From: Rhizobium sp. L1K21
Lineage (GTDB): Bacteria > Pseudomonadota > Alphaproteobacteria > Rhizobiales > Rhizobiaceae
Reading direction: 5' to 3'
NCBI RefSeq assembly: GCF_024055895.1
Contig: NZ_JAMXLE010000001.1
Location: 1,054,001-1,118,000 of the forward strand
Length of the DNA stretch: 64,000 bases
The translations under genes were made by a program, and so were the position numbers. The notes below the pieces were generated by a model. The model was not told where the DNA came from and did not search any database. It worked only from the letters and a program-made list of their open reading frames with translations. Positions 1 to 64,000 of this stretch are shown one piece after another (within the stretch, counting starts at the first letter, position 1; each line of letters starts with the position of its first letter).

Positions 1-754
1 CGGAGGAATATTTGACTTCCTTCAGACCGTTTTCGCCGAGCCAGCCGGTGAAGCCTTCATGGATGACATAAGTGGAGGCATGGTCGGGCGCGCGGTAGCG
101 CGTCACGCGGCCATATTCGGCAATGGAGGCAGCGGCTGAGCCGTTGTTCGTGACCTCATCGGCAAAGGAGAACATGTAATGCGCATCGACAGAAATGGTG
201 CGCTTGAATGTAAGGCCTTCGCCATTGTCATAAGTGAGTGTGACCGGCGTGTCCGGCGTCAGCGTCGGGTTGCCTTCAACGGTCCAGACCGTATTCGGGC
301 CGGGCATGTTGTTGGCGCCGACATAACCGAATTCCGCGAAATAACCGTCAGACGTTTTTGCCGGGTTGAGCAGCGTGATCAGTGGGCTCGTGGGATCCAC
401 TGTCTCGTGATAGTCCTTCAGGTGAAGGTCGTCGAGGCGGGCGCCGGTGAGATTGATCGAGCCGGAAAGCGACGGTGTGTCAATTTGAATGCGCTTGCCT
501 TCGGCAATGGCCGCATCACGCGAGATCACGCTTGCAGAACCACTGGCCGACGGTGTGTCGCCGGAAACCTGCGCCGAACCGGCTGCTGGCGTCTGCGGGT
601 TTGCTGTTGTGTCACCGGAGGCCTGCGTCTGCGCGGCCTGCTCAGATGCAGCGCGCTCGGCCTGCATTTTCGGCCCCATATAAAAATACTGCCAGCCAAA
701 TAGGATGATCACGGACAGCGCAATGGCAATGAAATAATTGCGGTTATTTTCCAT
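1..754 (-). CDS. yidC: Membrane protein insertase YidC, N-terminal part (cut by window edge)
   Basis: YidC/Oxa1 inserts and folds inner-membrane proteins, alone or with SecYEG. The minus-strand reading begins [20 protein letters not shown], a typical YidC first transmembrane segment. It is followed by an Ala/Thr/Ser/Gln-rich linker and then the start of the large periplasmic beta domain (for example [16 protein letters not shown]). About 251 residues are visible; the rest lies left of base 1. The start codon lies inside the end of rnpA (11-bp overlap), the usual rpmH-rnpA-yidC order, which supports both the identity and the start. The conserved C-terminal insertase domain is not visible. Confidence 0.93.
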
Positions 755-1160
755 CGGTCTTTCCCGGGCGGCCAACGTCTGGCCGTTTCTCTCTTTGTTT
801 TCCGGCGATACGATCGGTAATCGTCCGGGTCAGGTCCTCGAATGAGGCGTTCAGGGCGTCTCTTCGCGCGACGACCACATAGTCATGTCCAGGCTTCATT
901 GCAAACTGCGCAGAAAGACGCACGACCTCTTTCAGTCGTCGGCGCATGCGATTTCGTTCAACCGCATTGCCATGTTTCTTTGTGACGGTAAAGCCGACAC
1001 GGGGAGGGGTTTGCGGTTCGCCGCGGTCGAGCACTTCAATCAGGACATAAGGCCCGCGAAGTTTGTAACCGCCGCGAACACGCAAAAACTCCGGCCGGCT
1101 TTTCAGCCGCCCGGCAGCTTTTGTGGTTTTTTCAGACGTCTTGAGCCCGCCATGTTGCAT
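744..1160 (-). CDS. rnpA: Ribonuclease P protein component
   Basis: RnpA is the small basic protein subunit of RNase P, which trims tRNA 5' leaders together with the RNA encoded here at about 60.8-61.2 kb. The 138-residue product contains the family hallmark region: [20 protein letters not shown] (about residues 63-82), holding the RNR motif. The frame stays open upstream through rpmH, but the ATG at 1160 gives a normal family length and sits 14 bp after the rpmH stop. The C-terminus overlaps the yidC start. The three genes are very probably one transcript from the promoter near 1450. Confidence 0.93.
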
Positions 1161-1174
1161 CGGGCCGGCCTGCC

Positions 1175-1315
1175 TTAGGCTGAAAGACGCTTGCGACCGC
1201 GTGTACGGCGAGCGGTGAGAACCTTGCGGCCACCCTTGGTTGCCATGCGGGAACGGAAGCCGTGACGGCGCTTGCGAACAAGCTTGGACGGCTGGTAGGT
1301 ACGCTTCGTAGACAT
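1175..1315 (-). CDS. rpmH: 50S ribosomal protein L34
   Basis: This 46-residue, very basic protein reads [20 protein letters not shown] at its N-terminus and continues with the [15 protein letters not shown] core of L34, a component of the large ribosomal subunit. The MS-T extension makes it two residues longer than the 44-residue form usual in relatives. It leads the rpmH-rnpA-yidC operon, with a sigma70-like promoter about 110 bp upstream on the same strand. It is easily missed because of its length. Confidence 0.95.
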
Positions 1316-1426
1316 TTATTTTAACACCGCGGTGTGCGGCCCTTCTTGAATTCTGCAATTGATGCAGGGAGCGTTGATCCGTCATTTGAGGCCAGCGCTC
1401 ATTCGCCAGCCCCCGGACTGCGCGGG

Positions 1427-1455
1427 TTCATAGGGGCAAGTGGTCAAAAAGTCAA
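1427..1455 (-). promoter_or_regulatory. Sigma70-type promoter for rpmH-rnpA-yidC
   Basis: On the minus strand TTGACT (1455-1450) is followed after exactly 17 bases by TATGAA (1432-1427). This places transcription start near 1420, giving rpmH a leader of roughly 105 bases. Only the motif match and position support it. Confidence 0.55.
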
Positions 1456-1570
1456 TCGGCGGGGCCGTGATCAAAGCCCTGCTTTTCTAAGAGAAAGCTT
1501 TCCAATAATCAGCAGAGTCTTTAAAACACTGCAAAGGCAATACGAATTCGAACAAGGACAGACGCGGCGT

Positions 1571-3073
1571 ATGAGCGGCAGTGACTTGCATTCCGGCGCT
1601 AACGCTACCGTGCCACGCCGTATGGCCGGCTTTTTCGGCGGGCTTTCCGGAAAGCTCCTGAGCCTGACCATTCTGGCGGTGATGATTGCCGAAGTCGCCA
1701 TTTTCGTGCCGTCGGTGGCCAACAAGCGCAATACATGGCTCAAGGAGCAGCTTCGCGTTGCCGCCGTTGCTTCCATTGTCATCGACGGTCTGCAGCACAG
1801 CAAACTGCCAGATGCGCTGCGCGATGACACGCTGATGGCGACAGGCGTGAAGGTGATTGTGCTCGAGCGGGACGGCACACGGCGTCTGATTGCCGCAACC
1901 GACATGCCGCCCGAGGTCGACAAACAATATGACCTCACCGAGATGAAGCCGCTGAACGCTATCCGGGCTGCCTTCGACGAGCTTCTGTTCGGCGGCGGGC
2001 GGGTGATCCGCGTTTTCGGCCCGGTCGACGGGACCGACATGCATGTCGAGGTCGTGATGACCGATGATGCGCTGCGCGATGCAATGCTAGTCTATTCGCG
2101 CAACGTGTTTCTCCTGTCGCTTGCCATATCGATCATCACGGGCTTTTTGATCTTTCTGGCCGTGAGCCGCCTGTTGATCCGTCCGATTCGCCGTTTAACC
2201 CGGTCGATGCAGGATTTTTCGGGACATCCCGACGAACCCGGCAGTATCTATCAGCCACAGGCCGGAGACGACGAGCTGGCGGTGGCGGGGCAGCATCTGG
2301 AATCGATGCAGAAAGAGCTGCAAAAGACCTTGCGGCAGCAACGCAATCTCGCCGAGCTTGGTCTGGCTGTCTCCAAGATCAATCACGATATGCGCAACAT
2401 CCTGGCTTCCGCACAATTGATGTCCGACCGGTTGGGTGATCTCGATGATCCGATGGTCAAGCGTCTGGCGCCGAAGCTCTTGCGCGCAATCGACCGTGCT
2501 GTGGGTTATTCCAACTCTGTGCTCGCCTATGGCAAATCCGCAGAAGCAGCCCCCAGGCGGCGACTTGTCCATCTGAAACCGCTGGTGGTCGATGTGTCTG
2601 GTCTGCTCGGCATAGAGCCGGAGAGCGAGATCCAGTTTGAAATCCACATCGACGATGATCTCCAGGTGGATGCCGATCCCGAGCAGCTGTTTCGCGTGAT
2701 CCACAATCTCTGTCGAAACGGCATGCAGGCGCTGGCAGGGATGGAGGCTGAAGGCGCGGGCGCGAGCCCCAAACGCATCAGCGTGTCAGCCCATCGCAGT
2801 GGCTCGGTGGTTTCCATAGCCGTGGATGACACGGGGCCCGGCATGCCGCAAAAGGCGCGGGAGCACCTGTTTTCCGCCTTCAAGGGTTCGGTGCGTTCTG
2901 GTGGGGCAGGTTTGGGCCTTGCGATTGCGCGCGAAATCGTTCTCTCGCATGGCGGCACGATCGCACTTGTGGAAAAGGCCCAGGCCGGAACGCTGTTCCG
3001 GTTCGATATTCCAGATCGCCCCGTGGTCATGGAAGAGATGAAATCAAACGCCGGTCAAAGCGCCGCGGAATAA
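1571..3073 (+). CDS. Membrane sensor histidine kinase (HAMP, HATPase)
   Basis: The 500-residue product has an N-terminal transmembrane segment (about residues 23-43), an extracytoplasmic sensor region, a second membrane segment (about 178-200) running into a HAMP-like linker (SRLLIRPIRRLTRSM), and a cytoplasmic kinase core. The phospho-acceptor is probably His272 in KINHDMRNILAS. ATP-binding boxes follow: N box NLCRNGMQAL, G1 DDTGPGMP and G2 GGAGLGLAIA. The ATG at 1571 has AAGGA 12 bases upstream; the frame is open further up, but that part overlaps the rpmH promoter region. No response regulator gene is adjacent, so its partner and signal are unknown. Confidence 0.85.
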   Translation: MSGSDLHSGANATVPRRMAGFFGGLSGKLLSLTILAVMIAEVAIFVPSVANKRNTWLKEQLRVAAVASIVIDGLQHSKLPDALRDDTLMATGVKVIVLERDGTRRLIAATDMPPEVDKQYDLTEMKPLNAIRAAFDELLFGGGRVIRVFGPVDGTDMHVEVVMTDDALRDAMLVYSRNVFLLSLAISIITGFLIFLAVSRLLIRPIRRLTRSMQDFSGHPDEPGSIYQPQAGDDELAVAGQHLESMQKELQKTLRQQRNLAELGLAVSKINHDMRNILASAQLMSDRLGDLDDPMVKRLAPKLLRAIDRAVGYSNSVLAYGKSAEAAPRRRLVHLKPLVVDVSGLLGIEPESEIQFEIHIDDDLQVDADPEQLFRVIHNLCRNGMQALAGMEAEGAGASPKRISVSAHRSGSVVSIAVDDTGPGMPQKAREHLFSAFKGSVRSGGAGLGLAIAREIVLSHGGTIALVEKAQAGTLFRFDIPDRPVVMEEMKSNAGQSAAE

Positions 3074-3187
3074 ACAATCGGTACAGGTGATTCCCAAACA
3101 AGCGCGTTTTGTTACCGTTTCCTGTGTGCGGAGAGCCTTGGCAATAGAGCTCTCACTTGAATCGTAAAAGCACAGAGCCTGCGAAAC

Positions 3188-3217
3188 CGGGATGTTTGCA
3201 ATCGTCCCGATTTTTTT
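3188..3217 (+). terminator. Candidate Rho-independent terminator after the histidine kinase
   Basis: CGGGA (3188-3192) pairs with TCCCG (3205-3209), and seven T residues follow at 3211-3217. The stem is short but correctly placed between the kinase stop and tRNA-Arg. Confidence 0.45.
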
Positions 3218-3296
3218 CAATAATCCTCTTGCATTCAGGAAAAGGACGCTTTAGGAGAACGCCACACCGCCAGAGCGAACCGCTCAGCGGCCAAGC

Positions 3297-3373
3297 GCAC
3301 CCGTAGCTCAGCTGGATAGAGCACCAGACTACGAATCTGGGGGTCAGGAGTTCGAATCTCTTCGGGTGCGCCA
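3297..3373 (+). tRNA. tRNA-Arg (anticodon ACG)
   Basis: The 77-base cloverleaf has acceptor stem GCACCCG (3297-3303) pairing with CGGGTGC (3363-3369), discriminator G and an encoded CCA (3371-3373). The anticodon stem CCAGA/TCTGG encloses loop CTACGAA, so the anticodon is ACG, read as ICG after deamination. The T-arm GTTCGAATC is standard. It marks the left border of a short accessory-looking block (AraC regulator and autotransporter), but I see no integrase or convincing attachment repeat. Confidence 0.96.
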
Positions 3374-3630
3374 TTTCGCTTTCTCCCTGAACTAAAACGC
3401 TATTTAACGGTTTGCATGCCGGTTGCCGGGACACCTATTCTCGTGGCTTTGCTGCGGATAAGGGATTTGAGAGCCGACGGCGAAACGATACTGAAAGCGT
3501 TTGTCGCCAGCATGCGATCCGGCGTATCCGCGTCTTGGCGTGTTGTCTTTACCCTCGTTAGCCGTTGTTAAAGTTGTCGGGCGAATCGGGTTCTTCCCAT
3601 GGCCCGGCCACTACGCAGACGGCAAAAGCT

Positions 3631-4662
3631 TCAGGTCACATCGGCGATCCACGACTGGAGATCGAAGACCTCCTGGCTGTCGCCAGGCCGCGCAAGGCGA
3701 CCGCGACTGCGAAGCTCGGCGGGCGTCACTCCGTATCGACGTTTGAACAGCCGGCTGAAGCTAGAATGGTCGTCGAAACCGCAAGCCGCCGCAATAATGC
3801 CAATACGTCTGATGTCGTGTGGATCGGTCAGAGCCTTGCGCGCGTGGGCAAGACGGCGGTCCGTGATGAAGGACTCGACGCCCCGATAGGGCTCGAACAT
3901 CCGATAGAGAGAGGATCTGGATAGCCCCAATTCGCTGGCAAGTGACGCGATATCGATCTTGCCCGACCCGATGCGGTCATCAATGAAGCGACGCGCGCGC
4001 TGAAAAAGCGCCTCCCGGAATGGTTCGGTGCCTGCCTGTTGCAGTGCTTCTGCCGGATCCAGCGCAGCCTCATACATGGCCAGTGTTGCGGACGCCGCCG
4101 CAGCGCCGGCGCTCAAGGGCATGGTCGGAAGGCTCCGGGCGAGCGCAACAAGGTGGTCGGCCAGCAAGCCTCCAAGCGCTGCGCCGCGCAGCCCGACGTT
4201 CATATGCCCATGCGGAAACACGCGCGACTTCACCAGATCGCGCGGAATGAGGACAGTGATGTTGCTTGAGGCGAGGGAGACGGTCCGCGCCTCTCGGGCC
4301 ATGTCGAGGGTCACCGGTTCCATCGGCTGCACGGTGATCGGGCGATCGTCCAGATGGCCGCTATATCCACCGGACGTATAGACCTGCACGAGCAGGTAAT
4401 CGATGCCGTCTATCCGGGATTTCTCTCTGGAACGGGTAAAGGTTGTCGGCCCGAACGTGCCGAGCCCGACAAGCATGTCACCCAAATGGTAGGTGTCGTA
4501 GGTAGCTGCGAATGGCTGATCGGGATGGACCGGCGCAACGTCGAAGACCGGAGCGACTGCCGACCGCCAGCCATCAAAAGCTGCTTCAGGCGTCAGCCCC
4601 CGGGAGTCGAAAGATTGGTGCGGCAGGCCCGGTGTCTGCTCGCTGAAGATGTCTTTCTGCAT
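3631..4662 (-). CDS. AraC-family transcriptional regulator
   Basis: The 343-residue protein has a large N-terminal ligand-binding-type region, resembling the AraC-binding-like domain of the NdhR/FeaR-type group, and a C-terminal AraC double helix-turn-helix: DIASLASELGLSRSSLYRMF, then IAAACGFDDHSSFSRLFKRR, with the family end motif YGVTPAELR. The ATG at 4662 is preceded in frame by two GTG codons. It is transcribed divergently from the autotransporter at 4795, with a 132-bp shared control region. By position it is the likely regulator of that protease and of itself; that is inference. The ligand is unknown. Confidence 0.85.
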   Translation of the reverse strand: MQKDIFSEQTPGLPHQSFDSRGLTPEAAFDGWRSAVAPVFDVAPVHPDQPFAATYDTYHLGDMLVGLGTFGPTTFTRSREKSRIDGIDYLLVQVYTSGGYSGHLDDRPITVQPMEPVTLDMAREARTVSLASSNITVLIPRDLVKSRVFPHGHMNVGLRGAALGGLLADHLVALARSLPTMPLSAGAAAASATLAMYEAALDPAEALQQAGTEPFREALFQRARRFIDDRIGSGKIDIASLASELGLSRSSLYRMFEPYRGVESFITDRRLAHARKALTDPHDIRRIGIIAAACGFDDHSSFSRLFKRRYGVTPAELRSRGRLARPGDSQEVFDLQSWIADVT

Positions 4663-4794
4663 CACCACTGTTCAATCCCGCGATGTTTGGTACTGGTGAA
4701 CAAGAAATTGGATTCTGTACTCATCACCATTCTTTGCTGTCCTGCTATCGACCCCGGCTCGAACGGATATACCAACTCGGCAGGGGATAAAAGT

Positions 4795-7617
4795 ATGAAA
4801 AGACGCGGGTTTTTCGGTTATTGTATTTTGGGTGCCGGATTGGCAATCGGTCAGAATTCGGTGGTGCTGGCTCAGTCCGCTTCCGATAGCGAGGCCTTTT
4901 GGCAAACGCCTGAATATCGTGCGGCCTACCACCTTTCTGCAATCGATGCTGCAAAGGCCTATGCTCTCGGCTTTACCGGTGAAGGTGTTCGGGTCGGCGT
5001 TCTCGATACAGGCATTGATGCGCGCCATCCCGAGTTCAATGGCCGGCTTCTGCCCGGCTTCGATCTCAACACGGGTGCCAGCATCATAAACGGCGCGAAT
5101 TTCGAGAGCCCCGATTCCGGATCGCCATCAGGCCGTACCAGTCACGGAACCCATGTGAGCGGCATTATCGCCGCGAACCGCGATGGCTGGGGAATGCATG
5201 GCGTCGCGTTCGATTCCAAAATCATGATGAGCATCTATGATGGGCGTTCGGGCAATACTGACGACGTGTTCAACCAAAACTGGATGCGCCTCGTCGATAG
5301 CGGCGTGTCGATCATCAGCAACTCAAGCGGTGTCAACGATTGCAGCTATTCTATCAACCCGCCGTGCAATGTCACTGACTATACCAGCGCATCGATCACA
5401 CAATCGCTGCCACAGACGATCGACGCCATGAAATACGCCGCCGACAATGACGTGCTGATGGTGTTTGCCACTGGCAATGAGTCGCAGCCTGCACCAGATG
5501 CGCTGGGCGGGATGCCTTATTGGGTTCCTGAGCTTCGCGACACCTTCATCGCAGTCGGTGCGGTTGATGCGAATGGCAATCTGGCGAGTTTCAGCAATGA
5601 ATGCGGTGTGGCCTCTGCGTGGTGTCTGGTTGCGCCCGGCGTTGACGTGGTGTCGACTGTCCCGCTTGGCACAGGCCCCAGCGGCGGCGATTACGATGAG
5701 ATGAGCGGCACGTCGATGGCAACGCCGGTCGTCAGCGGAGTGGCGGCGCTGGTCAAGCAGGCATTCCCATATTTTTCTGCCCACGACATCCAGCAGGTGC
5801 TTCTCACCACCGCAACCTCCATGGGGGACCGGCAGAAATACGGCTGGGGCATGGTCAATGCCGGACGGGCCGTACAAGGGTACGGGGCCTTCACCTCCAA
5901 TACAGTCATCAACACGGGCGGCACAAACTCGACATTTTCCAACGCCATTGGCGGTACAGGTGGGCTCACCAAGGAAGGGCAGGGCACCCTGACACTTGCC
6001 GGCGCAAATACCTATTCCGGTGACACGATCGTCAACGCCGGACAGCTCTCGGTGAACGGTTCCGTTGCGTCCAATGTACGGATTGGCCAGAACGGGACGC
6101 TGCGCGGCATTGGCAAGATCGACGCCTCTCTTTACTCCGCTGGGCGCCTGGCGCCGGGCAATTCGCCCGGCACGCTGACTGTCGCCGGTCCAGTGACCAT
6201 CGCAAGTGGTGCGACAACATCCTTCGACATTGACGGCATAGGGACAGGCACAGGCAGTGGTAGCTATTCGCGCCTTGTGACCACCGGTACCAATGGTACA
6301 ATCGCAGTCGATGGCGTGATCGTTCCCACGCTCCGCGGCATAACGGCACCGGCAAGCAACACTTACGTTGCCCCGCTTGGCACCACTTTTGAGGTTATCC
6401 GATCAAGTGCAGGCGTGACCGGCGGCTTCACAGCCCTGACTCAGCCGGACGCATCGGCGCTTGCTCCGAGCAGCCGCATGGACACACTTTATGCGGACCG
6501 GACGGTCTCCCTGGTGGTGACACCGCAGCAGTATAGCAATCTTGCTGCAAACGGATTGACCTCAAGCGCCAATGCAAATGCTGTCGGCGCATCACTTGAC
6601 GCCGTTCGTCCTGCGGCGGGGCCGCGAACCGGTGCCGTGTTCTCCTCGCTTTACGCCACATCACCTCAAGCGCTGCCGAATGCTCTCGATCAGGTTGCGG
6701 GCGAAATCCATTCTTCTGGTTCGGCTCTCGTTCTGGAGCATGCCGGACAGGTGCGGAGCGTCGTGAACGCGCGGACCAGCCGCTTGGCAAACAGCAATGC
6801 GGAAACCGGCTGGGTTTCGTTCAATGGCGCTGCAGGTGCCTTTTCCAGTGACCGTGCAGCCCGTATGAACTGGAGGGAACAGTCCGCCTATGCCGGTTTC
6901 GACGGCATTTCTCTCTACGGTTGGGATATCGGTACCATGGGTGGCCTTGGTATGAGCAGAGGCAGCATTGGTGCACAGAATGCGTCGGCGACCGCCTTGA
7001 ATGCAGACTTTGCCGCCTATGCCGACGCGAATCTCGGCTTCCTGAGGGCGAATGTCGGCGCGGGTTTGACATTTTCTCACATCGACACGTCCCGTGCTTT
7101 GGACTTCGGCGGTGCCAACGCGACCGTCAGCACCGGTTACCATCGTGCATCTGGACAGGTGTTCGGCACTCTGGCCATGCCGCTCGATATGGGCAATGCG
7201 ACGCTGGAGCCATTTGTTTCCGGCGCCTATATGGCAACATCTTCGGCGGCCTTCCGCGAGACCGGTTCACCGTTTGCCCTGTCAGGAACTGTTGACGCAA
7301 AAAATCTCGGTCTTGCGTTGCTGGGCTTTAACTTGTCCTCCGAAATTCCGGTTGGTGATACATACGTTTCGGTCAGCTCAACGGTCGGCTGGCAACATGT
7401 TTTCGGCAATAGTCTGGGTACCGCAACGCAATCTTTGGCAGGTGCTCCCGCCTTCAAAACAACAGGAGTAGGGCTTTCCCGCAACGCGCTAGTCCTCAAT
7501 CTTGGACTTGGCTATGAGCTGGGGAACAGCATGGTCGCTAGTCTGAACTACTCGGGTCACTATGGATCGACCTCCAGTTCCAGTGCGCTGAAAGCAAAAT
7601 TCAAGGTGTCGTTCTAG
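4795..7617 (+). CDS. Subtilisin-like serine protease autotransporter (type Va secretion)
   Basis: The 940-residue protein has a Sec signal peptide ending near residue 27 and then an S8 peptidase domain. The catalytic triad is visible as Asp71 (VGVLDTGID), His117 (SHGTHVSG) and Ser307 (SGTSMATP). A passenger stalk follows, carrying an autotransporter-associated beta-strand repeat around residues 385-425 (GGLTKEGQGTLTLAGANTYS). The C-terminal beta-barrel spans about 670-940 and ends in Phe, as outer-membrane proteins do. The start at 4795 has AGGGG nine bases upstream; the frame is open for 147 codons before it, but that part overlaps the divergent AraC gene and has no signal sequence. Expected role: a surface-exposed or released protease; the target is unknown. 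Confidence 0.92.
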   Translation: MKRRGFFGYCILGAGLAIGQNSVVLAQSASDSEAFWQTPEYRAAYHLSAIDAAKAYALGFTGEGVRVGVLDTGIDARHPEFNGRLLPGFDLNTGASIINGANFESPDSGSPSGRTSHGTHVSGIIAANRDGWGMHGVAFDSKIMMSIYDGRSGNTDDVFNQNWMRLVDSGVSIISNSSGVNDCSYSINPPCNVTDYTSASITQSLPQTIDAMKYAADNDVLMVFATGNESQPAPDALGGMPYWVPELRDTFIAVGAVDANGNLASFSNECGVASAWCLVAPGVDVVSTVPLGTGPSGGDYDEMSGTSMATPVVSGVAALVKQAFPYFSAHDIQQVLLTTATSMGDRQKYGWGMVNAGRAVQGYGAFTSNTVINTGGTNSTFSNAIGGTGGLTKEGQGTLTLAGANTYSGDTIVNAGQLSVNGSVASNVRIGQNGTLRGIGKIDASLYSAGRLAPGNSPGTLTVAGPVTIASGATTSFDIDGIGTGTGSGSYSRLVTTGTNGTIAVDGVIVPTLRGITAPASNTYVAPLGTTFEVIRSSAGVTGGFTALTQPDASALAPSSRMDTLYADRTVSLVVTPQQYSNLAANGLTSSANANAVGASLDAVRPAAGPRTGAVFSSLYATSPQALPNALDQVAGEIHSSGSALVLEHAGQVRSVVNARTSRLANSNAETGWVSFNGAAGAFSSDRAARMNWREQSAYAGFDGISLYGWDIGTMGGLGMSRGSIGAQNASATALNADFAAYADANLGFLRANVGAGLTFSHIDTSRALDFGGANATVSTGYHRASGQVFGTLAMPLDMGNATLEPFVSGAYMATSSAAFRETGSPFALSGTVDAKNLGLALLGFNLSSEIPVGDTYVSVSSTVGWQHVFGNSLGTATQSLAGAPAFKTTGVGLSRNALVLNLGLGYELGNSMVASLNYSGHYGSTSSSSALKAKFKVSF

Positions 7618-7786
7618 TGACTCCGCGCGACGTCTGCGATGATGTCGCGGAAAACGGAGCGAGAGAAATCATGCAATTCGGCCGATCTATTCGGGGTTCT
7701 ATCCCTCAAAACGGTTGGGGTCTGTGGCGGTTGCGATGAAAGCCGCAGTCGATCTGTAAAAAATCTCTTTATTTCAGTGGTATAAT

Positions 7787-7821
7787 GGTGCGCATCTTTT
7801 CACGGGTGCGCACCTATTTTT
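7787..7821 (+). terminator. Rho-independent terminator downstream of the autotransporter
   Basis: GGTGCGCA (7787-7794) pairs perfectly with TGCGCACC (7807-7814) around a 12-base loop, and TATTTTTT follows. It lies 170 bases after the autotransporter stop. The rest of the 7618-7950 gap shows no coding signal; it also holds the palindrome at 7893-7920. Confidence 0.65.
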
Positions 7822-7892
7822 TATGCAAAACGCTGCCGGCCAACCCGACTTGCGTGGCGCAGCTTTAGCGGGCTTCCGGTTGTTTGGCTTGC

Positions 7893-7920
7893 AAAACATA
7901 TATGTTAAACTATATGTTTT
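7893..7920. promoter_or_regulatory. AT-rich palindrome, probable operator of the TSUP transporter gene
   Basis: AAAACATATA (7893-7902) is the exact reverse complement of TATATGTTTT (7911-7920), with eight bases between. It ends 30 bases before the TauE/SafE start. A two-fold symmetric, AT-only site in this position is typical of a small dimeric repressor such as ArsR/BigR types, which are known to control TauE/SafE genes in some relatives. No such regulator is encoded next to it. An AT-stem terminator is the alternative. Confidence 0.5.
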
Positions 7921-7950
7921 TGTAGCATTTTTCAGCGGCGGTTTTTCGTG

Positions 7951-8748
7951 ATGATTCTTGAACCTTTTCAGTATGCGCTTGGAGCGGTTTCCGGTGGGCT
8001 TGTGGGGTTTACGCTTGGCTTGTTCGGGGGTGGGGGGTCGATCCTGGCGGTGCCGCTGATGATGTATGTTGTGGGCGTGCCGAGTGCGCATCTGGCGATT
8101 GGAACGAGCGCACTGGCGGTGGCTGCCAATGCCTTTGTCAATCTGATCGGGCATGCGCGGCTAGGCAATGTGAAGTGGCGGTGTGCCTCAATCTATAGTG
8201 TTGCTGGTGTCGTCGGTGCCTTTCTCGGGTCGACGGCAGGCAAGCTGGTGGATGGCCAGAAGCTTCTCATTCTCTTTGCGCTACTGATGCTGGTGGTGGG
8301 GGCCATGATGTTGCGCAAGCGCAATGCAGAGGGCAATCCCGGTGCGCAATGCTCGCGGGAAAACGCGCCCAAGGTGATCGGTTTCGGGGCGCTGACCGGC
8401 GTTTTCTCCGGCTTTTTCGGGATCGGCGGCGGGTTTTTGATCGTGCCGGGGCTGATTGCCGCCACCGGAATGCCAATCCTATTCGCCATCGGATCATCAC
8501 TGGTGGCGGTGACGGCATTCGGTCTCACCACAGCGTTGAATTATGCCGTGTCCGGCTATGCCGATTTTCTGCTGGCAGCAATTTTTATCGGTGGCGGTGT
8601 TGTCGGCGGGTTGCTGGGCGCGTTTTCGGCCAATCATCTTTCTGAACGCAAAGGGGCTTTGAACACGCTTTTCGCCCTGATGATTTTTGCCGTGGCGTTC
8701 TACATGCTCTATCGTAGCGCCGACGCGCTTGGCCTCCTGACTGCATAA
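7951..8748 (+). CDS. TauE/SafE (TSUP) family membrane transporter
   Basis: The 265-residue polytopic membrane protein shows the two-fold TSUP layout: an N-terminal repeat with GLFGGGGSILAVPLMMY and a C-terminal repeat with GFFGIGGGFLIVPGLIA. Each Gly-rich stretch sits between hydrophobic helices. TSUP proteins export or take up sulfite, organosulfonates, sulfoacetate, thiosulfate and similar anions; the substrate here cannot be told. A GTG (7948) directly precedes the chosen ATG, and neither has a strong Shine-Dalgarno. The palindrome upstream suggests repression by a dimeric regulator, possibly sulfur-responsive. Confidence 0.87.
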   Translation: MILEPFQYALGAVSGGLVGFTLGLFGGGGSILAVPLMMYVVGVPSAHLAIGTSALAVAANAFVNLIGHARLGNVKWRCASIYSVAGVVGAFLGSTAGKLVDGQKLLILFALLMLVVGAMMLRKRNAEGNPGAQCSRENAPKVIGFGALTGVFSGFFGIGGGFLIVPGLIAATGMPILFAIGSSLVAVTAFGLTTALNYAVSGYADFLLAAIFIGGGVVGGLLGAFSANHLSERKGALNTLFALMIFAVAFYMLYRSADALGLLTA

Positions 8749-8871
8749 ACGGCTTGTTCTTGCCGCAGGCGGGTGAACCGGTCTGCCCAAAGTCGCGTAG
8801 ATGAGAGGGAACATCTTTTTAGAGGGTGCGTTTCAACTGGAATTCGAACAAGAACTTTGCAGAAGGAAAAG

Positions 8872-9741
8872 ATGGAACAGCAAACCACAGAGGCCTATAA
8901 TTTTCTCGTGAACCTGTTTGAGAGCAGCAAAGCCCTTTTTATCAGCTACGGCCTTTCCGTCGTCGGCGCTGTTGCCATTCTGATCGTCGGTTGGATTGTC
9001 GCCGGGGTTTTGAGCCGCACGACACTGAATGCGCTGAAGCGGGTTGAGCGGGTTGATCTCGCCGTTGCCGGTTTCTTTGCCACAGCCGTGCGTTGGGGCA
9101 TATTGGTTATCGTTATCGTCATGGTGCTTGGCCAGTTCGGGGTGCAGACGACCTCGATCGTTGCTGCTCTCGGTGCTGCTGGTCTCGCCATTGGTCTTGC
9201 GCTGCAGGGCACGCTGCAGAACGTGGCTGCGGGTATCATGCTTCTGGTGCTGAAGCCGTTCCGTCTTGGCGATTTTGTCGACACCGGTTCGATTGCGGGC
9301 ACCATTGAAGACATAGGTCTGTTTGCCACGCGGATGAAAAAAATCGACGGCCTTTACCTGCTGGTTCCGAATACGCTTCTGTGGAACGTTCCGATCACCA
9401 ATTACAGCCGCAACACGCTGCGCCGTTACGATCTCACGATCGGGATCGGCTATGAGGACGATATCAGCAAGGCCGAGCAGATCATGCTTGATCTTGCCGG
9501 TGCCGATGAGCGGATATTGAAGGACCCAGAGCCCGGAACATTCGTGGCGGAGCTTGGCGACAGTGCGGTGAGCGTGACGCTGCGTTACTGGACAGCGTCG
9601 TCCGACTTCTGGATGACCAGCCGCGAGATGACCAAAAAGGCCAAGGTCGCCTTTGACGAAAACGGTATCAATATTCCTTATCCGCAGGTGACCTATAGCG
9701 GCAATTTTGCCCCGCCTGAAGACACTGAGACAAAGGACTGA
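8872..9741 (+). CDS. Small-conductance mechanosensitive channel (MscS family)
   Basis: The 289-residue protein has three predicted membrane helices and the pore-lining TM3 signature (AALGAAGLAIGLALQGTLQN, about residues 97-116). The cytoplasmic beta domain follows (PFRLGDFVDTGSIAGTIEDI; LVPNTLLWNVPITNYS). MscS channels open under membrane tension and release solutes on hypo-osmotic shock. The length matches E. coli MscS (286). The ATG at 8872 has AGAAGGA just upstream. A strong hairpin terminator follows and is shared with the convergent PHP gene. Confidence 0.92.
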   Translation: MEQQTTEAYNFLVNLFESSKALFISYGLSVVGAVAILIVGWIVAGVLSRTTLNALKRVERVDLAVAGFFATAVRWGILVIVIVMVLGQFGVQTTSIVAALGAAGLAIGLALQGTLQNVAAGIMLLVLKPFRLGDFVDTGSIAGTIEDIGLFATRMKKIDGLYLLVPNTLLWNVPITNYSRNTLRRYDLTIGIGYEDDISKAEQIMLDLAGADERILKDPEPGTFVAELGDSAVSVTLRYWTASSDFWMTSREMTKKAKVAFDENGINIPYPQVTYSGNFAPPEDTETKD

Positions 9742-9754
9742 TGATCCCAAAACG

Positions 9755-9791
9755 AAGCGCCGACCTGGTTCACCCGGGTCGGCGCTTTTTT
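9755..9791. terminator. Bidirectional Rho-independent terminator (mscS / PHP operon)
   Basis: GCGCCGACC (9757-9765) pairs with GGTCGGCGC (9777-9785), extended by AA/TT, followed by six T residues on the plus strand. It lies between two convergent genes and can serve both. Confidence 0.8.
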
Positions 9792-9813
9792 GCTTTTCGG
9801 CTGTTGGGGCGGC

Positions 9814-10761
9814 TTAGAGCCAGATCGGATTGGTCCAGGCGCGCTTGCCGGCAGCGTCGACGACGGTGAGGCGGATCCAGTCGGACGCGCCCTTGAAACG
9901 GTCGAGCGAGATGGAAGCCTCTGTCATCGAGTTGCCGTGTTTGGCAACGGCGGCAATGCCGGAGCCCTGGACGATGAAGGCGGAGGCTGCCGTGCAATTG
10001 ACCGTGACTTCGGTGCCGGAAAGCGTGACGCCTCTGATTTCCGGGCCCTGGCTTGAATAGAAGTCGCCGCGCTTCAATGCTTCCAGAAGCAGATCCGGTG
10101 TGTTTGCCTCTGCCTTCACCATGACCCAACCGCCGAAATGGTCGGGTTCGGTGAAATGCGCGTCGTCGGTGGCAATCAGCGTCAGTTTGCGGCCTTCTGT
10201 CAGCAGCATGTCGGCAATGTAGGTGCCATCGGGGCGGTCACAGCCTATGGCGCAACCGTGGTTGTAGATTTCCACCGCATGAGCGGCTTCAACGCCGCGG
10301 GCTTCTTCGAGCGTCAGGCCAGACCATTGGGGGTGGGCGATGGCGACAAAGGCACCGGCTTCGCGCGCGCGTTTGGCCAGTTCCGGTCCGCTTTCCTGAT
10401 CATCAATGGGCTTGAAGGTTGGCGTGTTCGAGGGCGCGAAATCCTCTGGCAGGCCAACGGCCAGAATGTGCCAGAGCTCGCCGTTCTGCATGGCACCGGA
10501 ATGGAGTTCGGCACCGAGGATGGTGGTGAAGCGGTTGTCGCGGAATGGCTTGGTGTCGGCAATCGGGTAGTTGAAATGGCCGACGAAATGGTCGGTGAGG
10601 GCGATGAAATCATAGCCTTCGGCCTTGTAACGGCGGCAGACTTCCTCCGGGGTCAATACACCATCGGAAAGGTTGGAGTGGGTGTGGAGGTTGCCACGGT
10701 AAAACTGGCCGGGAGCGGTGAAGGCGGACAAGGGTTCTACAGATTGCCGGGTGTCGGACAT
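9814..10761 (-). CDS. PHP-domain phosphoesterase
   Basis: The 315-residue protein begins its domain with the PHP metal motif NLHTHSNLSDG (about residue 24) and then shows ALTDHF, GAELHSG, IAHPQW and ATDDAH. These are the clustered His/Asp residues that bind a trinuclear metal centre in PHP phosphoesterases. A C-terminal beta domain follows. It is the last gene of a minus-strand operon with an ABC importer and an RpiR regulator. That context suggests it dephosphorylates, or hydrolyses a phosphodiester of, the imported compound. No cleavable signal peptide is visible, so it is probably cytoplasmic. The substrate is unknown. Confidence 0.82.
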   Translation of the reverse strand: MSDTRQSVEPLSAFTAPGQFYRGNLHTHSNLSDGVLTPEEVCRRYKAEGYDFIALTDHFVGHFNYPIADTKPFRDNRFTTILGAELHSGAMQNGELWHILAVGLPEDFAPSNTPTFKPIDDQESGPELAKRAREAGAFVAIAHPQWSGLTLEEARGVEAAHAVEIYNHGCAIGCDRPDGTYIADMLLTEGRKLTLIATDDAHFTEPDHFGGWVMVKAEANTPDLLLEALKRGDFYSSQGPEIRGVTLSGTEVTVNCTAASAFIVQGSGIAAVAKHGNSMTEASISLDRFKGASDWIRLTVVDAAGKRAWTNPIWL

Positions 10762-10803
10762 GGGGATTCCTGTTGATTTGGTTGATTGCCGCCGGTCGCC
10801 TGT

Positions 10804-11868
10804 TCAGGCGGCCAGCACGAGGGCGTCAGCCGGCGAGAAATAAAGACGGATATTTTCGCCGACATTGGGCATGGTGAAATTGGCCTGGTTGAACATATCC
10901 ACACAGATTGTCTGGTCGTTGACGGCGACCTTGGCACGGATGATGGAACCATGGAAACCAAAATGCTGAACGCGGCCTTCGAGCGCAATGTCGCCGGCTT
11001 GCTGTTCCTGCATGAAGAGCGCCTCGGGACGCAAGGCAAGGGTGATTGTTTCGCCATTGGTGAGGGCTGCACCATTGGTGGAGGGAACGGCGATATCACG
11101 ACCGGCGAGGCTCAGACGATTTGTAGACGCATCCGTAACACGCGCCTCGAACATATTGAGTGTGCCGACGAACTCGGCAACGAAGCGGGTTTTCGGGCGG
11201 TTATAGATTTCAGCCGGTGTTCCAATCTGGTCGGCGCGGCCCTTGTTCATGACAATCACCCGGTCGGAAATCGACAAGGCTTCTTCCTGATCGTGGGTCA
11301 CGAAGACAGTGGTGATGCCAAGCTCGCGCTGGATGTTGCGGATATCTTCGCGCAGCGAGACGCGGATTTTCGCGTCGAGCGCGGAGAGCGGCTCATCGAG
11401 CAGGAGGACCTGCGGCTGGGGGGCGAGTGCACGGGCAAGCGCCACGCGCTGCTGCTGACCACCGGACATCTGATAGGGGTAACGGTCGGCAAGATGACCG
11501 AGCGCAATCATGTCGAGCATGTCTTTCACGCGCCTGTCGATGGCAGATTTATCCATGCCGGAGATTTTCAGGCCAAATGCGACATTGTCGTAGACATTCA
11601 TGTTGGGAAACAGGGCGTAGGCCTGAAAAACCATGCCGATGCGGCGCTTGTTGGCGGGCAGGCGGGTGACATCCTGACCGTCGATGGTGATTGCGCCGGC
11701 AGTCGGCGTTTCGAAGCCGGCCACCATGCGCAAAACAGTCGTCTTGCCGCAGCCCGATGGACCGAGAAAGGAAACGAACTCGCCCTTGCGGACGCCGAGG
11801 TTGAACTCCTTGACGACCGTGTTGGTGCCGAAGCTCTTGCTGACCTTTTCGAGTGTCAGGAAACTCAT
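10804..11868 (-). CDS. ABC importer ATP-binding protein (PotA/FbpC/AfuC type)
   Basis: The 354-residue ATPase has Walker A GPSGCGKT (residues 36-43), the signature MSGGQQQRV (134-142), Walker B VLLLDEPLSALD, an H-loop VFVTHDQEEAL and a C-terminal TOBE-type domain. This architecture belongs to the spermidine/iron/sugar-phosphate importer class. Its start overlaps the end of the permease gene by ATGA, so translation is probably coupled. It energises the two permeases encoded just upstream. Confidence 0.92.
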   Translation of the reverse strand: MSFLTLEKVSKSFGTNTVVKEFNLGVRKGEFVSFLGPSGCGKTTVLRMVAGFETPTAGAITIDGQDVTRLPANKRRIGMVFQAYALFPNMNVYDNVAFGLKISGMDKSAIDRRVKDMLDMIALGHLADRYPYQMSGGQQQRVALARALAPQPQVLLLDEPLSALDAKIRVSLREDIRNIQRELGITTVFVTHDQEEALSISDRVIVMNKGRADQIGTPAEIYNRPKTRFVAEFVGTLNMFEARVTDASTNRLSLAGRDIAVPSTNGAALTNGETITLALRPEALFMQEQQAGDIALEGRVQHFGFHGSIIRAKVAVNDQTICVDMFNQANFTMPNVGENIRLYFSPADALVLAA

Positions 11869-12689
11869 GGTTTTACGCTCCTTGGGGTGAAGGACGGGAT
11901 GCGGGGGAAAAGCCGCTGGCCGGGTTTGCGGGTGGCGAAGAGTTGCATGAGCGCCATGGAGGCCCAGGTGACGCCGAAGGCCATGATGGCAAGAGCGGCG
12001 GGCTGGTAGGCATAGTCCTGACCCATCTGCACGAGATAGGGGCCGAAGGCCGGACGGTTCAACAGGCTCGCCATGACAAACTCACCCAGTGAAATGGAGA
12101 AGGTGAGGAAGGCTCCCGACATGATGGCCGAGCGCACATTGGGGAAAATCACCGTGCGAATGGTGCGCATGCGCGATGCGCCGAGACTTTCGGCTGCCTC
12201 TGTGAGTGTCGCAATATCAATGGCTGCCATGCCGTTGTCGACAGCCCGGAACATATAGGGCAGTGACAGGATCGTGTAACCGATGACCAGCAGCACATTC
12301 GTGCCGGGATCGGTTGTGGTCAGCGGCAGGAAAGAGTCGTTTCCGTAGATGCGCATATAACCAAACACCAGAACCACGGGCGGGATGATGAGCGGGAGAA
12401 GCGTCAGGAACTCCACCAGCGGGCGGACCTTGGGGAGTTTGAGACGGACCCAATAGGCCGTGGGGACGATGATCAGCGCGCCCAGCACAATGGCCACCAA
12501 CGAAGCGATGGCCGAAAATGTCAGGGTTGCGATGAATGTATCGCTCTGGAAGACGTCACGGTAGGCGGCAAAGCTCAAGACCCCGCGCTCCATGCGTAGC
12601 GAAAAGTCGAAGGTCGCATAAAGCGGGACCAGGAAGTAGAGCGCCGCGACGATGACGATCAGCGTTGAGACAGCGGGAAAGCGCTTCAT
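11865..12689 (-). CDS. ABC importer permease (PotC/FbpB-like)
   Basis: The 274-residue inner-membrane protein has about six hydrophobic helices and the EAA loop that contacts the ATPase: AAESLGASRMRTIRTVIFP. The ATG at 12689 overlaps the stop of the preceding permease gene by four bases (ATGA). An in-frame GTG nine bases earlier lies inside the likely ribosome binding site AAAGGTGG, so ATG is preferred. It pairs with the second permease to form the channel. Confidence 0.9.
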   Translation of the reverse strand: MKRFPAVSTLIVIVAALYFLVPLYATFDFSLRMERGVLSFAAYRDVFQSDTFIATLTFSAIASLVAIVLGALIIVPTAYWVRLKLPKVRPLVEFLTLLPLIIPPVVLVFGYMRIYGNDSFLPLTTTDPGTNVLLVIGYTILSLPYMFRAVDNGMAAIDIATLTEAAESLGASRMRTIRTVIFPNVRSAIMSGAFLTFSISLGEFVMASLLNRPAFGPYLVQMGQDYAYQPAALAIMAFGVTWASMALMQLFATRKPGQRLFPRIPSFTPRSVKP

Positions 12690-13600
12690 TTCTGCCACCT
12701 TTCAGCGCGGTTGCGCAGCACGAGATAAAGCAGGTTGGTGACGGCCATGATGACGACCATTCCCAGCGCCAACGCATAACCGAGGTTGGGATTGTAGAGC
12801 ACATTGCCACGGATCTGGTTGTAGAGCATGATCGGCACGACGGAGTAGGACGAGCCGGTGAGCGCGATGACGGTCGCAAGCGTCCCGAAGGCGTTTGCAA
12901 ATAGAAGCAGGAAGCAACCCAGCACCGATGGGGTGAGAACGGGCAGAGCCACGAGCCGCCAATATTGGGCGCGGCTCGCCCCGAGGCTTTCGGCGGCTTC
13001 GCGCCATTCTGCCTTCAGTCCTTCCATGGCAGGCGTCACCACCAGCAGCATCAATGGCAGCTGGAAATAAAGATAGGTGAGTGCCAGACCCCAGAAGGAA
13101 AAGAGGTTGAAGCCGACCGCATAGATATTGACGCCGAAGACGTCGCGGAAAATCAACGTGACAAGGCCGAGGCGGCCAAGCGTGGCAATGAAGGCGAAAG
13201 CAAGCGGCACGCCGGCAAAGTTGGAGGCGACACCGGAAAAGGTCGTGAACGCGTGACGGACCCAGTCGGGCAGGCCGCCGAGGATCACTGCGTAGGCGAC
13301 AAGCAGGCCGGTCAGGGCACCGATGCCGGCTGAAACCAGGCTCAGGCGGATCGACAGCGAATAGGAGGAGACGATGTTATCGGAGCCGAGCGCTATGATA
13401 TTTGCCAGCGTGTATTGGCCTTCCGCATTCTGAAAAGCGCCGTTGACCAGATAAAGAACCGGCGCGACGAGAAACAGTGCGACGAAGATGAGGAAGGGTA
13501 AGAGGCCGAGCCAATTCCAGTTGATGCCGGCAAAGGGTGGTTTTGAAGCCCTTTCGGCAGCGAAGGTGCCGCTGGCTTCGGTTGCTTGAATGTCTGTCAT
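12686..13600 (-). CDS. ABC importer permease (PotB/FbpB-like)
   Basis: The 304-residue protein has a cytoplasmic N-terminus, six or so transmembrane segments and the EAA motif AAESLGASRAQYWRLVALP. The start at 13600 (MTDIQATEAS) is chosen because the 40 codons open before it lie in the spacer to the binding-protein gene and have no membrane or motif content. It heads the permease-permease-ATPase run, with 82 bp separating it from the substrate-binding protein gene. Confidence 0.9.
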   Translation of the reverse strand: MTDIQATEASGTFAAERASKPPFAGINWNWLGLLPFLIFVALFLVAPVLYLVNGAFQNAEGQYTLANIIALGSDNIVSSYSLSIRLSLVSAGIGALTGLLVAYAVILGGLPDWVRHAFTTFSGVASNFAGVPLAFAFIATLGRLGLVTLIFRDVFGVNIYAVGFNLFSFWGLALTYLYFQLPLMLLVVTPAMEGLKAEWREAAESLGASRAQYWRLVALPVLTPSVLGCFLLLFANAFGTLATVIALTGSSYSVVPIMLYNQIRGNVLYNPNLGYALALGMVVIMAVTNLLYLVLRNRAERWQK

Positions 13601-13682
13601 CGCGCAATGCCCCGCTTGAAAAACGACGGGATGCCGGCCTGAAAAGACCGGCACCCATTTCATATCTGAAGCCCTCGGCGGG

Positions 13683-14780
13683 TTACTGCACGCCCATTTC
13701 CTTGGCCCAGTTTTCAGCAACGGCTTCCTTGGCGGCAGCCTGCTCTTCGAGGGTCGGGAAGATGGCCTTGGCGTAGTTTTCAGCCGGCGGCAGCTTGTCC
13801 ATCAGCTCCTGCGGGATCACACCGCGCTCGGCCATGTCGTTGAACAGGATCGGGTGGCAATAGCCCTTGAGCCACAGAAGCTGACCTTCGTCGGAATAGA
13901 GGTATTCCATCCACAGCTTGGCAGCGTTCGGGTGGGGGGCATAAGCGGAGATGCCCTGTACGTAAACGCCGGCGATAACGGCGTCAGAGGGAACGACAAC
14001 ATCCATCGGCGGGTTGCCGTTCAGCTTGTCGCGCATGGCCAGAAGGTTGTAGTCCCAGTCGAACAGAACAGGCGAAGTACCCTGAGCGAGGTTCTGGGCG
14101 GTGCCTTCAACCGGCACGAGATTGCCGTTTTCCTTCAGTTCCTTGAAGAATGCGATGCCAGCGTTGGCTGCATCGGCACCGGCTGCAGCACCGGTGGAAA
14201 TGCCAGCGGCATAAACAGTCATCATGCGCGAGTTGCCCGTGCGCGGGTCGCCGCCAACGGTGACGCCATTGGCGTATTTGGCGTCTTTCAGGTCAGCGAA
14301 GGAGGTGGGTGATTCAGGGAAGATGTCCTTGTTCACGCCGATGGCCAGAACGCCGTAATAATCGCCATACCAGTAACCCTCAGGATCCTTGGCGGTTGCC
14401 GGGATCTTGTCCCAACCGGCGACCTTGTAAGGTTGAAGCAGACCGTCCTTGACGGCGGCAGGGCCGAAGGAAAGGCCGACGTCGACAACGTCAGGGGCCT
14501 GCGGGCCGGTGTTGCCCTTGTTGGCCTTGATGGCTTCGAGTTCGTCGCCCGAACCGGCATTGGGGTTCAGTTCGTTGACTTCAATGCCGTACTTGGCCTT
14601 GAAGCCTTCGATGACTTCACCGTAGCCGCACCAGCTGTGGGGAAGAGCGATCGTGGTGAGCGTACCTTCCTTCTTGGCAGCAGCGATGAGGTCATCCATG
14701 TTTTCAGCGTGAGACGCTGAAGAGGCGACGATTGCAATCGCGGCGGAAACCGACAATAGTTTGGTGAGTTTGGACAGCAT
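13683..14780 (-). CDS. Periplasmic substrate-binding protein of the ABC importer
   Basis: The 365-residue protein has a Sec signal peptide (cleavage near SHA-EN, residue 24) and a type II periplasmic binding fold of the iron/polyamine/sugar-phosphate group, with features such as DVGLSFGPAAVKDG, GYWYGDYYGVLAIGVN and VLFDWDYNLLA. Start ATG 14780 has GGAGAAG directly upstream. It is the most upstream transport gene and follows the RpiR gene by 122 bp. With an RpiR (SIS-domain) regulator and a PHP phosphoesterase alongside, a phosphorylated sugar or polyol is a reasonable guess, comparable to the AfuA type, but iron or polyamine cannot be excluded. Confidence 0.87.
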   Translation of the reverse strand: MLSKLTKLLSVSAAIAIVASSASHAENMDDLIAAAKKEGTLTTIALPHSWCGYGEVIEGFKAKYGIEVNELNPNAGSGDELEAIKANKGNTGPQAPDVVDVGLSFGPAAVKDGLLQPYKVAGWDKIPATAKDPEGYWYGDYYGVLAIGVNKDIFPESPTSFADLKDAKYANGVTVGGDPRTGNSRMMTVYAAGISTGAAAGADAANAGIAFFKELKENGNLVPVEGTAQNLAQGTSPVLFDWDYNLLAMRDKLNGNPPMDVVVPSDAVIAGVYVQGISAYAPHPNAAKLWMEYLYSDEGQLLWLKGYCHPILFNDMAERGVIPQELMDKLPPAENYAKAIFPTLEEQAAAKEAVAENWAKEMGVQ

Positions 14781-14902
14781 TTGCTTCTCCTGTCGTTGAG
14801 CGTTGGCGGATTGTTGACGAAGCTCTAGCGACAATCGACGAACCTTTTATGACAGTTCGCCCAAAGCAAATTTTGATCAAATAATTTATATTTTACAGCG
14901 TT

Positions 14903-15811
14903 TTAGGTCGGCTTCTTCTTGCCGTTTTGCGCGCGCGTGCTCGCATCTTTTCCGTGGGGTTTCCGGAAAAGTCTGGTTGTATTGAACAAATCTTCCAATT
15001 CATGCATGCGCTCGCGCGTGCGGTCCCAACTGGCGTTTTGCACAGCCTCGATCAGCGCCTCGAGCAGAACCAGCGTGACGACCGACGAATCCCATGCGGA
15101 TGGCACCTCGACATTCGCCCGGAAGGTGTGTTTTGCATATTTGGAGATCGGCGAGCCCCAATTGTCGGTAAAGAGAATAATGGATGCGCCGCGTTCGGAG
15201 GCCAGCCGGGCCAAAATCTCCATTTCGCGCTCATAGCGGCGAATATCGAACAGGATGAGCATATCGCCATCCTGCATGTTCAAGACATAGTGCGGCCAGG
15301 TCGAGCGATTGGTGGAGATCAGCGTGACGCCGGAGCGAATGACCTGAAGATGCGTGAAAAAATAGGTGGCCATCGCCTGCGTTATGCGGCCACCGGCGAG
15401 GTAGATCGGCTTCTTGCGATTCGACAGCTCGCTGGCAACCTTGTCGAAATCACTGCTGGCAATGTTTGACAGCGTGTTTCTGAGGTTGGTGTGAACCGCA
15501 TCGGCAAAGCGGTTGAGAATGTGCGTACCCGGCGCGTTCGTTGCCCAGCGATCATGCTTGGCAATCGGATTGGAAATCGTTTCTTCGAGCTCTTCGTAGA
15601 GACGCGATTGAAAATGCGGGAAGCCGGAAAAGCCGAGTTTCTGGACCATGCGTACGACAGTTGGCGTGGAAACGCCTGCGTGTTCCGCAACGGTTGTGAC
15701 CGAGCCCAATCCCGAGATTGGATAGTTCTCCAATAGATACTCTGCCAACAGTTTTTCGGAACGCGTGAGCCGTTCAAAGCTCTCGCTGATAATGTCAGAT
15801 ACAGTTTTCAC
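14903..15811 (-). CDS. RpiR/MurR-family transcriptional regulator
   Basis: The 302-residue protein has the RpiR-type N-terminal helix-turn-helix (LGSVTTVAEHAGVSTPTVVR, residues about 36-55, then MVQKLGFSGFPHF) and a SIS sugar-phosphate-binding domain at about 125-255. The start is a GTG at 15811; no strong Shine-Dalgarno is seen. It lies upstream of the ABC operon on the same strand and divergent from the plus-strand catabolic cluster starting at 16000, so it could control either. A TGAAA-N6-TTTCA site in the divergent spacer resembles operators of this family. Confidence 0.87.
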   Translation of the reverse strand: MKTVSDIISESFERLTRSEKLLAEYLLENYPISGLGSVTTVAEHAGVSTPTVVRMVQKLGFSGFPHFQSRLYEELEETISNPIAKHDRWATNAPGTHILNRFADAVHTNLRNTLSNIASSDFDKVASELSNRKKPIYLAGGRITQAMATYFFTHLQVIRSGVTLISTNRSTWPHYVLNMQDGDMLILFDIRRYEREMEILARLASERGASIILFTDNWGSPISKYAKHTFRANVEVPSAWDSSVVTLVLLEALIEAVQNASWDRTRERMHELEDLFNTTRLFRKPHGKDASTRAQNGKKKPT

Positions 15812-15900
15812 GCTTAGTCGTCACTGATTGTTCGCCCTCGATCGTCTCACCGGCTGATCTCCGGCAGCCTTGAAACAAGAGTACATTGTCTAAGGCCTGT

Positions 15901-15948
15901 CCTGTCAATATGCGGGTGAAATTTATTTTTCAGATTGCAATTGACAGG
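15901..15948. promoter_or_regulatory. Nested inverted repeats in the divergent rpiR / 16-kb cluster spacer
   Basis: The outer repeat is CCTGTCAAT (15901-15909) and its exact complement ATTGACAGG (15940-15948). Inside it, TGAAA (15917-15921) and TTTCA (15928-15932) form TGAAA-N6-TTTCA. The position between two divergent transcription units makes an operator likely, with the RpiR protein as first candidate. Confidence 0.5.
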
Positions 15949-15999
15949 AAATTTTTGCTGAAACATTCTCTTCAGCGGCTGGATGAATTGAAGAATATT

Positions 16000-16764
16000 A
16001 TGTCGGTTTTGGAAAAATTGCTCGCTGCGGACGAGGGCGAGCCTGCCATTGTTGAGAACAAAGAAGGGCGTGGGCCCTTTGTGTTTGTTTGCGAGCATGC
16101 CTCAGCGCTGCTGCCGGTTTCACTGGGCACGCTTGGCCTGAACGGTGAGGCTCTGAAAAGCCATATTGCCTGGGATCCGGGAGCGCTTGCGGTGTCGCAG
16201 ATTCTCTCTGGCCATTTTGATGCGCCGCTGGTTTATCAGCGCTATTCGAGGCTTGCCTATGACTGCAACCGGCCGCCGGAATCGCCTGCGGCCATGCCGG
16301 TCAAAAGCGAGATCTATGCGGTGCCCGGCAATGCGGCCATGACGCCGGCCAACCGGGATGCACGGATCAAAGAGATCTATGAGCCATTTCATGCTGCGAT
16401 CCGCGAGGTCCTCAATGAAAGGCGCAATGCGGGTGTCAAAACCGTATTGGTGACGATGCATACGTTCACGCCGGTCTATTTCGGCAAGAAGCGGGATGTC
16501 GAAATCGGTATTTTGCATGATAGCGACGCCCGGATGGCCGACGCCATGATTGTCGCGGCTAGTACCGACGGCCCTTTCGACCTGCGCCGCAATGAACCCT
16601 ACGGGCCGCAGGATGGGGTGACGCATACGCTGAAACTGCATGGTGTCGCCAACGGCTTGCAGAATGTCATGATCGAGATCCGTAACGACCGCGTTCGCGA
16701 CGCGACAGAGCAGGGCGTTGCAGCCGACTATATAGCCGGTCTCTTGTTGCGTGCTGTGGGATAG
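16000..16764 (+). CDS. N-formylglutamate amidohydrolase family protein
   Basis: The 254-residue protein shows family features: VCEHASALLP near residue 31, WDPGALAVSQILS, YSRLAYDCNRPP and the end motif VMIEIRND. Members are zinc amidohydrolases that release glutamate from N-formylglutamate, as in histidine degradation, or from related N-acyl/gamma-glutamyl compounds. There are no hut genes here. Instead it precedes TRAP transporter, glutamine-synthetase-like, ALDH and alcohol dehydrogenase genes, so hydrolysis of a gamma-glutamyl amide is a plausible role. The ATG at 16000 is chosen by domain start; an in-frame TTG at 15886 would place the operator region inside the coding sequence. Confidence 0.85.
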   Translation: MSVLEKLLAADEGEPAIVENKEGRGPFVFVCEHASALLPVSLGTLGLNGEALKSHIAWDPGALAVSQILSGHFDAPLVYQRYSRLAYDCNRPPESPAAMPVKSEIYAVPGNAAMTPANRDARIKEIYEPFHAAIREVLNERRNAGVKTVLVTMHTFTPVYFGKKRDVEIGILHDSDARMADAMIVAASTDGPFDLRRNEPYGPQDGVTHTLKLHGVANGLQNVMIEIRNDRVRDATEQGVAADYIAGLLLRAVG

Positions 16765-16889
16765 AATTCGCAACACAAGGGAATAGAGTGAACGGAGTTC
16801 AGGTATTTTGGGGGACAGTAAACTGGGACAATTTTTCGTAAGAGCAGCCACCTCGCACAATGATGAGGTGAGTCCAGGGGTTTTTGCTT

Positions 16890-17399
16890 ATGCCTGAATT
16901 CCTGAAGACATATGTCCGCGTTGTTGAAAAGTGCAACAGGTGGATCGGCCGCGCGACGATGTACCTGATTTTTGTGCTGATGGGCGTTCTGCTTTACTCG
17001 TCGGTCTCCAAAGTGTTTTTCTGGCCGGCCAATTGGACGCTGGAGATGGCCGAATTCATCATGGTGGCCTATTTCATCGTCGGTGGACCGTATTCGCTGC
17101 AGCTCGACAGCCATGTGCGCATGGACCTGCTTTACGGGCGCTGGTCACCGCGTACGAAGGCGCTGGTGGATTGCTTCACGGTGTTCCTGCTGATCGCCTA
17201 TCTGATCTTCATGCTTTACGGCGGCATTTCATCGACAAGCTACGCACTGGAATATGGTGAAACGAGTTATTCCTCCTGGTCGCCCTATATGGCGCCGATC
17301 AAGATTGCCATGGTTGTGGGTATTTTCCTGATGCTGCTGCAGACCACTGCGATCCTGATCAAGGATATTGCCTTCGTCAAAGGGGAGGCGATCCAATGA
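16890..17399 (+). CDS. TRAP transporter small permease (DctQ type)
   Basis: The 169-residue membrane protein has four predicted helices and the DctQ-type features of a helix ending WTLEMAEFIMVAYFIVGG and then LDSHVRMDLLYGR. It forms the small membrane subunit of a sodium-coupled TRAP importer. The ATG at 16890 (MPEFLKTY) has AGGGG about ten bases upstream and is preferred over a TTG two codons earlier. Its stop overlaps the dctM start (ATGA). Confidence 0.9.
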   Translation: MPEFLKTYVRVVEKCNRWIGRATMYLIFVLMGVLLYSSVSKVFFWPANWTLEMAEFIMVAYFIVGGPYSLQLDSHVRMDLLYGRWSPRTKALVDCFTVFLLIAYLIFMLYGGISSTSYALEYGETSYSSWSPYMAPIKIAMVVGIFLMLLQTTAILIKDIAFVKGEAIQ

Positions 17400-18721
17400 G
17401 CTATGAATTGATCGCGATCTTCATGTTCTCCTCCATGATGATTTCCATGCTGACCGGGCAACGGGTTGTTGCCGCTATCGGCGTGGTGGGCGTCGTGGCT
17501 GCTGCGCTGCTTTGGGGGCCGGGTGGCATGGAACTCGGCTTTTCGGCAGGCATGAAACTGATGAAATGGTACGCGCTCGTGACGCTGCCACTGTTCATCT
17601 ACATGGGTTACCTGCTTTCGGAATCCGGTCTGGCCGAAGATCTCTACAAGATGTTCCATGTCTGGCTTGGCGGGCTGCCTGGCGGTCTGGCTGTCGGCAC
17701 GCTCGGCCTGATGGTGGTGATTTCGGCGATGAACGGCCTTTCGGTAGCCGGTATGGCGATTGGCGCGACGATTGCGCTGCCGGAACTGCTGCGTCGCGGC
17801 TATGACAAGGTGATGGTTTCGGGTGTCGTTCAGGCGGGATCATCGCTCGGCATTCTGGTGCCGCCGAGCGTCGTGCTGGTGCTTTACGGCATGATTGCCC
17901 GCCAGCCGGTCGGCAAACTGTGGCTTGCCGGCGTCTTTCCGGGCCTGCTCCTGGCGGCACTCTTCATCATTTACGTCATGGTTCGCTGCAAGCTTGATCC
18001 GTCGCTGGCGCCCGCACTTTCGAAGGAAGAGCGCGAGATGCCGCTCAGCGAGAAGCTGAAGCTTTTGCGGGCGGGTATTCTGCCGTTCCTCATTTTCTTC
18101 CTCATGATGGGGCTTTTCGTGATGGGCGTGACCAGCCTTGTGGAAAGCTCCGCCATCGGTGCTTTGTCGGCGCTTCTGGCTGTCTGGTACAAGGGCCGGC
18201 TGACAAAGGAAGTCTGGAACCGCACGCTGGAGCAGACGCTTGGAATTTCGGCGATGTTCATGTGGATCATCATGGCAGCGCTCTGCTTCGGTGCCGTGTT
18301 TGACGGACTGGGCGCGGTGAAGACGATCCAGTGGCTGTTTACCGAAGAGTGGGGCCTTGGCCCTTGGGAAATCCTCATTCTGATGCAGATTTCCTATATC
18401 ATCATGGGGACGTTCCTCGATGATACGGCGATGCTGGTGATTGTCGCGCCGCTCTATATTCCGCTGGTGCGCGCGCTCGGCTTTGATCTCGTCTGGTATG
18501 GCGTGCTCTACACGATCACCTGCCAGATCGCCTATATGACGCCGCCATTCGGCTACAATCTCTTTTTGATGCGGGCTATGGCGCCGCCGGAAATCGGGCT
18601 GAACGACATCTACAAGTCCATTGTCCCGTTCGTCATCATCATGATTATCGGCTTGCTGATCGTGACGGCCTTTCCGCAGATTGCGCTGTGGCTGCCAAAC
18701 CAGGTTTCGGTGCGGGGATAG
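17396..18721 (+). CDS. TRAP transporter large permease (DctM type)
   Basis: The 441-residue polytopic protein is the transport subunit of the TRAP system. Recognisable stretches include GLSVAGMAIGATIALPELLR, AGSSLGILVPPSVVLVLYG, FLDDTAMLVIVAPLYIPL and TPPFGYNLFLMRAM, which belong to the DctM ion and substrate pathway. The length is usual for the family (about 430). Translation is coupled to dctQ by a four-base overlap. Confidence 0.93.
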   Translation: MSYELIAIFMFSSMMISMLTGQRVVAAIGVVGVVAAALLWGPGGMELGFSAGMKLMKWYALVTLPLFIYMGYLLSESGLAEDLYKMFHVWLGGLPGGLAVGTLGLMVVISAMNGLSVAGMAIGATIALPELLRRGYDKVMVSGVVQAGSSLGILVPPSVVLVLYGMIARQPVGKLWLAGVFPGLLLAALFIIYVMVRCKLDPSLAPALSKEEREMPLSEKLKLLRAGILPFLIFFLMMGLFVMGVTSLVESSAIGALSALLAVWYKGRLTKEVWNRTLEQTLGISAMFMWIIMAALCFGAVFDGLGAVKTIQWLFTEEWGLGPWEILILMQISYIIMGTFLDDTAMLVIVAPLYIPLVRALGFDLVWYGVLYTITCQIAYMTPPFGYNLFLMRAMAPPEIGLNDIYKSIVPFVIIMIIGLLIVTAFPQIALWLPNQVSVRG

Positions 18722-18835
18722 AGATTTCGCGAGGTCTCCGTGAGAAGAGGCCCGATGATAAGACTGGAGAAAACAGCCGGTTGGTTTGAAACGCCGCTGG
18801 CAAAACTGAAAATCAAACTGAAAGAGGGAAACGAC

Positions 18836-19882
18836 ATGACCAATAGACGTGATTTCTTGAAGAAAGCCGGTGTTGCGGTTGCCGCCGCAGGTCCGGCAAC
18901 GCTTGCAGCGCCCTATGTCAAAGCACAGGCGCCGATCAAATGGCGCTTGCAGACCTATGCGGGTGCAGCGCTCGCCGAAGAGGTGGTGAAGCCCTGCGTT
19001 GACAAGTTCAACAAGATCGCCGACGGCGAGATGGAAATCGAACTTTATACCGCAGACCAGCTGGTGCCGACGGGCGAGCTTTTCCGCGCCATGCAGCAGG
19101 GCACGATCGATGCCGTGCAATCCGACGACGATTCCATGAACTCGCCGGTCGATATCAAGGTGTTCGGCGGCTATTTCCCGTTCGCTTCCAAATTCTCGCT
19201 CGATGTGCCGACGCTTTTCTACAAATACGGTCTGGCAGACATCTGGGATGAGGCTTATTCGGAAGTCGGCGTGAAGTGGCTTTCTGCGGGCGCGTGGGAC
19301 CCTTGCAACTTTTCCACCAACAAGCCGATCAAGTCGCTGGAAGACCTGAAGGGTCTGCGTGTCTTCACGTTCCCAACGGCCGGTCAGTTCCTGGAGCAGT
19401 TCGGGGTGATCCCGGTGACGGTGCCTTACGAAGATACGCCGGTTGCCATGCAGACGGGCGAAATCGACGCGGTTGCCTGGTCGGGCATTACAGAAGTTCA
19501 CACGGTGGGTTGGGAAGATACGGTAAAATACTTCCTCACCAACAATATTTCCGGCGGCTGGTGCGGTTCGTTCTTTGCCAATATGGATCGCTGGAACGAG
19601 CTGCCTGAGAAGCTGCAGACGCTGTGGCGAGTTTGCATGGACTCCTCGCATTATCATCGCCTGCACTGGTATTGGGGCGGTGAGGCTGCCTTGCGCGCAG
19701 GCGAGTCGCCGCTGGAACTCACCACCATTCCGGCGGACGAGTGGAAGACGGTTGAAGACAAGGCGATGATCTTCTGGGACGAAATCGCTTCGACCAGCGA
19801 GCGCAACAAGAAGGTCGTGGACATTCTGAAGCAGTATCAGGCTGTGATGGCCAAGGCCGGCTCCCCCTATCGCGAGGGCTGA
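18836..19882 (+). CDS. TRAP transporter substrate-binding protein (DctP type), Tat signal
   Basis: The 348-residue protein begins with a twin-arginine signal peptide (TNRRDFLKKAG, cleavage near KAQA-PI around residue 31) and continues as a DctP-fold receptor, with SPVDIKVFGGYFPFASKF, GLRVFTFPTAGQFLEQFG and EIDAVAWSGITEVHTVGWED. Many such receptors bind their ligand carboxylate with a central Arg. Tat export suggests it folds in the cytoplasm. Start ATG 18836 follows GAGGGAAACG. Its ligand probably feeds the ligase encoded next (GS-like). Confidence 0.9.
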   Translation: MTNRRDFLKKAGVAVAAAGPATLAAPYVKAQAPIKWRLQTYAGAALAEEVVKPCVDKFNKIADGEMEIELYTADQLVPTGELFRAMQQGTIDAVQSDDDSMNSPVDIKVFGGYFPFASKFSLDVPTLFYKYGLADIWDEAYSEVGVKWLSAGAWDPCNFSTNKPIKSLEDLKGLRVFTFPTAGQFLEQFGVIPVTVPYEDTPVAMQTGEIDAVAWSGITEVHTVGWEDTVKYFLTNNISGGWCGSFFANMDRWNELPEKLQTLWRVCMDSSHYHRLHWYWGGEAALRAGESPLELTTIPADEWKTVEDKAMIFWDEIASTSERNKKVVDILKQYQAVMAKAGSPYREG

Positions 19883-19965
19883 TCCTGATCTAATACGCTT
19901 TTGGCGGTCCGGAGAGATATCCGGGCCGTCGCTAATTCAGGGACGATAACATCTGGCAGGTAGAA

Positions 19966-21333
19966 ATGGCCGCGACATATACATTTGAAGAATTGAAGAA
20001 AGACGTGGCCGAGGGCCGGATCGATACGGTTTTGTCTGCGCAGGTTGATATGCAGGGGCGCTTGATGGGCAAGCGCTTTCACGCGCAGCACTTTGTCGAC
20101 AGCGCCTGGGAAGAAACCCATTGCTGCAACTATCTGCTGGCAACCGACCTGGAGATGGAAACCGTCTCCGGTTACAAGTCGACAAGCTGGGAGGCTGGCT
20201 ATGGCGACTATTCGGTGAAGCCCGACCTGTCGACGCTGAGACGCATTCCCTGGCTGGAAGGCACGGCCCTGGTGCTGTGCGATTTTTACGACCACCGCAC
20301 GCATGAAGAAGTGCCGTTTTCACCGCGCAGCATTTTGAAGAAGCAGATCAAGCGGCTGGAAGCCATGGGCATGAAAGCTTTCATGGCGACAGAGCTGGAA
20401 TGCTTCCTGTTTGAGGAAAGCTACGAGGCGGCCAGTGCCGCAGGCTACCGCGGGCTCAATCTGATCAGTGGTTATAACGAGGATTACCACATCTTCCAGA
20501 CGACCAAGGAAGAGGATGTGATGCGGGCGATCCGCAACGGACTTGTTGGCGCTGGCGTGCCGGTGGAAAACACCAAGGGTGAAGCCTTTGCCGGTCAGGA
20601 AGAAATCAATGTGAAATATGCCGAAGCGCTTCTGGCAGCCGACAATCACGCGATCAGCAAGAACGGGGCAAAGGAAATCGCCTGGCAGAAGGGCAGGGCG
20701 CTGACCTTCCTTGCCAAATGGGCCTATGATGCCGCGGGCAATTCATCGCATGTGCATCAATCGCTCTGGAGCCTTGACGGCAAGCCGCTGTTTTATGATC
20801 CCGCGCGTCCTGCCGGCATGTCGGAATTGATGGAGCATTATATTGCCGGGCTTCTGGCGCATGCCGAAGAGATCACCTATTTCCTGGCGCCCTATATCAA
20901 CTCCTATAAACGCTTCGTTGCGGGAACCTTCGCGCCAACCAAGATTGTCTGGTCGAAAGACAATCGCACCGCGGGCTTTCGTCTTTGCGGTGAGGGTGGC
21001 AAGGGTGTGCGCATCGAATGCCGCATTGGCGGAGCCGATCTGAACCCCTATCTTGCTTTCGCGGCGCTTCTAGCTGCGGGCATTGACGGCATTGAAAAGA
21101 AGATGGTGCTACAGCCGGAGAACACCGGCGATGCCTACGGTGCCACGGGTGTGCGGGAGGTACCCAAAACCCTGCGTGTAGCGATGGATGCATTGGATAA
21201 GTCTGCCATGCTGCGGTCCGCTTTTGGTGACGATGTGATCGACCATTACAAGCGTGCGGCGGAGTGGGAGCAGGAAGAATATGACCGGCGTGTCACCGAT
21301 TGGGAAGTGAAGCGCGGGTTCGAGCGGGCGTAG
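19966..21333 (+). CDS. Glutamine synthetase family protein (PuuA/GlnT-like gamma-glutamyl ligase)
   Basis: The 455-residue protein has the GS fold: metal-binding Glu in MATELECFLF, GQEEINVKY, the ATP/metal region GNSSHVHQSLW, KRFVAGTFAPTKIVW with a glutamate-site Arg in NRTAGFR, and IGGADLNPYLAFAALLAAG. It belongs to the GlnT/PuuA side of the family, which ligates glutamate to amines rather than only to ammonia. The adenylylation-loop sequence of GlnA is not evident. Placement after a TRAP importer and before ALDH and alcohol dehydrogenase suggests ATP-dependent gamma-glutamylation of an imported amine. The exact amine is unknown. Confidence 0.88.
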   Translation: MAATYTFEELKKDVAEGRIDTVLSAQVDMQGRLMGKRFHAQHFVDSAWEETHCCNYLLATDLEMETVSGYKSTSWEAGYGDYSVKPDLSTLRRIPWLEGTALVLCDFYDHRTHEEVPFSPRSILKKQIKRLEAMGMKAFMATELECFLFEESYEAASAAGYRGLNLISGYNEDYHIFQTTKEEDVMRAIRNGLVGAGVPVENTKGEAFAGQEEINVKYAEALLAADNHAISKNGAKEIAWQKGRALTFLAKWAYDAAGNSSHVHQSLWSLDGKPLFYDPARPAGMSELMEHYIAGLLAHAEEITYFLAPYINSYKRFVAGTFAPTKIVWSKDNRTAGFRLCGEGGKGVRIECRIGGADLNPYLAFAALLAAGIDGIEKKMVLQPENTGDAYGATGVREVPKTLRVAMDALDKSAMLRSAFGDDVIDHYKRAAEWEQEEYDRRVTDWEVKRGFERA

Positions 21334-21397
21334 CTGCCGATTTCTTGTTAATTTCGCAAAATTTTGCTAAAATCACAAATCTGCGAGGGAAGTGGTG

Positions 21398-21856
21398 ATG
21401 GACAGCGAGTGGTTCTATTGGCAACTGGGCCGTGAAGGGCGGTCGCTCAGCGGTTTGGCCAAGGCGCTCGGGCTCGATCCCAGTGCTGTTTCGCGCATGT
21501 TGCGGGGTGAGCGCAAAATGAGCGCTGACGAGCAGGATGGAATTGCAGACTATCTCGGCGTTTCCTTGAATGCGGTGGCCGCGCGCCGGCGCGGCGATGC
21601 GGCGGGTTTCGCGGAAAAAGGTCAGGAGAGTTTTGAAATGGATATGGAGGGCGCTGACGTTGCGATGGCAGGCCGAAAGCCGAAGTCTGACACTTCAAAG
21701 AGCGCTTCGAAAGCGGAGATCGGTTTTCTCGAAAGGATCGGCAACAAGATGGCCGGAACGGTGACGATTCCGGCTGGCGTGGATATCACCGCACCTGCCG
21801 ATCCTGACTGGGCCCGCGTCTATGACGAGGACTATGACTATCCGCTACATCTTTGA
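21398..21856 (+). CDS. XRE-type helix-turn-helix protein, probable antitoxin
   Basis: The 152-residue protein has an N-terminal Cro/CI-type helix-turn-helix (SLSGLAKALGLDPSAVSRML, about residues 16-35) and a low-complexity linker. The C-terminal tail is acidic (DWARVYDEDYDYPL) and may wrap the toxin. GAGGGAAG lies seven bases before ATG 21398; two GTG codons precede it. The gene overlaps the PIN-domain gene by 23 bases, which together with the small size points to a type II toxin-antitoxin pair. It interrupts an otherwise coherent catabolic operon. Confidence 0.75.
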   Translation: MDSEWFYWQLGREGRSLSGLAKALGLDPSAVSRMLRGERKMSADEQDGIADYLGVSLNAVAARRRGDAAGFAEKGQESFEMDMEGADVAMAGRKPKSDTSKSASKAEIGFLERIGNKMAGTVTIPAGVDITAPADPDWARVYDEDYDYPLHL

Positions 21857-22244
21857 CACCTGTTGCCTTTTGTTTCTCTCTCAGCCCGGTATTTCGATTG
21901 AGCCTGACGCTCGGCAGGCGCTTAAGGTGGCAGGTGGTGGGTTTCACGTTTCCGCCATCAGCGCATGGGAGATCGGATTGCTCGTCGCCAAGGGACGATT
22001 GAATCTGACCCGGCCGCCGCTTGAGTGGTTTAATATGTTTGTGGAGGATCGGAGTATGAATGTGCTGGAGGTGACGCCCTCGATACTTGTTGGGTCGTCC
22101 TTCCTGCCTGAGCCGCTGCACGGAGATCCCGCCGACCGTATCATCATCGCGACCGCGCGCGAATACGATTTGAAAATTATAACACGCGACAAAGCCATTC
22201 TGGCCTATGGCGCGGCAGGTCACGTCAAGACGCTGGCCTGTTAA
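21834..22244 (+). CDS. PIN-domain ribonuclease, VapC-like toxin
   Basis: The 136-residue protein shows the PIN acidic residues: Asp8 in YIFDTCC, Glu46 in SAWEIG, and Asp98/Asp101 in HGDPADRIIIATA, then Asp119 in ITRDKAIL. This matches VapC-type RNases of the Sll0205-like subgroup. ATG 21834 or ATG 21822 could start it; both lie inside the preceding helix-turn-helix gene. The pair would be autoregulated through the upstream protein. It ends 13 bases before the ALDH start. Confidence 0.82.
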   Translation: MTIRYIFDTCCLLFLSQPGISIEPDARQALKVAGGGFHVSAISAWEIGLLVAKGRLNLTRPPLEWFNMFVEDRSMNVLEVTPSILVGSSFLPEPLHGDPADRIIIATAREYDLKIITRDKAILAYGAAGHVKTLAC

Positions 22245-22257
22245 CTTGGAGAACCAC

Positions 22258-23640
22258 ATGACTATGATCAGATGCATTTCGCCGGTTGACGGCTCGGTTT
22301 ATGCCGAGCGTCCGGCTTTGAGTTATGACGATGCCGCCACCGCTGTTGGGCGCGCGCGAAAGGCGCAGAAGGCATGGGCGGCGCGCCCGCTGGAAGAGCG
22401 TATTCAGCTGGTTTTGAAAGGCGTTGCGCGCCTGAATGAGATGGCCGATGTGGTCGTTGAGGAACTGGCCTGGCAGATGGGCCGTCCGGTGAAATATGGT
22501 GGCGAGTTCAAGGGCTTTAATGAGCGCTCGAACTATGTTTCAACCATCGCTGCTGACGCCTTGGCACCCATCATGGTGGAGAGCTCGGACAGTTTCGAAC
22601 GCTATATTAAACGCGAGCCGCTGGGCGTGGTGTTTGTGATTGCGCCTTGGAACTATCCTTACATGACGGCGATCAACACGATTGCGCCGGCGTTGATGGC
22701 GGGCAACACGGTTGTGCTGAAGCATGCCAGCCAGACATTGCTGGTGGGTGAGCGCCTGGTGCAGGCTTTCAACGAAGCGGGCGTGCCGGAAGACGTGTTC
22801 ATGAATGTGGTTCTGGATCACGATACGACCTCGGCGCTTCTCGGCAATGGCATGTTCAATTTCGTCAACTTCACCGGCTCTGTCGCTGGTGGGCGTGCCA
22901 TTGAGCGTGCTGCTGCGGGCTCGTTTACTGGCATTGGCCTTGAACTCGGCGGCAAGGACCCCGGTTATGTGATGGAAGATGCCGATCTGGATGCGGCGGT
23001 CGATACGCTGATGGATGGTGCGACTTTCAATTCGGGCCAGTGCTGCTGCGGTATCGAGCGCATATATGTGAACGAAAATCTCTATGACGAGTTTGTCGAA
23101 AAGTCGGTGGCCTGGGTTTCCAATTACAAGCTCGGCAACCCGCTCGACCCGCAGACCTCGCTTGGCCCAATGGCCAATAAACGGTTTGCCGATACGGTGC
23201 GCGCACAGGTTTCGGATGCTATCTCCAAGGGTGCCAAGGCACTGATTGATCCGAAGCTCTTTCCCGAGGATGATGGCGGTGCCTATATCGCGCCGCAGAT
23301 CCTTGTCGATGTCGACCATTCGATGGAGTTCATGCGCGAGGAGACCTTTGGTCCAGCCGTTGGCATCATGAAAGTGAAGAATGACGAAGAGGCGCTGGCG
23401 CTCATGAATGATTGCCAGTACGGCCTGACCGTTTCACTGTGGACTGGCGATGCGGAACGCGCCGCACGGCTGGGCGATCAGCTGGAAACCGGCACGGTGT
23501 TCATGAACCGGGCGGACTATGTCGACCCCGGCCTTTGCTGGACCGGCTGCAAGGATACGGGCCGTGGCGGTTCGCTTTCTATCATCGGCTTCCATAACCT
23601 CACCAGACCCAAATCATTCCACCTGAAAAAGGCACTTTAA
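22258..23640 (+). CDS. NAD(P)-dependent aldehyde dehydrogenase
   Basis: The 460-residue ALDH-superfamily enzyme oxidises an aldehyde to a carboxylate. Visible elements are the cofactor region PWNYPYMTAINTIAPALMAG, the general-base Glu in LELGGKDPG, the nucleophilic Cys within FNSGQCCCG and the EETFGPAVGI motif. Start ATG 22258 has GGAG (22248-22251) upstream. The next gene begins one base after its stop. With the GS-like ligase and the alcohol dehydrogenase it fits the second oxidation of a gamma-glutamylated amino alcohol. Confidence 0.9.
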   Translation: MTMIRCISPVDGSVYAERPALSYDDAATAVGRARKAQKAWAARPLEERIQLVLKGVARLNEMADVVVEELAWQMGRPVKYGGEFKGFNERSNYVSTIAADALAPIMVESSDSFERYIKREPLGVVFVIAPWNYPYMTAINTIAPALMAGNTVVLKHASQTLLVGERLVQAFNEAGVPEDVFMNVVLDHDTTSALLGNGMFNFVNFTGSVAGGRAIERAAAGSFTGIGLELGGKDPGYVMEDADLDAAVDTLMDGATFNSGQCCCGIERIYVNENLYDEFVEKSVAWVSNYKLGNPLDPQTSLGPMANKRFADTVRAQVSDAISKGAKALIDPKLFPEDDGGAYIAPQILVDVDHSMEFMREETFGPAVGIMKVKNDEEALALMNDCQYGLTVSLWTGDAERAARLGDQLETGTVFMNRADYVDPGLCWTGCKDTGRGGSLSIIGFHNLTRPKSFHLKKAL

Positions 23641-23641
23641 G

Positions 23642-24787
23642 ATGTCAATCACTGCAAACTGGAGCTATCCGACCGCGATCAAAATGGGCGCGGGGCGGAT
23701 TGGCGAACTCGCCGAGCACTGCAAAGCCGTCGGCATGAAAAAGCCGATCCTGATTACCGACCGTGGTCTTGCCTCGATGGAGATCACGAAGAAGGCGCTC
23801 GACATTCTCGAAGCGGGCGGGCTTGGCCGGGCGATTTTCGCCGATGTCGATCCCAACCCCAATGAGAAGAACCTCGAAGCCGGGGTGAAGGCGTTCAAGG
23901 ATGGGGGTCATGATGGCGTGGTCGCATTTGGCGGCGGTTCGGGGCTCGATCTTGGCAAATGCGTTGCCTTCATGGCGGGGCAGACACGGCCTGTCTGGGA
24001 TTTCGAAGATGTCGGCGATTGGTGGACGCGCGCCTCTGTTGAAGGAATTGCGCCGATTATCGCTGTTCCGACCACAGCGGGTACGGGCTCGGAAGTGGGG
24101 CGCGCGTCCGTCATCACCAATTCGGTGACCGAGACCAAGAAGATCATCTTCCATCCGAAGTTCTTGCCCGCAGTCACGATCTGCGATCCGGAGCTGACTG
24201 TCGGCATGCCCAAGCACATCACGGCGGGCACCGGCATGGATGCTTTTGCGCATTGCCTGGAGGCCTATTCGTCACCTTTCTACCACCCGATGAGCCAGGG
24301 CATTGCGCTCGAAGGCATGCGGCTGGTGAAGGAATATCTGCCGCGCGCATATGCCGACGGTTCGGATATCGAAGCCCGCACGCATATGATGTCGGCTGCT
24401 GCGATGGGGGCGGTTGCTTTTCAGAAGGGGCTCGGTGCCATCCATTCGCTGTCGCATCCAGTCGGCGCGATCTACCACACGCATCACGGCACCACGAATG
24501 CTGTTGTGATGCCGCCGGTGTTGCGCTTCAACCGGCCTGCGGTTGAGGAGAGGCTTGCCGCTGCTGCAGCTTACCTTGGAATTTCCGGCGGTTTTGACGG
24601 GTTCTACGACTTTGTTCTGGAACTGCGTTCGACCCTTGGCATTCCCGACAAGCTGGCCGAGTTGGGTGTGAAGACTGACCGGATCGACGAGATGTCGAAA
24701 ATGGCCGTTGCCGACCCATCAACCGGCGGCAATCCTGTGGAACTGACTGTAGAGGCAGCCAAAGAACTCTTTGAGCAGTGCATCTAA
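23642..24787 (+). CDS. Iron-containing alcohol dehydrogenase
   Basis: The 381-residue group III alcohol dehydrogenase has the nucleotide site GGGSGLDLGK, TTAGTGSEVG, and the metal ligands in TGMDAFAHCLEAY and IHSLSHPVGAIYHTHHG. These enzymes interconvert alcohols and aldehydes with NAD(P). It closes the plus-strand cluster and is followed by a clear terminator. Supplying the aldehyde for the adjacent ALDH is the simplest reading. Confidence 0.92.
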   Translation: MSITANWSYPTAIKMGAGRIGELAEHCKAVGMKKPILITDRGLASMEITKKALDILEAGGLGRAIFADVDPNPNEKNLEAGVKAFKDGGHDGVVAFGGGSGLDLGKCVAFMAGQTRPVWDFEDVGDWWTRASVEGIAPIIAVPTTAGTGSEVGRASVITNSVTETKKIIFHPKFLPAVTICDPELTVGMPKHITAGTGMDAFAHCLEAYSSPFYHPMSQGIALEGMRLVKEYLPRAYADGSDIEARTHMMSAAAMGAVAFQKGLGAIHSLSHPVGAIYHTHHGTTNAVVMPPVLRFNRPAVEERLAAAAAYLGISGGFDGFYDFVLELRSTLGIPDKLAELGVKTDRIDEMSKMAVADPSTGGNPVELTVEAAKELFEQCI

Positions 24788-24815
24788 ACGTCCGCAGAGA
24801 TGTGATTACGGAAAG

Positions 24816-24842
24816 GCGCGGGAATTTTTCCGCGCTTTTTTT
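24816..24842 (+). terminator. Rho-independent terminator after the catabolic cluster
   Basis: GCGCGG (24816-24821) pairs with CCGCGC (24830-24835) and is followed by a run of seven T residues. Confidence 0.75.
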
Positions 24843-24870
24843 ACTTTTCGGCCTCAAGTATGCCCGGCGC

Positions 24871-24886
24871 TTAACGCATAGTTAAC
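24871..24886. promoter_or_regulatory. CtrA box upstream of the first ParA-like gene
   Basis: TTAACGCATAGTTAAC is an exact match to the CtrA consensus TTAA-N7-TTAAC, the binding site of the master cell-cycle regulator of alphaproteobacteria. It lies about 150 bases before the chosen start of the ParA-like gene. Confidence 0.7.
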
Positions 24887-25034
24887 CATAAGTTGCAAGT
24901 CTCCCAAACGCGCGATGTCGCTTTGCGCATGGGAGGGGCGAATGATTTTCTCGCCTTGTGGAAACGGTTTCTTCGGCTTCACCCCAAAAAATCATTTCCT
25001 CAAGGCGCTGCCTGTTTCAGAAGAGATTTGCCCC

Positions 25035-25850
25035 ATGCCCGTTCTCGCATTTGCCAATTCCGTATCCGGTTCCGGAAAGACAACTTCGGCCTTGCTCGCC
25101 GCTTTCGAATTTGTCCATCGCGGCTATACCGTCGCCGTTTTGGATGCTGATCCCCGGAACACAGCTGGACAATGGGCGGCGACAGCCGGGGCCAAAGCCA
25201 AGCTGACGGTGATTTCAGATGTCACGGCATTGAATGTCGGAACGCTTGTTGCGCAAATGGCGGATCGTTTCGATATGATCATCATCGATCTGCCGAGCGA
25301 TCTTTCGCCGGTCGTGAGTGCTGCCATCCTGTGCGCCAATCATGTGGTGGTGCCGGTGAAAAGCAGCGGGGCAAATGCGGCGGCGCGCGAGCCGGTTCTT
25401 GAGCTTATCAGCCGCCTGGAATGCGACCTTGGAGCAAAGATTTCGCATTCGGTCGTCTTCACATCGACACAAGGGGCAGGTCGCCCGCAGGCTCTGGACG
25501 CACCGAGCAGGCGGCTCAATGCTCAGGGTGTCCACGTACTCAAGCAAACCATTTCGAAATGCTCAGTCTTCCGCGCGATCCTGGAAGGCGGGGAGCCGAT
25601 CGCAATATTCGACCCTGTCGCGCTTTTCGTTCACAAGGCCGAACGGGAAATGATGCGTGCCTATTCGTTGGAGCTCATGTGGCGTATGCCGACGCTGCGC
25701 CGCAGCGCTCAAGCCGTTCCGGTTGTTCCCGCTCGGGTCGATGAAAAGGTTGAGGCTGTTGCAGCCAGCCCGGTTGAGGCACGCCTGGTTGGCGCAAATC
25801 GCCTGCTTGAATATGCCCGCACGCGTGTTGCGGCTGCCTTCGCAGCTTAG
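25035..25850 (+). CDS. ParA/VirC1-like ATPase with an altered Walker A motif
   Basis: The 271-residue P-loop ATPase aligns over its first 40 residues with the paralogue at 26263 (FANSVSGSGKTTSALLA; VAVLDADPRNTAGQW). In ParA/MinD ATPases the deviant Walker A carries an early 'signature' lysine (KGGxGKT); here that position reads SVSGSGKT, so the lysine is Val. Later segments (DMIIIDLPSDLS; HVVVPVKSSG) are intact. The Ala-rich C-terminus extends about 30 residues beyond the paralogue. Start 25035 matches the paralogue; an in-frame ATG at 24942 with GGGAGGGG would add 31 residues. Probably involved in positioning or segregation; the cargo is unknown. Confidence 0.8.
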   Translation: MPVLAFANSVSGSGKTTSALLAAFEFVHRGYTVAVLDADPRNTAGQWAATAGAKAKLTVISDVTALNVGTLVAQMADRFDMIIIDLPSDLSPVVSAAILCANHVVVPVKSSGANAAAREPVLELISRLECDLGAKISHSVVFTSTQGAGRPQALDAPSRRLNAQGVHVLKQTISKCSVFRAILEGGEPIAIFDPVALFVHKAEREMMRAYSLELMWRMPTLRRSAQAVPVVPARVDEKVEAVAASPVEARLVGANRLLEYARTRVAAAFAA

Positions 25851-26110
25851 AAACAGGTTCCCACGACCTGCGGCAGCTGATGGGATGCTTCAAATGCAGC
25901 TATTAATTCTCATCGAAAACATCTTGTAGGCGATATGTGTTGCGCCGGTCATGGCGGCATCTTGAATGATTGTGCCATCTTGTGCGCATATCCTTTCCAG
26001 CAAGCCTTTCAGCCCATTTTCGCTGGATGGCGTGCTATGATTTGCCTCGATAATTCAGAGCTTTGGCGGTTCTTCCTTCGGTTCCAGCTCACTATCGCCT
26101 TCGATTGCAC
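25851..26110. other. Long leader region between the two ParA-like genes, no gene seen
   Basis: Together with the CtrA box and leader that follow (to 26262) this is about 410 bases without a supported gene. After the box, TGCGCAATGGGGAG (26151-26164) resembles TGCGCATGGGAGGGG (24924-24938) after the first box, suggesting that control region and gene were duplicated together. Confidence 0.45.
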
Positions 26111-26126
26111 TTAAGCCTTCGTTAAC
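26111..26126. promoter_or_regulatory. CtrA box upstream of the second ParA-like gene
   Basis: TTAAGCCTTCGTTAAC matches TTAA-N7-TTAAC exactly and lies 137 bases before the gene start, almost the same distance as the box before the first paralogue. Both boxes continue with CAT. Confidence 0.7.
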
Positions 26127-26262
26127 CATGTTTGTTCCAGATTTAAATCAATGCGCAATGGGGAGCGCAGGGGATGGGCAGATGCGAAAGAGCCCCGGAA
26201 GTAATCCGCGTCCCAATCAAGTTTTGGCGCCGACCGGCGGCGGTGGCGCGTTGGAGCAATGA

Positions 26263-26985
26263 ATGTCAGTTATTACACTTGCGAACACGAAGGGCGGAGC
26301 AGGGAAAACAACCGCAGCGCTTCTTTTGGCAACGGAGTATGCCCGGCAGGGCTATAGGGTCGCGGTTCTCGATGCCGATCCGCAAAAATGGATTACCGCG
26401 TGGTCCGAGGCCAGTGGCGGGGCGGCCAATCTCGAAATCATCTCACAGGTCACTGCAACATCATTGCCGTCACTTATTCGAGAAATGCGTAATCGCATCG
26501 ATTTCTTCATCGTCGATCTTGCAGGTGCGCGTAATGCCCTTCTGGGAACGGCGCTCGGCATATCAGACCATGTACTGATACCGGTTCAGGGCTGTGCGAT
26601 GGATGCGCGTGGGGCTGCGCAAGTTCTGGAATTGCTGGAACAGCTGAAAATGCAGTGTGGTTTGGACATTGCCCATTCGGTGGTTCTCACCCGTGTCAGT
26701 TCACTGGTGACCACGCGTGCGCTGGCTGCTGTAAAGGCGATGCTCAACGCACGGGGCGTCAATGTCCTGGAAACACCCTTAAACGAGCGTTCCGCTTACC
26801 GGGACGTTTTCGAATATGGTGCAACCCTTTATAATGCGGATCCAATTGCGATCAGCAACCTGGACAAGGCGCGTGATAATGCGCGTACGTTTGCTGCAGA
26901 AGTGAAGGCGCTCCTGCCGCGCAAAGTAGGGCGGTCGATCCCTGGCTATAGCCTGCCAACTTGGCGAAGAATTCGGGCTGCCTGA
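26263..26985 (+). CDS. ParA/VirC1-like ATPase, canonical
   Basis: The 240-residue protein starts with a standard deviant Walker A (ANTKGGAGKTTAALLLATEY, residues 6-25, signature Lys9) and has Walker A' VAVLDADPQK and the Walker B-like region FFIVDLAGARN. The sequence after Walker B (LGISDHVLIPVQ) resembles VirC1-type ATPases more than chromosomal ParA. GGAG lies eight bases before ATG 26263. No parB-like gene or parS repeats are next to it. It may act with or antagonise the divergent paralogue upstream. A hairpin terminator follows. Confidence 0.85.
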   Translation: MSVITLANTKGGAGKTTAALLLATEYARQGYRVAVLDADPQKWITAWSEASGGAANLEIISQVTATSLPSLIREMRNRIDFFIVDLAGARNALLGTALGISDHVLIPVQGCAMDARGAAQVLELLEQLKMQCGLDIAHSVVLTRVSSLVTTRALAAVKAMLNARGVNVLETPLNERSAYRDVFEYGATLYNADPIAISNLDKARDNARTFAAEVKALLPRKVGRSIPGYSLPTWRRIRAA

Positions 26986-27007
26986 GGCGTTGATCTCGCG
27001 AAATGCG

Positions 27008-27038
27008 AAAGCCGTTCGGCGGGGGCCGGGCGGCTTTT
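27008..27038 (+). terminator. Candidate terminator after the second ParA-like gene
   Basis: AAAGCCG (27008-27014) pairs with CGGCTTT (27031-27037), followed by one further T. The loop is long (16 bases, itself GC-rich) and the T-run short, so support is moderate. Confidence 0.45.
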
Positions 27039-27186
27039 GACGTTTCATCGTTCAATAATTCATGCCATCTCGGCGGCGCGCCCGCACCCAAATTAAAGCC
27101 CGCGAAATCAGGGGCATGCGACCGGGAGCCGTAGGTAAATTTTAACAAAAGGATGACAGGCTAAACCGATTAAAGCGGTTAATGTG

Positions 27187-30100
27187 ATGTTTCGGTCCAA
27201 AACTCTATTTCAGATTGTATTTTATTCTTTGTGCGCGTCTCTTTTTGCCGCAGTACCCGCTCGTGCAGCGTCCGAGGACGTTATAGCGTTCAACGCCGAC
27301 ATGACATGGATGCTGACTGCCGGCGCGCTTGTGATGTTCATGCAAGCCGGTTTCCTGCTCCTCGAAGCGGGTATGGTGCGCTCGAAGAACTCCATCAACG
27401 TCGCGCAGAAGAACCTGCTGGATTTCGTCTTTTCCGTCGCCGCGTTCGCGTGTGGCGGTTTCATGATCGCCTTTGGTTCTTCTTCGCCGCTGAGATTGGG
27501 TTTTGACACGGACTTTCTGTTTCTCAGCAACCTGACCGGCTTTGAGGCCGGATTTTTTGTTTTTCAGGTGATGTTTTGTGGAACAGCCGCCACCATCGTT
27601 TCAGGTGCGGTTGCCGAGCGTATGCGCCTGTCGGCCTATGTGGCCGGTTCGTTCTTTCTGTCCGTGATCATCTATCCCGCCTTTGCGCACTGGGCCTGGG
27701 GAGCCGCACTGGGACCCAATGAAGGGGCATTGCTGGGCAATATCGGATTTATCGACTTTGCGGGTTCCACTGTCGTGCATGCAACAGGTGGTTGGGTGGC
27801 GCTGGCGGCCTGTATGGTGCTTGGCACGCGCGAGGGCCGTTTTGACAAGGATGGCAAACCTTTGCGTATTGCCGGCCATAGCCCGGTGCTGGCGACGACC
27901 GGTGGGCTGTTGCTGTTCATCGGTTGGATCGGTTTTAACGGTGGTTCAACGCTGAAGGCCGGCGAAGACATGGCCCATATTGTGCTGAACACCATCCTTG
28001 CCGGCGGGTTCGGCGCCGTGGTGGGACATGTGCTCGGCTATTACAATGACGGCTACTATCTGCCTGAAAAGCCGGTCAACGGTATGCTTGGCGGGCTCGT
28101 TGCCATTACTGCTGGCTGCCACGTGCTGACGCCTGCGGGGGCGATTGTCATCGGAATTGTAGGCGGATTGATTGCTATTCATGCCAATGACGTCTTGGCG
28201 AAACGCTGGGGGATCGACGATGCCGTTGGTGCCATCGGGGTTCACGGCTTTGCCGGTGTTGCGGGCACAATCGGCTTGGCATTTCTGGCACCGAGCGAGC
28301 ATCTGCCGGGCGGCCGCCTTTATCAGGTTTACGTTCAATGTTTCGGCTCGCTGCTCAACTTCTATTTTTGCTTTCTGATGGGATATGCCTTCTTCTGGGT
28401 TCTGAACCGGTTCAGGAATATCCGCATCAGCCATGAAGATGAAGTCATTGGTCTGAATATTACCGAACATGCCACCCGTATCGGCGTGGGCCACGTTGAG
28501 GATGCGCTTGAGAAGCTGCTGTCGGGCAGGAGCGAAGTCGGTTATCGCCTGGATGCGGTGGCCGGCGATGAAGCAGAGAAACTCACTGGGCTCTTCAACG
28601 ACTTGATGGGCAAGCTGGAGACCGAGCATCGAGAAAAGGCGGAACTGGAAACACTGAGAATCCGCTCGGAAGAAGCCGAACGTGTCGCCGCCCTGTCGAA
28701 TGCAACTTTTGAAGCCATTGTCATGCACAAGGATGGTCTCATTGTTGATTGCAACGAAGAATTGGGCCGTCTTCTCGGTTCGGATGTCGAGAGCTTGAGG
28801 GGCCGGCAGGCAGCAGACATCGTCACGCACGATTCGCTGATTGAAATTCGCAAGGCCATAGACACACATTCGGATGCTGTCCGCGAAATCATGCTCGTGT
28901 CAGCCAGTGGTGAGCACATACCGGTTGCCGTGCGGGCGCGTGTGATCAATTACAGGGGTGAAGACGTGCGGGTTGCCTGTATGGTGGACTTGCGCGAACG
29001 CAAGGCCGCAGAGCGTGATATGATACGTCTTGCCCAGCAGGATCCGCTCACCGGACTGGCGAACAGAGCTCAGTTCAACGAATGGCTGGAGATGGCTGTG
29101 CGCTCTGCTGCAAAGGGCAGCAGCACTGCCTTGATTCTTGTTGATCTGGACCGTTTCAAGAATGTGAACGACGTCCATGGCCACCAGGCAGGTGACAAGG
29201 TGATCAAGGAGGCCGCATCGCGGCTGATCGCTCTGGCGGGCAAACACGGCAGCGTGGCGCGGCTCGGTGGTGATGAATTTGCCATCATTCAGCATGATAT
29301 CGATTTCACCAATCAGGCTGCCGATACAGGTTTGCGGATCGTTCAAGAGATGGCGCGCCCGATCGAACTCGATAATGGTGCCGTCGCGATGATTGGTGCC
29401 AGTGTCGGCATAGCTCTTTGGCCCGAACATAGCGACGATGCTGAAACGCTCATCGCGCGCGCCGACATAGCGCTTTATCATTCAAAGAACACCGGCCGCA
29501 GCGCATCCAACGTTTTCCGGCCGGGGCTCAACGAATTGATCGAGAAGCGACGCGCGCTCGAGGCCGATCTCGAACAGGCGCTGGAAAACGGTGAATTTGA
29601 GCTTTATTTCCAGCCACGGGTTGACGCGCAGACGCTCTCAATTCACGCCTATGAGGCGCTGATACGCTGGAACCACCCCGCGCGTGGGCTGGTCAGCCCT
29701 GCAGATTTCATTCCCGTTGCCGAGGCCTGCGGCAAGATCGTCGATATCGGGAAATGGGTTTTCCGCGCGGCCTGTGAAGCCGAACGGGGCGTGCTGAAGG
29801 GCGCGCGCATCAGCGTCAATGTCAGTCCTTTGCAGTTTCAGCAGAAGGATTTTGTCGCCGGTATTCAGGATACATTGACGGAAACCGGCGCAGATCCGGC
29901 CATGATAGAGCTTGAGCTGACAGAGAGCATGTTGATTGAGGATGACGCCCGTGGGCTTTCGGTCATGAAGATGCTGAAGTCGTTGGGCATTGAATTGGCG
30001 CTCGACGATTTCGGCACCGGTTACTCCTCGCTCTCTTACCTCTCCAAATATCCCTTCGACACGATCAAGATCGACCGTGGCTTTGTATCCGCTTTCAACA

Positions 30101-30447
30101 CAGACGAAAATGCGATTGCCATTTTGAAGGCGATTATCGGGCTGGGCAGGGGGCTGGGCATGAAAATCGTGGCGGAAGGTGTTGAGACGGTGCAGGAGGC
30201 AGCCTTTCTTCGGCAGAACGGCTGTGATCAGTTGCAGGGTTATCTTCTCGGCAAGCCAACGGCAGTCGATGCCATCCTCCATGAAATTGATGCAGCAACA
30301 ACAAGGCAGATCCGCGAATATGTGCCTTTCAGCGCCGGCGATGTTCAGGCGGACATGTTGCGCGAAGTCGGAAGCCGGTTGGAAAATGGCTTGCCCAGGA
30401 ACATGCAGCAGCAAGTGCCCACGGCCGGATCGCGTGGGATCACCTGA
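27187..30447 (+). CDS. Ammonium transporter (Amt) fused to PAS, GGDEF and EAL domains
   Basis: The 1086-residue protein starts with a signal-like helix, then a complete Amt domain (about residues 35-420; GxVAERMRLSAY region) with the conserved pore histidines His198 (VVHATGG) and His353 (GVHGFAG). A cytoplasmic linker and a PAS-like domain (about 500-600) lead to a diguanylate cyclase domain with intact GGDEF at 694-698 and an EAL phosphodiesterase domain with EAL at 823-825, NVSPLQFQ, ELTES, DDFGTGYSS and AEGVET. All catalytic residues appear present. The design implies c-di-GMP turnover governed by ammonium binding or flux. No glnK gene is adjacent. ATG 27187 is preceded by an in-frame GTG. 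Confidence 0.93.
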   Translation: MFRSKTLFQIVFYSLCASLFAAVPARAASEDVIAFNADMTWMLTAGALVMFMQAGFLLLEAGMVRSKNSINVAQKNLLDFVFSVAAFACGGFMIAFGSSSPLRLGFDTDFLFLSNLTGFEAGFFVFQVMFCGTAATIVSGAVAERMRLSAYVAGSFFLSVIIYPAFAHWAWGAALGPNEGALLGNIGFIDFAGSTVVHATGGWVALAACMVLGTREGRFDKDGKPLRIAGHSPVLATTGGLLLFIGWIGFNGGSTLKAGEDMAHIVLNTILAGGFGAVVGHVLGYYNDGYYLPEKPVNGMLGGLVAITAGCHVLTPAGAIVIGIVGGLIAIHANDVLAKRWGIDDAVGAIGVHGFAGVAGTIGLAFLAPSEHLPGGRLYQVYVQCFGSLLNFYFCFLMGYAFFWVLNRFRNIRISHEDEVIGLNITEHATRIGVGHVEDALEKLLSGRSEVGYRLDAVAGDEAEKLTGLFNDLMGKLETEHREKAELETLRIRSEEAERVAALSNATFEAIVMHKDGLIVDCNEELGRLLGSDVESLRGRQAADIVTHDSLIEIRKAIDTHSDAVREIMLVSASGEHIPVAVRARVINYRGEDVRVACMVDLRERKAAERDMIRLAQQDPLTGLANRAQFNEWLEMAVRSAAKGSSTALILVDLDRFKNVNDVHGHQAGDKVIKEAASRLIALAGKHGSVARLGGDEFAIIQHDIDFTNQAADTGLRIVQEMARPIELDNGAVAMIGASVGIALWPEHSDDAETLIARADIALYHSKNTGRSASNVFRPGLNELIEKRRALEADLEQALENGEFELYFQPRVDAQTLSIHAYEALIRWNHPARGLVSPADFIPVAEACGKIVDIGKWVFRAACEAERGVLKGARISVNVSPLQFQQKDFVAGIQDTLTETGADPAMIELELTESMLIEDDARGLSVMKMLKSLGIELALDDFGTGYSSLSYLSKYPFDTIKIDRGFVSAFNTDENAIAILKAIIGLGRGLGMKIVAEGVETVQEAAFLRQNGCDQLQGYLLGKPTAVDAILHEIDAATTRQIREYVPFSAGDVQADMLREVGSRLENGLPRNMQQQVPTAGSRGIT

Positions 30448-30453
30448 TCCTGG

Positions 30454-31809
30454 TCAATCCACGAACTGAACGATCACGCCGGGTTTGATCATCTTGGCCA
30501 GTTCGCGTGCATCCCAGTTGGTGAGACGAACGCAGCCATGGCTTGCGGTCTTTCCGATCTTGGAGGGATCGGGTGTGCCGTGAATGCCGTATGTCGGTTT
30601 GGAGAGTGCAATCCAGACATCGCCCACGGGACCGTTCGGGCCCGGTGGGATCGTGAGAACCGAGCGGTTTTCGCCCTGCTGGAAATTGATCTTGGGATTG
30701 TAGGTATAGTTCGGATCAAGCGCGATGCGTTCGACCGTCACCGTTCCAGACGGCGAAGGCGTGTCGCTTGAGCCGATGGTCGCGGGGTAGGCGGCAACCA
30801 TATCGCCGTTTTCATCAAATGCCTGAACTTGCTTGATGCGTTTGTTCGCAACGATGCCGGTCACCTCGGCGCGCTTATTGGCGCCCGGATTGACGACCTT
30901 GATGACGGTGCCGGGTATGGAAAAATCAACGCCGGGGTTGATCGCCTTCAGATAGTCTTCATCCATATGGAATTGCTCTGCGAGCTTTTCAGATGTCGAC
31001 GTGTAGGACAGGGCGGGCATTGCCGCCTTCTGTGCGTAATCGGAGGGAATTTCAGCAACATAGGGACCGGCGGCGTCGGCGGGCGTGATTTCATACTGCT
31101 TGAAGGGAAGGCCGCCGTCGAGGCTCAGTCGTTGCAGGATGGAATCAGGGTTGGAGACGTCCAGCGTTTCGCCACTGGCAGCTTCCCAGGCAGCCAGTGC
31201 CTTTTCAACATTGGAGCCCATCCTGCCGTCGATGACACCGGGGGAAAAGCCTTCACGGTCGAGCAACACCTGCAGTGCGGTCACCACCTCGCGGCTGAGT
31301 TTGGTTTTGGGGGTGGCGGCCGGCATATTTTCGCTCTGCTTTGTGCTGGGCAGTGCTGAAGGTTCTTCCCATTGCTCAGAACCATCTTCCAACGACGATG
31401 TGGCGGGACCTTCAGGCAAAGGCTGGCGTTCAACCGAGCGATTGGGTTCTAAGCGCGAGGAAGGTACAGTGCCTGTGATTGCGCCCCTATCGTCTTGCCC
31501 GCCCCAGCCGGGACGATCATAACCCCAGCCGCGATTGGGATCGTAGCGGCGCACTTGTTGCTGGTCATCATATTGCCGTGTTGCCGGTACCTCATAGGCA
31601 ACGACTTCGCCGTAGCGGTTGATCAAAACGCGGCGTCCCTGGCGATCGTAGCGTAGGGTAACTTCACCGGCCTCCGGCACGTAGTCGAGGATTTCGCCCC
31701 GCGGGGTCACGAGCATGGTATCGCCTTGCTGGGCCAGCACGGGCTGTGCCGTGAGGAAAAGGGCTGATACAAGTGCCATAGATGCAGATGGAAAGCCTGA
31801 TTTGCGCAA
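30454..31809 (-). CDS. L,D-transpeptidase (YkuD) with peptidoglycan-binding region
   Basis: The 451-residue exported protein has a signal peptide (cleavage near VLA-QQ, residue 26), a Pro/Gln-rich N-terminal part, a peptidoglycan-binding-like segment (VVTALQVLLDREGFSPGVID) and a C-terminal YkuD domain with the active site SHGCVRLTN, nucleophile Cys426. It forms 3-3 crosslinks or attaches proteins to peptidoglycan in the periplasm. The start is TTG 31809, with GGTGA six bases upstream; an ATG ten codons later would remove the positively charged N-region of the signal peptide. It ends only a few bases from the convergent Amt fusion gene. Confidence 0.9.
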   Translation of the reverse strand: MRKSGFPSASMALVSALFLTAQPVLAQQGDTMLVTPRGEILDYVPEAGEVTLRYDRQGRRVLINRYGEVVAYEVPATRQYDDQQQVRRYDPNRGWGYDRPGWGGQDDRGAITGTVPSSRLEPNRSVERQPLPEGPATSSLEDGSEQWEEPSALPSTKQSENMPAATPKTKLSREVVTALQVLLDREGFSPGVIDGRMGSNVEKALAAWEAASGETLDVSNPDSILQRLSLDGGLPFKQYEITPADAAGPYVAEIPSDYAQKAAMPALSYTSTSEKLAEQFHMDEDYLKAINPGVDFSIPGTVIKVVNPGANKRAEVTGIVANKRIKQVQAFDENGDMVAAYPATIGSSDTPSPSGTVTVERIALDPNYTYNPKINFQQGENRSVLTIPPGPNGPVGDVWIALSKPTYGIHGTPDPSKIGKTASHGCVRLTNWDARELAKMIKPGVIVQFVD

Positions 31810-31915
31810 AGTGAATCACCAATAAATCTGTTTTGACCTAAGTACTCTATTTGATTGTCAAATTCAGGCTATTCTATGAATTGAACTGGATTGAAAGGGA
31901 AATTCGGGAGAGAAA

Positions 31916-32743
31916 ATGCTGGAATTTTACGCGCAGCGCGGACCCAAGCTGATGCTGGACGAGACCTCGGTTTTCGATATCGGGGCGTGTTTTGTGCACG
32001 GCGTTGATATCGCGCCCGGTCCCGCCGTTCCGGACGATGGCGACGCGCGCATCAGACACTCGGTTCAGGGATTCCTGTTCACCTGCGGGCCGGACCACAT
32101 TCGCCATCCCGAACCCATCAAGGGGCAGAACGATGAGAAATATCCATTGCATGGGTCTTTCTCCGCCTCACCGGCTCATGTGACGCTTTTCGAGCTAGGT
32201 GACCAGATGTCTCAAGCGGAGGCTGAGGTGCTTGTCACGCTTGCGGCCGGTGGTCGGGCGCTCTTGAAGCGCCGCTGGGTCATCGATGGGGATTCCGGGG
32301 TTGTAGCCCTCAGCGATGAACTGTCAAACATAGGTGCCGCGCCGTTTGCACCGATGTGGATGTATCACATGAACATTGGCGCGAAACATTTTGACGAGAA
32401 GGTCAAGCTTTCCGGTGCCATGTTTGAGCCGTCCGAAATGGATTGGACCTTCGGTGCGGGCGACGGACATGTATTTTGTGTTCCCGCAGGCAAGGGGCAG
32501 GCGAGACTAAGCCTGGGGCCGATGGCAGCTGTCAAAAACACCACGCTTCATGTTGGTTTCGATACGGCAGAACTGCCGTACTTGCAGATGTGGCGGAACC
32601 AGAAGCGCCCGGCGCATGTGCTGGGCATAGAGCCCGTCTCGCACGATTGGAAATCGCGGGGGGAACTTGCTGAAGACGGCGCCATGGGCCAGTTGCAGCC
32701 GGGAGAGATGCGTCGCTACGGTCTGCAGTTCAGCTTTTCGTGA
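31916..32743 (+). CDS. DUF4432 / aldose-1-epimerase-like protein
   Basis: The 275-residue protein resembles the DUF4432 branch of the galactose mutarotase superfamily: a beta-sandwich with YPLHGSFSASPAHV carrying a typical active-site His, MYHMNIG and a late IEPVSH. Such proteins often act on sugar epimers, but no substrate is established for this type. There is no signal peptide. ATG 31916 follows CGGGAGAGAAA. It is followed by an unrelated short gene; no sugar operon is adjacent. Confidence 0.7.
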   Translation: MLEFYAQRGPKLMLDETSVFDIGACFVHGVDIAPGPAVPDDGDARIRHSVQGFLFTCGPDHIRHPEPIKGQNDEKYPLHGSFSASPAHVTLFELGDQMSQAEAEVLVTLAAGGRALLKRRWVIDGDSGVVALSDELSNIGAAPFAPMWMYHMNIGAKHFDEKVKLSGAMFEPSEMDWTFGAGDGHVFCVPAGKGQARLSLGPMAAVKNTTLHVGFDTAELPYLQMWRNQKRPAHVLGIEPVSHDWKSRGELAEDGAMGQLQPGEMRRYGLQFSFS

Positions 32744-32834
32744 ATCAGGCGTTTTGGCGCATTGTCAAAGGAAGATTGACGCAAGCGTGCCGTGCGATTA
32801 GATAAAATTAGAGTTTACTTGCAGGAAGCGATTT

Positions 32835-33173
32835 ATGGACATTCGTCAGATCAACGATGAATATTCGGTCAGCGGGCAGATCAGCGTTGACGATCTGGAC
32901 ACGATCAAGGCGATGGGATTCAAGTCCATTGTCTGCCATCGTCCTGACCATGAAGAGCCGGACCAGCCGGAATTTGCTGCTATAGCAGCCCGCGCTGACG
33001 AACTTGGTCTTCCGATTGCTCATATTCCTGTCGGCGGTGGGGGCGTGACAGCCGCAGCCGTTGAAATGATGGTTGATGCGCTGGATGAATTTCCGCGCCC
33101 GATGCTCGGCTATTGCCGGTCGGGTGCGCGTTCCACAGCTGTCTACCAGCAAACTGCGCATATCCGCGGTTGA
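32835..33173 (+). CDS. DUF442/TIGR01244 phosphatase-like (sulfur transferase) protein
   Basis: The 112-residue protein has the Cys-phosphatase-like loop YCRSGARS (Cys near 94) and the N-terminal pattern INDEYSVSGQISVDDLDTIK of the DUF442 family. In relatives this domain occurs fused or adjacent to persulfide dioxygenase and TauE/SafE genes in BigR-regulated sulfide detoxification operons. Here it stands alone. Its activity (phosphatase, or persulfide sulfur transfer) is therefore an inference from the family. Confidence 0.8.
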   Translation: MDIRQINDEYSVSGQISVDDLDTIKAMGFKSIVCHRPDHEEPDQPEFAAIAARADELGLPIAHIPVGGGGVTAAAVEMMVDALDEFPRPMLGYCRSGARSTAVYQQTAHIRG

Positions 33174-33296
33174 GCCTCTTCAGGCTTCGTTAAGCGTATC
33201 TTCGTGTCCTTGTAGCTTGCGTCGGTAATTTGTGTTGTCCTAATGATGGCCCGATGCGGGCTGAATTGTTGGCATGATGCCGGCAATGAGGAGACA

Positions 33297-34076
33297 ATGA
33301 TGCTGTCGGTTGATACGGGACTAAGCTCCCAGTCTGCAGCGCTTTCGCAGACGCCATCTTCGCCGCTTGGTCCGGCCAAGCAGGATGAAGACAAGAAAAA
33401 GCAGTCGCATATACCGACGGTGGAAGTGTCTGCCGCGCAGGCGCAAGGTTTTTCGCCACGTGTGGGTGATTTCCTCGCAAACCAGACCAGCAAATCCTCC
33501 AGCGCTTCGAGCGGCACGAGTGCGGTTTCTCCGACAGGCGCTGACGGGTCAGCACCTGCAACATCCGTATCCACTGCTACGCCGCCGCCGCAGGAATCGG
33601 AAAATGACGGTTCCAGCACGGGTGGGCGCTCGGATCAGGCTGCCATGGCATTGTCGCTTTTGAAGAATGAAGCGGCAGAGGCTCCATTGCCTGGTGGCGA
33701 CGGGGATATTCGGTTTGACGAAGAGCCACGCGAAGAAGAGGTTGATGGGGACGATTTGACCTATACGGCCTCTCAGCAGCCGGCGCGCAGCCCGCTTGAA
33801 GATATTCCGCCGGTGCCGCCGGCAAATGCGGGAACGATCGTCAATACAAACCAGGCGGTGCTTGCGCAGTCTGAAGGCGAGGATCAGGAACCTGAGTTCT
33901 CCGACGAGCAGCGCGGTGGTGACAACCGCGAAAGCGTTGAGGAGACCGGGGAGGCGAAGGAAAGCGCAAAACGCGATCAGAAGCCGGACCAAACTCCTTC
34001 AACCACCGCCGTCAAGAGCGGTGATTTCAGCCTCTATTTCGATGAGGCCGGTACCTATCAGATGGCCGCTGCCTGA
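33297..34076 (+). CDS. Acidic, low-complexity protein of unknown function
   Basis: I do not recognise this 259-residue protein. It is rich in Ser, Ala, Pro, Glu, Asp and Gln, lacks a signal peptide and membrane segments, and looks largely disordered. Only the C-terminus (GDFSLYFDEAGTYQMAAA) looks ordered and could be a conserved tail. GAGGAG precedes two tandem ATGs (33297, 33300). Third-position base use looks like that of neighbouring genes, which favours real coding. Confidence 0.6.
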   Translation: MMLSVDTGLSSQSAALSQTPSSPLGPAKQDEDKKKQSHIPTVEVSAAQAQGFSPRVGDFLANQTSKSSSASSGTSAVSPTGADGSAPATSVSTATPPPQESENDGSSTGGRSDQAAMALSLLKNEAAEAPLPGGDGDIRFDEEPREEEVDGDDLTYTASQQPARSPLEDIPPVPPANAGTIVNTNQAVLAQSEGEDQEPEFSDEQRGGDNRESVEETGEAKESAKRDQKPDQTPSTTAVKSGDFSLYFDEAGTYQMAAA

Positions 34077-34094
34077 TTTTCTCTCCCAGAGAAT

Positions 34095-34118
34095 GGCTCA
34101 CCCAAATGCAGGTGAGCC
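34095..34118. repeat. Inverted repeat between convergent genes
   Basis: GGCTCACC (34095-34102) pairs with GGTGAGCC (34111-34118). There is no T-run on either strand, so it is at best a weak or processed terminator. Confidence 0.4.
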
Positions 34119-34139
34119 AAAGCGCTTCGCCGATGCTGC

Positions 34140-35798
34140 TTAGGAACCTCTTATGTCCGAGAGCGTGCGCATCGGTGTGATGGCTTCCGGGTTTTGAATG
34201 ATCTCGACGATGGCTGGTTTGCCACTCTCTTGAGCGCGCTTGAAAGCGGCTTCGAAATCTTCGGTTTTTTCCACCTTCTCGCCGTGGCCGCCATAGGCGC
34301 GGGCAAGGTCAGCAAAATCCGGATTGGTGAGGCCGGTACCGTTGACCCGGCCCGGATATTCGCGCTCCTGATGCATGCGGATCGTGCCGTATATGCCGTT
34401 GTTGATGAGGAGAATGATAATCGGAAGATTGTAGCGAATGGCGGTCGCAAATTCCTGCCCGTGCATCATGAAATCACCATCACCGGCAAAGCAGACGACT
34501 GTGCGCTCCGGATAAAGTGCCTTGGCGGCGACGGCGGCCGGCGGACCATAGCCCATGGAGCCTGACGTGGGGGCAGCTTGCGTTCCATAATTGCGGAAAC
34601 GATGGAAACGGTGCAGCCATGTCGCGAAATTGCCGGCACCGTTTGTGTAGATCGCATCGTCCGGCAGGTTGGCCTCGATCCACTCCATGATCGCGCCCAT
34701 ATGGACGCCGTCCGGTCCGCTTGCGGGTGGTGTCGACCAGTTGCGATAGGCCGCATGCATGGCAATGGTGCGATCCGACCAGGCAGGTGGCGCATCAGGC
34801 ACATGAGTGGCCAGCGCCGCAACAAAATCCGACGGTGCTGCGCAGATCGCCAGATCGGGTCGATAGACGCGGCCAAGCTCGTTTGGATCGGGATAGATGT
34901 GGATGAGCTTTTGGCTCGGATAGGGCACATCCATGAGCGTATAGCTTGAGGAGGGCATTTCCGAGAAGCGCCCGCCCAAGAGCACGATCAGGTCAGCCTG
35001 TTTGATCTCCTGGGCCAATGCGGGATTGATGCCGATGCCGACATCGCCTGCATAAGAGGGGTGCAGATGGTCAAACAGCATCTGCCGGCGGAAAGAGCAG
35101 CCGACCGGGATCGCCCATTTTTCCGCAAAGGTTTCAAACTGGCGAACGGACGCCTCATTCCACCGGCTGCCGCCCAGGATAAAGAGAGGGCGTTCGGCCT
35201 TTTGCAGTTCCGCGACGAAGTGCTTGATCTGCATTTCGCCGGGATAGGCCGGAACAGGGGTGTAGTGGCGGGCTTCCACTGTTTCCACCTCATCGCGCAG
35301 CATGTCTTCGGGAAGCGCAAGCACGACCGGGCCGGGACGTCCCGATGTGGCGACGGCAAAAGCGCGGGTGACCATTTCCGGGATGCGTCTTGCGTCATCG
35401 ATTTCGGCCACCCATTTGGCAACTTCGGTGAAGGCGCGGCGATATTCGATCTCCTGAAAGGCTTCGCGCTCGCGGGCATCACGCTGCACCTGACCGATGA
35501 AAAGCACCATGGGAATGGCATCCTGCATGGCGATGTGCAGGCCGGCGGATGCGTTGGTCGCACCAGGACCGCGAGTGACAAAGCAGATGCCGGGCTCGCC
35601 GGTCAGCCGCCCCCAGCAATCGGCCATCATGGCTGCACCGCCTTCCTGCCGGCAGATGATCTGTTCGATCGGGCTGTCTGCAAGTGCATCAAGAACGGCG
35701 AGGAAGCTTTCACCGGGAACAAGGCTCAAGCGCTTTGTACCGTTGGCTTCCAACGCTTCAACGATCAGTTGTCCGCCTGTTTTTTTCATGTCTTTCAT
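34140..35798 (-). CDS. Thiamine diphosphate-dependent enzyme (acetolactate synthase-like)
   Basis: The 552-residue protein has the three-domain layout of the acetolactate synthase/oxalyl-CoA decarboxylase family. The N-terminal catalytic Glu is in CRQEGGAAMMADCWGR, TRGPGATNA follows, and the ThDP motif begins GDGDFMMHGQE and ends in NNGIYG about 30 residues on. The length is normal. It lies downstream of an EamA exporter and a CaiB/BaiF CoA-transferase on the same strand, which brings to mind decarboxylation or C-C cleavage of a 2-oxo acid or acyl-CoA. It has no adjacent ilvN-type small subunit, so it is probably not biosynthetic acetolactate synthase. Confidence 0.83.
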   Translation of the reverse strand: MKDMKKTGGQLIVEALEANGTKRLSLVPGESFLAVLDALADSPIEQIICRQEGGAAMMADCWGRLTGEPGICFVTRGPGATNASAGLHIAMQDAIPMVLFIGQVQRDAREREAFQEIEYRRAFTEVAKWVAEIDDARRIPEMVTRAFAVATSGRPGPVVLALPEDMLRDEVETVEARHYTPVPAYPGEMQIKHFVAELQKAERPLFILGGSRWNEASVRQFETFAEKWAIPVGCSFRRQMLFDHLHPSYAGDVGIGINPALAQEIKQADLIVLLGGRFSEMPSSSYTLMDVPYPSQKLIHIYPDPNELGRVYRPDLAICAAPSDFVAALATHVPDAPPAWSDRTIAMHAAYRNWSTPPASGPDGVHMGAIMEWIEANLPDDAIYTNGAGNFATWLHRFHRFRNYGTQAAPTSGSMGYGPPAAVAAKALYPERTVVCFAGDGDFMMHGQEFATAIRYNLPIIILLINNGIYGTIRMHQEREYPGRVNGTGLTNPDFADLARAYGGHGEKVEKTEDFEAAFKRAQESGKPAIVEIIQNPEAITPMRTLSDIRGS

Positions 35799-35845
35799 TC
35801 CAGATTTCTATTTCGAGTAAACGTTTTTCGGCCAAACCTGTTTCA

Positions 35846-36796
35846 TCACGGTTTGAGCGTTTCCTGTTGGGAAACGATATCGGCGGAGACGCGGCGTTCG
35901 CGCCACACGATGTAAAGACCCGAGCCGATGATGATGAAGATGCCGACCCATTTGGTGGCATCGGGAAAGCCGCCGAACACCCACCAACCGAGCGCCGTGG
36001 CGGAAATGATTTCCATATATTGCATCGGCGCCAGTACGGAGGCAGGGGCGGCGCGGAACGCGTAGACGGCGAAAATGCCGGACAGCGATGAGGTGAGGCC
36101 GACGCCGGCCAGCCAGATGAGTGTTTTGCCAGAAGGCATTGAGGGTAGCAGAAAGCCGATGTCAGCGGCGTTGCCGACAGCCAGCAGGATGGTGGTGAAC
36201 AGAACGCCCCACAACGCCATCTGAAACTGCATGGACCAGGGGTCTTCACGCTGGGAGATGACGCGTGTGATGAGGGCGAAGATGGCGATGCCGAGTGCGG
36301 TGAAGACCGGCAGGATGGCGATGTAGCCCACATCGGCGAAGCTTGGCCTGATGACGATAATCGCACCCATGAAACCGACGGCACAGGCTGTGTACCGGCG
36401 CCAGCCGATGGGTTCTTTCAGGAAGATGCTCGCGAGTACCGTCAGGATGATCGGCTCGACAAAGAAAATGGCAATGGCGTCTGCGATCTGCATGACGGCA
36501 AGGGTTGCGACGAAGCAGATCATGGCAATGACAATGACGCCGGCGCGCACCGCATGATAGAGCGTGTTCTCAAGCGACAGACGCCGCCAGGACGCGTTGT
36601 AGAGGAAAAAGGGCAGCATGAATGCGCCCTGGACCAGAAAGCGGGCAAGCGTGACCATGCCTGGCGACGTGGTGTCCGTCGCCAGCTTGGAAAAGACGTC
36701 AATTCCTGGCGCAATCAACGTTGAGATCACCATCAACCCCAGGCCGAGCGAGATGGGGGAGATGGTCGCACCTGGGAATGTGGACTTACCGATCAT
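35846..36796 (-). CDS. EamA/DMT-family transporter
   Basis: The 316-residue inner-membrane protein has about ten hydrophobic segments in two EamA repeats (examples FVEPIILTVLASIFLKEPIG; MEIISATALGWWVFGGFPD). The family exports or imports small metabolites such as amino acids and nucleosides. It sits between the CoA-transferase and the ThDP enzyme with short gaps, suggesting one transcript and a shared metabolite. Confidence 0.85.
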   Translation of the reverse strand: MIGKSTFPGATISPISLGLGLMVISTLIAPGIDVFSKLATDTTSPGMVTLARFLVQGAFMLPFFLYNASWRRLSLENTLYHAVRAGVIVIAMICFVATLAVMQIADAIAIFFVEPIILTVLASIFLKEPIGWRRYTACAVGFMGAIIVIRPSFADVGYIAILPVFTALGIAIFALITRVISQREDPWSMQFQMALWGVLFTTILLAVGNAADIGFLLPSMPSGKTLIWLAGVGLTSSLSGIFAVYAFRAAPASVLAPMQYMEIISATALGWWVFGGFPDATKWVGIFIIIGSGLYIVWRERRVSADIVSQQETLKP

Positions 36797-36866
36797 GAAT
36801 TGGCTGCTTCAGCGAAGGCTGTCTGCGGGCGATTTTACCCGCAAATAACGTTGATCTGCCTGCATG

Positions 36867-38096
36867 TTATCCTCCGTATGCCTTCTTTTTGTCCTGTTGT
36901 TCGAGTGCCTCGAGCTCGGCCAGAATTTCGGCGGTGTGTTCGCCATGGCGTGGGCTTGGGCGTTCATAGCGCAGCGGTGTCTCCGACAGGATGACGGGAT
37001 TGCGCACGCCGGGAATGACGTTGCCTTCGCTGTCTTCAAGCTCGATTTTGAGGCCGCGGGCCTTGACCTGCGGGTCGTCGAACATTTCGCTGATCGTGTT
37101 GATGGGACCCACCGGAACGGCGTTCGCCTCGCAGGCATGCAGCAGGTCCTGCTTTTTCCATTTGCAGGTTTCAGCCTGCAGAAGCGCGTTCATTTCCGCC
37201 CGATTTTGAAGTCTCGATGCGTTGTGCACGAAGCGCGGGTCGTCTGCCACTTCAGGGATGCCGAGAACGGCGCAGAGCCGGTGAAACTGCCCGTCGTTGC
37301 CGACAGCCAGAATCAGGTGGCCGTCGGACACCGGGAACACTTCATAGGGCGTGATATTGGGATTGGCATTGCCGAGGCGGACCGGGTTTTTGCCGGAGAC
37401 CAGGAAATTGGCCAGATGGTTTTGCAGCACGGCAACCTGTGTGTCCAACAGTGCGAGATCCACATGTTGTCCCTGGCCGGTGCGCATGGCGTGAATGAGG
37501 GCGGCCTGAATGCCGGTGACGGCGTATATGCCGGTGAAAAGATCGGCTGTTGCAATGCCTGCCTTCATGGGCTGGCCACCCGGTTCGCCAGTAACGGACA
37601 TGAAGCCGGACATGCCCTGGACGATAAAATCATAGCCGGCAAAGCCGGCATAGGGGCCGGTCTGCCCGAAGCCGGTGATGGAGCAATAGACGAGGCGGGG
37701 ATTGACCTTGCGCAGGCTTTCATAATCCAGCCCATATTTGGCGAGACCACCGGTCTTGAAATTTTCGATCAGCACGTCGGCAGTGGCAACCAGCCGACGG
37801 ATGATTTCCTGTCCGTGCGGGGATTTGATATCGACGGCGATGGAGCGCTTGTTGCGATTGGCCGAATGGTAATAGGCAGCCGACAGATCCTCGCCGTTCT
37901 TGTCGGTCACAAATGGAGGACCCCACTGGCGCGTATCGTCGCCGGTGTTGGGGTGTTCGATCTTGATGACATCGGCTCCCATATCGGCCAGCATCTGGCC
38001 AGCCCAGGGGCCTGCAAGCACGCGTGCCAACTCGATGACGCGGATGCCCTTCAGCGGGGGCGCGGATTTCAAATTACCGTTTGTTGCAATGGTCAT
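36867..38096 (-). CDS. CaiB/BaiF-family CoA-transferase
   Basis: The 409-residue enzyme shows family III CoA-transferase features: GIRVIELARVLAGPWAGQML, GADVIKIEHPNTGDD, NRNKRSIAVDIKSPHG, and the region around VLIENFKTGG holding the nucleophilic Asp neighbourhood. Such enzymes move CoA between carboxylates. ATG 38096 is chosen; a TTG three codons earlier is possible. It is the first gene of the run CoA-transferase, EamA transporter and ThDP enzyme. Confidence 0.88.
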   Translation of the reverse strand: MTIATNGNLKSAPPLKGIRVIELARVLAGPWAGQMLADMGADVIKIEHPNTGDDTRQWGPPFVTDKNGEDLSAAYYHSANRNKRSIAVDIKSPHGQEIIRRLVATADVLIENFKTGGLAKYGLDYESLRKVNPRLVYCSITGFGQTGPYAGFAGYDFIVQGMSGFMSVTGEPGGQPMKAGIATADLFTGIYAVTGIQAALIHAMRTGQGQHVDLALLDTQVAVLQNHLANFLVSGKNPVRLGNANPNITPYEVFPVSDGHLILAVGNDGQFHRLCAVLGIPEVADDPRFVHNASRLQNRAEMNALLQAETCKWKKQDLLHACEANAVPVGPINTISEMFDDPQVKARGLKIELEDSEGNVIPGVRNPVILSETPLRYERPSPRHGEHTAEILAELEALEQQDKKKAYGG

Positions 38097-38289
38097 GACG
38101 TTCAATATCCTTCATTCGGCAAATGTGTGGTTTCACTTGCCGAAGAGATAGCACGGTAATTTCTGCCGCTTTTTGACTTATGTCTAATCGGGCATGACCA
38201 AGGGGTATCACAAACATAGACCGGCGCAAGGCACCTGCGTGTGGTTGCGGCGATGATCTTTTTGCATGATCTTCATGCAGCCAAGGGCT

Positions 38290-39222
38290 TCAAGGCTGCG
38301 CGGTTACCTGATCGGCCCAATCGGCGAAGGCTTTCATTGCCGCGTCCCGGTCGAGGTCATTGAGGGTTTCGTGCCGAGCCTCGGGGAAGATGACTTCGGT
38401 TACCTTGGTAAACCCTGCCTCTTTCAGTTTGTCGCAGAGCCAGTCGGTGCCAAAAGCATAATTGGAGGCTGGGTCCTGTCCGCCGCCGAGCAGATGAAAG
38501 GGCTTATCTTTGGGGATTTGTGACCAGTTGGCGGGTTTCGCGCCGGTTTCGATGAACGCGGCAAGGTCGCGCCAGAGGCTGACCGTACAGGCAAAGCCGC
38601 ATAGTGGGTCCTCGATATAGGCTGCGACCTCCATATCGTCATGGGAGAGCCAGTCGAAGGGTGTCTTGTGGCCAGGGATTTTTTCGCCCCAGGCATCGAA
38701 TGTCAGCTTGTTGACCAGAGTTGCCGGCGTGTCCGAACCTTTGAACATCGCTGTGATTGCCAGCACGATTTTCAACGGCAACATGTTTTTTGCGCTTGAA
38801 AAATCGTTGTTCCAGACCGCAACGCCCGCGAAATCCTCAGGGTGGGCGATGGCCATGTTGAAGGCGATATAAGCGCCCATGGAATGGCCGAATAGGATAA
38901 TGGGCAAGCCGGGGTGATTGGTGGCGGCAAAATTGCGCATGGCGATTGTGTCGGCTATGACCTTTTGCATGCCGTTCTTGACTGCGAATTGTCCGCGGAT
39001 TGCATCTGCGGCGGTGGTTTCGCCGTGTCCGCGGTGGTCCCAGCCATAGGTGTGATAGCCGCGACCGGCCAGAAATTCGGCAAATGGTTTGTAGCGCTTG
39101 GAGTGTTCGGCCATGCCATGCGACAGCATAATGACGCCTCTGGCTTGTCCTTGTGCCGCTTCGTGATGCCAAGCCAGCTTGGCGCCGGTAGGGCTCTCCA
39201 GAAAATTTGTTTCAATATACAT
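38290..39222 (-). CDS. Alpha/beta hydrolase (monoacylglycerol lipase-like)
   Basis: The 310-residue protein has a nucleophile elbow GHSMGAYIAF, an early HGMAEHSKRY oxyanion segment typical of lysophospholipase/monoacylglycerol lipase (hydrolase_4) proteins, and candidate acid and base residues near LLGGGQDPASNY and EARHETLND. There is no signal peptide. GGGGG lies upstream of ATG 39222. The substrate is unknown; glycerolipid-like esters are usual for this group. Confidence 0.85.
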   Translation of the reverse strand: MYIETNFLESPTGAKLAWHHEAAQGQARGVIMLSHGMAEHSKRYKPFAEFLAGRGYHTYGWDHRGHGETTAADAIRGQFAVKNGMQKVIADTIAMRNFAATNHPGLPIILFGHSMGAYIAFNMAIAHPEDFAGVAVWNNDFSSAKNMLPLKIVLAITAMFKGSDTPATLVNKLTFDAWGEKIPGHKTPFDWLSHDDMEVAAYIEDPLCGFACTVSLWRDLAAFIETGAKPANWSQIPKDKPFHLLGGGQDPASNYAFGTDWLCDKLKEAGFTKVTEVIFPEARHETLNDLDRDAAMKAFADWADQVTAQP

Positions 39223-39512
39223 CAGAAAACCCCCAAAAAGTGGGGGGATTGATGCCCATTTCTGATATTATGTCAATTATTTCCTGTGCACTCTTTTATG
39301 GCCGTTTCGGCGCGGTTCTCAATCGGGCTGTCGGTGAGCGCGCGTCTATCGTGCGCGGCTTTTAACGCGCGGTCCTCCAAGCCCTGGAAGCCAGGGCGAA
39401 TTGCCATGCATGGCGGAAATCAAACAGCGATGATGGGCCGGTGGCATTGCCCGATTGCGATAAATCGCCTACATAGGCGCCAATTTCCGAACACGACGAG
39501 AAGAGTAATTCA

Positions 39513-41162
39513 ATGGCGCGCCAGTTTATCTACCATATGGCCGGACTCAACAAGTCCTACGGATCGAAGAAGATCCTCGAAAACATCCACCTGTCATTCT
39601 ATCCCGATGCGAAGATCGGTATTCTCGGGCCAAACGGTGCCGGTAAGTCCACCGTGCTGCGCATCATGGCCGGGCTCGACAAGGAGTTTACCGGCGAGGC
39701 CTGGCTGGCGGAAGGTGCGACCCTCGGCTATCTGCCGCAGGAGCCGCAGCTCGACAGTTCCAAGACTGTTTTCGAAAACGTCATGGAAGGGGTTGCCGAC
39801 AAGAAGGCCATCCTCGACCGTTATAATGAATTGATGATGAACTATTCCGACGAAACGGCGGAAGAGGGTGCTAAGCTGCAGGACATTATCGACAGCCAGA
39901 ACCTGTGGGACCTCGACAGCCAGGTTGAAATGGCCATGGGTGCGCTGCGCTGCCCGCCCGGCGAAAGTGCGGTTGATAATCTTTCCGGTGGTGAGAAGCG
40001 CCGTGTTGCGCTCTGCCAGCTCCTGCTGCGCCAGCCCGATCTGCTGCTGCTCGACGAACCGACCAACCACCTGGATGCGGAAACCATTGCCTGGCTTGAA
40101 AAGCATCTGCGCGAATATCCCGGTTCCGTGCTGATGATCACCCACGACCGTTACTTCCTTGACAATGTAACCGGCTGGATTCTCGAACTCGACCGTGGCC
40201 GCGGGATTCCTTACGAGGGCAACTATACCGCCTATCTCGATGCCAAGGCCAAGCGCATGCAGCAGGAGGGTCGCGAAGAGGCGGCTCGCCAGCGTGCGCT
40301 CGCCCGTGAAAAGGAGTGGATGGGCCAGAGCCCGCAGGCTCGCCAGACCAAATCGAAAGCGCGTATCCGGGCCTATGACGAGCTGGTCAAGGCTGCTGCC
40401 GACCGTCGTCCGGGTGACGCACAGATCGTGATTCCGGCGGGCGAACGGCTCGGCCAGGTTGTCATCGACGTCGAAGGCGTCTCGAAGGGTTACGGCGATC
40501 GCCTGCTGATCGACAACCTGACCTTCAAGCTGCCGCCCGGCGGTATCGTCGGCGTTATCGGTCCGAACGGTGCGGGTAAATCGACACTCTTCAAGATGAT
40601 CACGGGGCAGGAAAAGCCCGATAGCGGCGAAATCCGCATCGGCGAGACCGTTCACCTCGGTTATGTCGACCAGAGCCGCGATGCGCTGGACGGCAACAAG
40701 ACCGTGTGGGAAGAAATCTCCGGCGGAAATGACATCATCAAGCTCGGCAAGCATGAAGTGAACAGCCGTGCCTATTGCGGCGCCTTCAACTTCAAGGGTG
40801 GCGACCAGCAGCAGAAGGTGGGAACGCTTTCGGGCGGTCAGCGCAACCGCGTGCATCTCGCCAAGATGCTGAAAGCCGGCGGCAACGTGATCCTGCTCGA
40901 CGAGCCGACCAACGACCTCGACACCGAAACACTGGCGGCACTGGAAGACGCGCTCGAAAACTTCGCCGGTTGCGCTGTTATCATCTCGCACGACCGGATG
41001 TTCCTCGACCGCCTAGCCACCCACATTCTCGCCTTCGAAGGCGATAGCCATGTGGAATGGTTCGAAGGCAACTTCGAAGACTACGAAGCTGACAAGATCA
41101 GACGTCTGGGGCCTGATGCGGTCAACCCGAAGCGGGTGACGTATAAGCGGCTGACACGGTAA
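39513..41162 (+). CDS. ettA: Energy-dependent translational throttle protein EttA (ABC-F)
   Basis: The 549-residue soluble protein has two ABC ATPase domains and no membrane part. Walker [10 protein letters not shown] occurs twice, with signatures [16 protein letters not shown] and [16 protein letters not shown] and Walker [13 protein letters not shown] and [12 protein letters not shown]. The linker includes the arm region [18 protein letters not shown]. EttA binds the ribosomal E site and gates entry into elongation according to ATP/ADP. The length and the pattern [15 protein letters not shown] are characteristic. A strong terminator follows. Confidence 0.94.
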
Positions 41163-41170
41163 CCACAAAG

Positions 41171-41194
41171 AGCCCGGCACGTCCGGGCTTTTTT
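41171..41194 (+). terminator. Rho-independent terminator after ettA
   Basis: AGCCCGG (41171-41177) pairs with CCGGGCT (41183-41189) around a five-base loop; six T residues follow. Confidence 0.85.
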
Positions 41195-41223
41195 ATGTCC
41201 TATCGCATTACAGTCTTGACCGC

Positions 41224-41239
41224 ATAAAGATATCTTTAT
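41224..41239. promoter_or_regulatory. 16-bp palindromic operator before the ArsR-methyltransferase-metF operon
   Basis: ATAAAGATATCTTTAT is a perfect 16-base palindrome, 34 bases before the start of an ArsR-type regulator gene. A second partial copy (TATATCTTGAT) follows directly. It fits an autoregulatory operator for the dimeric winged-helix protein encoded downstream. Confidence 0.7.
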
Positions 41240-41273
41240 ATCTTGATCTCGTGTTTGATTTGAGGCGCGGTAT

Positions 41274-42239
41274 ATGCTGGGTTTGAGTGAGCTGGTTGAG
41301 GTTTTGAAGGCGGCGGGGGAGACGACGCGGTTGCGTCTTCTGGTGCTGCTTTCGCGGGCCGATCTGACGGTTTCCGATCTTACCGATATTCTCGGGCAAT
41401 CACAGCCCCGTATTTCGCGGCATCTGAAGTTGCTTCTCGAAGCGCAGTTGATCGAGCGTTATCAGGAAGGGGCATGGGCCTATTTCAGGCTGGGACAAGA
41501 CGGGAAGGCGGCAGCGCTTGCATCGACCATTTTGCAATCGGTCGCTGTTGATGATGCAACGCTATCGCATGACCAGACGCGCCTGAAGGCTGTCAAGGAG
41601 GCGCGGGCCAGGCGGGCAGGCGACTATTTTGCGCAAAACGCAGCAGAATGGGACGAAATTCGCTCTTTGCATGTGCCGGAGGCCAAGGTCGAGGCGGCGC
41701 TGACAACACTGATCGGTGAGCAGCCGATTGATTCCATGCTTGATCTCGGCACGGGAACGGGGCGGATATTGCAGCTGTTCAGCGGGCTATACCGCAAGGC
41801 GGTGGGCATTGATGCCAGCCGCGACATGTTGGCGGTCGCGCGCACCAATCTTGACAAGCTCGGCAGCGGCAAGGCGAGCGTGCGGCATGGCGATATCTTC
41901 AACCTGCCGCTGGACGGGCAGGATTTCGATCTCATCACCATTCATCAGGTTCTGCACTTTCTGAATGAACCGCAGGCGGCGATTGCAGAGGCGGCCCGCG
42001 TCTTGCGGCCCGGCGGGCGTCTGGTGATCATCGATTTTGCGCCGCATGCGCTGGAATATCTGCAGGAAAAACATGCACATATGCGCCTTGGTTTTTCGCA
42101 TGAGGTGATCAGCGGCTGGCTGAAGAAGGCGGGTCTCGAGACCGAAAAGATTGTTGACCTCGAGCCCGGTGATGGTCGTACGGATGCGTTGACCGTGACG
42201 ATCTGGCTTGCGCGCGATCCGCGCCTTCTCATTGCCTGA
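41274..42239 (+). CDS. ArsR-type regulator fused to a SAM-dependent methyltransferase
   Basis: The 321-residue protein combines an N-terminal ArsR winged helix (residues about 1-90; DLTDILGQSQPRISRHLKLL) with a class I methyltransferase domain containing LDLGTGTGRIL and ARVLRPGGRLVIIDF. In alphaproteobacteria proteins of this fused type sit beside metF and control the methionine/SAM cycle; the methyltransferase fold may sense SAM or SAH. It is 27 bp upstream of metF on the same strand, and a perfect palindrome lies in its promoter. Whether the methyltransferase part is catalytic is not shown by the sequence. Confidence 0.88.
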   Translation: MLGLSELVEVLKAAGETTRLRLLVLLSRADLTVSDLTDILGQSQPRISRHLKLLLEAQLIERYQEGAWAYFRLGQDGKAAALASTILQSVAVDDATLSHDQTRLKAVKEARARRAGDYFAQNAAEWDEIRSLHVPEAKVEAALTTLIGEQPIDSMLDLGTGTGRILQLFSGLYRKAVGIDASRDMLAVARTNLDKLGSGKASVRHGDIFNLPLDGQDFDLITIHQVLHFLNEPQAAIAEAARVLRPGGRLVIIDFAPHALEYLQEKHAHMRLGFSHEVISGWLKKAGLETEKIVDLEPGDGRTDALTVTIWLARDPRLLIA

Positions 42240-42266
42240 CCAAAACATAAGAGAGAGGACATCCCT

Positions 42267-43160
42267 ATGAGCGGCATCATCAAAGCCAATGCGGATACAT
42301 CCGGTCTGACGCTGAGCTTCGAATTTTTCCCGCCCAAGACACCGGAGATGGAAAGCCAGCTTTGGGAAGCGGTTGACGATCTGGCAGGCTGGGCACCAAG
42401 CTTCGTGTCCGTCACCTATGGGGCCGGCGGGTCCACCAAGGCTCCGACGCTCTGCGCTGTCTCGCGCATCGCAAGCCAGACGACGTTGACGCCTGCGGCG
42501 CACCTGACATGCGTTGGTGCGGCGTGCGAGGAGGTGGATGCGGTTGTGGCCGAATTTGCGGCTGCGGGCGTCAAACATTTCGTGGCGCTGAGAGGCGACC
42601 CGGCCGGCGGGATCGGCACGGCCTATGTTCCGCATCCCAACGGCTACGCCAACGGTGCAGAGCTTGTTGCCGGGCTGAAACGTCTTGGTGATTATGAAAT
42701 CAGCGTTTCCGCCTATCCGGAAAAACATCCCGAGAGCGCCGATGTGGACGCCGATATCGATATGCTCAAACGCAAGGTGGATAATGGCGCGACGCGGGCG
42801 CTGACGCAGTTTTTCTTCGATAACGACCACTACGAGCGATATCTGGAGCGCGTGCGGGCAGCTGGGATCGATATTCCCATCGTGCCGGGTATTCTTCCGG
42901 TTCACAATCTGGCGCAGGTGCGCAAGTTTGCGGGTATGGCGGGAGCCTCCGTTCCCGATTTCGTGGTTGCGCGGCTGGGTACGATTGATGATGATTCCGA
43001 GCGCCGCTTTGTCGCCGCCGCTGCCCTGGCTGCAGAGCAGGTGCAGGATTTGATCCGGCGGGGCGTGACCGAGTTTCACTTCTACACGATGAACCGTTCG
43101 GCGCTGGTTTCGGAAGTGCTGAGGCGTTCCGGCTTCAGGCGCACGGATGTTGCGGCATAA
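42267..43160 (+). CDS. metF: 5,10-methylenetetrahydrofolate reductase
   Basis: The 297-residue flavoprotein reduces 5,10-methylene-THF to 5-methyl-THF for methionine synthesis. The family start SFEFFPPKTPEME, FVSVTYGAGGST, HLTCVG, FVALRGDP and the later TRALTQFFFDNDHYERYL are present. The length matches bacterial MetF. ATG 42267 follows GAGAGAGGAC. It is co-transcribed with the ArsR-methyltransferase gene and followed by a long hairpin terminator. Confidence 0.95.
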   Translation: MSGIIKANADTSGLTLSFEFFPPKTPEMESQLWEAVDDLAGWAPSFVSVTYGAGGSTKAPTLCAVSRIASQTTLTPAAHLTCVGAACEEVDAVVAEFAAAGVKHFVALRGDPAGGIGTAYVPHPNGYANGAELVAGLKRLGDYEISVSAYPEKHPESADVDADIDMLKRKVDNGATRALTQFFFDNDHYERYLERVRAAGIDIPIVPGILPVHNLAQVRKFAGMAGASVPDFVVARLGTIDDDSERRFVAAAALAAEQVQDLIRRGVTEFHFYTMNRSALVSEVLRRSGFRRTDVAA

Positions 43161-43216
43161 GGCCTGATGCGGCCCGAGCGAATTCCGAACAGGCTTCAAT
43201 AGCGGCAGATAAAAAA

Positions 43217-43255
43217 GGGAACGCATGGTTCGGCAAGCCATGCGTTCCCTGTTTT
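43217..43255. terminator. Long hairpin terminator after metF
   Basis: GGGAACGCATGG (43217-43228) pairs without mismatch to CCATGCGTTCCC (43238-43249), followed by TGTTTT and preceded by six A residues. It can act in both directions, ending metF and the small minus-strand gene. Confidence 0.85.
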
Positions 43256-43327
43256 CAAACTGTGACTGGTATTATTTCAAGTCCGGAGCCAATTCGGACA
43301 TTGTTCACGCACTTTCTGAGGTGGGCC

Positions 43328-43405
43328 TCAGATGAACAGCATCGTTGCTACGAATAGAAACGCTGCACCGATTACAAGGACATTGAGCGATTGCGTAAGT
43401 CCCAT
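43328..43405 (-). CDS. 25-residue membrane peptide of unknown function
   Basis: On the minus strand an ATG at 43405 follows an ideal Shine-Dalgarno AAGGAGG (43417-43411) at five bases. The reading gives a 25-residue peptide beginning MGLTQSLNVLVIGAAF and ending in MLFI, then TGA. It is nearly all hydrophobic after residue 8, long enough for one membrane helix, with no charged residue. A promoter-like pair lies just upstream and the metF hairpin terminates it. I recognise no family; small single-helix proteins often modulate membrane complexes. It is too short for routine gene calling. Confidence 0.72.
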   Translation of the reverse strand: MGLTQSLNVLVIGAAFLFVATMLFI

Positions 43406-43433
43406 ATCGACCTCCTTCGCGTTAACAGGTGTG

Positions 43434-43461
43434 ATGATATGCTGGAAATCGGCGTCTTCAA
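43434..43461 (-). promoter_or_regulatory. Candidate promoter of the 25-residue peptide gene
   Basis: On the minus strand TTGAAG (43461-43456) and TATCAT (43439-43434) are 16 bases apart. This puts transcription start near 43427, about 20 bases before the start codon. Confidence 0.4.
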
Positions 43462-43806
43462 AGCAAATCTTTTGCTGCGCCGCAGAAGAAAGCGCAAACC
43501 GAGAACATTGTGCGCGGACTCAAGGGTATGAAATTTCTCCGCTTTCTCTCAGTGATACGGAGAGGTGAAAAAAATTTCCAACGCCTGGCCGTATTTTGGC
43601 CAATGTGCCATTTTGAAACAGTGTTAAGATTTTGAAAATCATACGCTTTACGCGGTTTTGCGTCGCTTTTGGGTTGAAAATCGTTGTGCGCCGCACGCAA
43701 CCGAAAATCGGCACCTTGCGTGATCGGCGTCGCCGGTTAAGCTTACGGTGGACCTGACGCGCACCGAACAGAAACAACAAAAGCGCGCACCGAAGAGAAA
43801 CAATAA
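43462..43806. other. Intergenic stretch, no gene or clear signal seen
   Basis: About 345 bases between the small-peptide promoter and the antiporter ribosome binding site. No supported coding sequence, hairpin with T-run or tRNA was found. It is somewhat richer in A/T than its neighbours and should hold the antiporter promoter. Confidence 0.4.
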
Positions 43807-43818
43807 AGGAGAGGAAGG

Positions 43819-45246
43819 CTGAGCAACGTTGCAGCGGTAAGCGCCACAGTGGAAGGCGCGTCGGCCCATACCGGCGAATTGATCTCGATTGCAGCGGTGA
43901 TTGCCGTTGCGGCTTTGCTGGGTCTCGGCTTCATGCGGTTGCGGCAGCCGCCGCTTGTGGGTTTCATTCTGGCTGGTGTGGCGCTGGGGCCGACCGGAGC
44001 GGGGCTGATTGCCAATTCTTCCAATGTTTCGCTTTTGGCCGAGATGGGGGTCGTCGTTCTTCTGTTTTTCATCGGCATGGAACTGTCGATCAAGGCGTTT
44101 GTGCTGACGCTTCGCCAGGCGCTTCTGGTGACCGGCGGGCAGATTGGCGCTGCCATGGTGGCGGGCCTTCTCATCGTTCTCGTCACCGGAGCCAGCCTGA
44201 GTGAAGCCGTCATCATGGGCTTCATCATCGCGCTTTCCTCCACGGTCGTGGCCATGAAAATGCTGGAGGATATGAAGGTGCTGCGCGGAGAGCCGGGCAG
44301 GGTGGCCATCGGCGTTCTGATTGCGCAGGATATCGCCGTTGTGCCGATGCTGATTTTCGTGTCGAGCATGTCCGGCGACAGTACCGATTATGGTGCCGTC
44401 ATTCTGCGCATGGCCGTGGCGGTCGGTTTGCTGGGTGGTTTGCTCTGGTGGTTCGGCCGGCACAGCAAGATACGTGTCCCCTATGCCAATGAGATTTCCG
44501 AGAAGATCGAGCTTCTGGCCCTTGGATCGCTGGCTGTCTGCTTCGCCGCCGCATCCATTTCCGGTCTCATGGGGCTTTCGCCGGTTTATGGTGCGTTTCT
44601 GGCGGGCATCGTGATCGGCAATTCGACCCTGCGTTCACGGGTCATTCCCGTCATCGAACCGATCCAGAGCATTCTGCTGGTGGTTTTCTTCCTTTCCATC
44701 GGGCTCCTGATCGATCTGGATTTCATCTGGGCGCATATCTGGCAGGTCTTGGCGGCCTCGATCATCGTTGTGGCGGCCAAGTCTATCCTGAACATTTTCC
44801 TGCTCAGGCGCACGGGCGCAAAGCCTGAGACGGCGCTGATTGCCGGGCTTTCCATGGCGCAGATCGGTGAGTTTTCATTCGTTCTCGCATCCGCCGGTTT
44901 TGCGTCGGGCGTGCTCGGCGGCGATCTCTACCGTCTATCGATTGCGGTCACTGCGGTTTCGCTTCTGATGTCGCCCTTGTGGGTCAGCATCATGCACCGG
45001 CTGGAAGGCATTGCTGCGAAGGGGCTGGAAAATTACCGTGAGGCGCTGTCTGAGGCCTATGCCGAAGAGCTGCAGGATATGCAGCGCGGGGGAGCGGCCC
45101 TTTTCAAGGTCAAGCACAGTGTGAACGTGCGCTATCGTGCCGTGCGCAAGGCAGCCTATCTTCGCCGCGCTGGTAAAAGCGCCAAAGCGGCGAGGCATGA
45201 TGCGCCAAAAACAGAAGAGAAGCCTAGCGGAGCGCCCGTAGAATAG
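43819..45246 (+). CDS. CPA2-family monovalent cation:proton antiporter (KefB/YbaL-like)
   Basis: The polytopic membrane protein carries about 12-13 helices and CPA2 features such as PPLVGFILAGVALGP, FFIGMELSIK, LSSTVVAMKML, QDIAVVPML and MAQIGEFSFVLAS. It exchanges K+ or Na+ for H+. It ends soon after the membrane domain and lacks a complete TrkA-N domain. The start is unusual: AGGAG (43807-43811) lies seven bases before CTG 43819, giving 475 residues (SNVAAVSATVEG...). The first conventional codon is GTG 43849, which has no ribosome binding site, and an in-frame stop lies at 43804. The gene overlaps the convergent transglycosylase gene by 23 bases. Confidence 0.83.
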   Translation: MSNVAAVSATVEGASAHTGELISIAAVIAVAALLGLGFMRLRQPPLVGFILAGVALGPTGAGLIANSSNVSLLAEMGVVVLLFFIGMELSIKAFVLTLRQALLVTGGQIGAAMVAGLLIVLVTGASLSEAVIMGFIIALSSTVVAMKMLEDMKVLRGEPGRVAIGVLIAQDIAVVPMLIFVSSMSGDSTDYGAVILRMAVAVGLLGGLLWWFGRHSKIRVPYANEISEKIELLALGSLAVCFAAASISGLMGLSPVYGAFLAGIVIGNSTLRSRVIPVIEPIQSILLVVFFLSIGLLIDLDFIWAHIWQVLAASIIVVAAKSILNIFLLRRTGAKPETALIAGLSMAQIGEFSFVLASAGFASGVLGGDLYRLSIAVTAVSLLMSPLWVSIMHRLEGIAAKGLENYREALSEAYAEELQDMQRGGAALFKVKHSVNVRYRAVRKAAYLRRAGKSAKAARHDAPKTEEKPSGAPVE

Positions 45247-46417
45247 CCGGTGTTGCCCAACCGTCAGCCGGAACGCCGAGGCGCTGCTGTTCCTTTTGCA
45301 GGGCGGCGCGGGTGCCGGAACCGAGAATACCGTCAATCTCGCCGACATCATGGCCGCGCGCCTGAAGGATGGTCTGCAGCTCCTTCATCTGATTGTCGTT
45401 GAGACCGGGTTCAGGGTTGCCGCTGTCATAACGGTCTGCGCCGGCAAGCCTTGTTGCGAAGTATGCGGCGGAGGTGGTGTAGATGAACGACTTGTTCCAT
45501 TCCAGATAGACGTTGAAATTGGGATAGGCGAGGAATGCCGGTCCCTTGCGCCCCTGAGGCAGAACAAGTGCGGCTGGAAGATTGGAAAATTTGGTGTCGC
45601 CGTTGCGCGGCTGCACGCCCATCTGGAACCAATCGCCTGCTGTCAATGTGCCGCCAAGTCCGGTCTTTTCAAACGGCAGGTTCTGCGGGATTTTGACCTC
45701 CTGCAGCCAGGGTTCGCCACGGCGGAAACCGAGGCTCTGAATGAACTTGGCTGCGGTCATGATGACATCGGGGGCGGATTCTTTCAGGCGAACGCGTCCG
45801 TCGCCATCGCCATCGGTGCCGTAGGTCAAGATGTCGCGCGGCAGCATTTGCACCTGTCCGATTTCGCCAGCCCAGGCACCTGTCGTTGTGGTTTCCACAT
45901 CATCGAGTTCATAGAGCTTCAGGAACGCCAGGAGCTGCGGGCGGAAAAGTTCAGGTCTGCGGCAGTCATGGGAGAGGGTTGCGAGCGCGTTGCGCGTGTT
46001 GAAATCGCCCTGGACTGCGCCGAAATCCGTTTCCAGCGCCCAGAAAGCGGTGATGACGGGGGCCGGAACACCAAATTCAGCTTCGGCGCGGGCAAATGTG
46101 TCGGCATATTCCTTCATCTTCCGTTCGCCGATGGTGAGGCGTGCCTGGCTGACGACTCGGCTGGAAAAATCGAGGAAGGTCTGTTTGAACACGCCCTGTG
46201 CGCGGTCACGGCTGAGCACCTTGCGATCGATCGATGCGCCCTTCAACGCGCCCGCGGCAGCCTGTGGCGACACGCCGTTGGCAATGGCTTCCTGCTCAAC
46301 ACCTTTCAAAAAACTCGCGAAATCGCCGTCGCACTGCGCCTGGGCGGCTGCCAGTGCCGGAAACGATGCGGACAGGACGAGGCCGAAAAGCCAGGCGGAC
46401 AGATTTCTTGAAGACAT
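45224..46417 (-). CDS. Lytic murein transglycosylase, MltB-like (SLT_2) with PG-binding domain
   Basis: The 397-residue exported protein has a signal peptide (ending near AAAQA, about residue 27), an SLT_2/MltB catalytic domain with Glu129 in FWALETDFGAVQG and GEIGQVQMLP, and a C-terminal PG_binding_1 domain (MKELQTILQARGHDVGEIDG). It cleaves glycan strands to 1,6-anhydro products in the periplasm. GGGAG lies nine bases before ATG 46417; a second ATG at 46423 is three bases from it. There is no lipobox. Confidence 0.92.
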   Translation of the reverse strand: MSSRNLSAWLFGLVLSASFPALAAAQAQCDGDFASFLKGVEQEAIANGVSPQAAAGALKGASIDRKVLSRDRAQGVFKQTFLDFSSRVVSQARLTIGERKMKEYADTFARAEAEFGVPAPVITAFWALETDFGAVQGDFNTRNALATLSHDCRRPELFRPQLLAFLKLYELDDVETTTTGAWAGEIGQVQMLPRDILTYGTDGDGDGRVRLKESAPDVIMTAAKFIQSLGFRRGEPWLQEVKIPQNLPFEKTGLGGTLTAGDWFQMGVQPRNGDTKFSNLPAALVLPQGRKGPAFLAYPNFNVYLEWNKSFIYTTSAAYFATRLAGADRYDSGNPEPGLNDNQMKELQTILQARGHDVGEIDGILGSGTRAALQKEQQRLGVPADGWATPAILRALR

Positions 46418-46529
46418 GAACATTCACTCCCGGGGATTGGTTTGACGCTATCGAGCCGCTTTTTCGGGCGGATTTACGGCATTCATTCGTGCTGGACTGT
46501 TTTATACGAGGCTGGTGTTTAAAATTGAA

Positions 46530-46557
46530 GGGGCAGCCATCATTCGAAGGCTGCCCC
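46530..46557 (-). terminator. Hairpin after the GH25 gene
   Basis: GGGGCAGCC (46530-46538) pairs with GGCTGCCCC (46549-46557). On the minus strand TTCAATTTTAA follows, an imperfect T-run. Confidence 0.5.
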
Positions 46558-46601
46558 AAAGATCCCCGATAATGTCCGGCTATGTTCGCGCAGTTGAGCA
46601 C

Positions 46602-47378
46602 TCAGTTTGCCGCAGCAACCCAGTTGTTCCAATTGTCGCGTGTGCCGGCGAAAACGTTGATATCCGTGTCACTGCCGATGCCGGGAACCCGGCCGGTGCT
46701 GGTATATTGCCAGAAGGCCCAGCGGCGGGTGTCATAGGTCTTTGAGGGCGGGGCGGCAACCGAGCGAACCCAGAAGTGATAGTCCTCAAAGTGGCCGACA
46801 AGATTGTCCTGATGGAAATCGACTGAGGTGTAGATGATCGGGCGTTTGCCGTAATAGGCCTCAATCCGGTCCATGAAGCGTTTGATCACCGATCGTGCCT
46901 GATCGGGAGACGGCTTAAATTTGCATGTCTTGGACGCGTGATTCCACTCAACATCAAGCACCGGAGGCAGGGTCATGGATTCTCTCGGCACGTTGCGAAT
47001 GAACCAGTCTGCCTGATCGTCCGGCGACGAGCAGAAATAGTAGAAATGGTAGGGAGCATGCGCAAGACCAGCCCGTTGTGCGCCACGCCAATACTCGCCG
47101 AAGCGGGGATCGAGAACGTCCTTGCCTTCCGTCGCCTTGATGAAAGCAAAGGCCACACCCGAACGCTTCACCTGGCGCCAGTCGATATCGCCGTTCCATT
47201 TTGAAACGTCGATTCCATGGACCTCGCGCTTGTGGGGCGTGTCATAGCCGAAATCAATCGGGTCGGTGTCGTGAAAGCGCGACTTGATGGACGCTGTTTC
47301 CATCAAATCGTAATCATTGCCTGCGCATCCCGCGAGGAGCGCAAAAAGAGGTAGCGTTGCCAATAAGAGCTGGCGCAT
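46602..47378 (-). CDS. GH25-family muramidase lipoprotein
   Basis: The 258-residue protein starts with a lipoprotein signal (LLAGCAG; lipidated Cys18) and then a GH25 lysozyme fold: HGIDVSKWNGDIDW with a catalytic Asp, FAFIKATEG, PYHFYYF, LPPVLDVEW with the second acidic residues, and WQYTSTGRVPGI. GH25 enzymes cut the MurNAc-GlcNAc bond. A lipid anchor would keep it at the periplasmic face of a membrane. Confidence 0.9.
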   Translation of the reverse strand: MRQLLLATLPLFALLAGCAGNDYDLMETASIKSRFHDTDPIDFGYDTPHKREVHGIDVSKWNGDIDWRQVKRSGVAFAFIKATEGKDVLDPRFGEYWRGAQRAGLAHAPYHFYYFCSSPDDQADWFIRNVPRESMTLPPVLDVEWNHASKTCKFKPSPDQARSVIKRFMDRIEAYYGKRPIIYTSVDFHQDNLVGHFEDYHFWVRSVAAPPSKTYDTRRWAFWQYTSTGRVPGIGSDTDINVFAGTRDNWNNWVAAAN

Positions 47379-47625
47379 AATGACCTGGATCCCTAACGCA
47401 GAACATATATTTAACGGGAATAGGCCATTTGTAAATCGTGCCTATTCGGTCGTCCGGCCATTTCAACATACCAACGTTAAGAATGTGTTAGGACAATTTG
47501 CTACGAATTTGATTCAATATGTATCGAAAGCGCAGTTGCATGCTTGACCATTCGGACATCGCAACGGCTATATTGCAGTGCATCAATTCCTTTGAACCAC
47601 TTCAGCCTGAAATGGGGGAACTACA

Positions 47626-49050
47626 TTGGGCGAATACGATCTGATCGTCGTGGGAAGCGGCCCGGCGGGGCGACGCGGCGCCATTCAAGCCGCCAAACTG
47701 GGAAAAAACGTTCTCGTTGTGGAAAAGGGCAAACGGGTGGGGGGCGTGTCTGTCCACACCGGAACCATCCCTTCGAAGACATTGCGTGAAACGGCGCTGA
47801 ACCTTTCGGGCTGGCGCGAGCGCGGCTTTTATGGTCGCTCCTACCGTGTGAAACAGGACATTACCGCCGGTGACCTGAGGCGCAGGCTTCTGATTACGCT
47901 TGATCATGAGGTCGAGGTTCTCGAACATCAGTTCGCGCGAAACCATGTTCAGCACATCCGTGCGCATGCGCGTTTCGTCGATGCCCATACGTTGGAAATC
48001 GAGAAGGACGATGGCGAGAAATCATTGGTCACGGGAAAGGCCATCCTGCTGGCCATCGGCACCAGACCGCATCGCCCCGACCACATTCCCTTCGACGGCA
48101 AGCTGGTGCATGACAGCGATGATATTCTCGAAATCGAGCATCTGCCGCGTTCGCTAACCGTGATCGGTGCCGGGGTTATCGGCGTTGAGTATGCGACGAT
48201 TTTCAGTGCGCTCGATATTCCCGTGACGCTGGTTGAGCCGCGTGACGAGATATTGGGTTTCATCGACAAGGAAATTGTCGAGGACTTTATCTACGAAATG
48301 CGTGATCGCAACATGAAGATCCTGCTCGGTCACAAGGCGGAGGCGGTTGCGTGCGATCCGGCCACGCGTCGCTGTCAGGTGACGCTGTCCAATGGACGCG
48401 TCATCCAGTCGGAGATGGTGCTTTATACTGCGGGGCGCACCGGGGCGGTCGATACGCTGAATATCGAGGCGGCAGGCCTAAAGGCGGATTCGCGGGGACG
48501 GCTGGAGGTTGATCCCGAAACATTCCAGACGGAGGTTCCCAATATCTACGCCGCAGGCGACGTTGTCGGCTTTCCAAGCCTTGCCTCAACGTCCATGGAA
48601 CAGGGGCGCATTGCAGCCCGCTATGCTGTCGGCGCACCGGCCAGTGAACCGCCGAACTATTTTCCCTACGGCATTTATGCCGTGCCGGAGATATCCACCT
48701 GTGGTCTCACGGAAGAAGAGGTCAATCAGCGCGGTATACCCTACGAATGCGGGGTCGGGCGCTTTCGGGAAACGTCGCGCGGTCACATTATGGGACTCAA
48801 TACCGGGCTGTTGAAAATGATCTTCTCGACAAAAAGCCGCCGTTTGCTTGGCGTGCATATTATCGGCGAAGGGGCGACGGAGCTTATCCACATCGGGCAG
48901 GCGGTCTTGAACCTCAAGGGAACGGTCGATTATTTTGTCGAGAACACGTTCAACTATCCCACACTTGCCGAAGCCTACAAGATTGCAGGTCTCGATGCGT
49001 GGAATCGGATGGGTGAGAAGCCGCTGACGACCGAACATTCCGACGAATGA
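47626..49050 (+). CDS. sthA: Soluble pyridine nucleotide transhydrogenase (Si-specific)
   Basis: The 474-residue FAD protein of the disulfide-reductase family moves reducing power between NADPH and NAD+. It has the FAD site IVVGSGPAGRRGA, the NAD site IGAGVIGVEYATIF, the FAD motif YAAGDVVGFPSLAS and the C-terminal dimer region FNYPTLAEAYKIAGL. The redox-active CxxxxC pair of lipoamide dehydrogenase is absent: the site reads GGVSVHTGTIPSK, as expected for SthA. The start is TTG 47626 with GGGGGA seven bases upstream. It converges with btaB, only three bases apart. Confidence 0.88.
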   Translation: MGEYDLIVVGSGPAGRRGAIQAAKLGKNVLVVEKGKRVGGVSVHTGTIPSKTLRETALNLSGWRERGFYGRSYRVKQDITAGDLRRRLLITLDHEVEVLEHQFARNHVQHIRAHARFVDAHTLEIEKDDGEKSLVTGKAILLAIGTRPHRPDHIPFDGKLVHDSDDILEIEHLPRSLTVIGAGVIGVEYATIFSALDIPVTLVEPRDEILGFIDKEIVEDFIYEMRDRNMKILLGHKAEAVACDPATRRCQVTLSNGRVIQSEMVLYTAGRTGAVDTLNIEAAGLKADSRGRLEVDPETFQTEVPNIYAAGDVVGFPSLASTSMEQGRIAARYAVGAPASEPPNYFPYGIYAVPEISTCGLTEEEVNQRGIPYECGVGRFRETSRGHIMGLNTGLLKMIFSTKSRRLLGVHIIGEGATELIHIGQAVLNLKGTVDYFVENTFNYPTLAEAYKIAGLDAWNRMGEKPLTTEHSDE

Positions 49051-49053
49051 AGC

Positions 49054-49716
49054 TCAGGCGTCTGCGGGACGCCTGATTTCGATCTGCCAGGCATAACCGC
49101 CGTAAAGGGCTTTGAAGCGACACGTGCCGCCGATCGTTTGCGCTGCCTGCTCCGAGGCTTCCCTGAGGGTTGCTCTTGGGATCACATGAAAAGCTCTCAA
49201 CCAGGCAAAGAGTGCGCGCGAGAAGATGTGCGGCAGTTTTTCCTGTTGGCCGAAATCGACGATGTGCAGCGTGCCACCCGGTGCGAGCGCTTGTGTGGCG
49301 CTCACGATTGTCTGCTCCCATTGCGGGATCATGGAGAGCGCGTAGGAGAGCAGTATGTGGTCGAAGTCTGCCTTTCCGAAGTCGCTGGGTTCGAAACGTG
49401 TGGCATCGCCCGCGACCAGCGTTGCATCGATTTTGCCACGTGCCAAGGTGCGGCGGGCAGAGATGAGCATTTCCTCGGAAATATCGAGACCCGCGAGATC
49501 AAGCTGCGGATAGGTCTTGGCGATCAGCTTCAGATTGCGACCGGTCCCGCAGCCCAATTCCAGCACCCGGTCGCCCGGCTTTGCGTGCATTTCGCGGATC
49601 GTTCTGTCGCGGGCCAACAGATAGTATTTGCGCGTCAGATCATAGATGTGACGCTGCACGCGATACATGCGGTCCATGCGTTTGGCATGGCTTGTGCTGC
49701 TTTCGATGAATGTCAT
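49054..49716 (-). CDS. btaB: BtaB, betaine-lipid N-methyltransferase
   Basis: The 220-residue class I methyltransferase has SAM motif RVLELGCGTGRNL, AGLDISEEML and ALAPGGTLHIVDFG. With BtaA it makes diacylglyceryl-trimethylhomoserine (DGTS), a phosphorus-free membrane lipid used by rhizobia under phosphate limitation: BtaB adds three methyl groups. The ATG at 49716 overlaps the btaA stop (ATGA), which fixes the start; the frame is open upstream inside btaA. Confidence 0.88.
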   Translation of the reverse strand: MTFIESSTSHAKRMDRMYRVQRHIYDLTRKYYLLARDRTIREMHAKPGDRVLELGCGTGRNLKLIAKTYPQLDLAGLDISEEMLISARRTLARGKIDATLVAGDATRFEPSDFGKADFDHILLSYALSMIPQWEQTIVSATQALAPGGTLHIVDFGQQEKLPHIFSRALFAWLRAFHVIPRATLREASEQAAQTIGGTCRFKALYGGYAWQIEIRRPADA

Positions 49717-50960
49717 GCCCGTTTCCGGTAAATGTGAAAGCCGCCATAGATGGCAGAGCGGTCCAGCTTGTGCAGTTCGGCGGAGCGTTCCTCGAGGTAG
49801 TCCCACTGCTCGAGCAACGGACTTGAAAGCTTGACGGGCAAGGGGCTTCGTGCACCGGCTGTGCGGAAAATCACACGGGCATCAGGCCGCGCCGTACGGC
49901 AGATTTCGGTCCACAAGGCATCCACCTGCGCCGGCGTCATCCAGTCTTGTGCGTCCAGCAGAACGAAGCGGTCAACGCTTTGTGCTGCCTTCAAGCCGAG
50001 CATTTCCGTCATGTTGCGGTGATGGACCTTTACGCGATCCGTATTTGCACAGATCTTCGGGTAATTTTCGGCCTTGAGATAGGTCGGTGGTGCGCCTTCG
50101 CCCAAAGTGGGATAGCGACGGGAGAAGGCCTGCCATGCGAAATAGTTTTCCGAGATCGGGAAATCGCAAGCCAGTTTCTTCAAGCGTTCGCGCAGCACCG
50201 AGGCGATGTGGCCATCGGATGCGCCTTCGGCCAACTCGACATATTGTTGCGGGGGAATTCCAAGCCCGAAGAGCGAACTTTTCTGAGCGGTTACCCATCG
50301 GATGAACTTTGTGTCGAAAAGCGGTGCGATGTCGCTTTCGAAAATCTCGCGCTGCTCGTGCAGACTGCGGGCGGTGGTCAAACGCTGCAGGTTTCGGCCC
50401 TTCAGTTTCGCCGCAAGGTGGCCGGCGCCGATGAAGCGGCCAAGCAGGCCGGTTTTGTAGATATCGCGATCGAAAATGGTGATGCGGCGGCGGCCACGCG
50501 CGTCTCTGCCGTTCCAGTATTTGAGGGTATCGGCGTCGAGAAAGGGAGCAATGAAGGTGTCAAAGCTGCGGCTGTTGGTCTTCACGCCGGTGAGTGCAAA
50601 CATGCGCAGCACATCGGCGTGCGACGGCAGGTGTTTGAAAGCGGCGAGCTTCAGCCTGTTGAGCGCGATATGGTGATGGTTGAGATCGACAACATCAATC
50701 TGGCTGGGTTCTGCAGTCAGGTAGGCCAGCATGTTGCAGCCGCCGGAACCGATGGTCGCTATGGTCTGACCCGGTTCCATTTCCATGGCAGCGAGATCAA
50801 CGTCGGGATCTTCCCAAATCTGTGGATAAACCAGACCGGAAAACAACAGGCCGAATAGCCGCTCGGAAAAGCCTTCCTTGCTCAATGCGCGGTGGCGGAC
50901 AAAGGCGGATTTGAGCTGATTGTTCTTTAGATACCCGGTAATTGGCGCCATTCCGGTCAT
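49713..50960 (-). CDS. btaA: BtaA, SAM:diacylglycerol 3-amino-3-carboxypropyl transferase
   Basis: The 415-residue DUF3419-family enzyme transfers the aminocarboxypropyl group of SAM to diacylglycerol, the first step of DGTS synthesis. Features: IWEDPDVDLAAMEMEPGQ, SAM site IATIGSGGCNMLAYL, VDLNHHHIALNRLKLAA and RFVLLDAQDWM. The length equals typical BtaA. ATG 50960 has AAAGG upstream. No Pho box was identified by eye in the short divergent spacer to the GGDEF-EAL gene. Confidence 0.9.
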   Translation of the reverse strand: MTGMAPITGYLKNNQLKSAFVRHRALSKEGFSERLFGLLFSGLVYPQIWEDPDVDLAAMEMEPGQTIATIGSGGCNMLAYLTAEPSQIDVVDLNHHHIALNRLKLAAFKHLPSHADVLRMFALTGVKTNSRSFDTFIAPFLDADTLKYWNGRDARGRRRITIFDRDIYKTGLLGRFIGAGHLAAKLKGRNLQRLTTARSLHEQREIFESDIAPLFDTKFIRWVTAQKSSLFGLGIPPQQYVELAEGASDGHIASVLRERLKKLACDFPISENYFAWQAFSRRYPTLGEGAPPTYLKAENYPKICANTDRVKVHHRNMTEMLGLKAAQSVDRFVLLDAQDWMTPAQVDALWTEICRTARPDARVIFRTAGARSPLPVKLSSPLLEQWDYLEERSAELHKLDRSAIYGGFHIYRKRA

Positions 50961-51135
50961 GCAAAATGCCTTTCTTTCGCAATCGATGGACTCACCCATG
51001 CGGCAAATCAATTGGCGCTCTCTAGTCCCGTTTCGCTACAGATTGATGACGGCTGGGCTGTTGAGCCCGATATCCGATAACAAGATTTTAAGAGTCCAGG
51101 CTCTAAAGTCTGCCTATCTACAAGGAGCCGTTAAC

Positions 51136-52698
51136 ATGATGTTAAGTGTGTTTCTGTCGGACATTAAGCGGCGCTATGCAATCGCCGGTTCGGCAGCCGG
51201 AGCTTTGCTCCCACTATCGTTTTATTCGCTTGATTTGGCAAAAGGCGGAAACCTTGATTTCCTAAGCTGGGCGCTTTCCTCTCCGTCGCAATTTACGCTT
51301 GCTGCCATGCCCGTCTGGTCCGGCCTGGTGGCCCTGCAGTTTGGCAGGGGGCGTACACTGCGCATGGCTGCCGAAAAGGCGCGCCGGGAAGAAGAGAAGC
51401 GCTTGCGCTATGCCGCAACGCATGATGCGTTGACGGGACTTGGAAATCGCGCGGCGCTCGAGGACGATGGAAAACGGCTTCTCAAAGGTGGCGCGTCACC
51501 AGCGTTGCTGCTGCTTGATCTCGATCGTTTCAAATTGGTCAACGACACGCTTGGACACGATGTCGGCGATGCCTTGCTGGTGGAGATTGCAAGCCAGTTC
51601 TTGCGTCTGAAAACCCGCGGCGTTCGTGTTTACCGGCTTGGCGGCGACGAGTTCGTGTTTCTGATTTCGCGTGTCTCCGGCAATGATGATGTTGAAGACT
51701 TGTGCAGCCAGATCAAGGCTATGTTTGCTGCTCCCTTCATTCTTGAGGCGGGACCTGTGCGAAGCGGTGTCAGCATTGGCGTCTCCTATGCAACACCGCA
51801 GACATCCTTTTCCACCGTCTTGAAGAGCGCCGATCTGGCGCTCTATAAGGCCAAGGAGATCGCCGGAAGCGCGCATGTGTTCTACGAACCGGAGATGGCC
51901 GAGGAAGCCTTGAAGCGCGCGCGGCTTGAGCGCGAACTCGTACAGGCAATTGAGACAAACCAGATCTATCTGGAGTTTCAACCGATTGTCGGCGTCGAGA
52001 CGCGTGCAGTGCGTTCATTTGAGGCGCTGGCGCGCTGGCGGCACCCCACGGATGGGTGTTTGATGCCCAAGGACTTCATAGAGGTTGCCGAGCGCACTGG
52101 ACTGATCATTCCGCTCGGACTTCGCATCTTGCAGCTTGCCTGCCGCGAGGCGGTGAAGTGGCCATCGCCGCTGGGTGTTTCCGTAAACATATCGGGCGTG
52201 CAGTTCAAAGACCCGCAATTCCCCGAGATGGTGCAGGAATGCCTGCAATACTACAATCTGGCGCCGGGGCGTTTGACGTTGGAAATTGCCGAATCGGTGT
52301 TTGCGCTGGAGCTTGACGAGATCAAGGCGTGCCTGGAAGAGCTTCGTATGATCGGCGTACGGATCGTGCTCGACGATTTTGGGGCAGGATTTTCCTCCGT
52401 CAACAACATGCGCCGCTTCCAGCTCGATCAGCTCAAGCTTGACCGCTCCTTCGCTGCTGCCATGCTTTCTGATGACGCGGGCAGTTCCGAATTGATGGAT
52501 GTGATGATGCGCTTCGGTGCGACCATGAAGGTCTCAACTGCGATTGAGGGTATTGAAGACGAGCGGCAGATGGAATTCGTCAGCATTCGCGGGGCCTGCG
52601 AGGTGCAGGGATATCTGTTTTCAAGGCCGATTTCCGCCAACAAGGTTGGCGAGCTGATTGCACGTTCTGTCGGTGAGGGAGATATTGCAGCGGCCTGA
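51136..52698 (+). CDS. GGDEF-EAL c-di-GMP protein with N-terminal membrane helices
   Basis: The 520-residue protein has two N-terminal hydrophobic segments (about residues 16-34 and 50-70), then a diguanylate cyclase domain with intact GGDEF (YRLGGDEFVFL) and an EAL domain with SFEALARW, NISGVQF, LEIAES, LDDFGAGFSSV and IEGIED. Both activities could be retained. AAGGAG lies eight bases before ATG 51136. Unusually a TTAA-N7-TTAA element (51131-51145) spans the start codon. It is divergent from btaA. Confidence 0.9.
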   Translation: MMLSVFLSDIKRRYAIAGSAAGALLPLSFYSLDLAKGGNLDFLSWALSSPSQFTLAAMPVWSGLVALQFGRGRTLRMAAEKARREEEKRLRYAATHDALTGLGNRAALEDDGKRLLKGGASPALLLLDLDRFKLVNDTLGHDVGDALLVEIASQFLRLKTRGVRVYRLGGDEFVFLISRVSGNDDVEDLCSQIKAMFAAPFILEAGPVRSGVSIGVSYATPQTSFSTVLKSADLALYKAKEIAGSAHVFYEPEMAEEALKRARLERELVQAIETNQIYLEFQPIVGVETRAVRSFEALARWRHPTDGCLMPKDFIEVAERTGLIIPLGLRILQLACREAVKWPSPLGVSVNISGVQFKDPQFPEMVQECLQYYNLAPGRLTLEIAESVFALELDEIKACLEELRMIGVRIVLDDFGAGFSSVNNMRRFQLDQLKLDRSFAAAMLSDDAGSSELMDVMMRFGATMKVSTAIEGIEDERQMEFVSIRGACEVQGYLFSRPISANKVGELIARSVGEGDIAAA

Positions 52699-52763
52699 GG
52701 CCGCCGGTCATATTTGCGTCCTGTCCGTGAGAACCGGCAAAATGCGTACCCTGCAACGACAGA

Positions 52764-53630
52764 TCAGTGCAGGCCGTCGCTGTTGAGCAGCTCCAGTTCC
52801 CCAAGCTTGCCCTTGCTCTTGGCCTGATAATAGTAGCCGGTGCGATAGAGCCAGTCTGCGGCTTTCTTGTCCTTGTCCGCCACGATCCACGCATTGTGGA
52901 GATATTTGACCGCGTATTTGAGGTTTGTTTCCGCATCCAGAAGACCGGATGGTTTTCCCTGGTAACCAAGACCCTTTGCAGTGTTATAGCGAATTTGCAT
53001 CAGGCCGTAATTGCCCTTGTGGAGGGCGGCGGGATTGTACGTGCTTTCGCGGTGCGCGACGTGGTGCACGAGGTCTTCCGGCACGCCGTAAATGCGCGAA
53101 TATTTTTTGATGAGCGCTTCGATTTCAGGTGGGGGTGTTTCGCTACGCGTCTTAATCGTCACGGCAGCAAAGCGCTTTCCGGGAGCCGGCGGGAAAAATG
53201 CCGTCATGTCCTTGATGTTGGACGGGTCCACAAGCGCAAGGGGTGTGCTTTCCACGGTATTCGGGTCGGCGGTCGACGTCAGCTGCGTTGTGGCGGAGGC
53301 ATCCGTTGCCGCTGCAGTCGCAGCACTGAGGGCAGGGTTGACGGCACCTGTGGTGGTGAATGCCGTAACGGACGAGGAGGCCGAAACATCCGCTGGTGAT
53401 GTCGCCGCCGCCGGCGCGGTGGCCGCAACATCGGTTGCCTCTGCGACTTTCTGCTCGCTCGCTGGAAGCGGCTGACCGGTGCTGAGATCGACTTCTGCAG
53501 CTTCTGCCGTCTTGGCCGCGCCGGTTCCGTTTTTATCGAGCGATGCAAGTTCAGTCGACGTGCATGCGGACAGTGCAAGTCCACAGCTTATGGAGAGCGC
53601 GGCAACGCCGACTTTGTTCAACTGGGCCAT
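52764..53630 (-). CDS. Lytic transglycosylase lipoprotein (SLT, MltC/EmtA-like)
   Basis: The 288-residue protein has a lipoprotein-type signal (LALSAC, Cys23), a long Ala/Thr/Ser-rich linker and a C-terminal SLT domain with catalytic Glu in VAHRESTYNPAAL, KGNYGLMQIRYNTAKGLGY and NLKYAVKYLHNAW. It would cleave peptidoglycan glycan strands from the periplasmic side of a membrane. The start at ATG 53630 is chosen for the signal sequence; its Shine-Dalgarno is weak, and the frame is open 29 codons further upstream. Confidence 0.88.
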   Translation of the reverse strand: MAQLNKVGVAALSISCGLALSACTSTELASLDKNGTGAAKTAEAAEVDLSTGQPLPASEQKVAEATDVAATAPAAATSPADVSASSSVTAFTTTGAVNPALSAATAAATDASATTQLTSTADPNTVESTPLALVDPSNIKDMTAFFPPAPGKRFAAVTIKTRSETPPPEIEALIKKYSRIYGVPEDLVHHVAHRESTYNPAALHKGNYGLMQIRYNTAKGLGYQGKPSGLLDAETNLKYAVKYLHNAWIVADKDKKAADWLYRTGYYYQAKSKGKLGELELLNSDGLH

Positions 53631-53757
53631 CAACAATGTTGAACACCTTCTATTTTTCGATTTGCCTGATTCCTCTGTCCCGAGAGGGTCCACTCCGTTG
53701 AAGGTAGAATGAGGCAAATTTGCGGTCGCCTTTTGAATACTGGTTCAAGCAGCCAAG

Positions 53758-54390
53758 TCAAGCGGCGCGGCTATAGGCAGCGGTGACGGCTCCTGCGGAA
53801 ATCAACAATGTGCCGCCAGTGCGGTTGACCGTGCGCTGGACAGAAGCCTTGCGAATGAAGCGGCGCGCCTTGTCTGCAAGCAAAGCATAGCCAATGGCAT
53901 TGAGCGCGGCGAGGGTGACAAAGGTTGCTTCCATCACGATCATCTGCGGAAGGAACGGGCTGGCGTGATCAATGAACTGGGGAACAAAGGCCACGAAGAA
54001 GACGATGCTTTTCGGGTTCAGCGCTGTTACGATAAAGGCATGGCCCATGATGCGGTGCGGCTTGCGCTCAGGCAGATTGTCGTTGTCACTGATCGGCCCG
54101 GTCTGAACCGGTGCGCGCCACAGCTTGATGCCGAGATAGACGAGATACGCGCCCCCGATCCAGCGAAGCACGGTAAACAGGTCGGCGGAGGTTGCAAGCA
54201 ATGCGCCAAGGCCGAGCATAGAGGCCGTCATCGCCACGAAATCGCCCATCGCAACACCGGCAGCCGTTGTCACGGCCGTTTTGCGGCCATAGCCGAGTGC
54301 ATAGGAGATGACCAGCAGGATGGTTGGTCCCGGAATGGCCAGAATGACCATTGTTGCGCCGGTGAATGCGATCCAGGTTTCGAGCGACAT
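53758..54390 (-). CDS. LysE-family amino-acid exporter
   Basis: The 210-residue membrane protein has six predicted helices and the LysE/RhtB pattern: GATMVILAIPGPTILLVISY near the N-terminus, WIGGAYLVYLGIKLWR, and TALNPKSIVFFVAFVPQF. Members export lysine, threonine, homoserine or related compounds. No regulator is adjacent; the substrate is not determined. Confidence 0.9.
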   Translation of the reverse strand: MSLETWIAFTGATMVILAIPGPTILLVISYALGYGRKTAVTTAAGVAMGDFVAMTASMLGLGALLATSADLFTVLRWIGGAYLVYLGIKLWRAPVQTGPISDNDNLPERKPHRIMGHAFIVTALNPKSIVFFVAFVPQFIDHASPFLPQMIVMEATFVTLAALNAIGYALLADKARRFIRKASVQRTVNRTGGTLLISAGAVTAAYSRAA

Positions 54391-54449
54391 TGCAGTATCC
54401 TTTCAACTGAGCCTACAAAGCCACCGAAACCCGTATCCTGTCAATCCGA

Positions 54450-55667
54450 TTATCTATGGATGGATTTCCAGTCCTGACCGACGAAATCCATGACCTCGGA
54501 GAACCATTTCTGCTTCGTGTTGAAGGGTTTGCCGCCCTTGATACGCGGGAACTCGATGGTTCGAAGCTTTCCGCCCTGATCTTCATCATGGCCGATAACG
54601 CCGGAGACACCGTCGAGTGCGCTCTGCACGGCAGAATCGACCATGGAGTGGATCAGGTGGCGGTCTTCGGCATTGGAAGGAGCAGAGCGAGCGTAGTAAC
54701 CCGACTTCTGGACCATGGCGCGTTCGGCCCCGATCAAGGCGCCAAACTGTTTGGAGAACCAGTTGCCGACATTGATGGAGTCGATCTTCACGTGGCCGAA
54801 GGCGTCGCGTGCGACCTTTTCACCGGAGGCTTCGCGTTCTGCAACGATGGCGTCGAGGCATGCGCCTTCGGAAACGAAGATCGTCACGAAGCCGGTCTTG
54901 TCCATGATCGCCTTCAGGCGCGCGGCTTCAGCGTCAAGATCGAAGGCGATTTCGGGCAGATAGATGCCGTCGATGTTCTTGAGTTCCGTGTTCATCATCA
55001 GACCTTCGACATATTCATTGTGACGGGTCTGCTGAATGTAGGCGCGCGCCGTGGCTGCCGTCAGCCAGCCGCAAGAGCGGCCCATGACCTCATGGACGAC
55101 GAGGGTGCGTGGTGCTGCGCTCTGCTCGTTGGAAACGTGGTCGAAGAATTTTGCGCCGACTTCGGCGGCCGTCCATGCGCCCAATGTCTGGCGGATCGGA
55201 TAAACGTCGTTATCGACGGTCTTGGGAAGGCCGACCACGGTCAGGTCGTAGCCGTTTGCACCGAGATAAGCTGCGAGGTCGGCCGCCGTGGTGTTGGTGT
55301 CGTCGCCGCCAATCGTGTGGAGGATTTTCACGCCATCCTTGGTCAAACGTTCTGCGGCAGCCTGAAGCGGATTGACGCCGGGCTTGACGAGACCGCGCTT
55401 TTCGCAGTCGGCAGCATTGGTCAGTTTGACGCGGCTGTTGCCGATCGGCGAGCCGCCCTGATGGTGCAGCAGGTAGGCGTTTTCGCGCATATTCTGGGTG
55501 ATCGGAATGATGTCACCCAGGAGCAATCCGTGGTAGCCAGACCGGTAAGCAATCAGCTCATATTCGGGTGCAATGTCGGTGTAACGCTCGATCAGACCGC
55601 CGACGGCAGACGAAAGGCAGGGGGCAAGACCTCCGGCAGTGAGCATTGCGACTTTATGTTTGGACAT
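54450..55667 (-). CDS. pfp: Pyrophosphate-dependent 6-phosphofructokinase
   Basis: The 405-residue enzyme phosphorylates fructose 6-phosphate with PPi, reversibly. The motif GGDDTNTTAADLA, with the Asp that replaces the Gly of ATP-dependent enzymes (GGDG), points to PPi use; GLPKTVDNDVYP and MGRSCGWLTA are other active-site segments. GGAGG lies six bases before ATG 55667. Hyphomicrobiales usually lack ATP-PFK, so this may serve gluconeogenesis or glycolysis. Confidence 0.92.
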   Translation of the reverse strand: MSKHKVAMLTAGGLAPCLSSAVGGLIERYTDIAPEYELIAYRSGYHGLLLGDIIPITQNMRENAYLLHHQGGSPIGNSRVKLTNAADCEKRGLVKPGVNPLQAAAERLTKDGVKILHTIGGDDTNTTAADLAAYLGANGYDLTVVGLPKTVDNDVYPIRQTLGAWTAAEVGAKFFDHVSNEQSAAPRTLVVHEVMGRSCGWLTAATARAYIQQTRHNEYVEGLMMNTELKNIDGIYLPEIAFDLDAEAARLKAIMDKTGFVTIFVSEGACLDAIVAEREASGEKVARDAFGHVKIDSINVGNWFSKQFGALIGAERAMVQKSGYYARSAPSNAEDRHLIHSMVDSAVQSALDGVSGVIGHDEDQGGKLRTIEFPRIKGGKPFNTKQKWFSEVMDFVGQDWKSIHR

Positions 55668-55900
55668 CCAGACCTCCACTCGGAATAGAATTTTGCCGGA
55701 GGGTTGGAGGGTGAACACGCGTTTGTAAAGTGAAATTTTACTGACATGCCGGGCTTTTGCGGGATTTCCCGATATTAATCGATTCAAGCGCTTGGCGCGT
55801 CACAATGACGCCGCGTGTGGCGTTTACACACATTTTGTTGAACTGATCATTCAACGAAACTGACTTGCATTGGATTTCATTAGGTGATCAAGGTTTTTGT

Positions 55901-56641
55901 ATGATTATTGATTTTGCATGTGAACAGGCGCTAGCCTTTCTCGACAGGGTTGCCGGTGCGGTGACAGACGCAGCGTCGAATGCGCTTGCGGGTCTGGTCG
56001 AGAGCGTGCGCACCGTGTTTGAAGGCGATCCGGATACGCGCCGAAAGGTGGCTTTTTCTGTTGCGATGATCGCGCTCTCTGCAAAGATGGCAAAGGCTGA
56101 CGGCGTTGTGACGGAGAACGAGGTCAACGCTTTCCGCGATATTTTCGACATACCGGAATCCGAATTCAAGAATGTGGCGCGGCTCTACAATCTAGCCCGT
56201 CAGGATGTGGCCGGTTATGAGGCCTATGCGGAAAAGATGGCTGCGCTTTGCGGCACCTGCAAGGACAATTGCCCGATCCTGGAAGATATTCTCGACGGTC
56301 TCTTTCATATCGCCAAGGCCGATGGGCTGGTGCATGAAAACGAACTGAGCTTCCTTCGCCGCATTGCCGAAATATTTCATATCAGTGAAACGCATTTCGA
56401 GCGCATTCTCGCGCGTCATGTGCATGTGCATGGCCTGGATCCTTACAAGGTTCTCGGCGTGCATGAAGGCATGCCGCTGGCCGATATTCGCAAGCGCTAT
56501 CGGGAACTGGTGGCCGAACACCATCCCGACAAGCTGATTGCTCGTGGTGTGCCTGCCGAATTCCACGGCATAGCGAACGAACGCATGTCAATGTTGAACA
56601 ATGCCTGGTCCACGATCCAGAGGGAATTGCGGGCTGCATGA
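55901..56641 (+). CDS. TerB/DjlA-like protein with C-terminal J domain
   Basis: The 246-residue protein has a TerB-like acidic helical domain (about residues 50-165; FSVAMIALSAKMAKADGVVT; IAKADGLVHENELSFL) and a C-terminal J domain with DPYKVLGVHEG and the diagnostic HPD in AEHHPDKL. Such DjlA-like proteins recruit DnaK. Here the N-terminus lacks a clear transmembrane helix. Its stop overlaps the amidase start (ATGA). ATG 55901 is preferred to an in-frame TTG 36 bases earlier. Confidence 0.87.
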   Translation: MIIDFACEQALAFLDRVAGAVTDAASNALAGLVESVRTVFEGDPDTRRKVAFSVAMIALSAKMAKADGVVTENEVNAFRDIFDIPESEFKNVARLYNLARQDVAGYEAYAEKMAALCGTCKDNCPILEDILDGLFHIAKADGLVHENELSFLRRIAEIFHISETHFERILARHVHVHGLDPYKVLGVHEGMPLADIRKRYRELVAEHHPDKLIARGVPAEFHGIANERMSMLNNAWSTIQRELRAA

Positions 56642-57399
56642 GTGATATACCGTCGGATTACGCCGGAGCGCGGGTGATCCCGTCGCCTAATCATGGCGAG
56701 CGAAAAGGCGGGCGGCGACCGGACATTATTCTTCTCCACTATACCGGCATGCCTGATGCGCATGGCGCTCTGGAATGGCTGCGAAACCCGGTGAGCGAAG
56801 TATCCAGCCATTATTTCGTTTACGAAGACGGGCGCGTGATCCAGATGGTACCGGAAGCACGGCGTGCCTGGCACGCAGGTGCCGGTTTCTGGAAGGGGGA
56901 TAGCGATATCAACTCGGCCTCCATCGGGATTGAAATCGTCAATCCTGGACATCCGGGCGGTTTGCCGCCTTTTCCCGACGTGCAGATCAATTCGGTGATC
57001 AAGCTTTGCCAGGATATTGCCAAGCGTTGGGCTATACCGCCGGAGCGGGTTCTTGGCCATTCCGACATTGCGCCGCGCCGGAAGATTGATCCCGGCGAGA
57101 ACTTCCCTTGGGGACTGCTCGCGGAGAACGGCGTCGGGCATTACGTCAGGCCAACCCCTTTGGGGGGCGGACGCTTTTTCCAGAAGGGGGAGGCAGGACC
57201 ACCGGTCGAGGCGATCCAGTCCATGCTGGCGCTTTACGGATACGGTGTTCCCGTATCCGGTGAATTCTGTGAGAGAACCGAAGGCGTGGTGGAAGCCTTC
57301 CAACGGCATTTCCGGCCCGAAAAAGTGGATGGCGTGGCCGACGCTTCGACAATCGACACGCTGCACAGGCTGTTGAAGGCGCTGCCCGCGATCGGGTAA
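56638..57399 (+). CDS. N-acetylmuramoyl-L-alanine amidase (AmpD/AmiD family) with PG-binding domain
   Basis: The 253-residue protein has an amidase_2 domain with zinc ligands visible in ILLHYTGM, RRAWHAG and LGHSDIAPRRKIDPG, and a C-terminal PG_binding_1-like domain (FCERTEGVVEAFQRHFRP). It removes stem peptides from muramic acid or anhydro-muropeptides. There is no signal peptide, so a cytoplasmic AmpD-like recycling role is likely, though the binding domain is more AmiD-like. It is translationally coupled to the J-domain gene. Confidence 0.9.
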   Translation: MSDIPSDYAGARVIPSPNHGERKGGRRPDIILLHYTGMPDAHGALEWLRNPVSEVSSHYFVYEDGRVIQMVPEARRAWHAGAGFWKGDSDINSASIGIEIVNPGHPGGLPPFPDVQINSVIKLCQDIAKRWAIPPERVLGHSDIAPRRKIDPGENFPWGLLAENGVGHYVRPTPLGGGRFFQKGEAGPPVEAIQSMLALYGYGVPVSGEFCERTEGVVEAFQRHFRPEKVDGVADASTIDTLHRLLKALPAIG

Positions 57400-57413
57400 G
57401 CGTCGCGTAAAGC

Positions 57414-57429
57414 GTAACGATTGATTAAC
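57414..57429. promoter_or_regulatory. Near-consensus CtrA-like site
   Basis: GTAACGATTGATTAAC differs from TTAA-N7-TTAAC in one base. It lies about 210 bases before the SLT gene at 57642. Confidence 0.35.
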
Positions 57430-57641
57430 TTAATTTCATCTGCGTGCCTTATTTTTACCCAACTGAGGCCTATTTAGACCGGTTTAAGGGAGGGCGAGCG
57501 GTTGGATAGCTGCTGGGCAAAGGCTCGGACATTCCAATCAACTTATGTCCTGGGGCGCAAACGCGGAGCCATTGGGCGCGCTTGAAAAGCGTGTTCGCGG
57601 AGGGTTTTCCAGCGTCCCTGAAACGGAGTTAGAACCAAAAT

Positions 57642-58181
57642 ATGAAATGCAGATTTTACGCTGCGGCTGCCGTGTTCATGGCTATGAACATCGCCGCAAA
57701 CGGGACCGCTTTTGCCGGAAGCAGAAGTGACGATGAAGAGCCGAAGGTGACATTGGTTTCCCTTCTTAGCACAAAGGGTGCAGGGGATATTGCTGAAGAC
57801 GGCAAGTCGCTGACCAGCCCCTATTCCAAGCTCATCAAGACATATGCGAAGAAATATGGCGTTCCGGAGAGCCTCGCACATGCCGTCGTCAAGGTGGAAA
57901 GCAACTTCAATCCGAAGGCGCGCGGCAGAGCAGGGGAAATCGGTCTGATGCAGATCAAGCCGGCCACCGCTCGTGCAATCGGATATTCCGGTTCTTCCAA
58001 AGGTCTTTATGATCCTGAAACCAACATCCAGTTTGGCATGAAGTACCTCGCAATGGCGCAGGAACTCGGGGGCGGCGAGACCTGCAATACCATTTTGAAA
58101 TACAATGCCGGACATGGTGCACGGCGGATGAACCCCGTCTCGGCTGCCTATTGTCAGAAGGTAAAAGCCATAATGGATTGA
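57642..58181 (+). CDS. Small lytic transglycosylase (SLT domain)
   Basis: The 179-residue exported protein has a signal peptide (cleavage near AFA-GS, residue 26) and a compact SLT domain with catalytic Glu86 in VKVESNFNP, then GEIGLMQIKPATARAIGY and ILKYNAGHG. It resembles single-domain transglycosylases that open peptidoglycan locally, for instance for secretion machines or division. An inverted repeat (58193-58219) follows without a T-run. Confidence 0.9.
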   Translation: MKCRFYAAAAVFMAMNIAANGTAFAGSRSDDEEPKVTLVSLLSTKGAGDIAEDGKSLTSPYSKLIKTYAKKYGVPESLAHAVVKVESNFNPKARGRAGEIGLMQIKPATARAIGYSGSSKGLYDPETNIQFGMKYLAMAQELGGGETCNTILKYNAGHGARRMNPVSAAYCQKVKAIMD

Positions 58182-58284
58182 ATTGTTCCTTCAGCCCTTG
58201 AGAAAAAGATTCAAGGGCTTGAAAGGGCGATTCAAATGGCCGTATCAATAGGCTGAAAACATTTTGAAAAAACAGGTTTCAGTC

Positions 58285-59478
58285 ATGGTGCGGCATTTCC
58301 GATTTATCGTTATCGGCCGCGGGCTCATGGGGTCCGCAGCCGGAAAATATCTTGCAGAGAACACGGACGGCGTTGCGCTGGTTGGACCTGATGAACCACA
58401 GGGCGACTGGGCAAAACACGATGGCGTGTTCGCAAGTCACTATGACGAAGGGCGCATTACCCGGTCGATTGATCCGGACCCCCTTTGGGCGCGGCTTGCG
58501 GGGCGATCCATTGCTCGTTACCGCGACATTGAAGCGCGCTCCGGTGTTTCTTTCTACCAGGAAAAGGGCGCGTTGCTGACAGGTCCGGCGCATGGCGAGG
58601 GTGCCTATTACATCGAGAATGCCGAAGCCGTTGCCAGCAAACTTGGCCTTGATGTCGCCGTTGGCGGCGATGACATGCTTGCCGACCGTTTTCCCTATTT
58701 TTCGCTGCCTGAGGATACGGCGGCGATCTTTGAGCCGAAGGCTGCGGGTTACATCAGCCCGCGCAATCTGGTGAAGGCGCAAAATGTGCTTGCCCAGAAG
58801 GCAGGGGCGGACATCATACCAGCCGTTGCTGTTGCTGTTCGCGAACAGGCTGGCCGGGCGGTCGTGGACTTGGCGGACGGCGAGACGCTGACCGCCGACA
58901 AGGTGCTGGTGGCGACCGGCGGGTTTTCCATCATGAAAGGTCTGTTGCCGCAGCCTCTTGATATGACGGTTTATGCAAGGACCGTTGTTTTCTTCGAGCT
59001 TGGCGAGGCGGAAACTGAGCGGCTTGCGGGAATGCCCTCCATGATCAACAAGGCGTTGGAAGAGCATGAAAACACCTACATGCTGCCGCCGATCCGTTAT
59101 CCCGACGGCAAGACCTACCTCAAGATCGGCGGTGACCCGGAGGATATTCCGCTCGCCGATGGAAAGGCTGTTGCGGAATGGTTCCGCACAGGTCCCAGCG
59201 GTGCTGTCGTGGATCACCTGGTTGGCCGAATGCGGGCGCTTGTGCGTGATTTGCGTGCGGCTTCGATATTCGCAAAACCTTGCGTGACCTCCTTTTCCGC
59301 CAATGGGTTTCCGATGATTGGCTGGACGGCGTCGCCGCATATCGCGGTTATGACCGCCGGTGCCGGCGCTTCAGCAAAAAGTTCAGATGAAATCGGGCGG
59401 CTGGGTGCTGAACTCATTCGCGATGGCCGGATCGTCTCGAGTGAATATGACGTGGATCTTTCGCCTGTATTCCGGTGA
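58285..59478 (+). CDS. FAD-dependent oxidase (DAO/monomeric sarcosine oxidase-like)
   Basis: The 397-residue flavoprotein has the dinucleotide fold FIVIGRGLMGSAAGKYL at its start and a C-terminal segment KPCVTSFSANGFPMIGWT, where the Cys aligns by position with the covalent-FAD Cys of monomeric sarcosine and methyltryptophan oxidases. It should oxidise a secondary or primary amine with O2. It converges with a LysR gene. ATG 58285 is preferred to TTG 58264 by domain start. The substrate is unknown. Confidence 0.82.
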   Translation: MVRHFRFIVIGRGLMGSAAGKYLAENTDGVALVGPDEPQGDWAKHDGVFASHYDEGRITRSIDPDPLWARLAGRSIARYRDIEARSGVSFYQEKGALLTGPAHGEGAYYIENAEAVASKLGLDVAVGGDDMLADRFPYFSLPEDTAAIFEPKAAGYISPRNLVKAQNVLAQKAGADIIPAVAVAVREQAGRAVVDLADGETLTADKVLVATGGFSIMKGLLPQPLDMTVYARTVVFFELGEAETERLAGMPSMINKALEEHENTYMLPPIRYPDGKTYLKIGGDPEDIPLADGKAVAEWFRTGPSGAVVDHLVGRMRALVRDLRAASIFAKPCVTSFSANGFPMIGWTASPHIAVMTAGAGASAKSSDEIGRLGAELIRDGRIVSSEYDVDLSPVFR

Positions 59479-59495
59479 TGCGCCGGTGGCCGGCG

Positions 59496-60440
59496 TTACC
59501 AGAGCAGGCTTGGTGCCACCGGCATCGAGTCTGCTTTGGCGTCAATAAAGCCGTCGGCGCTGAGTTGTGCGTTTTCCACCAGCCAATCGAAGAATATTTT
59601 CGCATGCGCGCCCAGTCTCGGGCGTTCGCTTGAGGGGCGCACGATCAGTCCGTCCTTGAAGACATGAAAATTATAGGGTGCGATCAAACGGCCCGTTTTC
59701 AGTTCGTTTTCGATGAGGAATTTTGGCGCGATCGCCGCACCCATGCCTCTTTCTGCGGCTTCGAAAACAAGAGGCAGGAGGTCGAAGGTGATCTCCCGGT
59801 CGTAAGCGATCCTGATGCCGGTCAGATGCGACCATTTGGGCCAAGCGGCTTCATTGCCCCGGCGGTGGATGATGGTTTGCAAACGCAATTCGGTCTTTTC
59901 TGCGCGATGCGGGTAATCGGCTGACAGAACCACCCCCATGTGCACATCGCCCAGCGATCTGGCGTCGGGATGTTCGATGTCCGAGCTGAGCAAGCGATCC
60001 CAGGAAAGAACCAGATCGACGGAATCCTCGAGCGAGCGCGATCCTTGAGGCCCGACAATACGGATCATGACTTCGATTTCCGGGTGATCATTATTGAAGC
60101 GGGCAATTGTCGGGATCGCCCATTGCTTGGCGAATGTGGAGCTGATGGCAAGCTTCACCGATTTATCGTCGGTGGGGCCACGCAGTTCCGTATAGGCTCG
60201 CCGCAAGTCGTCCATGTTGCGGGTCACCGATTGCGCAAATTTGAGGCCGGGGCGCGTCAGCTCCAGATGGAGACCGTTTTTCCTGAACAATGTGACGCCG
60301 GCGGTGTCCTGCAGCTGGTGAAGCTGTTTGCTGACGGCGCCATGGGTGCGGCCAAGCAGGCGGGCGGCACCCGCGACCGAGCCGCTGCGGTGAAAGGCGT
60401 CGAAGGCGGCTAGCGCGGTGAGAGGCGGCAGCTTTTCCAT
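59496..60440 (-). CDS. LysR-family transcriptional regulator
   Basis: The 314-residue protein has the LysR winged helix (LTALAAFDAFHRSGSVAGAA, then THGAVSKQLHQLQ) and a type II binding-protein-like effector domain, resembling the GcvA subgroup. It is transcribed toward the convergent FAD oxidase and divergently from the DUF1127 gene, which could be its target. ATG 60440 follows AGGT weakly. Confidence 0.9.
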   Translation of the reverse strand: MEKLPPLTALAAFDAFHRSGSVAGAARLLGRTHGAVSKQLHQLQDTAGVTLFRKNGLHLELTRPGLKFAQSVTRNMDDLRRAYTELRGPTDDKSVKLAISSTFAKQWAIPTIARFNNDHPEIEVMIRIVGPQGSRSLEDSVDLVLSWDRLLSSDIEHPDARSLGDVHMGVVLSADYPHRAEKTELRLQTIIHRRGNEAAWPKWSHLTGIRIAYDREITFDLLPLVFEAAERGMGAAIAPKFLIENELKTGRLIAPYNFHVFKDGLIVRPSSERPRLGAHAKIFFDWLVENAQLSADGFIDAKADSMPVAPSLLW

Positions 60441-60550
60441 GGTGTAAACCTGAAGTGTGTGAGTTTTTCTCACATTGTTTACTCAATTTATTCGATTTTT
60501 TCCAACGGTATTTCACTGTATAGGCGGGTACTCACCCAAGGAGAGTGATC

Positions 60551-60793
60551 ATGTCACCCAAGATCAATGGTTCTTACAGGCGCTATTCGAATGACGAGCT
60601 TCTTGCCCTGTTTGGGGCGGGTTCTCGACGCTCCGGACTGTTTGCACTGGTGGCGCTTTGGTCTCGTCGCTGGCGCATACGCCGGCAAATGGCGCGGGAT
60701 CTTCCTTCCTTCAATGAAGCGGTGCTGGAAGACTTCGGGATGAGCAGACAAGAGGCTCTCGGCGAAATTGACAAACCTTTCTGGCGTGCCTGA
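60551..60793 (+). CDS. DUF1127 (YjiS-like) small protein
   Basis: The 80-residue protein carries the DUF1127 core WRIRRQMARDLPSFNEAVLE followed by DFGMSRQEALGEID. The Arg-rich motif is thought to bind RNA or act in post-transcriptional control; in some alphaproteobacteria such proteins affect phosphate and carbon metabolism. AAGGAG lies seven bases before ATG 60551. Its stop codon lies beside the rnpB promoter. Confidence 0.85.
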   Translation: MSPKINGSYRRYSNDELLALFGAGSRRSGLFALVALWSRRWRIRRQMARDLPSFNEAVLEDFGMSRQEALGEIDKPFWRA

Positions 60794-60822
60794 TTGAGTT
60801 TGGCCATCAAAGCGGCTATTTG
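60794..60822 (+). promoter_or_regulatory. Candidate promoter of rnpB
   Basis: TTGAGT (60794-60799) and TATTTG (60817-60822) are 17 bases apart and end seven bases before the first paired base of RNase P RNA. Confidence 0.45.
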
Positions 60823-60828
60823 AGCCCG

Positions 60829-61224
60829 ACCAGTTGGCCGGGCAGCCGCGCTTTACCAATGCCGAAAGGCGGTAAGGTGAGGAAAGTCCGGGCTCCACGG
60901 AGACACGGTGCCGGATAACGTCCGGCGGGGGCGACCTCAGGGAAAGTGCCACAGAAAGCAAACCGCCTCTTGTTTCAAGAGGTAAGGGTGAAAGGGTGGG
61001 GTAAGAGCCCACCGCGTTTTTGGCAACAAGAACGGCACGGTAAACCCCACCGGGAGCAAAACCGAATAGGGATGACGCGGAGCTTTACGCTCCAGCCTGT
61101 TTCCGGGTCAGTCATCCGGGTGGGTTGCGTTGAGGCGGCGTGTAAACGCCGTCCCAGATGAATGGCTGCCACGTTCCGGTTCGCCGGAGCCATACAGAAC
61201 CCGGCTTACAGGCCAACTGGTTAT
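60829..61224 (+). ncRNA. rnpB: RNase P RNA, class A
   Basis: The ribozyme that trims tRNA 5' ends. The terminal helix P1 is ACCAGTTGGCC (60829-60839) with GGCCAACTGGT (61211-61221). Conserved core segments are present: GAGGAAAGTCCGGGCTCC near the 5' side, ACAGAAA in the middle and AGAACCCGGCTTA before the 3' strand of P1. TTATTTTTT right after P1 makes P1 part of the terminator. The length (about 395 bases) fits the class. Confidence 0.93.
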
Positions 61225-61362
61225 TTTTTCTCGAAAAATTAAACGTCCCAAATATCCTTGACTCTGAGGTTTTTCTCAGGGCTCCCGGGCGATTCTCAAC
61301 ACTTCATTAAGCTTGTGCTTATAAACTTTTTTAACCCCGAAATGCAGGGGAAATCCACGAGT

Positions 61363-61397
61363 TCCCATTGACGCCCATAGTGTCCCATGATATCCCA
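61363..61397. promoter_or_regulatory. Four MraZ boxes (TGGGN repeats) before mraZ
   Basis: On the minus strand four TGGGA/TGGGC pentamers begin at exact 10-base steps (plus-strand TCCCA at 61363, GCCCA at 61373, TCCCA at 61383, TCCCA at 61393). MraZ binds TGGGN repeats with five-base spacers to control the dcw operon. The rest of 61225-61564 holds a small CTGAG/CTCAG hairpin near 61264 and the mraZ leader, with no other gene. Confidence 0.8.
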
Positions 61398-61564
61398 AAG
61401 ACAGACCGTTAGAGGTGATTTGAAGGCCTCGAATTTGCAGGTGCAGGGTGCTCTGAATGAGCGTTTTTCGTGCCTGCAAACAGCCAATCGTGCGGTGAGT
61501 GGCTGGCGGCTTGGTCGGGGCTGGATGAGCCGGTCTCTTGTTCTGGAAACGGTTGTATTGCGTC

Positions 61565-61987
61565 ATGATCCGCTTCCTGTCTCATTCTGTGAACCGTATC
61601 GACGCGAAGGGGCGCGTGTCTGTGCCTGCGGCGTTTCGTTCGGTTCTGGCGGAAGAGGGGGTGCAGGAGCTCTACTGTTTTCAGGATTTCGTGTTTCCGG
61701 CAATCAGCGTCGGCGGGCCTCAGCTTCTTGCGCGTTTCGAGCGTCAGATCGATGCGGCAGATCCGTTTTCTCCGGAAGCCAATCAGATGTCCCTCCTCAT
61801 TCACGGTGGAGGGGTTTTTATGAAGCTCGATTCCGAGGGGCGTCTCATGGTCACGGATTTTATTCGCGACTTTACCGGGATTACCGATCAGGTGGCGTTT
61901 GTCGGGCGGGGCGAGTTTTTTCAATTGTGGCAGCCGCAGGCCTACGAGGACATGCAGGCGGCGGCGCGGGAAAGCCGGAAGCGCTAG
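61565..61987 (+). CDS. mraZ: Transcriptional regulator MraZ
   Basis: The 140-residue protein has two SpoVT/AbrB-type swapped-hairpin repeats ([17 protein letters not shown] near the N-terminus; [17 protein letters not shown] later). It binds DNA boxes upstream of itself and tunes the division and cell-wall (dcw) cluster. ATG 61565 (MIRFLSHS) is the family-typical start. The frame is open a further nine codons to a TTG. Confidence 0.93.
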
Positions 61988-62022
61988 GCGCAATGGTTTT
62001 TATGGTGCAGAGAGGTGGGGAC

Positions 62023-63036
62023 ATGTCGGATCATGGCGGAAGTGTTTCTGAAGCCGTTAGCGGACCGGTCCGTCATATCCCTGTCCTCCTGCCTGAGGTC
62101 CTGCAGGCTTTGTCGCCGAAGGCGGGGCAGGTGATCCTCGACGGTACGTTCGGCGCGGGTGGTTACACGTCGGCGATTATGGCGGCGGGTGCGGATGTGA
62201 TTGCGCTTGATCGCGATCCGAGCGCGATTGCCGGTGGTCAGGCGCTTGTTGCATCATCTGGTGGCAAGCTGAGCCTTATTCATTCCAGGTTCTCCGATCT
62301 CGCCGACCATGCGCCAGAGGGCGGGCTTGATGGTGTCGTGCTCGATATCGGTGTTTCCTCCATGCAGATCGATGAGGCCGAGCGCGGTTTTTCCTTCCAG
62401 AAAAACGGGCCGCTCGACATGCGCATGTCGGTCGATGGGCCAACCGCGGCGGATGTCGTCAATCACATGAAGGTCGGTGATCTGATCCGCATCTTTTCCT
62501 TTCTGGGGGAGGAGAAGCAGCCCGGCCGCATTGCGCACGCCATCGAGAAGCGGCGCGCCGAAAAGCCCTTCGAAACAACGCGTGATCTGGCCGGCTTGAT
62601 CGAGGTGGTCACGCCGCGCAAGGCCAAGGACAAGATCCATCCGGCAACGCGGGTATTTCAGGGCTTGCGCATTTTCGTCAATGATGAGCTTGGCGAATTG
62701 GCGCGTGCACTTTTTGCGGCCGAGCAGGTGCTCAAGCCGGGTGGTCGTCTCGTTGTGGTGACGTTTCACTCGCTGGAAGACCGGATCGTGAAGAAGTTTT
62801 TCGCTGACCGGTCCGGCAAGACCGGTGGCTCGCGGCATCTGCCGCAGGCTCATGAAAAGCCGGTCATATTTGAAACTGTCGGCAAGAACGCTGTTGCTGC
62901 AAGCGAAGCAGAGGCGGAGGCCAATCCGCGGGCGCGCTCTGCCAAATTGCGTGCGGGCATCCGCACGACGGCACCGGCGGGTCATGCCGATCTATCCATT
63001 TTCGATCTTCCCGATCTGGCAAAATTCAGGGGCTGA
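62023..63036 (+). CDS. rsmH: 16S rRNA (cytosine1402-N4)-methyltransferase
   Basis: The 337-residue enzyme methylates N4 of C1402 in 16S rRNA. Features: [16 protein letters not shown] site [46 protein letters not shown] and [17 protein letters not shown] 62023 has AGAGGTGGGG upstream; two in-frame ATGs earlier are less well placed. It lies 35 bases after mraZ. Confidence 0.94.
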
Positions 63037-63040
63037 TTTC

Positions 63041-63397
63041 ATGTTGAGAACCTCCGATATCGTTATGGTCACAATCATGGTCGCGGCGGCGGCTGTGACC
63101 TATTCGATCAAGCACAGTGCTGAAAATGTGCTGGACGAGGTTCACAAACTCGATGCCCAGATCAAGCTGGAAGAGGACACCATCGATCTTCTGAAGGCCG
63201 ATTGGGCGCTGCTGACCCAGCCGAACCGGCTGGCGGGCCTGACACAAACCTTCAACAGCGATCTCGGCCTGGAGCCGACCGACCCCACACAGATTATCCA
63301 GCCCAGTGAATTGCCCATGATGCGGCCAGAGCCCGAAGTGCCGGTTACGGCGCAAAATGAAACGGACCTGACCACAACCGGATCGGTGAAGCCCTGA
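63041..63397 (+). CDS. ftsL: Cell division protein FtsL (alphaproteobacterial type)
   Basis: The 118-residue bitopic protein has one membrane helix at about residues 5-24 and then a heptad-like coiled coil (NVLDEVHKLDAQIKLEEDTI) and LTQPNRLAGL, with a Pro-rich tail. FtsL links FtsB/FtsQ to FtsWI in the divisome. Identity rests on size, topology and position between rsmH and ftsI. Its stop shares one base with the ftsI start. Confidence 0.85.
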   Translation: MLRTSDIVMVTIMVAAAAVTYSIKHSAENVLDEVHKLDAQIKLEEDTIDLLKADWALLTQPNRLAGLTQTFNSDLGLEPTDPTQIIQPSELPMMRPEPEVPVTAQNETDLTTTGSVKP

Positions 63398-64000
63398 TGT
63401 CATTTCTTTCTCATGTCATGAATATGAAGAGCAGGTTGGATGTTTCGATAACGCCGGACGCGAACCTGCGGGAACGCAAGGTCTATTCCGAGTTCGACGG
63501 TCAGCGAAAACGCACGGGTTCCCAGGCCCGCAATCGTGTGGCTCTCGTTATGGTCGGGTTTGTGGGACTCTATGGCCTGGTTGGTGCGCGCATGGTGCAA
63601 TATGGCATGGCCGAGCCGGAAATCGTTTCCAGCATCGGGCCTGCCGATAGTCTTCTGGCCTCGCGCCCTGACCTGACCGACCGCAACGGACAGGTGCTGG
63701 CGACCGACATTCGCACTGTCTCGCTTTATGCCGAGCCGCACAAGATTGTTGATCCGGATGAAGCGGTCGAATTGCTGGTGTCGGTGTTGCCTGACCTCGA
63801 TCCCAAATCCGTTTATCGTAAACTCTCCTCAAAGAGCCGTTTCCAGTGGCTTCGCCGGCAACTGACGCCCAAGCAGCAGAGCCAAATTCTGGCGCTCGGC
63901 ATTCCCGGCATCGGTTTTCGGCCTGAGAAGCGCCGCTTCTATCCCGGTGGCCCGACGGCGTCACACGTGGTTGGCCTGGTCAATATCGATAACCGCGGCA
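63397..64000 (+). CDS. ftsI: Peptidoglycan D,D-transpeptidase FtsI (PBP3), N-terminal part
   Basis: About 201 residues are visible before the window ends. A basic cytoplasmic N-terminus leads to a membrane helix near residues 46-66 (RVALVMVGFVGLYGLVGARM), then the PBP dimerisation domain start with RPDLTDRNGQVLATDI, FQWLRRQLTP and the motif RRFYPGGPTASHVVG. This is the septal transpeptidase of division. The transpeptidase domain lies beyond base 64000. Confidence 0.93.
   Translation, partial: MSFLSHVMNMKSRLDVSITPDANLRERKVYSEFDGQRKRTGSQARNRVALVMVGFVGLYGLVGARMVQYGMAEPEIVSSIGPADSLLASRPDLTDRNGQVLATDIRTVSLYAEPHKIVDPDEAVELLVSVLPDLDPKSVYRKLSSKSRFQWLRRQLTPKQQSQILALGIPGIGFRPEKRRFYPGGPTASHVVGLVNIDNRG

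Follow-up and report, generated by a model that had tools for sequence, protein, structure and literature searches.

Why does a rhizobial chromosome carry two adjacent, paralogous ParA-type ATPase genes, each behind an exact CtrA-type box, while one of the two proteins lacks the signature lysine, i.e. the residue normally required for motor function of ParA-type partition ATPases? The question bears on how the timing and placement of several cargos at once are achieved in multipartite alphaproteobacteria, and the lysine-less copy (A1) in addition offers a natural means of probing the purpose of the ParA signature lysine. In the reading preferred here, whose chances we put at about even, the canonical copy (A2) would be a CtrA-timed orphan positioning ATPase, and A1 would be a separately boxed paralog impaired in dimerisation or hydrolysis. 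The family of A2 is unnamed and widespread; A1 is so far known from this genome only. Within the window, i.e. the whole analysed stretch of 64,000 nucleotides from Rhizobium sp. L1K21, the central features are the following.

24871 to 24886, plus strand: exact CtrA-type box of A1 (TTAACGCATAGTTAAC, then CAT), at -164 from the aligned ATG
25035 to 25850, plus strand: A1, 271 aa, paralogous ATPase predicted to have the ParF fold, its P-loop (VSGSGKTT) devoid of the signature lysine
26111 to 26126, plus strand: exact CtrA-type box of A2 (TTAAGCCTTCGTTAAC, then CAT), at -152 from the aligned ATG
26263 to 26985, plus strand: A2, 240 aa, ParF/VirC1-like orphan ATPase of a conserved family, with the canonical P-loop KGGAGKTT

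The original prediction of a paralogous pair, one canonical and one degenerate, holds: A1 and A2 share 35% identity over 229 positions (E 2e-47), and their P-loops read NSVSGSGKTT and NTKGGAGKTT, respectively. A2 thus displays the deviant Walker A motif of ParA/MinD proteins, KGGxGK[ST], with both the signature and the catalytic lysine (KGGAGKTT), whereas in A1 (VSGSGKTT) V10 replaces the signature lysine, which makes A1 the sole signature-lysine-less member among 150 distinct homologs with a P-loop. The start of A1 may lie 31 codons further upstream, since an alternative in-frame ATG at 24942 (302 aa) is preceded by the better Shine-Dalgarno-like sequence, GGGAGGGG.

The departure of A1 from its family is not confined to the P-loop. 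Among 68 columns that are invariant in 26 A2-type rows, A1 has lost 36, including K10, G11, Q109, G110, D114, R144, T151, E175 and R176; for comparison, eight upstream tandem copies found at A2 loci of other genomes lost 11 to 21 of them. The nucleotide core is kept (G12, G14, K15, T16, T17, D37, D39 and D85), and with it the catalytic P-loop lysine, the switch-I Asp and the Walker-B Asp (K15, T16, D37, D39, D85). Losses on this scale are what the main rival explanation would predict, according to which A1 arose as a redundant tandem copy of A2 and has begun to decay, still open yet unconstrained, with its box a leftover of the duplication; we judge this to be unlikely, while granting it appreciable weight. 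Codon usage bears on the matter in two ways: A1 is an open frame over 271 codons with coding codon usage overall, its in-frame codon log-odds of 0.148 per codon exceeding those of A2 (0.096) and dropping to about -0.3 when the strand is read in either of its other frames, which argues against decay, but one of six stretches, codons 135-179, scores slightly negative in frame (-0.069), as decay would have it. Further counterweights are the preserved phosphate- and Mg-binding core, the exactness of the A1 box and a C-terminal extension that carries a predicted helix.

Modelled with AF2, A1 (pLDDT 79.6; above 90 in most blocks of the core, below 50 at residues 188-190 and 222-243) superimposes on ParF 4dzz with Z 26.9 and an rmsd of 2.1 over 206 aligned residues (Foldseek TMt 0.87), so that the protein is predicted to adopt the SIMIBI/ParA fold. 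By sequence, too, ParF (TP228 ParA; PDB 4dzz, 5u1g) is the closest solved relative of both A1 and A2. Like A1 and A2, ParF is a small ParA without an N-terminal HTH; it is plasmid-borne, with its partner gene adjacent. A1 and A2, in contrast, are chromosomal, have no ParB family among their scanned neighbours and lie behind CtrA boxes, and A1 moreover is devoid of the signature lysine. The best families for both proteins are ParA_partition NF041546, an equivalog whose cut-off of 180 is reached neither by A1 (97.8) nor by A2 (133.3), and Pfam AAA_31. Another relative is VirC1, a small ParA-type ATPase of Agrobacterium: A2 passes the VirC1 Pfam model PF07015 (63.1, cut-off 24) but remains far below the equivalog NF010423 (67, cut-off 313), while A1 stays under the Pfam cut-off with 16.2, and no vir genes occur among the window proteins scanned.

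Natural lysine-less members of the ParA family, as A1 is one, include McdA (type 1; SGGQGKT) and BcsQ (RGGVGTT), both given in Table 1 of PMC9178275, and PMC6328274 describes McdA as an active ATPase of unusually high rate; hence the loss of the lysine in A1 need not mean inactivity. In its lysine-less Walker A (VSGSGKTT), A1 resembles type 1 McdA, but its sequence is nearer to ParF and it adjoins a canonical paralog. No carboxysome or cellulose genes were found among the window proteins scanned, and where a type 1 McdA would call for linked mcdB or carboxysome genes, the direct neighbours encode an iron-containing alcohol dehydrogenase and an AmtB-PAS-GGDEF-EAL protein. These precedents lend some credit to a second rival explanation, in which A1, as an ATPase of the McdA or BcsQ kind, would have taken up a new, A2-independent role, serving a cargo of its own and using a substitute residue for the lysine. 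A Lys gained at the otherwise invariant Q109 may provide the latter, the equivalence of K109 being one of aligned sequence; no candidate for a linked cargo or adaptor gene is present, and we hold this explanation to be doubtful.

Another point in favour of decay is the distribution of A1. A1 is absent from all five congeneric genomes examined, and no ortholog was found in overlapping samples of 121 and 394 genomes of the family and 397 genomes of the order, where outside its own genome no match was better than the A2 orthologs (38%); since the searches of 394 and 397 genomes scored no more than six candidates in each genome, a very diverged ortholog could have been missed. Likewise, an exact-peptide search of genome contigs with A1 retrieved no relative (the records of the window itself and its nearest kin possibly being left out), and a plasmid search returned 360 records, all below 60% identity. 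On the other hand, a decayed A1 pseudogene in relatives, which had been set as evidence against the original prediction, was not seen beside A2 by tblastn: among matches longer than 80 aa no further A1-like one lay there in the five congeneric genomes, nor among those of at least 100 aa in the two closest named loci.

As for its origin, A1 sits on a very long branch of the tree (computed from deduplicated rows, with proteins of 200 aa or less and of 300 aa or more dropped), which again is compatible with decay. In AU tests, exclusive sisterhood of A1 and A2 was disfavoured (p 0.03), while trees joining A1 to the A2s of its genus (p 0.13) or to the other tandem clade (p 0.14) were not rejected. 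That other clade comprises upstream tandem copies of A2, which occur in 15 of the 80 best of 532 loci and cluster as one side of a branch (SH-aLRT 100, quick tree); 13 of the 15 have neither box nor half box, and those of Shinella, Ensifer and Rhizobium keep KGGxGKTT. Identity of A1 with the upstream copy of Shinella, Ensifer and Rhizobium is unlikely in view of the separate branch, the retained KGGxGKTT and the prevailing lack of a box, though the AU value of 0.14 is to be set against this. Judged from the sequence comparisons, A1 would not clearly be a member of any tandem or A2 clade. Tandem duplication does recur at the A2 locus, and the recurrent, patchy nature of such duplicates speaks in favour of decay. 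A different arrangement is seen in one further genome (G061; L173, 4289-6236), where a boxed A2 is followed by a boxless tandem copy downstream, i.e. on the other side from A1; this genome has a third A2-type gene elsewhere, and RepA was not found in it.

A2, for its part, is a conserved gene of Rhizobiaceae. Its loci were compared in the best 80 of 532 confirmed matches, with 4 kb on either side; being the best-scoring ones, these 80 are closely related and form a biased sample, in which the closest named loci are those of Rhizobium sp. C1 (70% in A2) and Rhizobiales bacterium AFS011520 (69% in A2). The synteny search suggested along with the original prediction yielded a stable neighbourhood, of which the following two members are present in the window.

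23642 to 24787, plus strand: iron-containing alcohol dehydrogenase, conserved upstream neighbour
30454 to 31809, minus strand: L,D-transpeptidase, conserved downstream convergent gene

Upstream of A2, the alcohol dehydrogenase is found in 76 and an aldehyde dehydrogenase in 73 of the 80 loci; downstream, the convergent L,D-transpeptidase follows in 71, within about 1 kb in 16 (best 80 of 532 in each case). The order in S. meliloti Ak57, for instance, is glutamine synthetase, aldehyde dehydrogenase, alcohol dehydrogenase, ParA family protein, FAD oxidoreductase and L,D-transpeptidase. In the window, a gene for an AmtB ammonium transporter fused to PAS, GGDEF and EAL (27184-30447, plus strand) lies between A2 and the L,D-transpeptidase, and since it follows A2 in none of the best 80 of 532 loci it is regarded as a local insertion. 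Between glutamine synthetase and aldehyde dehydrogenase, an HTH protein gene and an overlapping PIN-domain gene (21392-22244, plus strand) look like a putative toxin-antitoxin pair.

The expected lack of a nearby parB was confirmed for eight window proteins, seven at the locus (19966-31809), both direct neighbours included, and one farther off: none matched a ParB family, so that the adjacent parB of ParABS systems is missing from this set. In this respect A1 and A2 resemble the orphan ParAs PpfA and ParI, which, according to passages of PMC9178275, have no adjacent ParB; such orphans position chemoreceptor clusters or affect plasmids (same source), and several ParA/MinD ATPases may coexist in a cell, each able to serve one cargo, as stated in the abstract of PMC10241942. 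A CtrA-timed family is not mentioned in those passages of PMC9178275, and no description of a CtrA-linked or boxed orphan chromosomal ParA family was found in the open-licence PMC literature; in the main text of PMC2877005 (Brilli 2010), ParA, RepA, repABC and partition do not occur as whole words.

Both exact TTAA-N7-TTAAC boxes that had been reported at 24871 and 26111 are present, the window containing three matches to TTAAN7TTAAC compared with a mean of 0.08 in shuffles, and the claim of nearly equal distances is upheld by box starts 164 bp (A1) and 152 bp (A2) before the family-aligned ATGs. The stretch TGCGCA(A)TGGG, also claimed as common, is literally there in both leaders, overlapping in that of A1 with the Shine-Dalgarno-like sequence before ATG 24942, but the resemblance lacks significance; when the leaders are compared by blastn, the best match is GTTAACCAT, and none of the A2 orthologs in the best 80 of 532 loci has TGCGCA(A)TGGG in its leader. 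Promoter and gene may have been duplicated together, as supposed; outside the box the two leaders do not align, and when 19 selected leaders were aligned, no block other than the box was common to all. A duplicated common leader was accordingly rejected.

In A2 orthologs the part of the box that is kept is its TTAACC half, which lies within 130 bp of the start in all 80 of the best 80 of 532 loci, as an exact full box in 12, a full box with one mismatch in 27, not always at equal distance, and a half box alone in 41. The leaders comprised 300 bp each (one of them 272), and among 2158 background chunks of 300 bp, which include coding DNA and are probably AT-poorer than leaders, TTAACC occurred likewise in 20, a box with at most one mismatch in 14 and an exact box in none. 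A second sample of Rhizobiaceae, overlapping with the first in species (L039/L073 and L011/L074 match the same leader), has TTAACC before 23 of 24 homologs more than 54% identical to A2; outside this count, no box precedes the Rhizobiaceae homologs L034 (47%) and L035 (45%). Of 14 homologs from the order's other families, 11 lie behind a box with no more than one mismatch and three are boxless, and all five congeners possess a second A2-like paralog with a one-mismatch box.

The postulated CtrA-type promoters were thereby strengthened as putative ones, the more so as CtrA (protein at C7:571795) and SciP are present in the genome, this CtrA being 86% identical to a Caulobacter CtrA sequence. 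For A2, a consensus box is kept in orthologs, mostly in half or one-mismatch form; for A1 the box is exact, and no orthologs were found for comparison. From these observations we infer CtrA binding and cell-cycle timing. Alternatively, the boxes may be the site of another factor with a TTAACC core, or a promoter element common in such leaders, as the 41 of 80 orthologs with a half box alone (best 80 of 532) might suggest. Such a reading has little chance, in our estimation: the match to the CtrA consensus is exact, CtrA and SciP are encoded in the genome, 13 of the 15 upstream tandem copies at the A2 locus (best 80 of 532) do without the site, and exact boxes are also found in the vicinity of ftsK, rpoD, envelope genes, an L,D-transpeptidase gene and a methyl-accepting protein.

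Genome-wide, TTAAN7TTAACC was found 19 times (one near-palindromic place counted twice), compared with none for the reversed-pattern control, and in nine other genomes 8 to 19 times compared with 0 to 6. Seven of the 19 exact boxes precede ParA-superfamily genes, whereas chance would put about 0.007 boxes before the ten ParA-superfamily places found in the genome. These seven are A1, A2, a third paralog (contig 6, 57% to A2, box at -67) and RepA of all four repABC replicons found (C2:158461, C4:2512, C6:2397, C9:112261; L153, L154, L155, L169); no box was found at a ParA-like gene or at a Soj-type ParA of the same genome. For pAMI4 and pTi, the presence of a CtrA-type box in the repABC promoter has already been published (PMC9040568); those promoters resemble the present ones in that the box precedes a ParA-superfamily gene, but there the boxed gene belongs to a plasmid RepA operon, while A2 is an orphan chromosomal ATPase. 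RepA promoters were sampled at 30 loci, one per genome, of which 7 were unusable and one usable locus is that of the present genome: among the 23 usable loci, the box is exact at 7 and has no more than one mismatch at 10, compared with 0 of 25 places inside genes.

Boxed RepA genes raise the possibility that the A2 family serves repABC replicons as a plasmid or chromid partition helper, with CtrA coupling both. Apart from the four RepA genes here, exact boxes occur before 6 of 22 usable RepA of other Rhizobiaceae (9 of 22 with at most one mismatch), and RepA is present in 16 of 17 Rhizobiaceae with an A2-type hit, these carriers being hand-chosen (G078, G098 and G280 are among those left out). 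However, RepA was not found in the five contigs of G061 despite its three A2-type copies, and 6 of 13 homolog-bearing genomes of other families (G146, G294, G309, G374, G391, G493) are RepA-less. That the A2 family depends strictly on repABC replicons was thus rejected, and the helper reading, already weakened by the RepA-less carriers, appears very improbable.

To return to the preferred reading, A2 would represent at this locus a still unnamed family of ParF/VirC1-like ATPases, chromosomal and orphan, whose transcription CtrA drives, whereby the protein would be produced during that part of the cell cycle in which CtrA is active. By analogy with other orphan ParA proteins, it would probably dimerise in an ATP-dependent manner on the nucleoid or at the pole and thereby position a cargo. 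A1 would be a fast-diverged paralog at the locus of A2 with a CtrA box of its own; as its nucleotide pocket is kept while the lysine and about half of the invariant residues are lost, it most likely binds nucleotide without forming a normal ATP sandwich dimer. Its role may be that of a co-expressed modulator of A2, either as heterodimer partner or as competitor, or that of a newly specialised protein.

That a conserved ParA-type ATPase follows a CtrA-type site both within and outside the Rhizobiaceae, and that RepA genes are boxed as well, suggests that many positioning ATPases are under a single cell-cycle switch. A more far-reaching version, advanced here tentatively and rather unlikely to hold in full, is that CtrA governs both the order-wide orphan ParF-like ATPases and RepA, by which most ParA-type ATPases of the cell would be switched on together, and that A1 acts as a cell-cycle-timed dominant-negative via non-hydrolysing heterodimers with A2. 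If this were true, a lysine-less partner expressed from its own CtrA box would poison or tune the canonical ATPase.

Finally, some exact boxes lie outside the ParA superfamily. The third match to TTAAN7TTAAC in the window (51130-51145, minus strand) contains an ATG at which a GGDEF-EAL gene (ORF 50920-52698) may start. Elsewhere in the genome, exact boxes lie near divergent ftsK and rpoD and also near genes for a Usg-family protein, an L,D-transpeptidase, a methyl-accepting protein, an outer-membrane barrel protein, an ion channel and an aminotransferase. Downstream of exact boxes, two proteins have no family match, and L171 lay outside the scan. The boxed rpoD, ftsK, L,D-transpeptidase and Usg-family genes (L160, L170, L166 and L163) are candidate members of the CtrA regulon.
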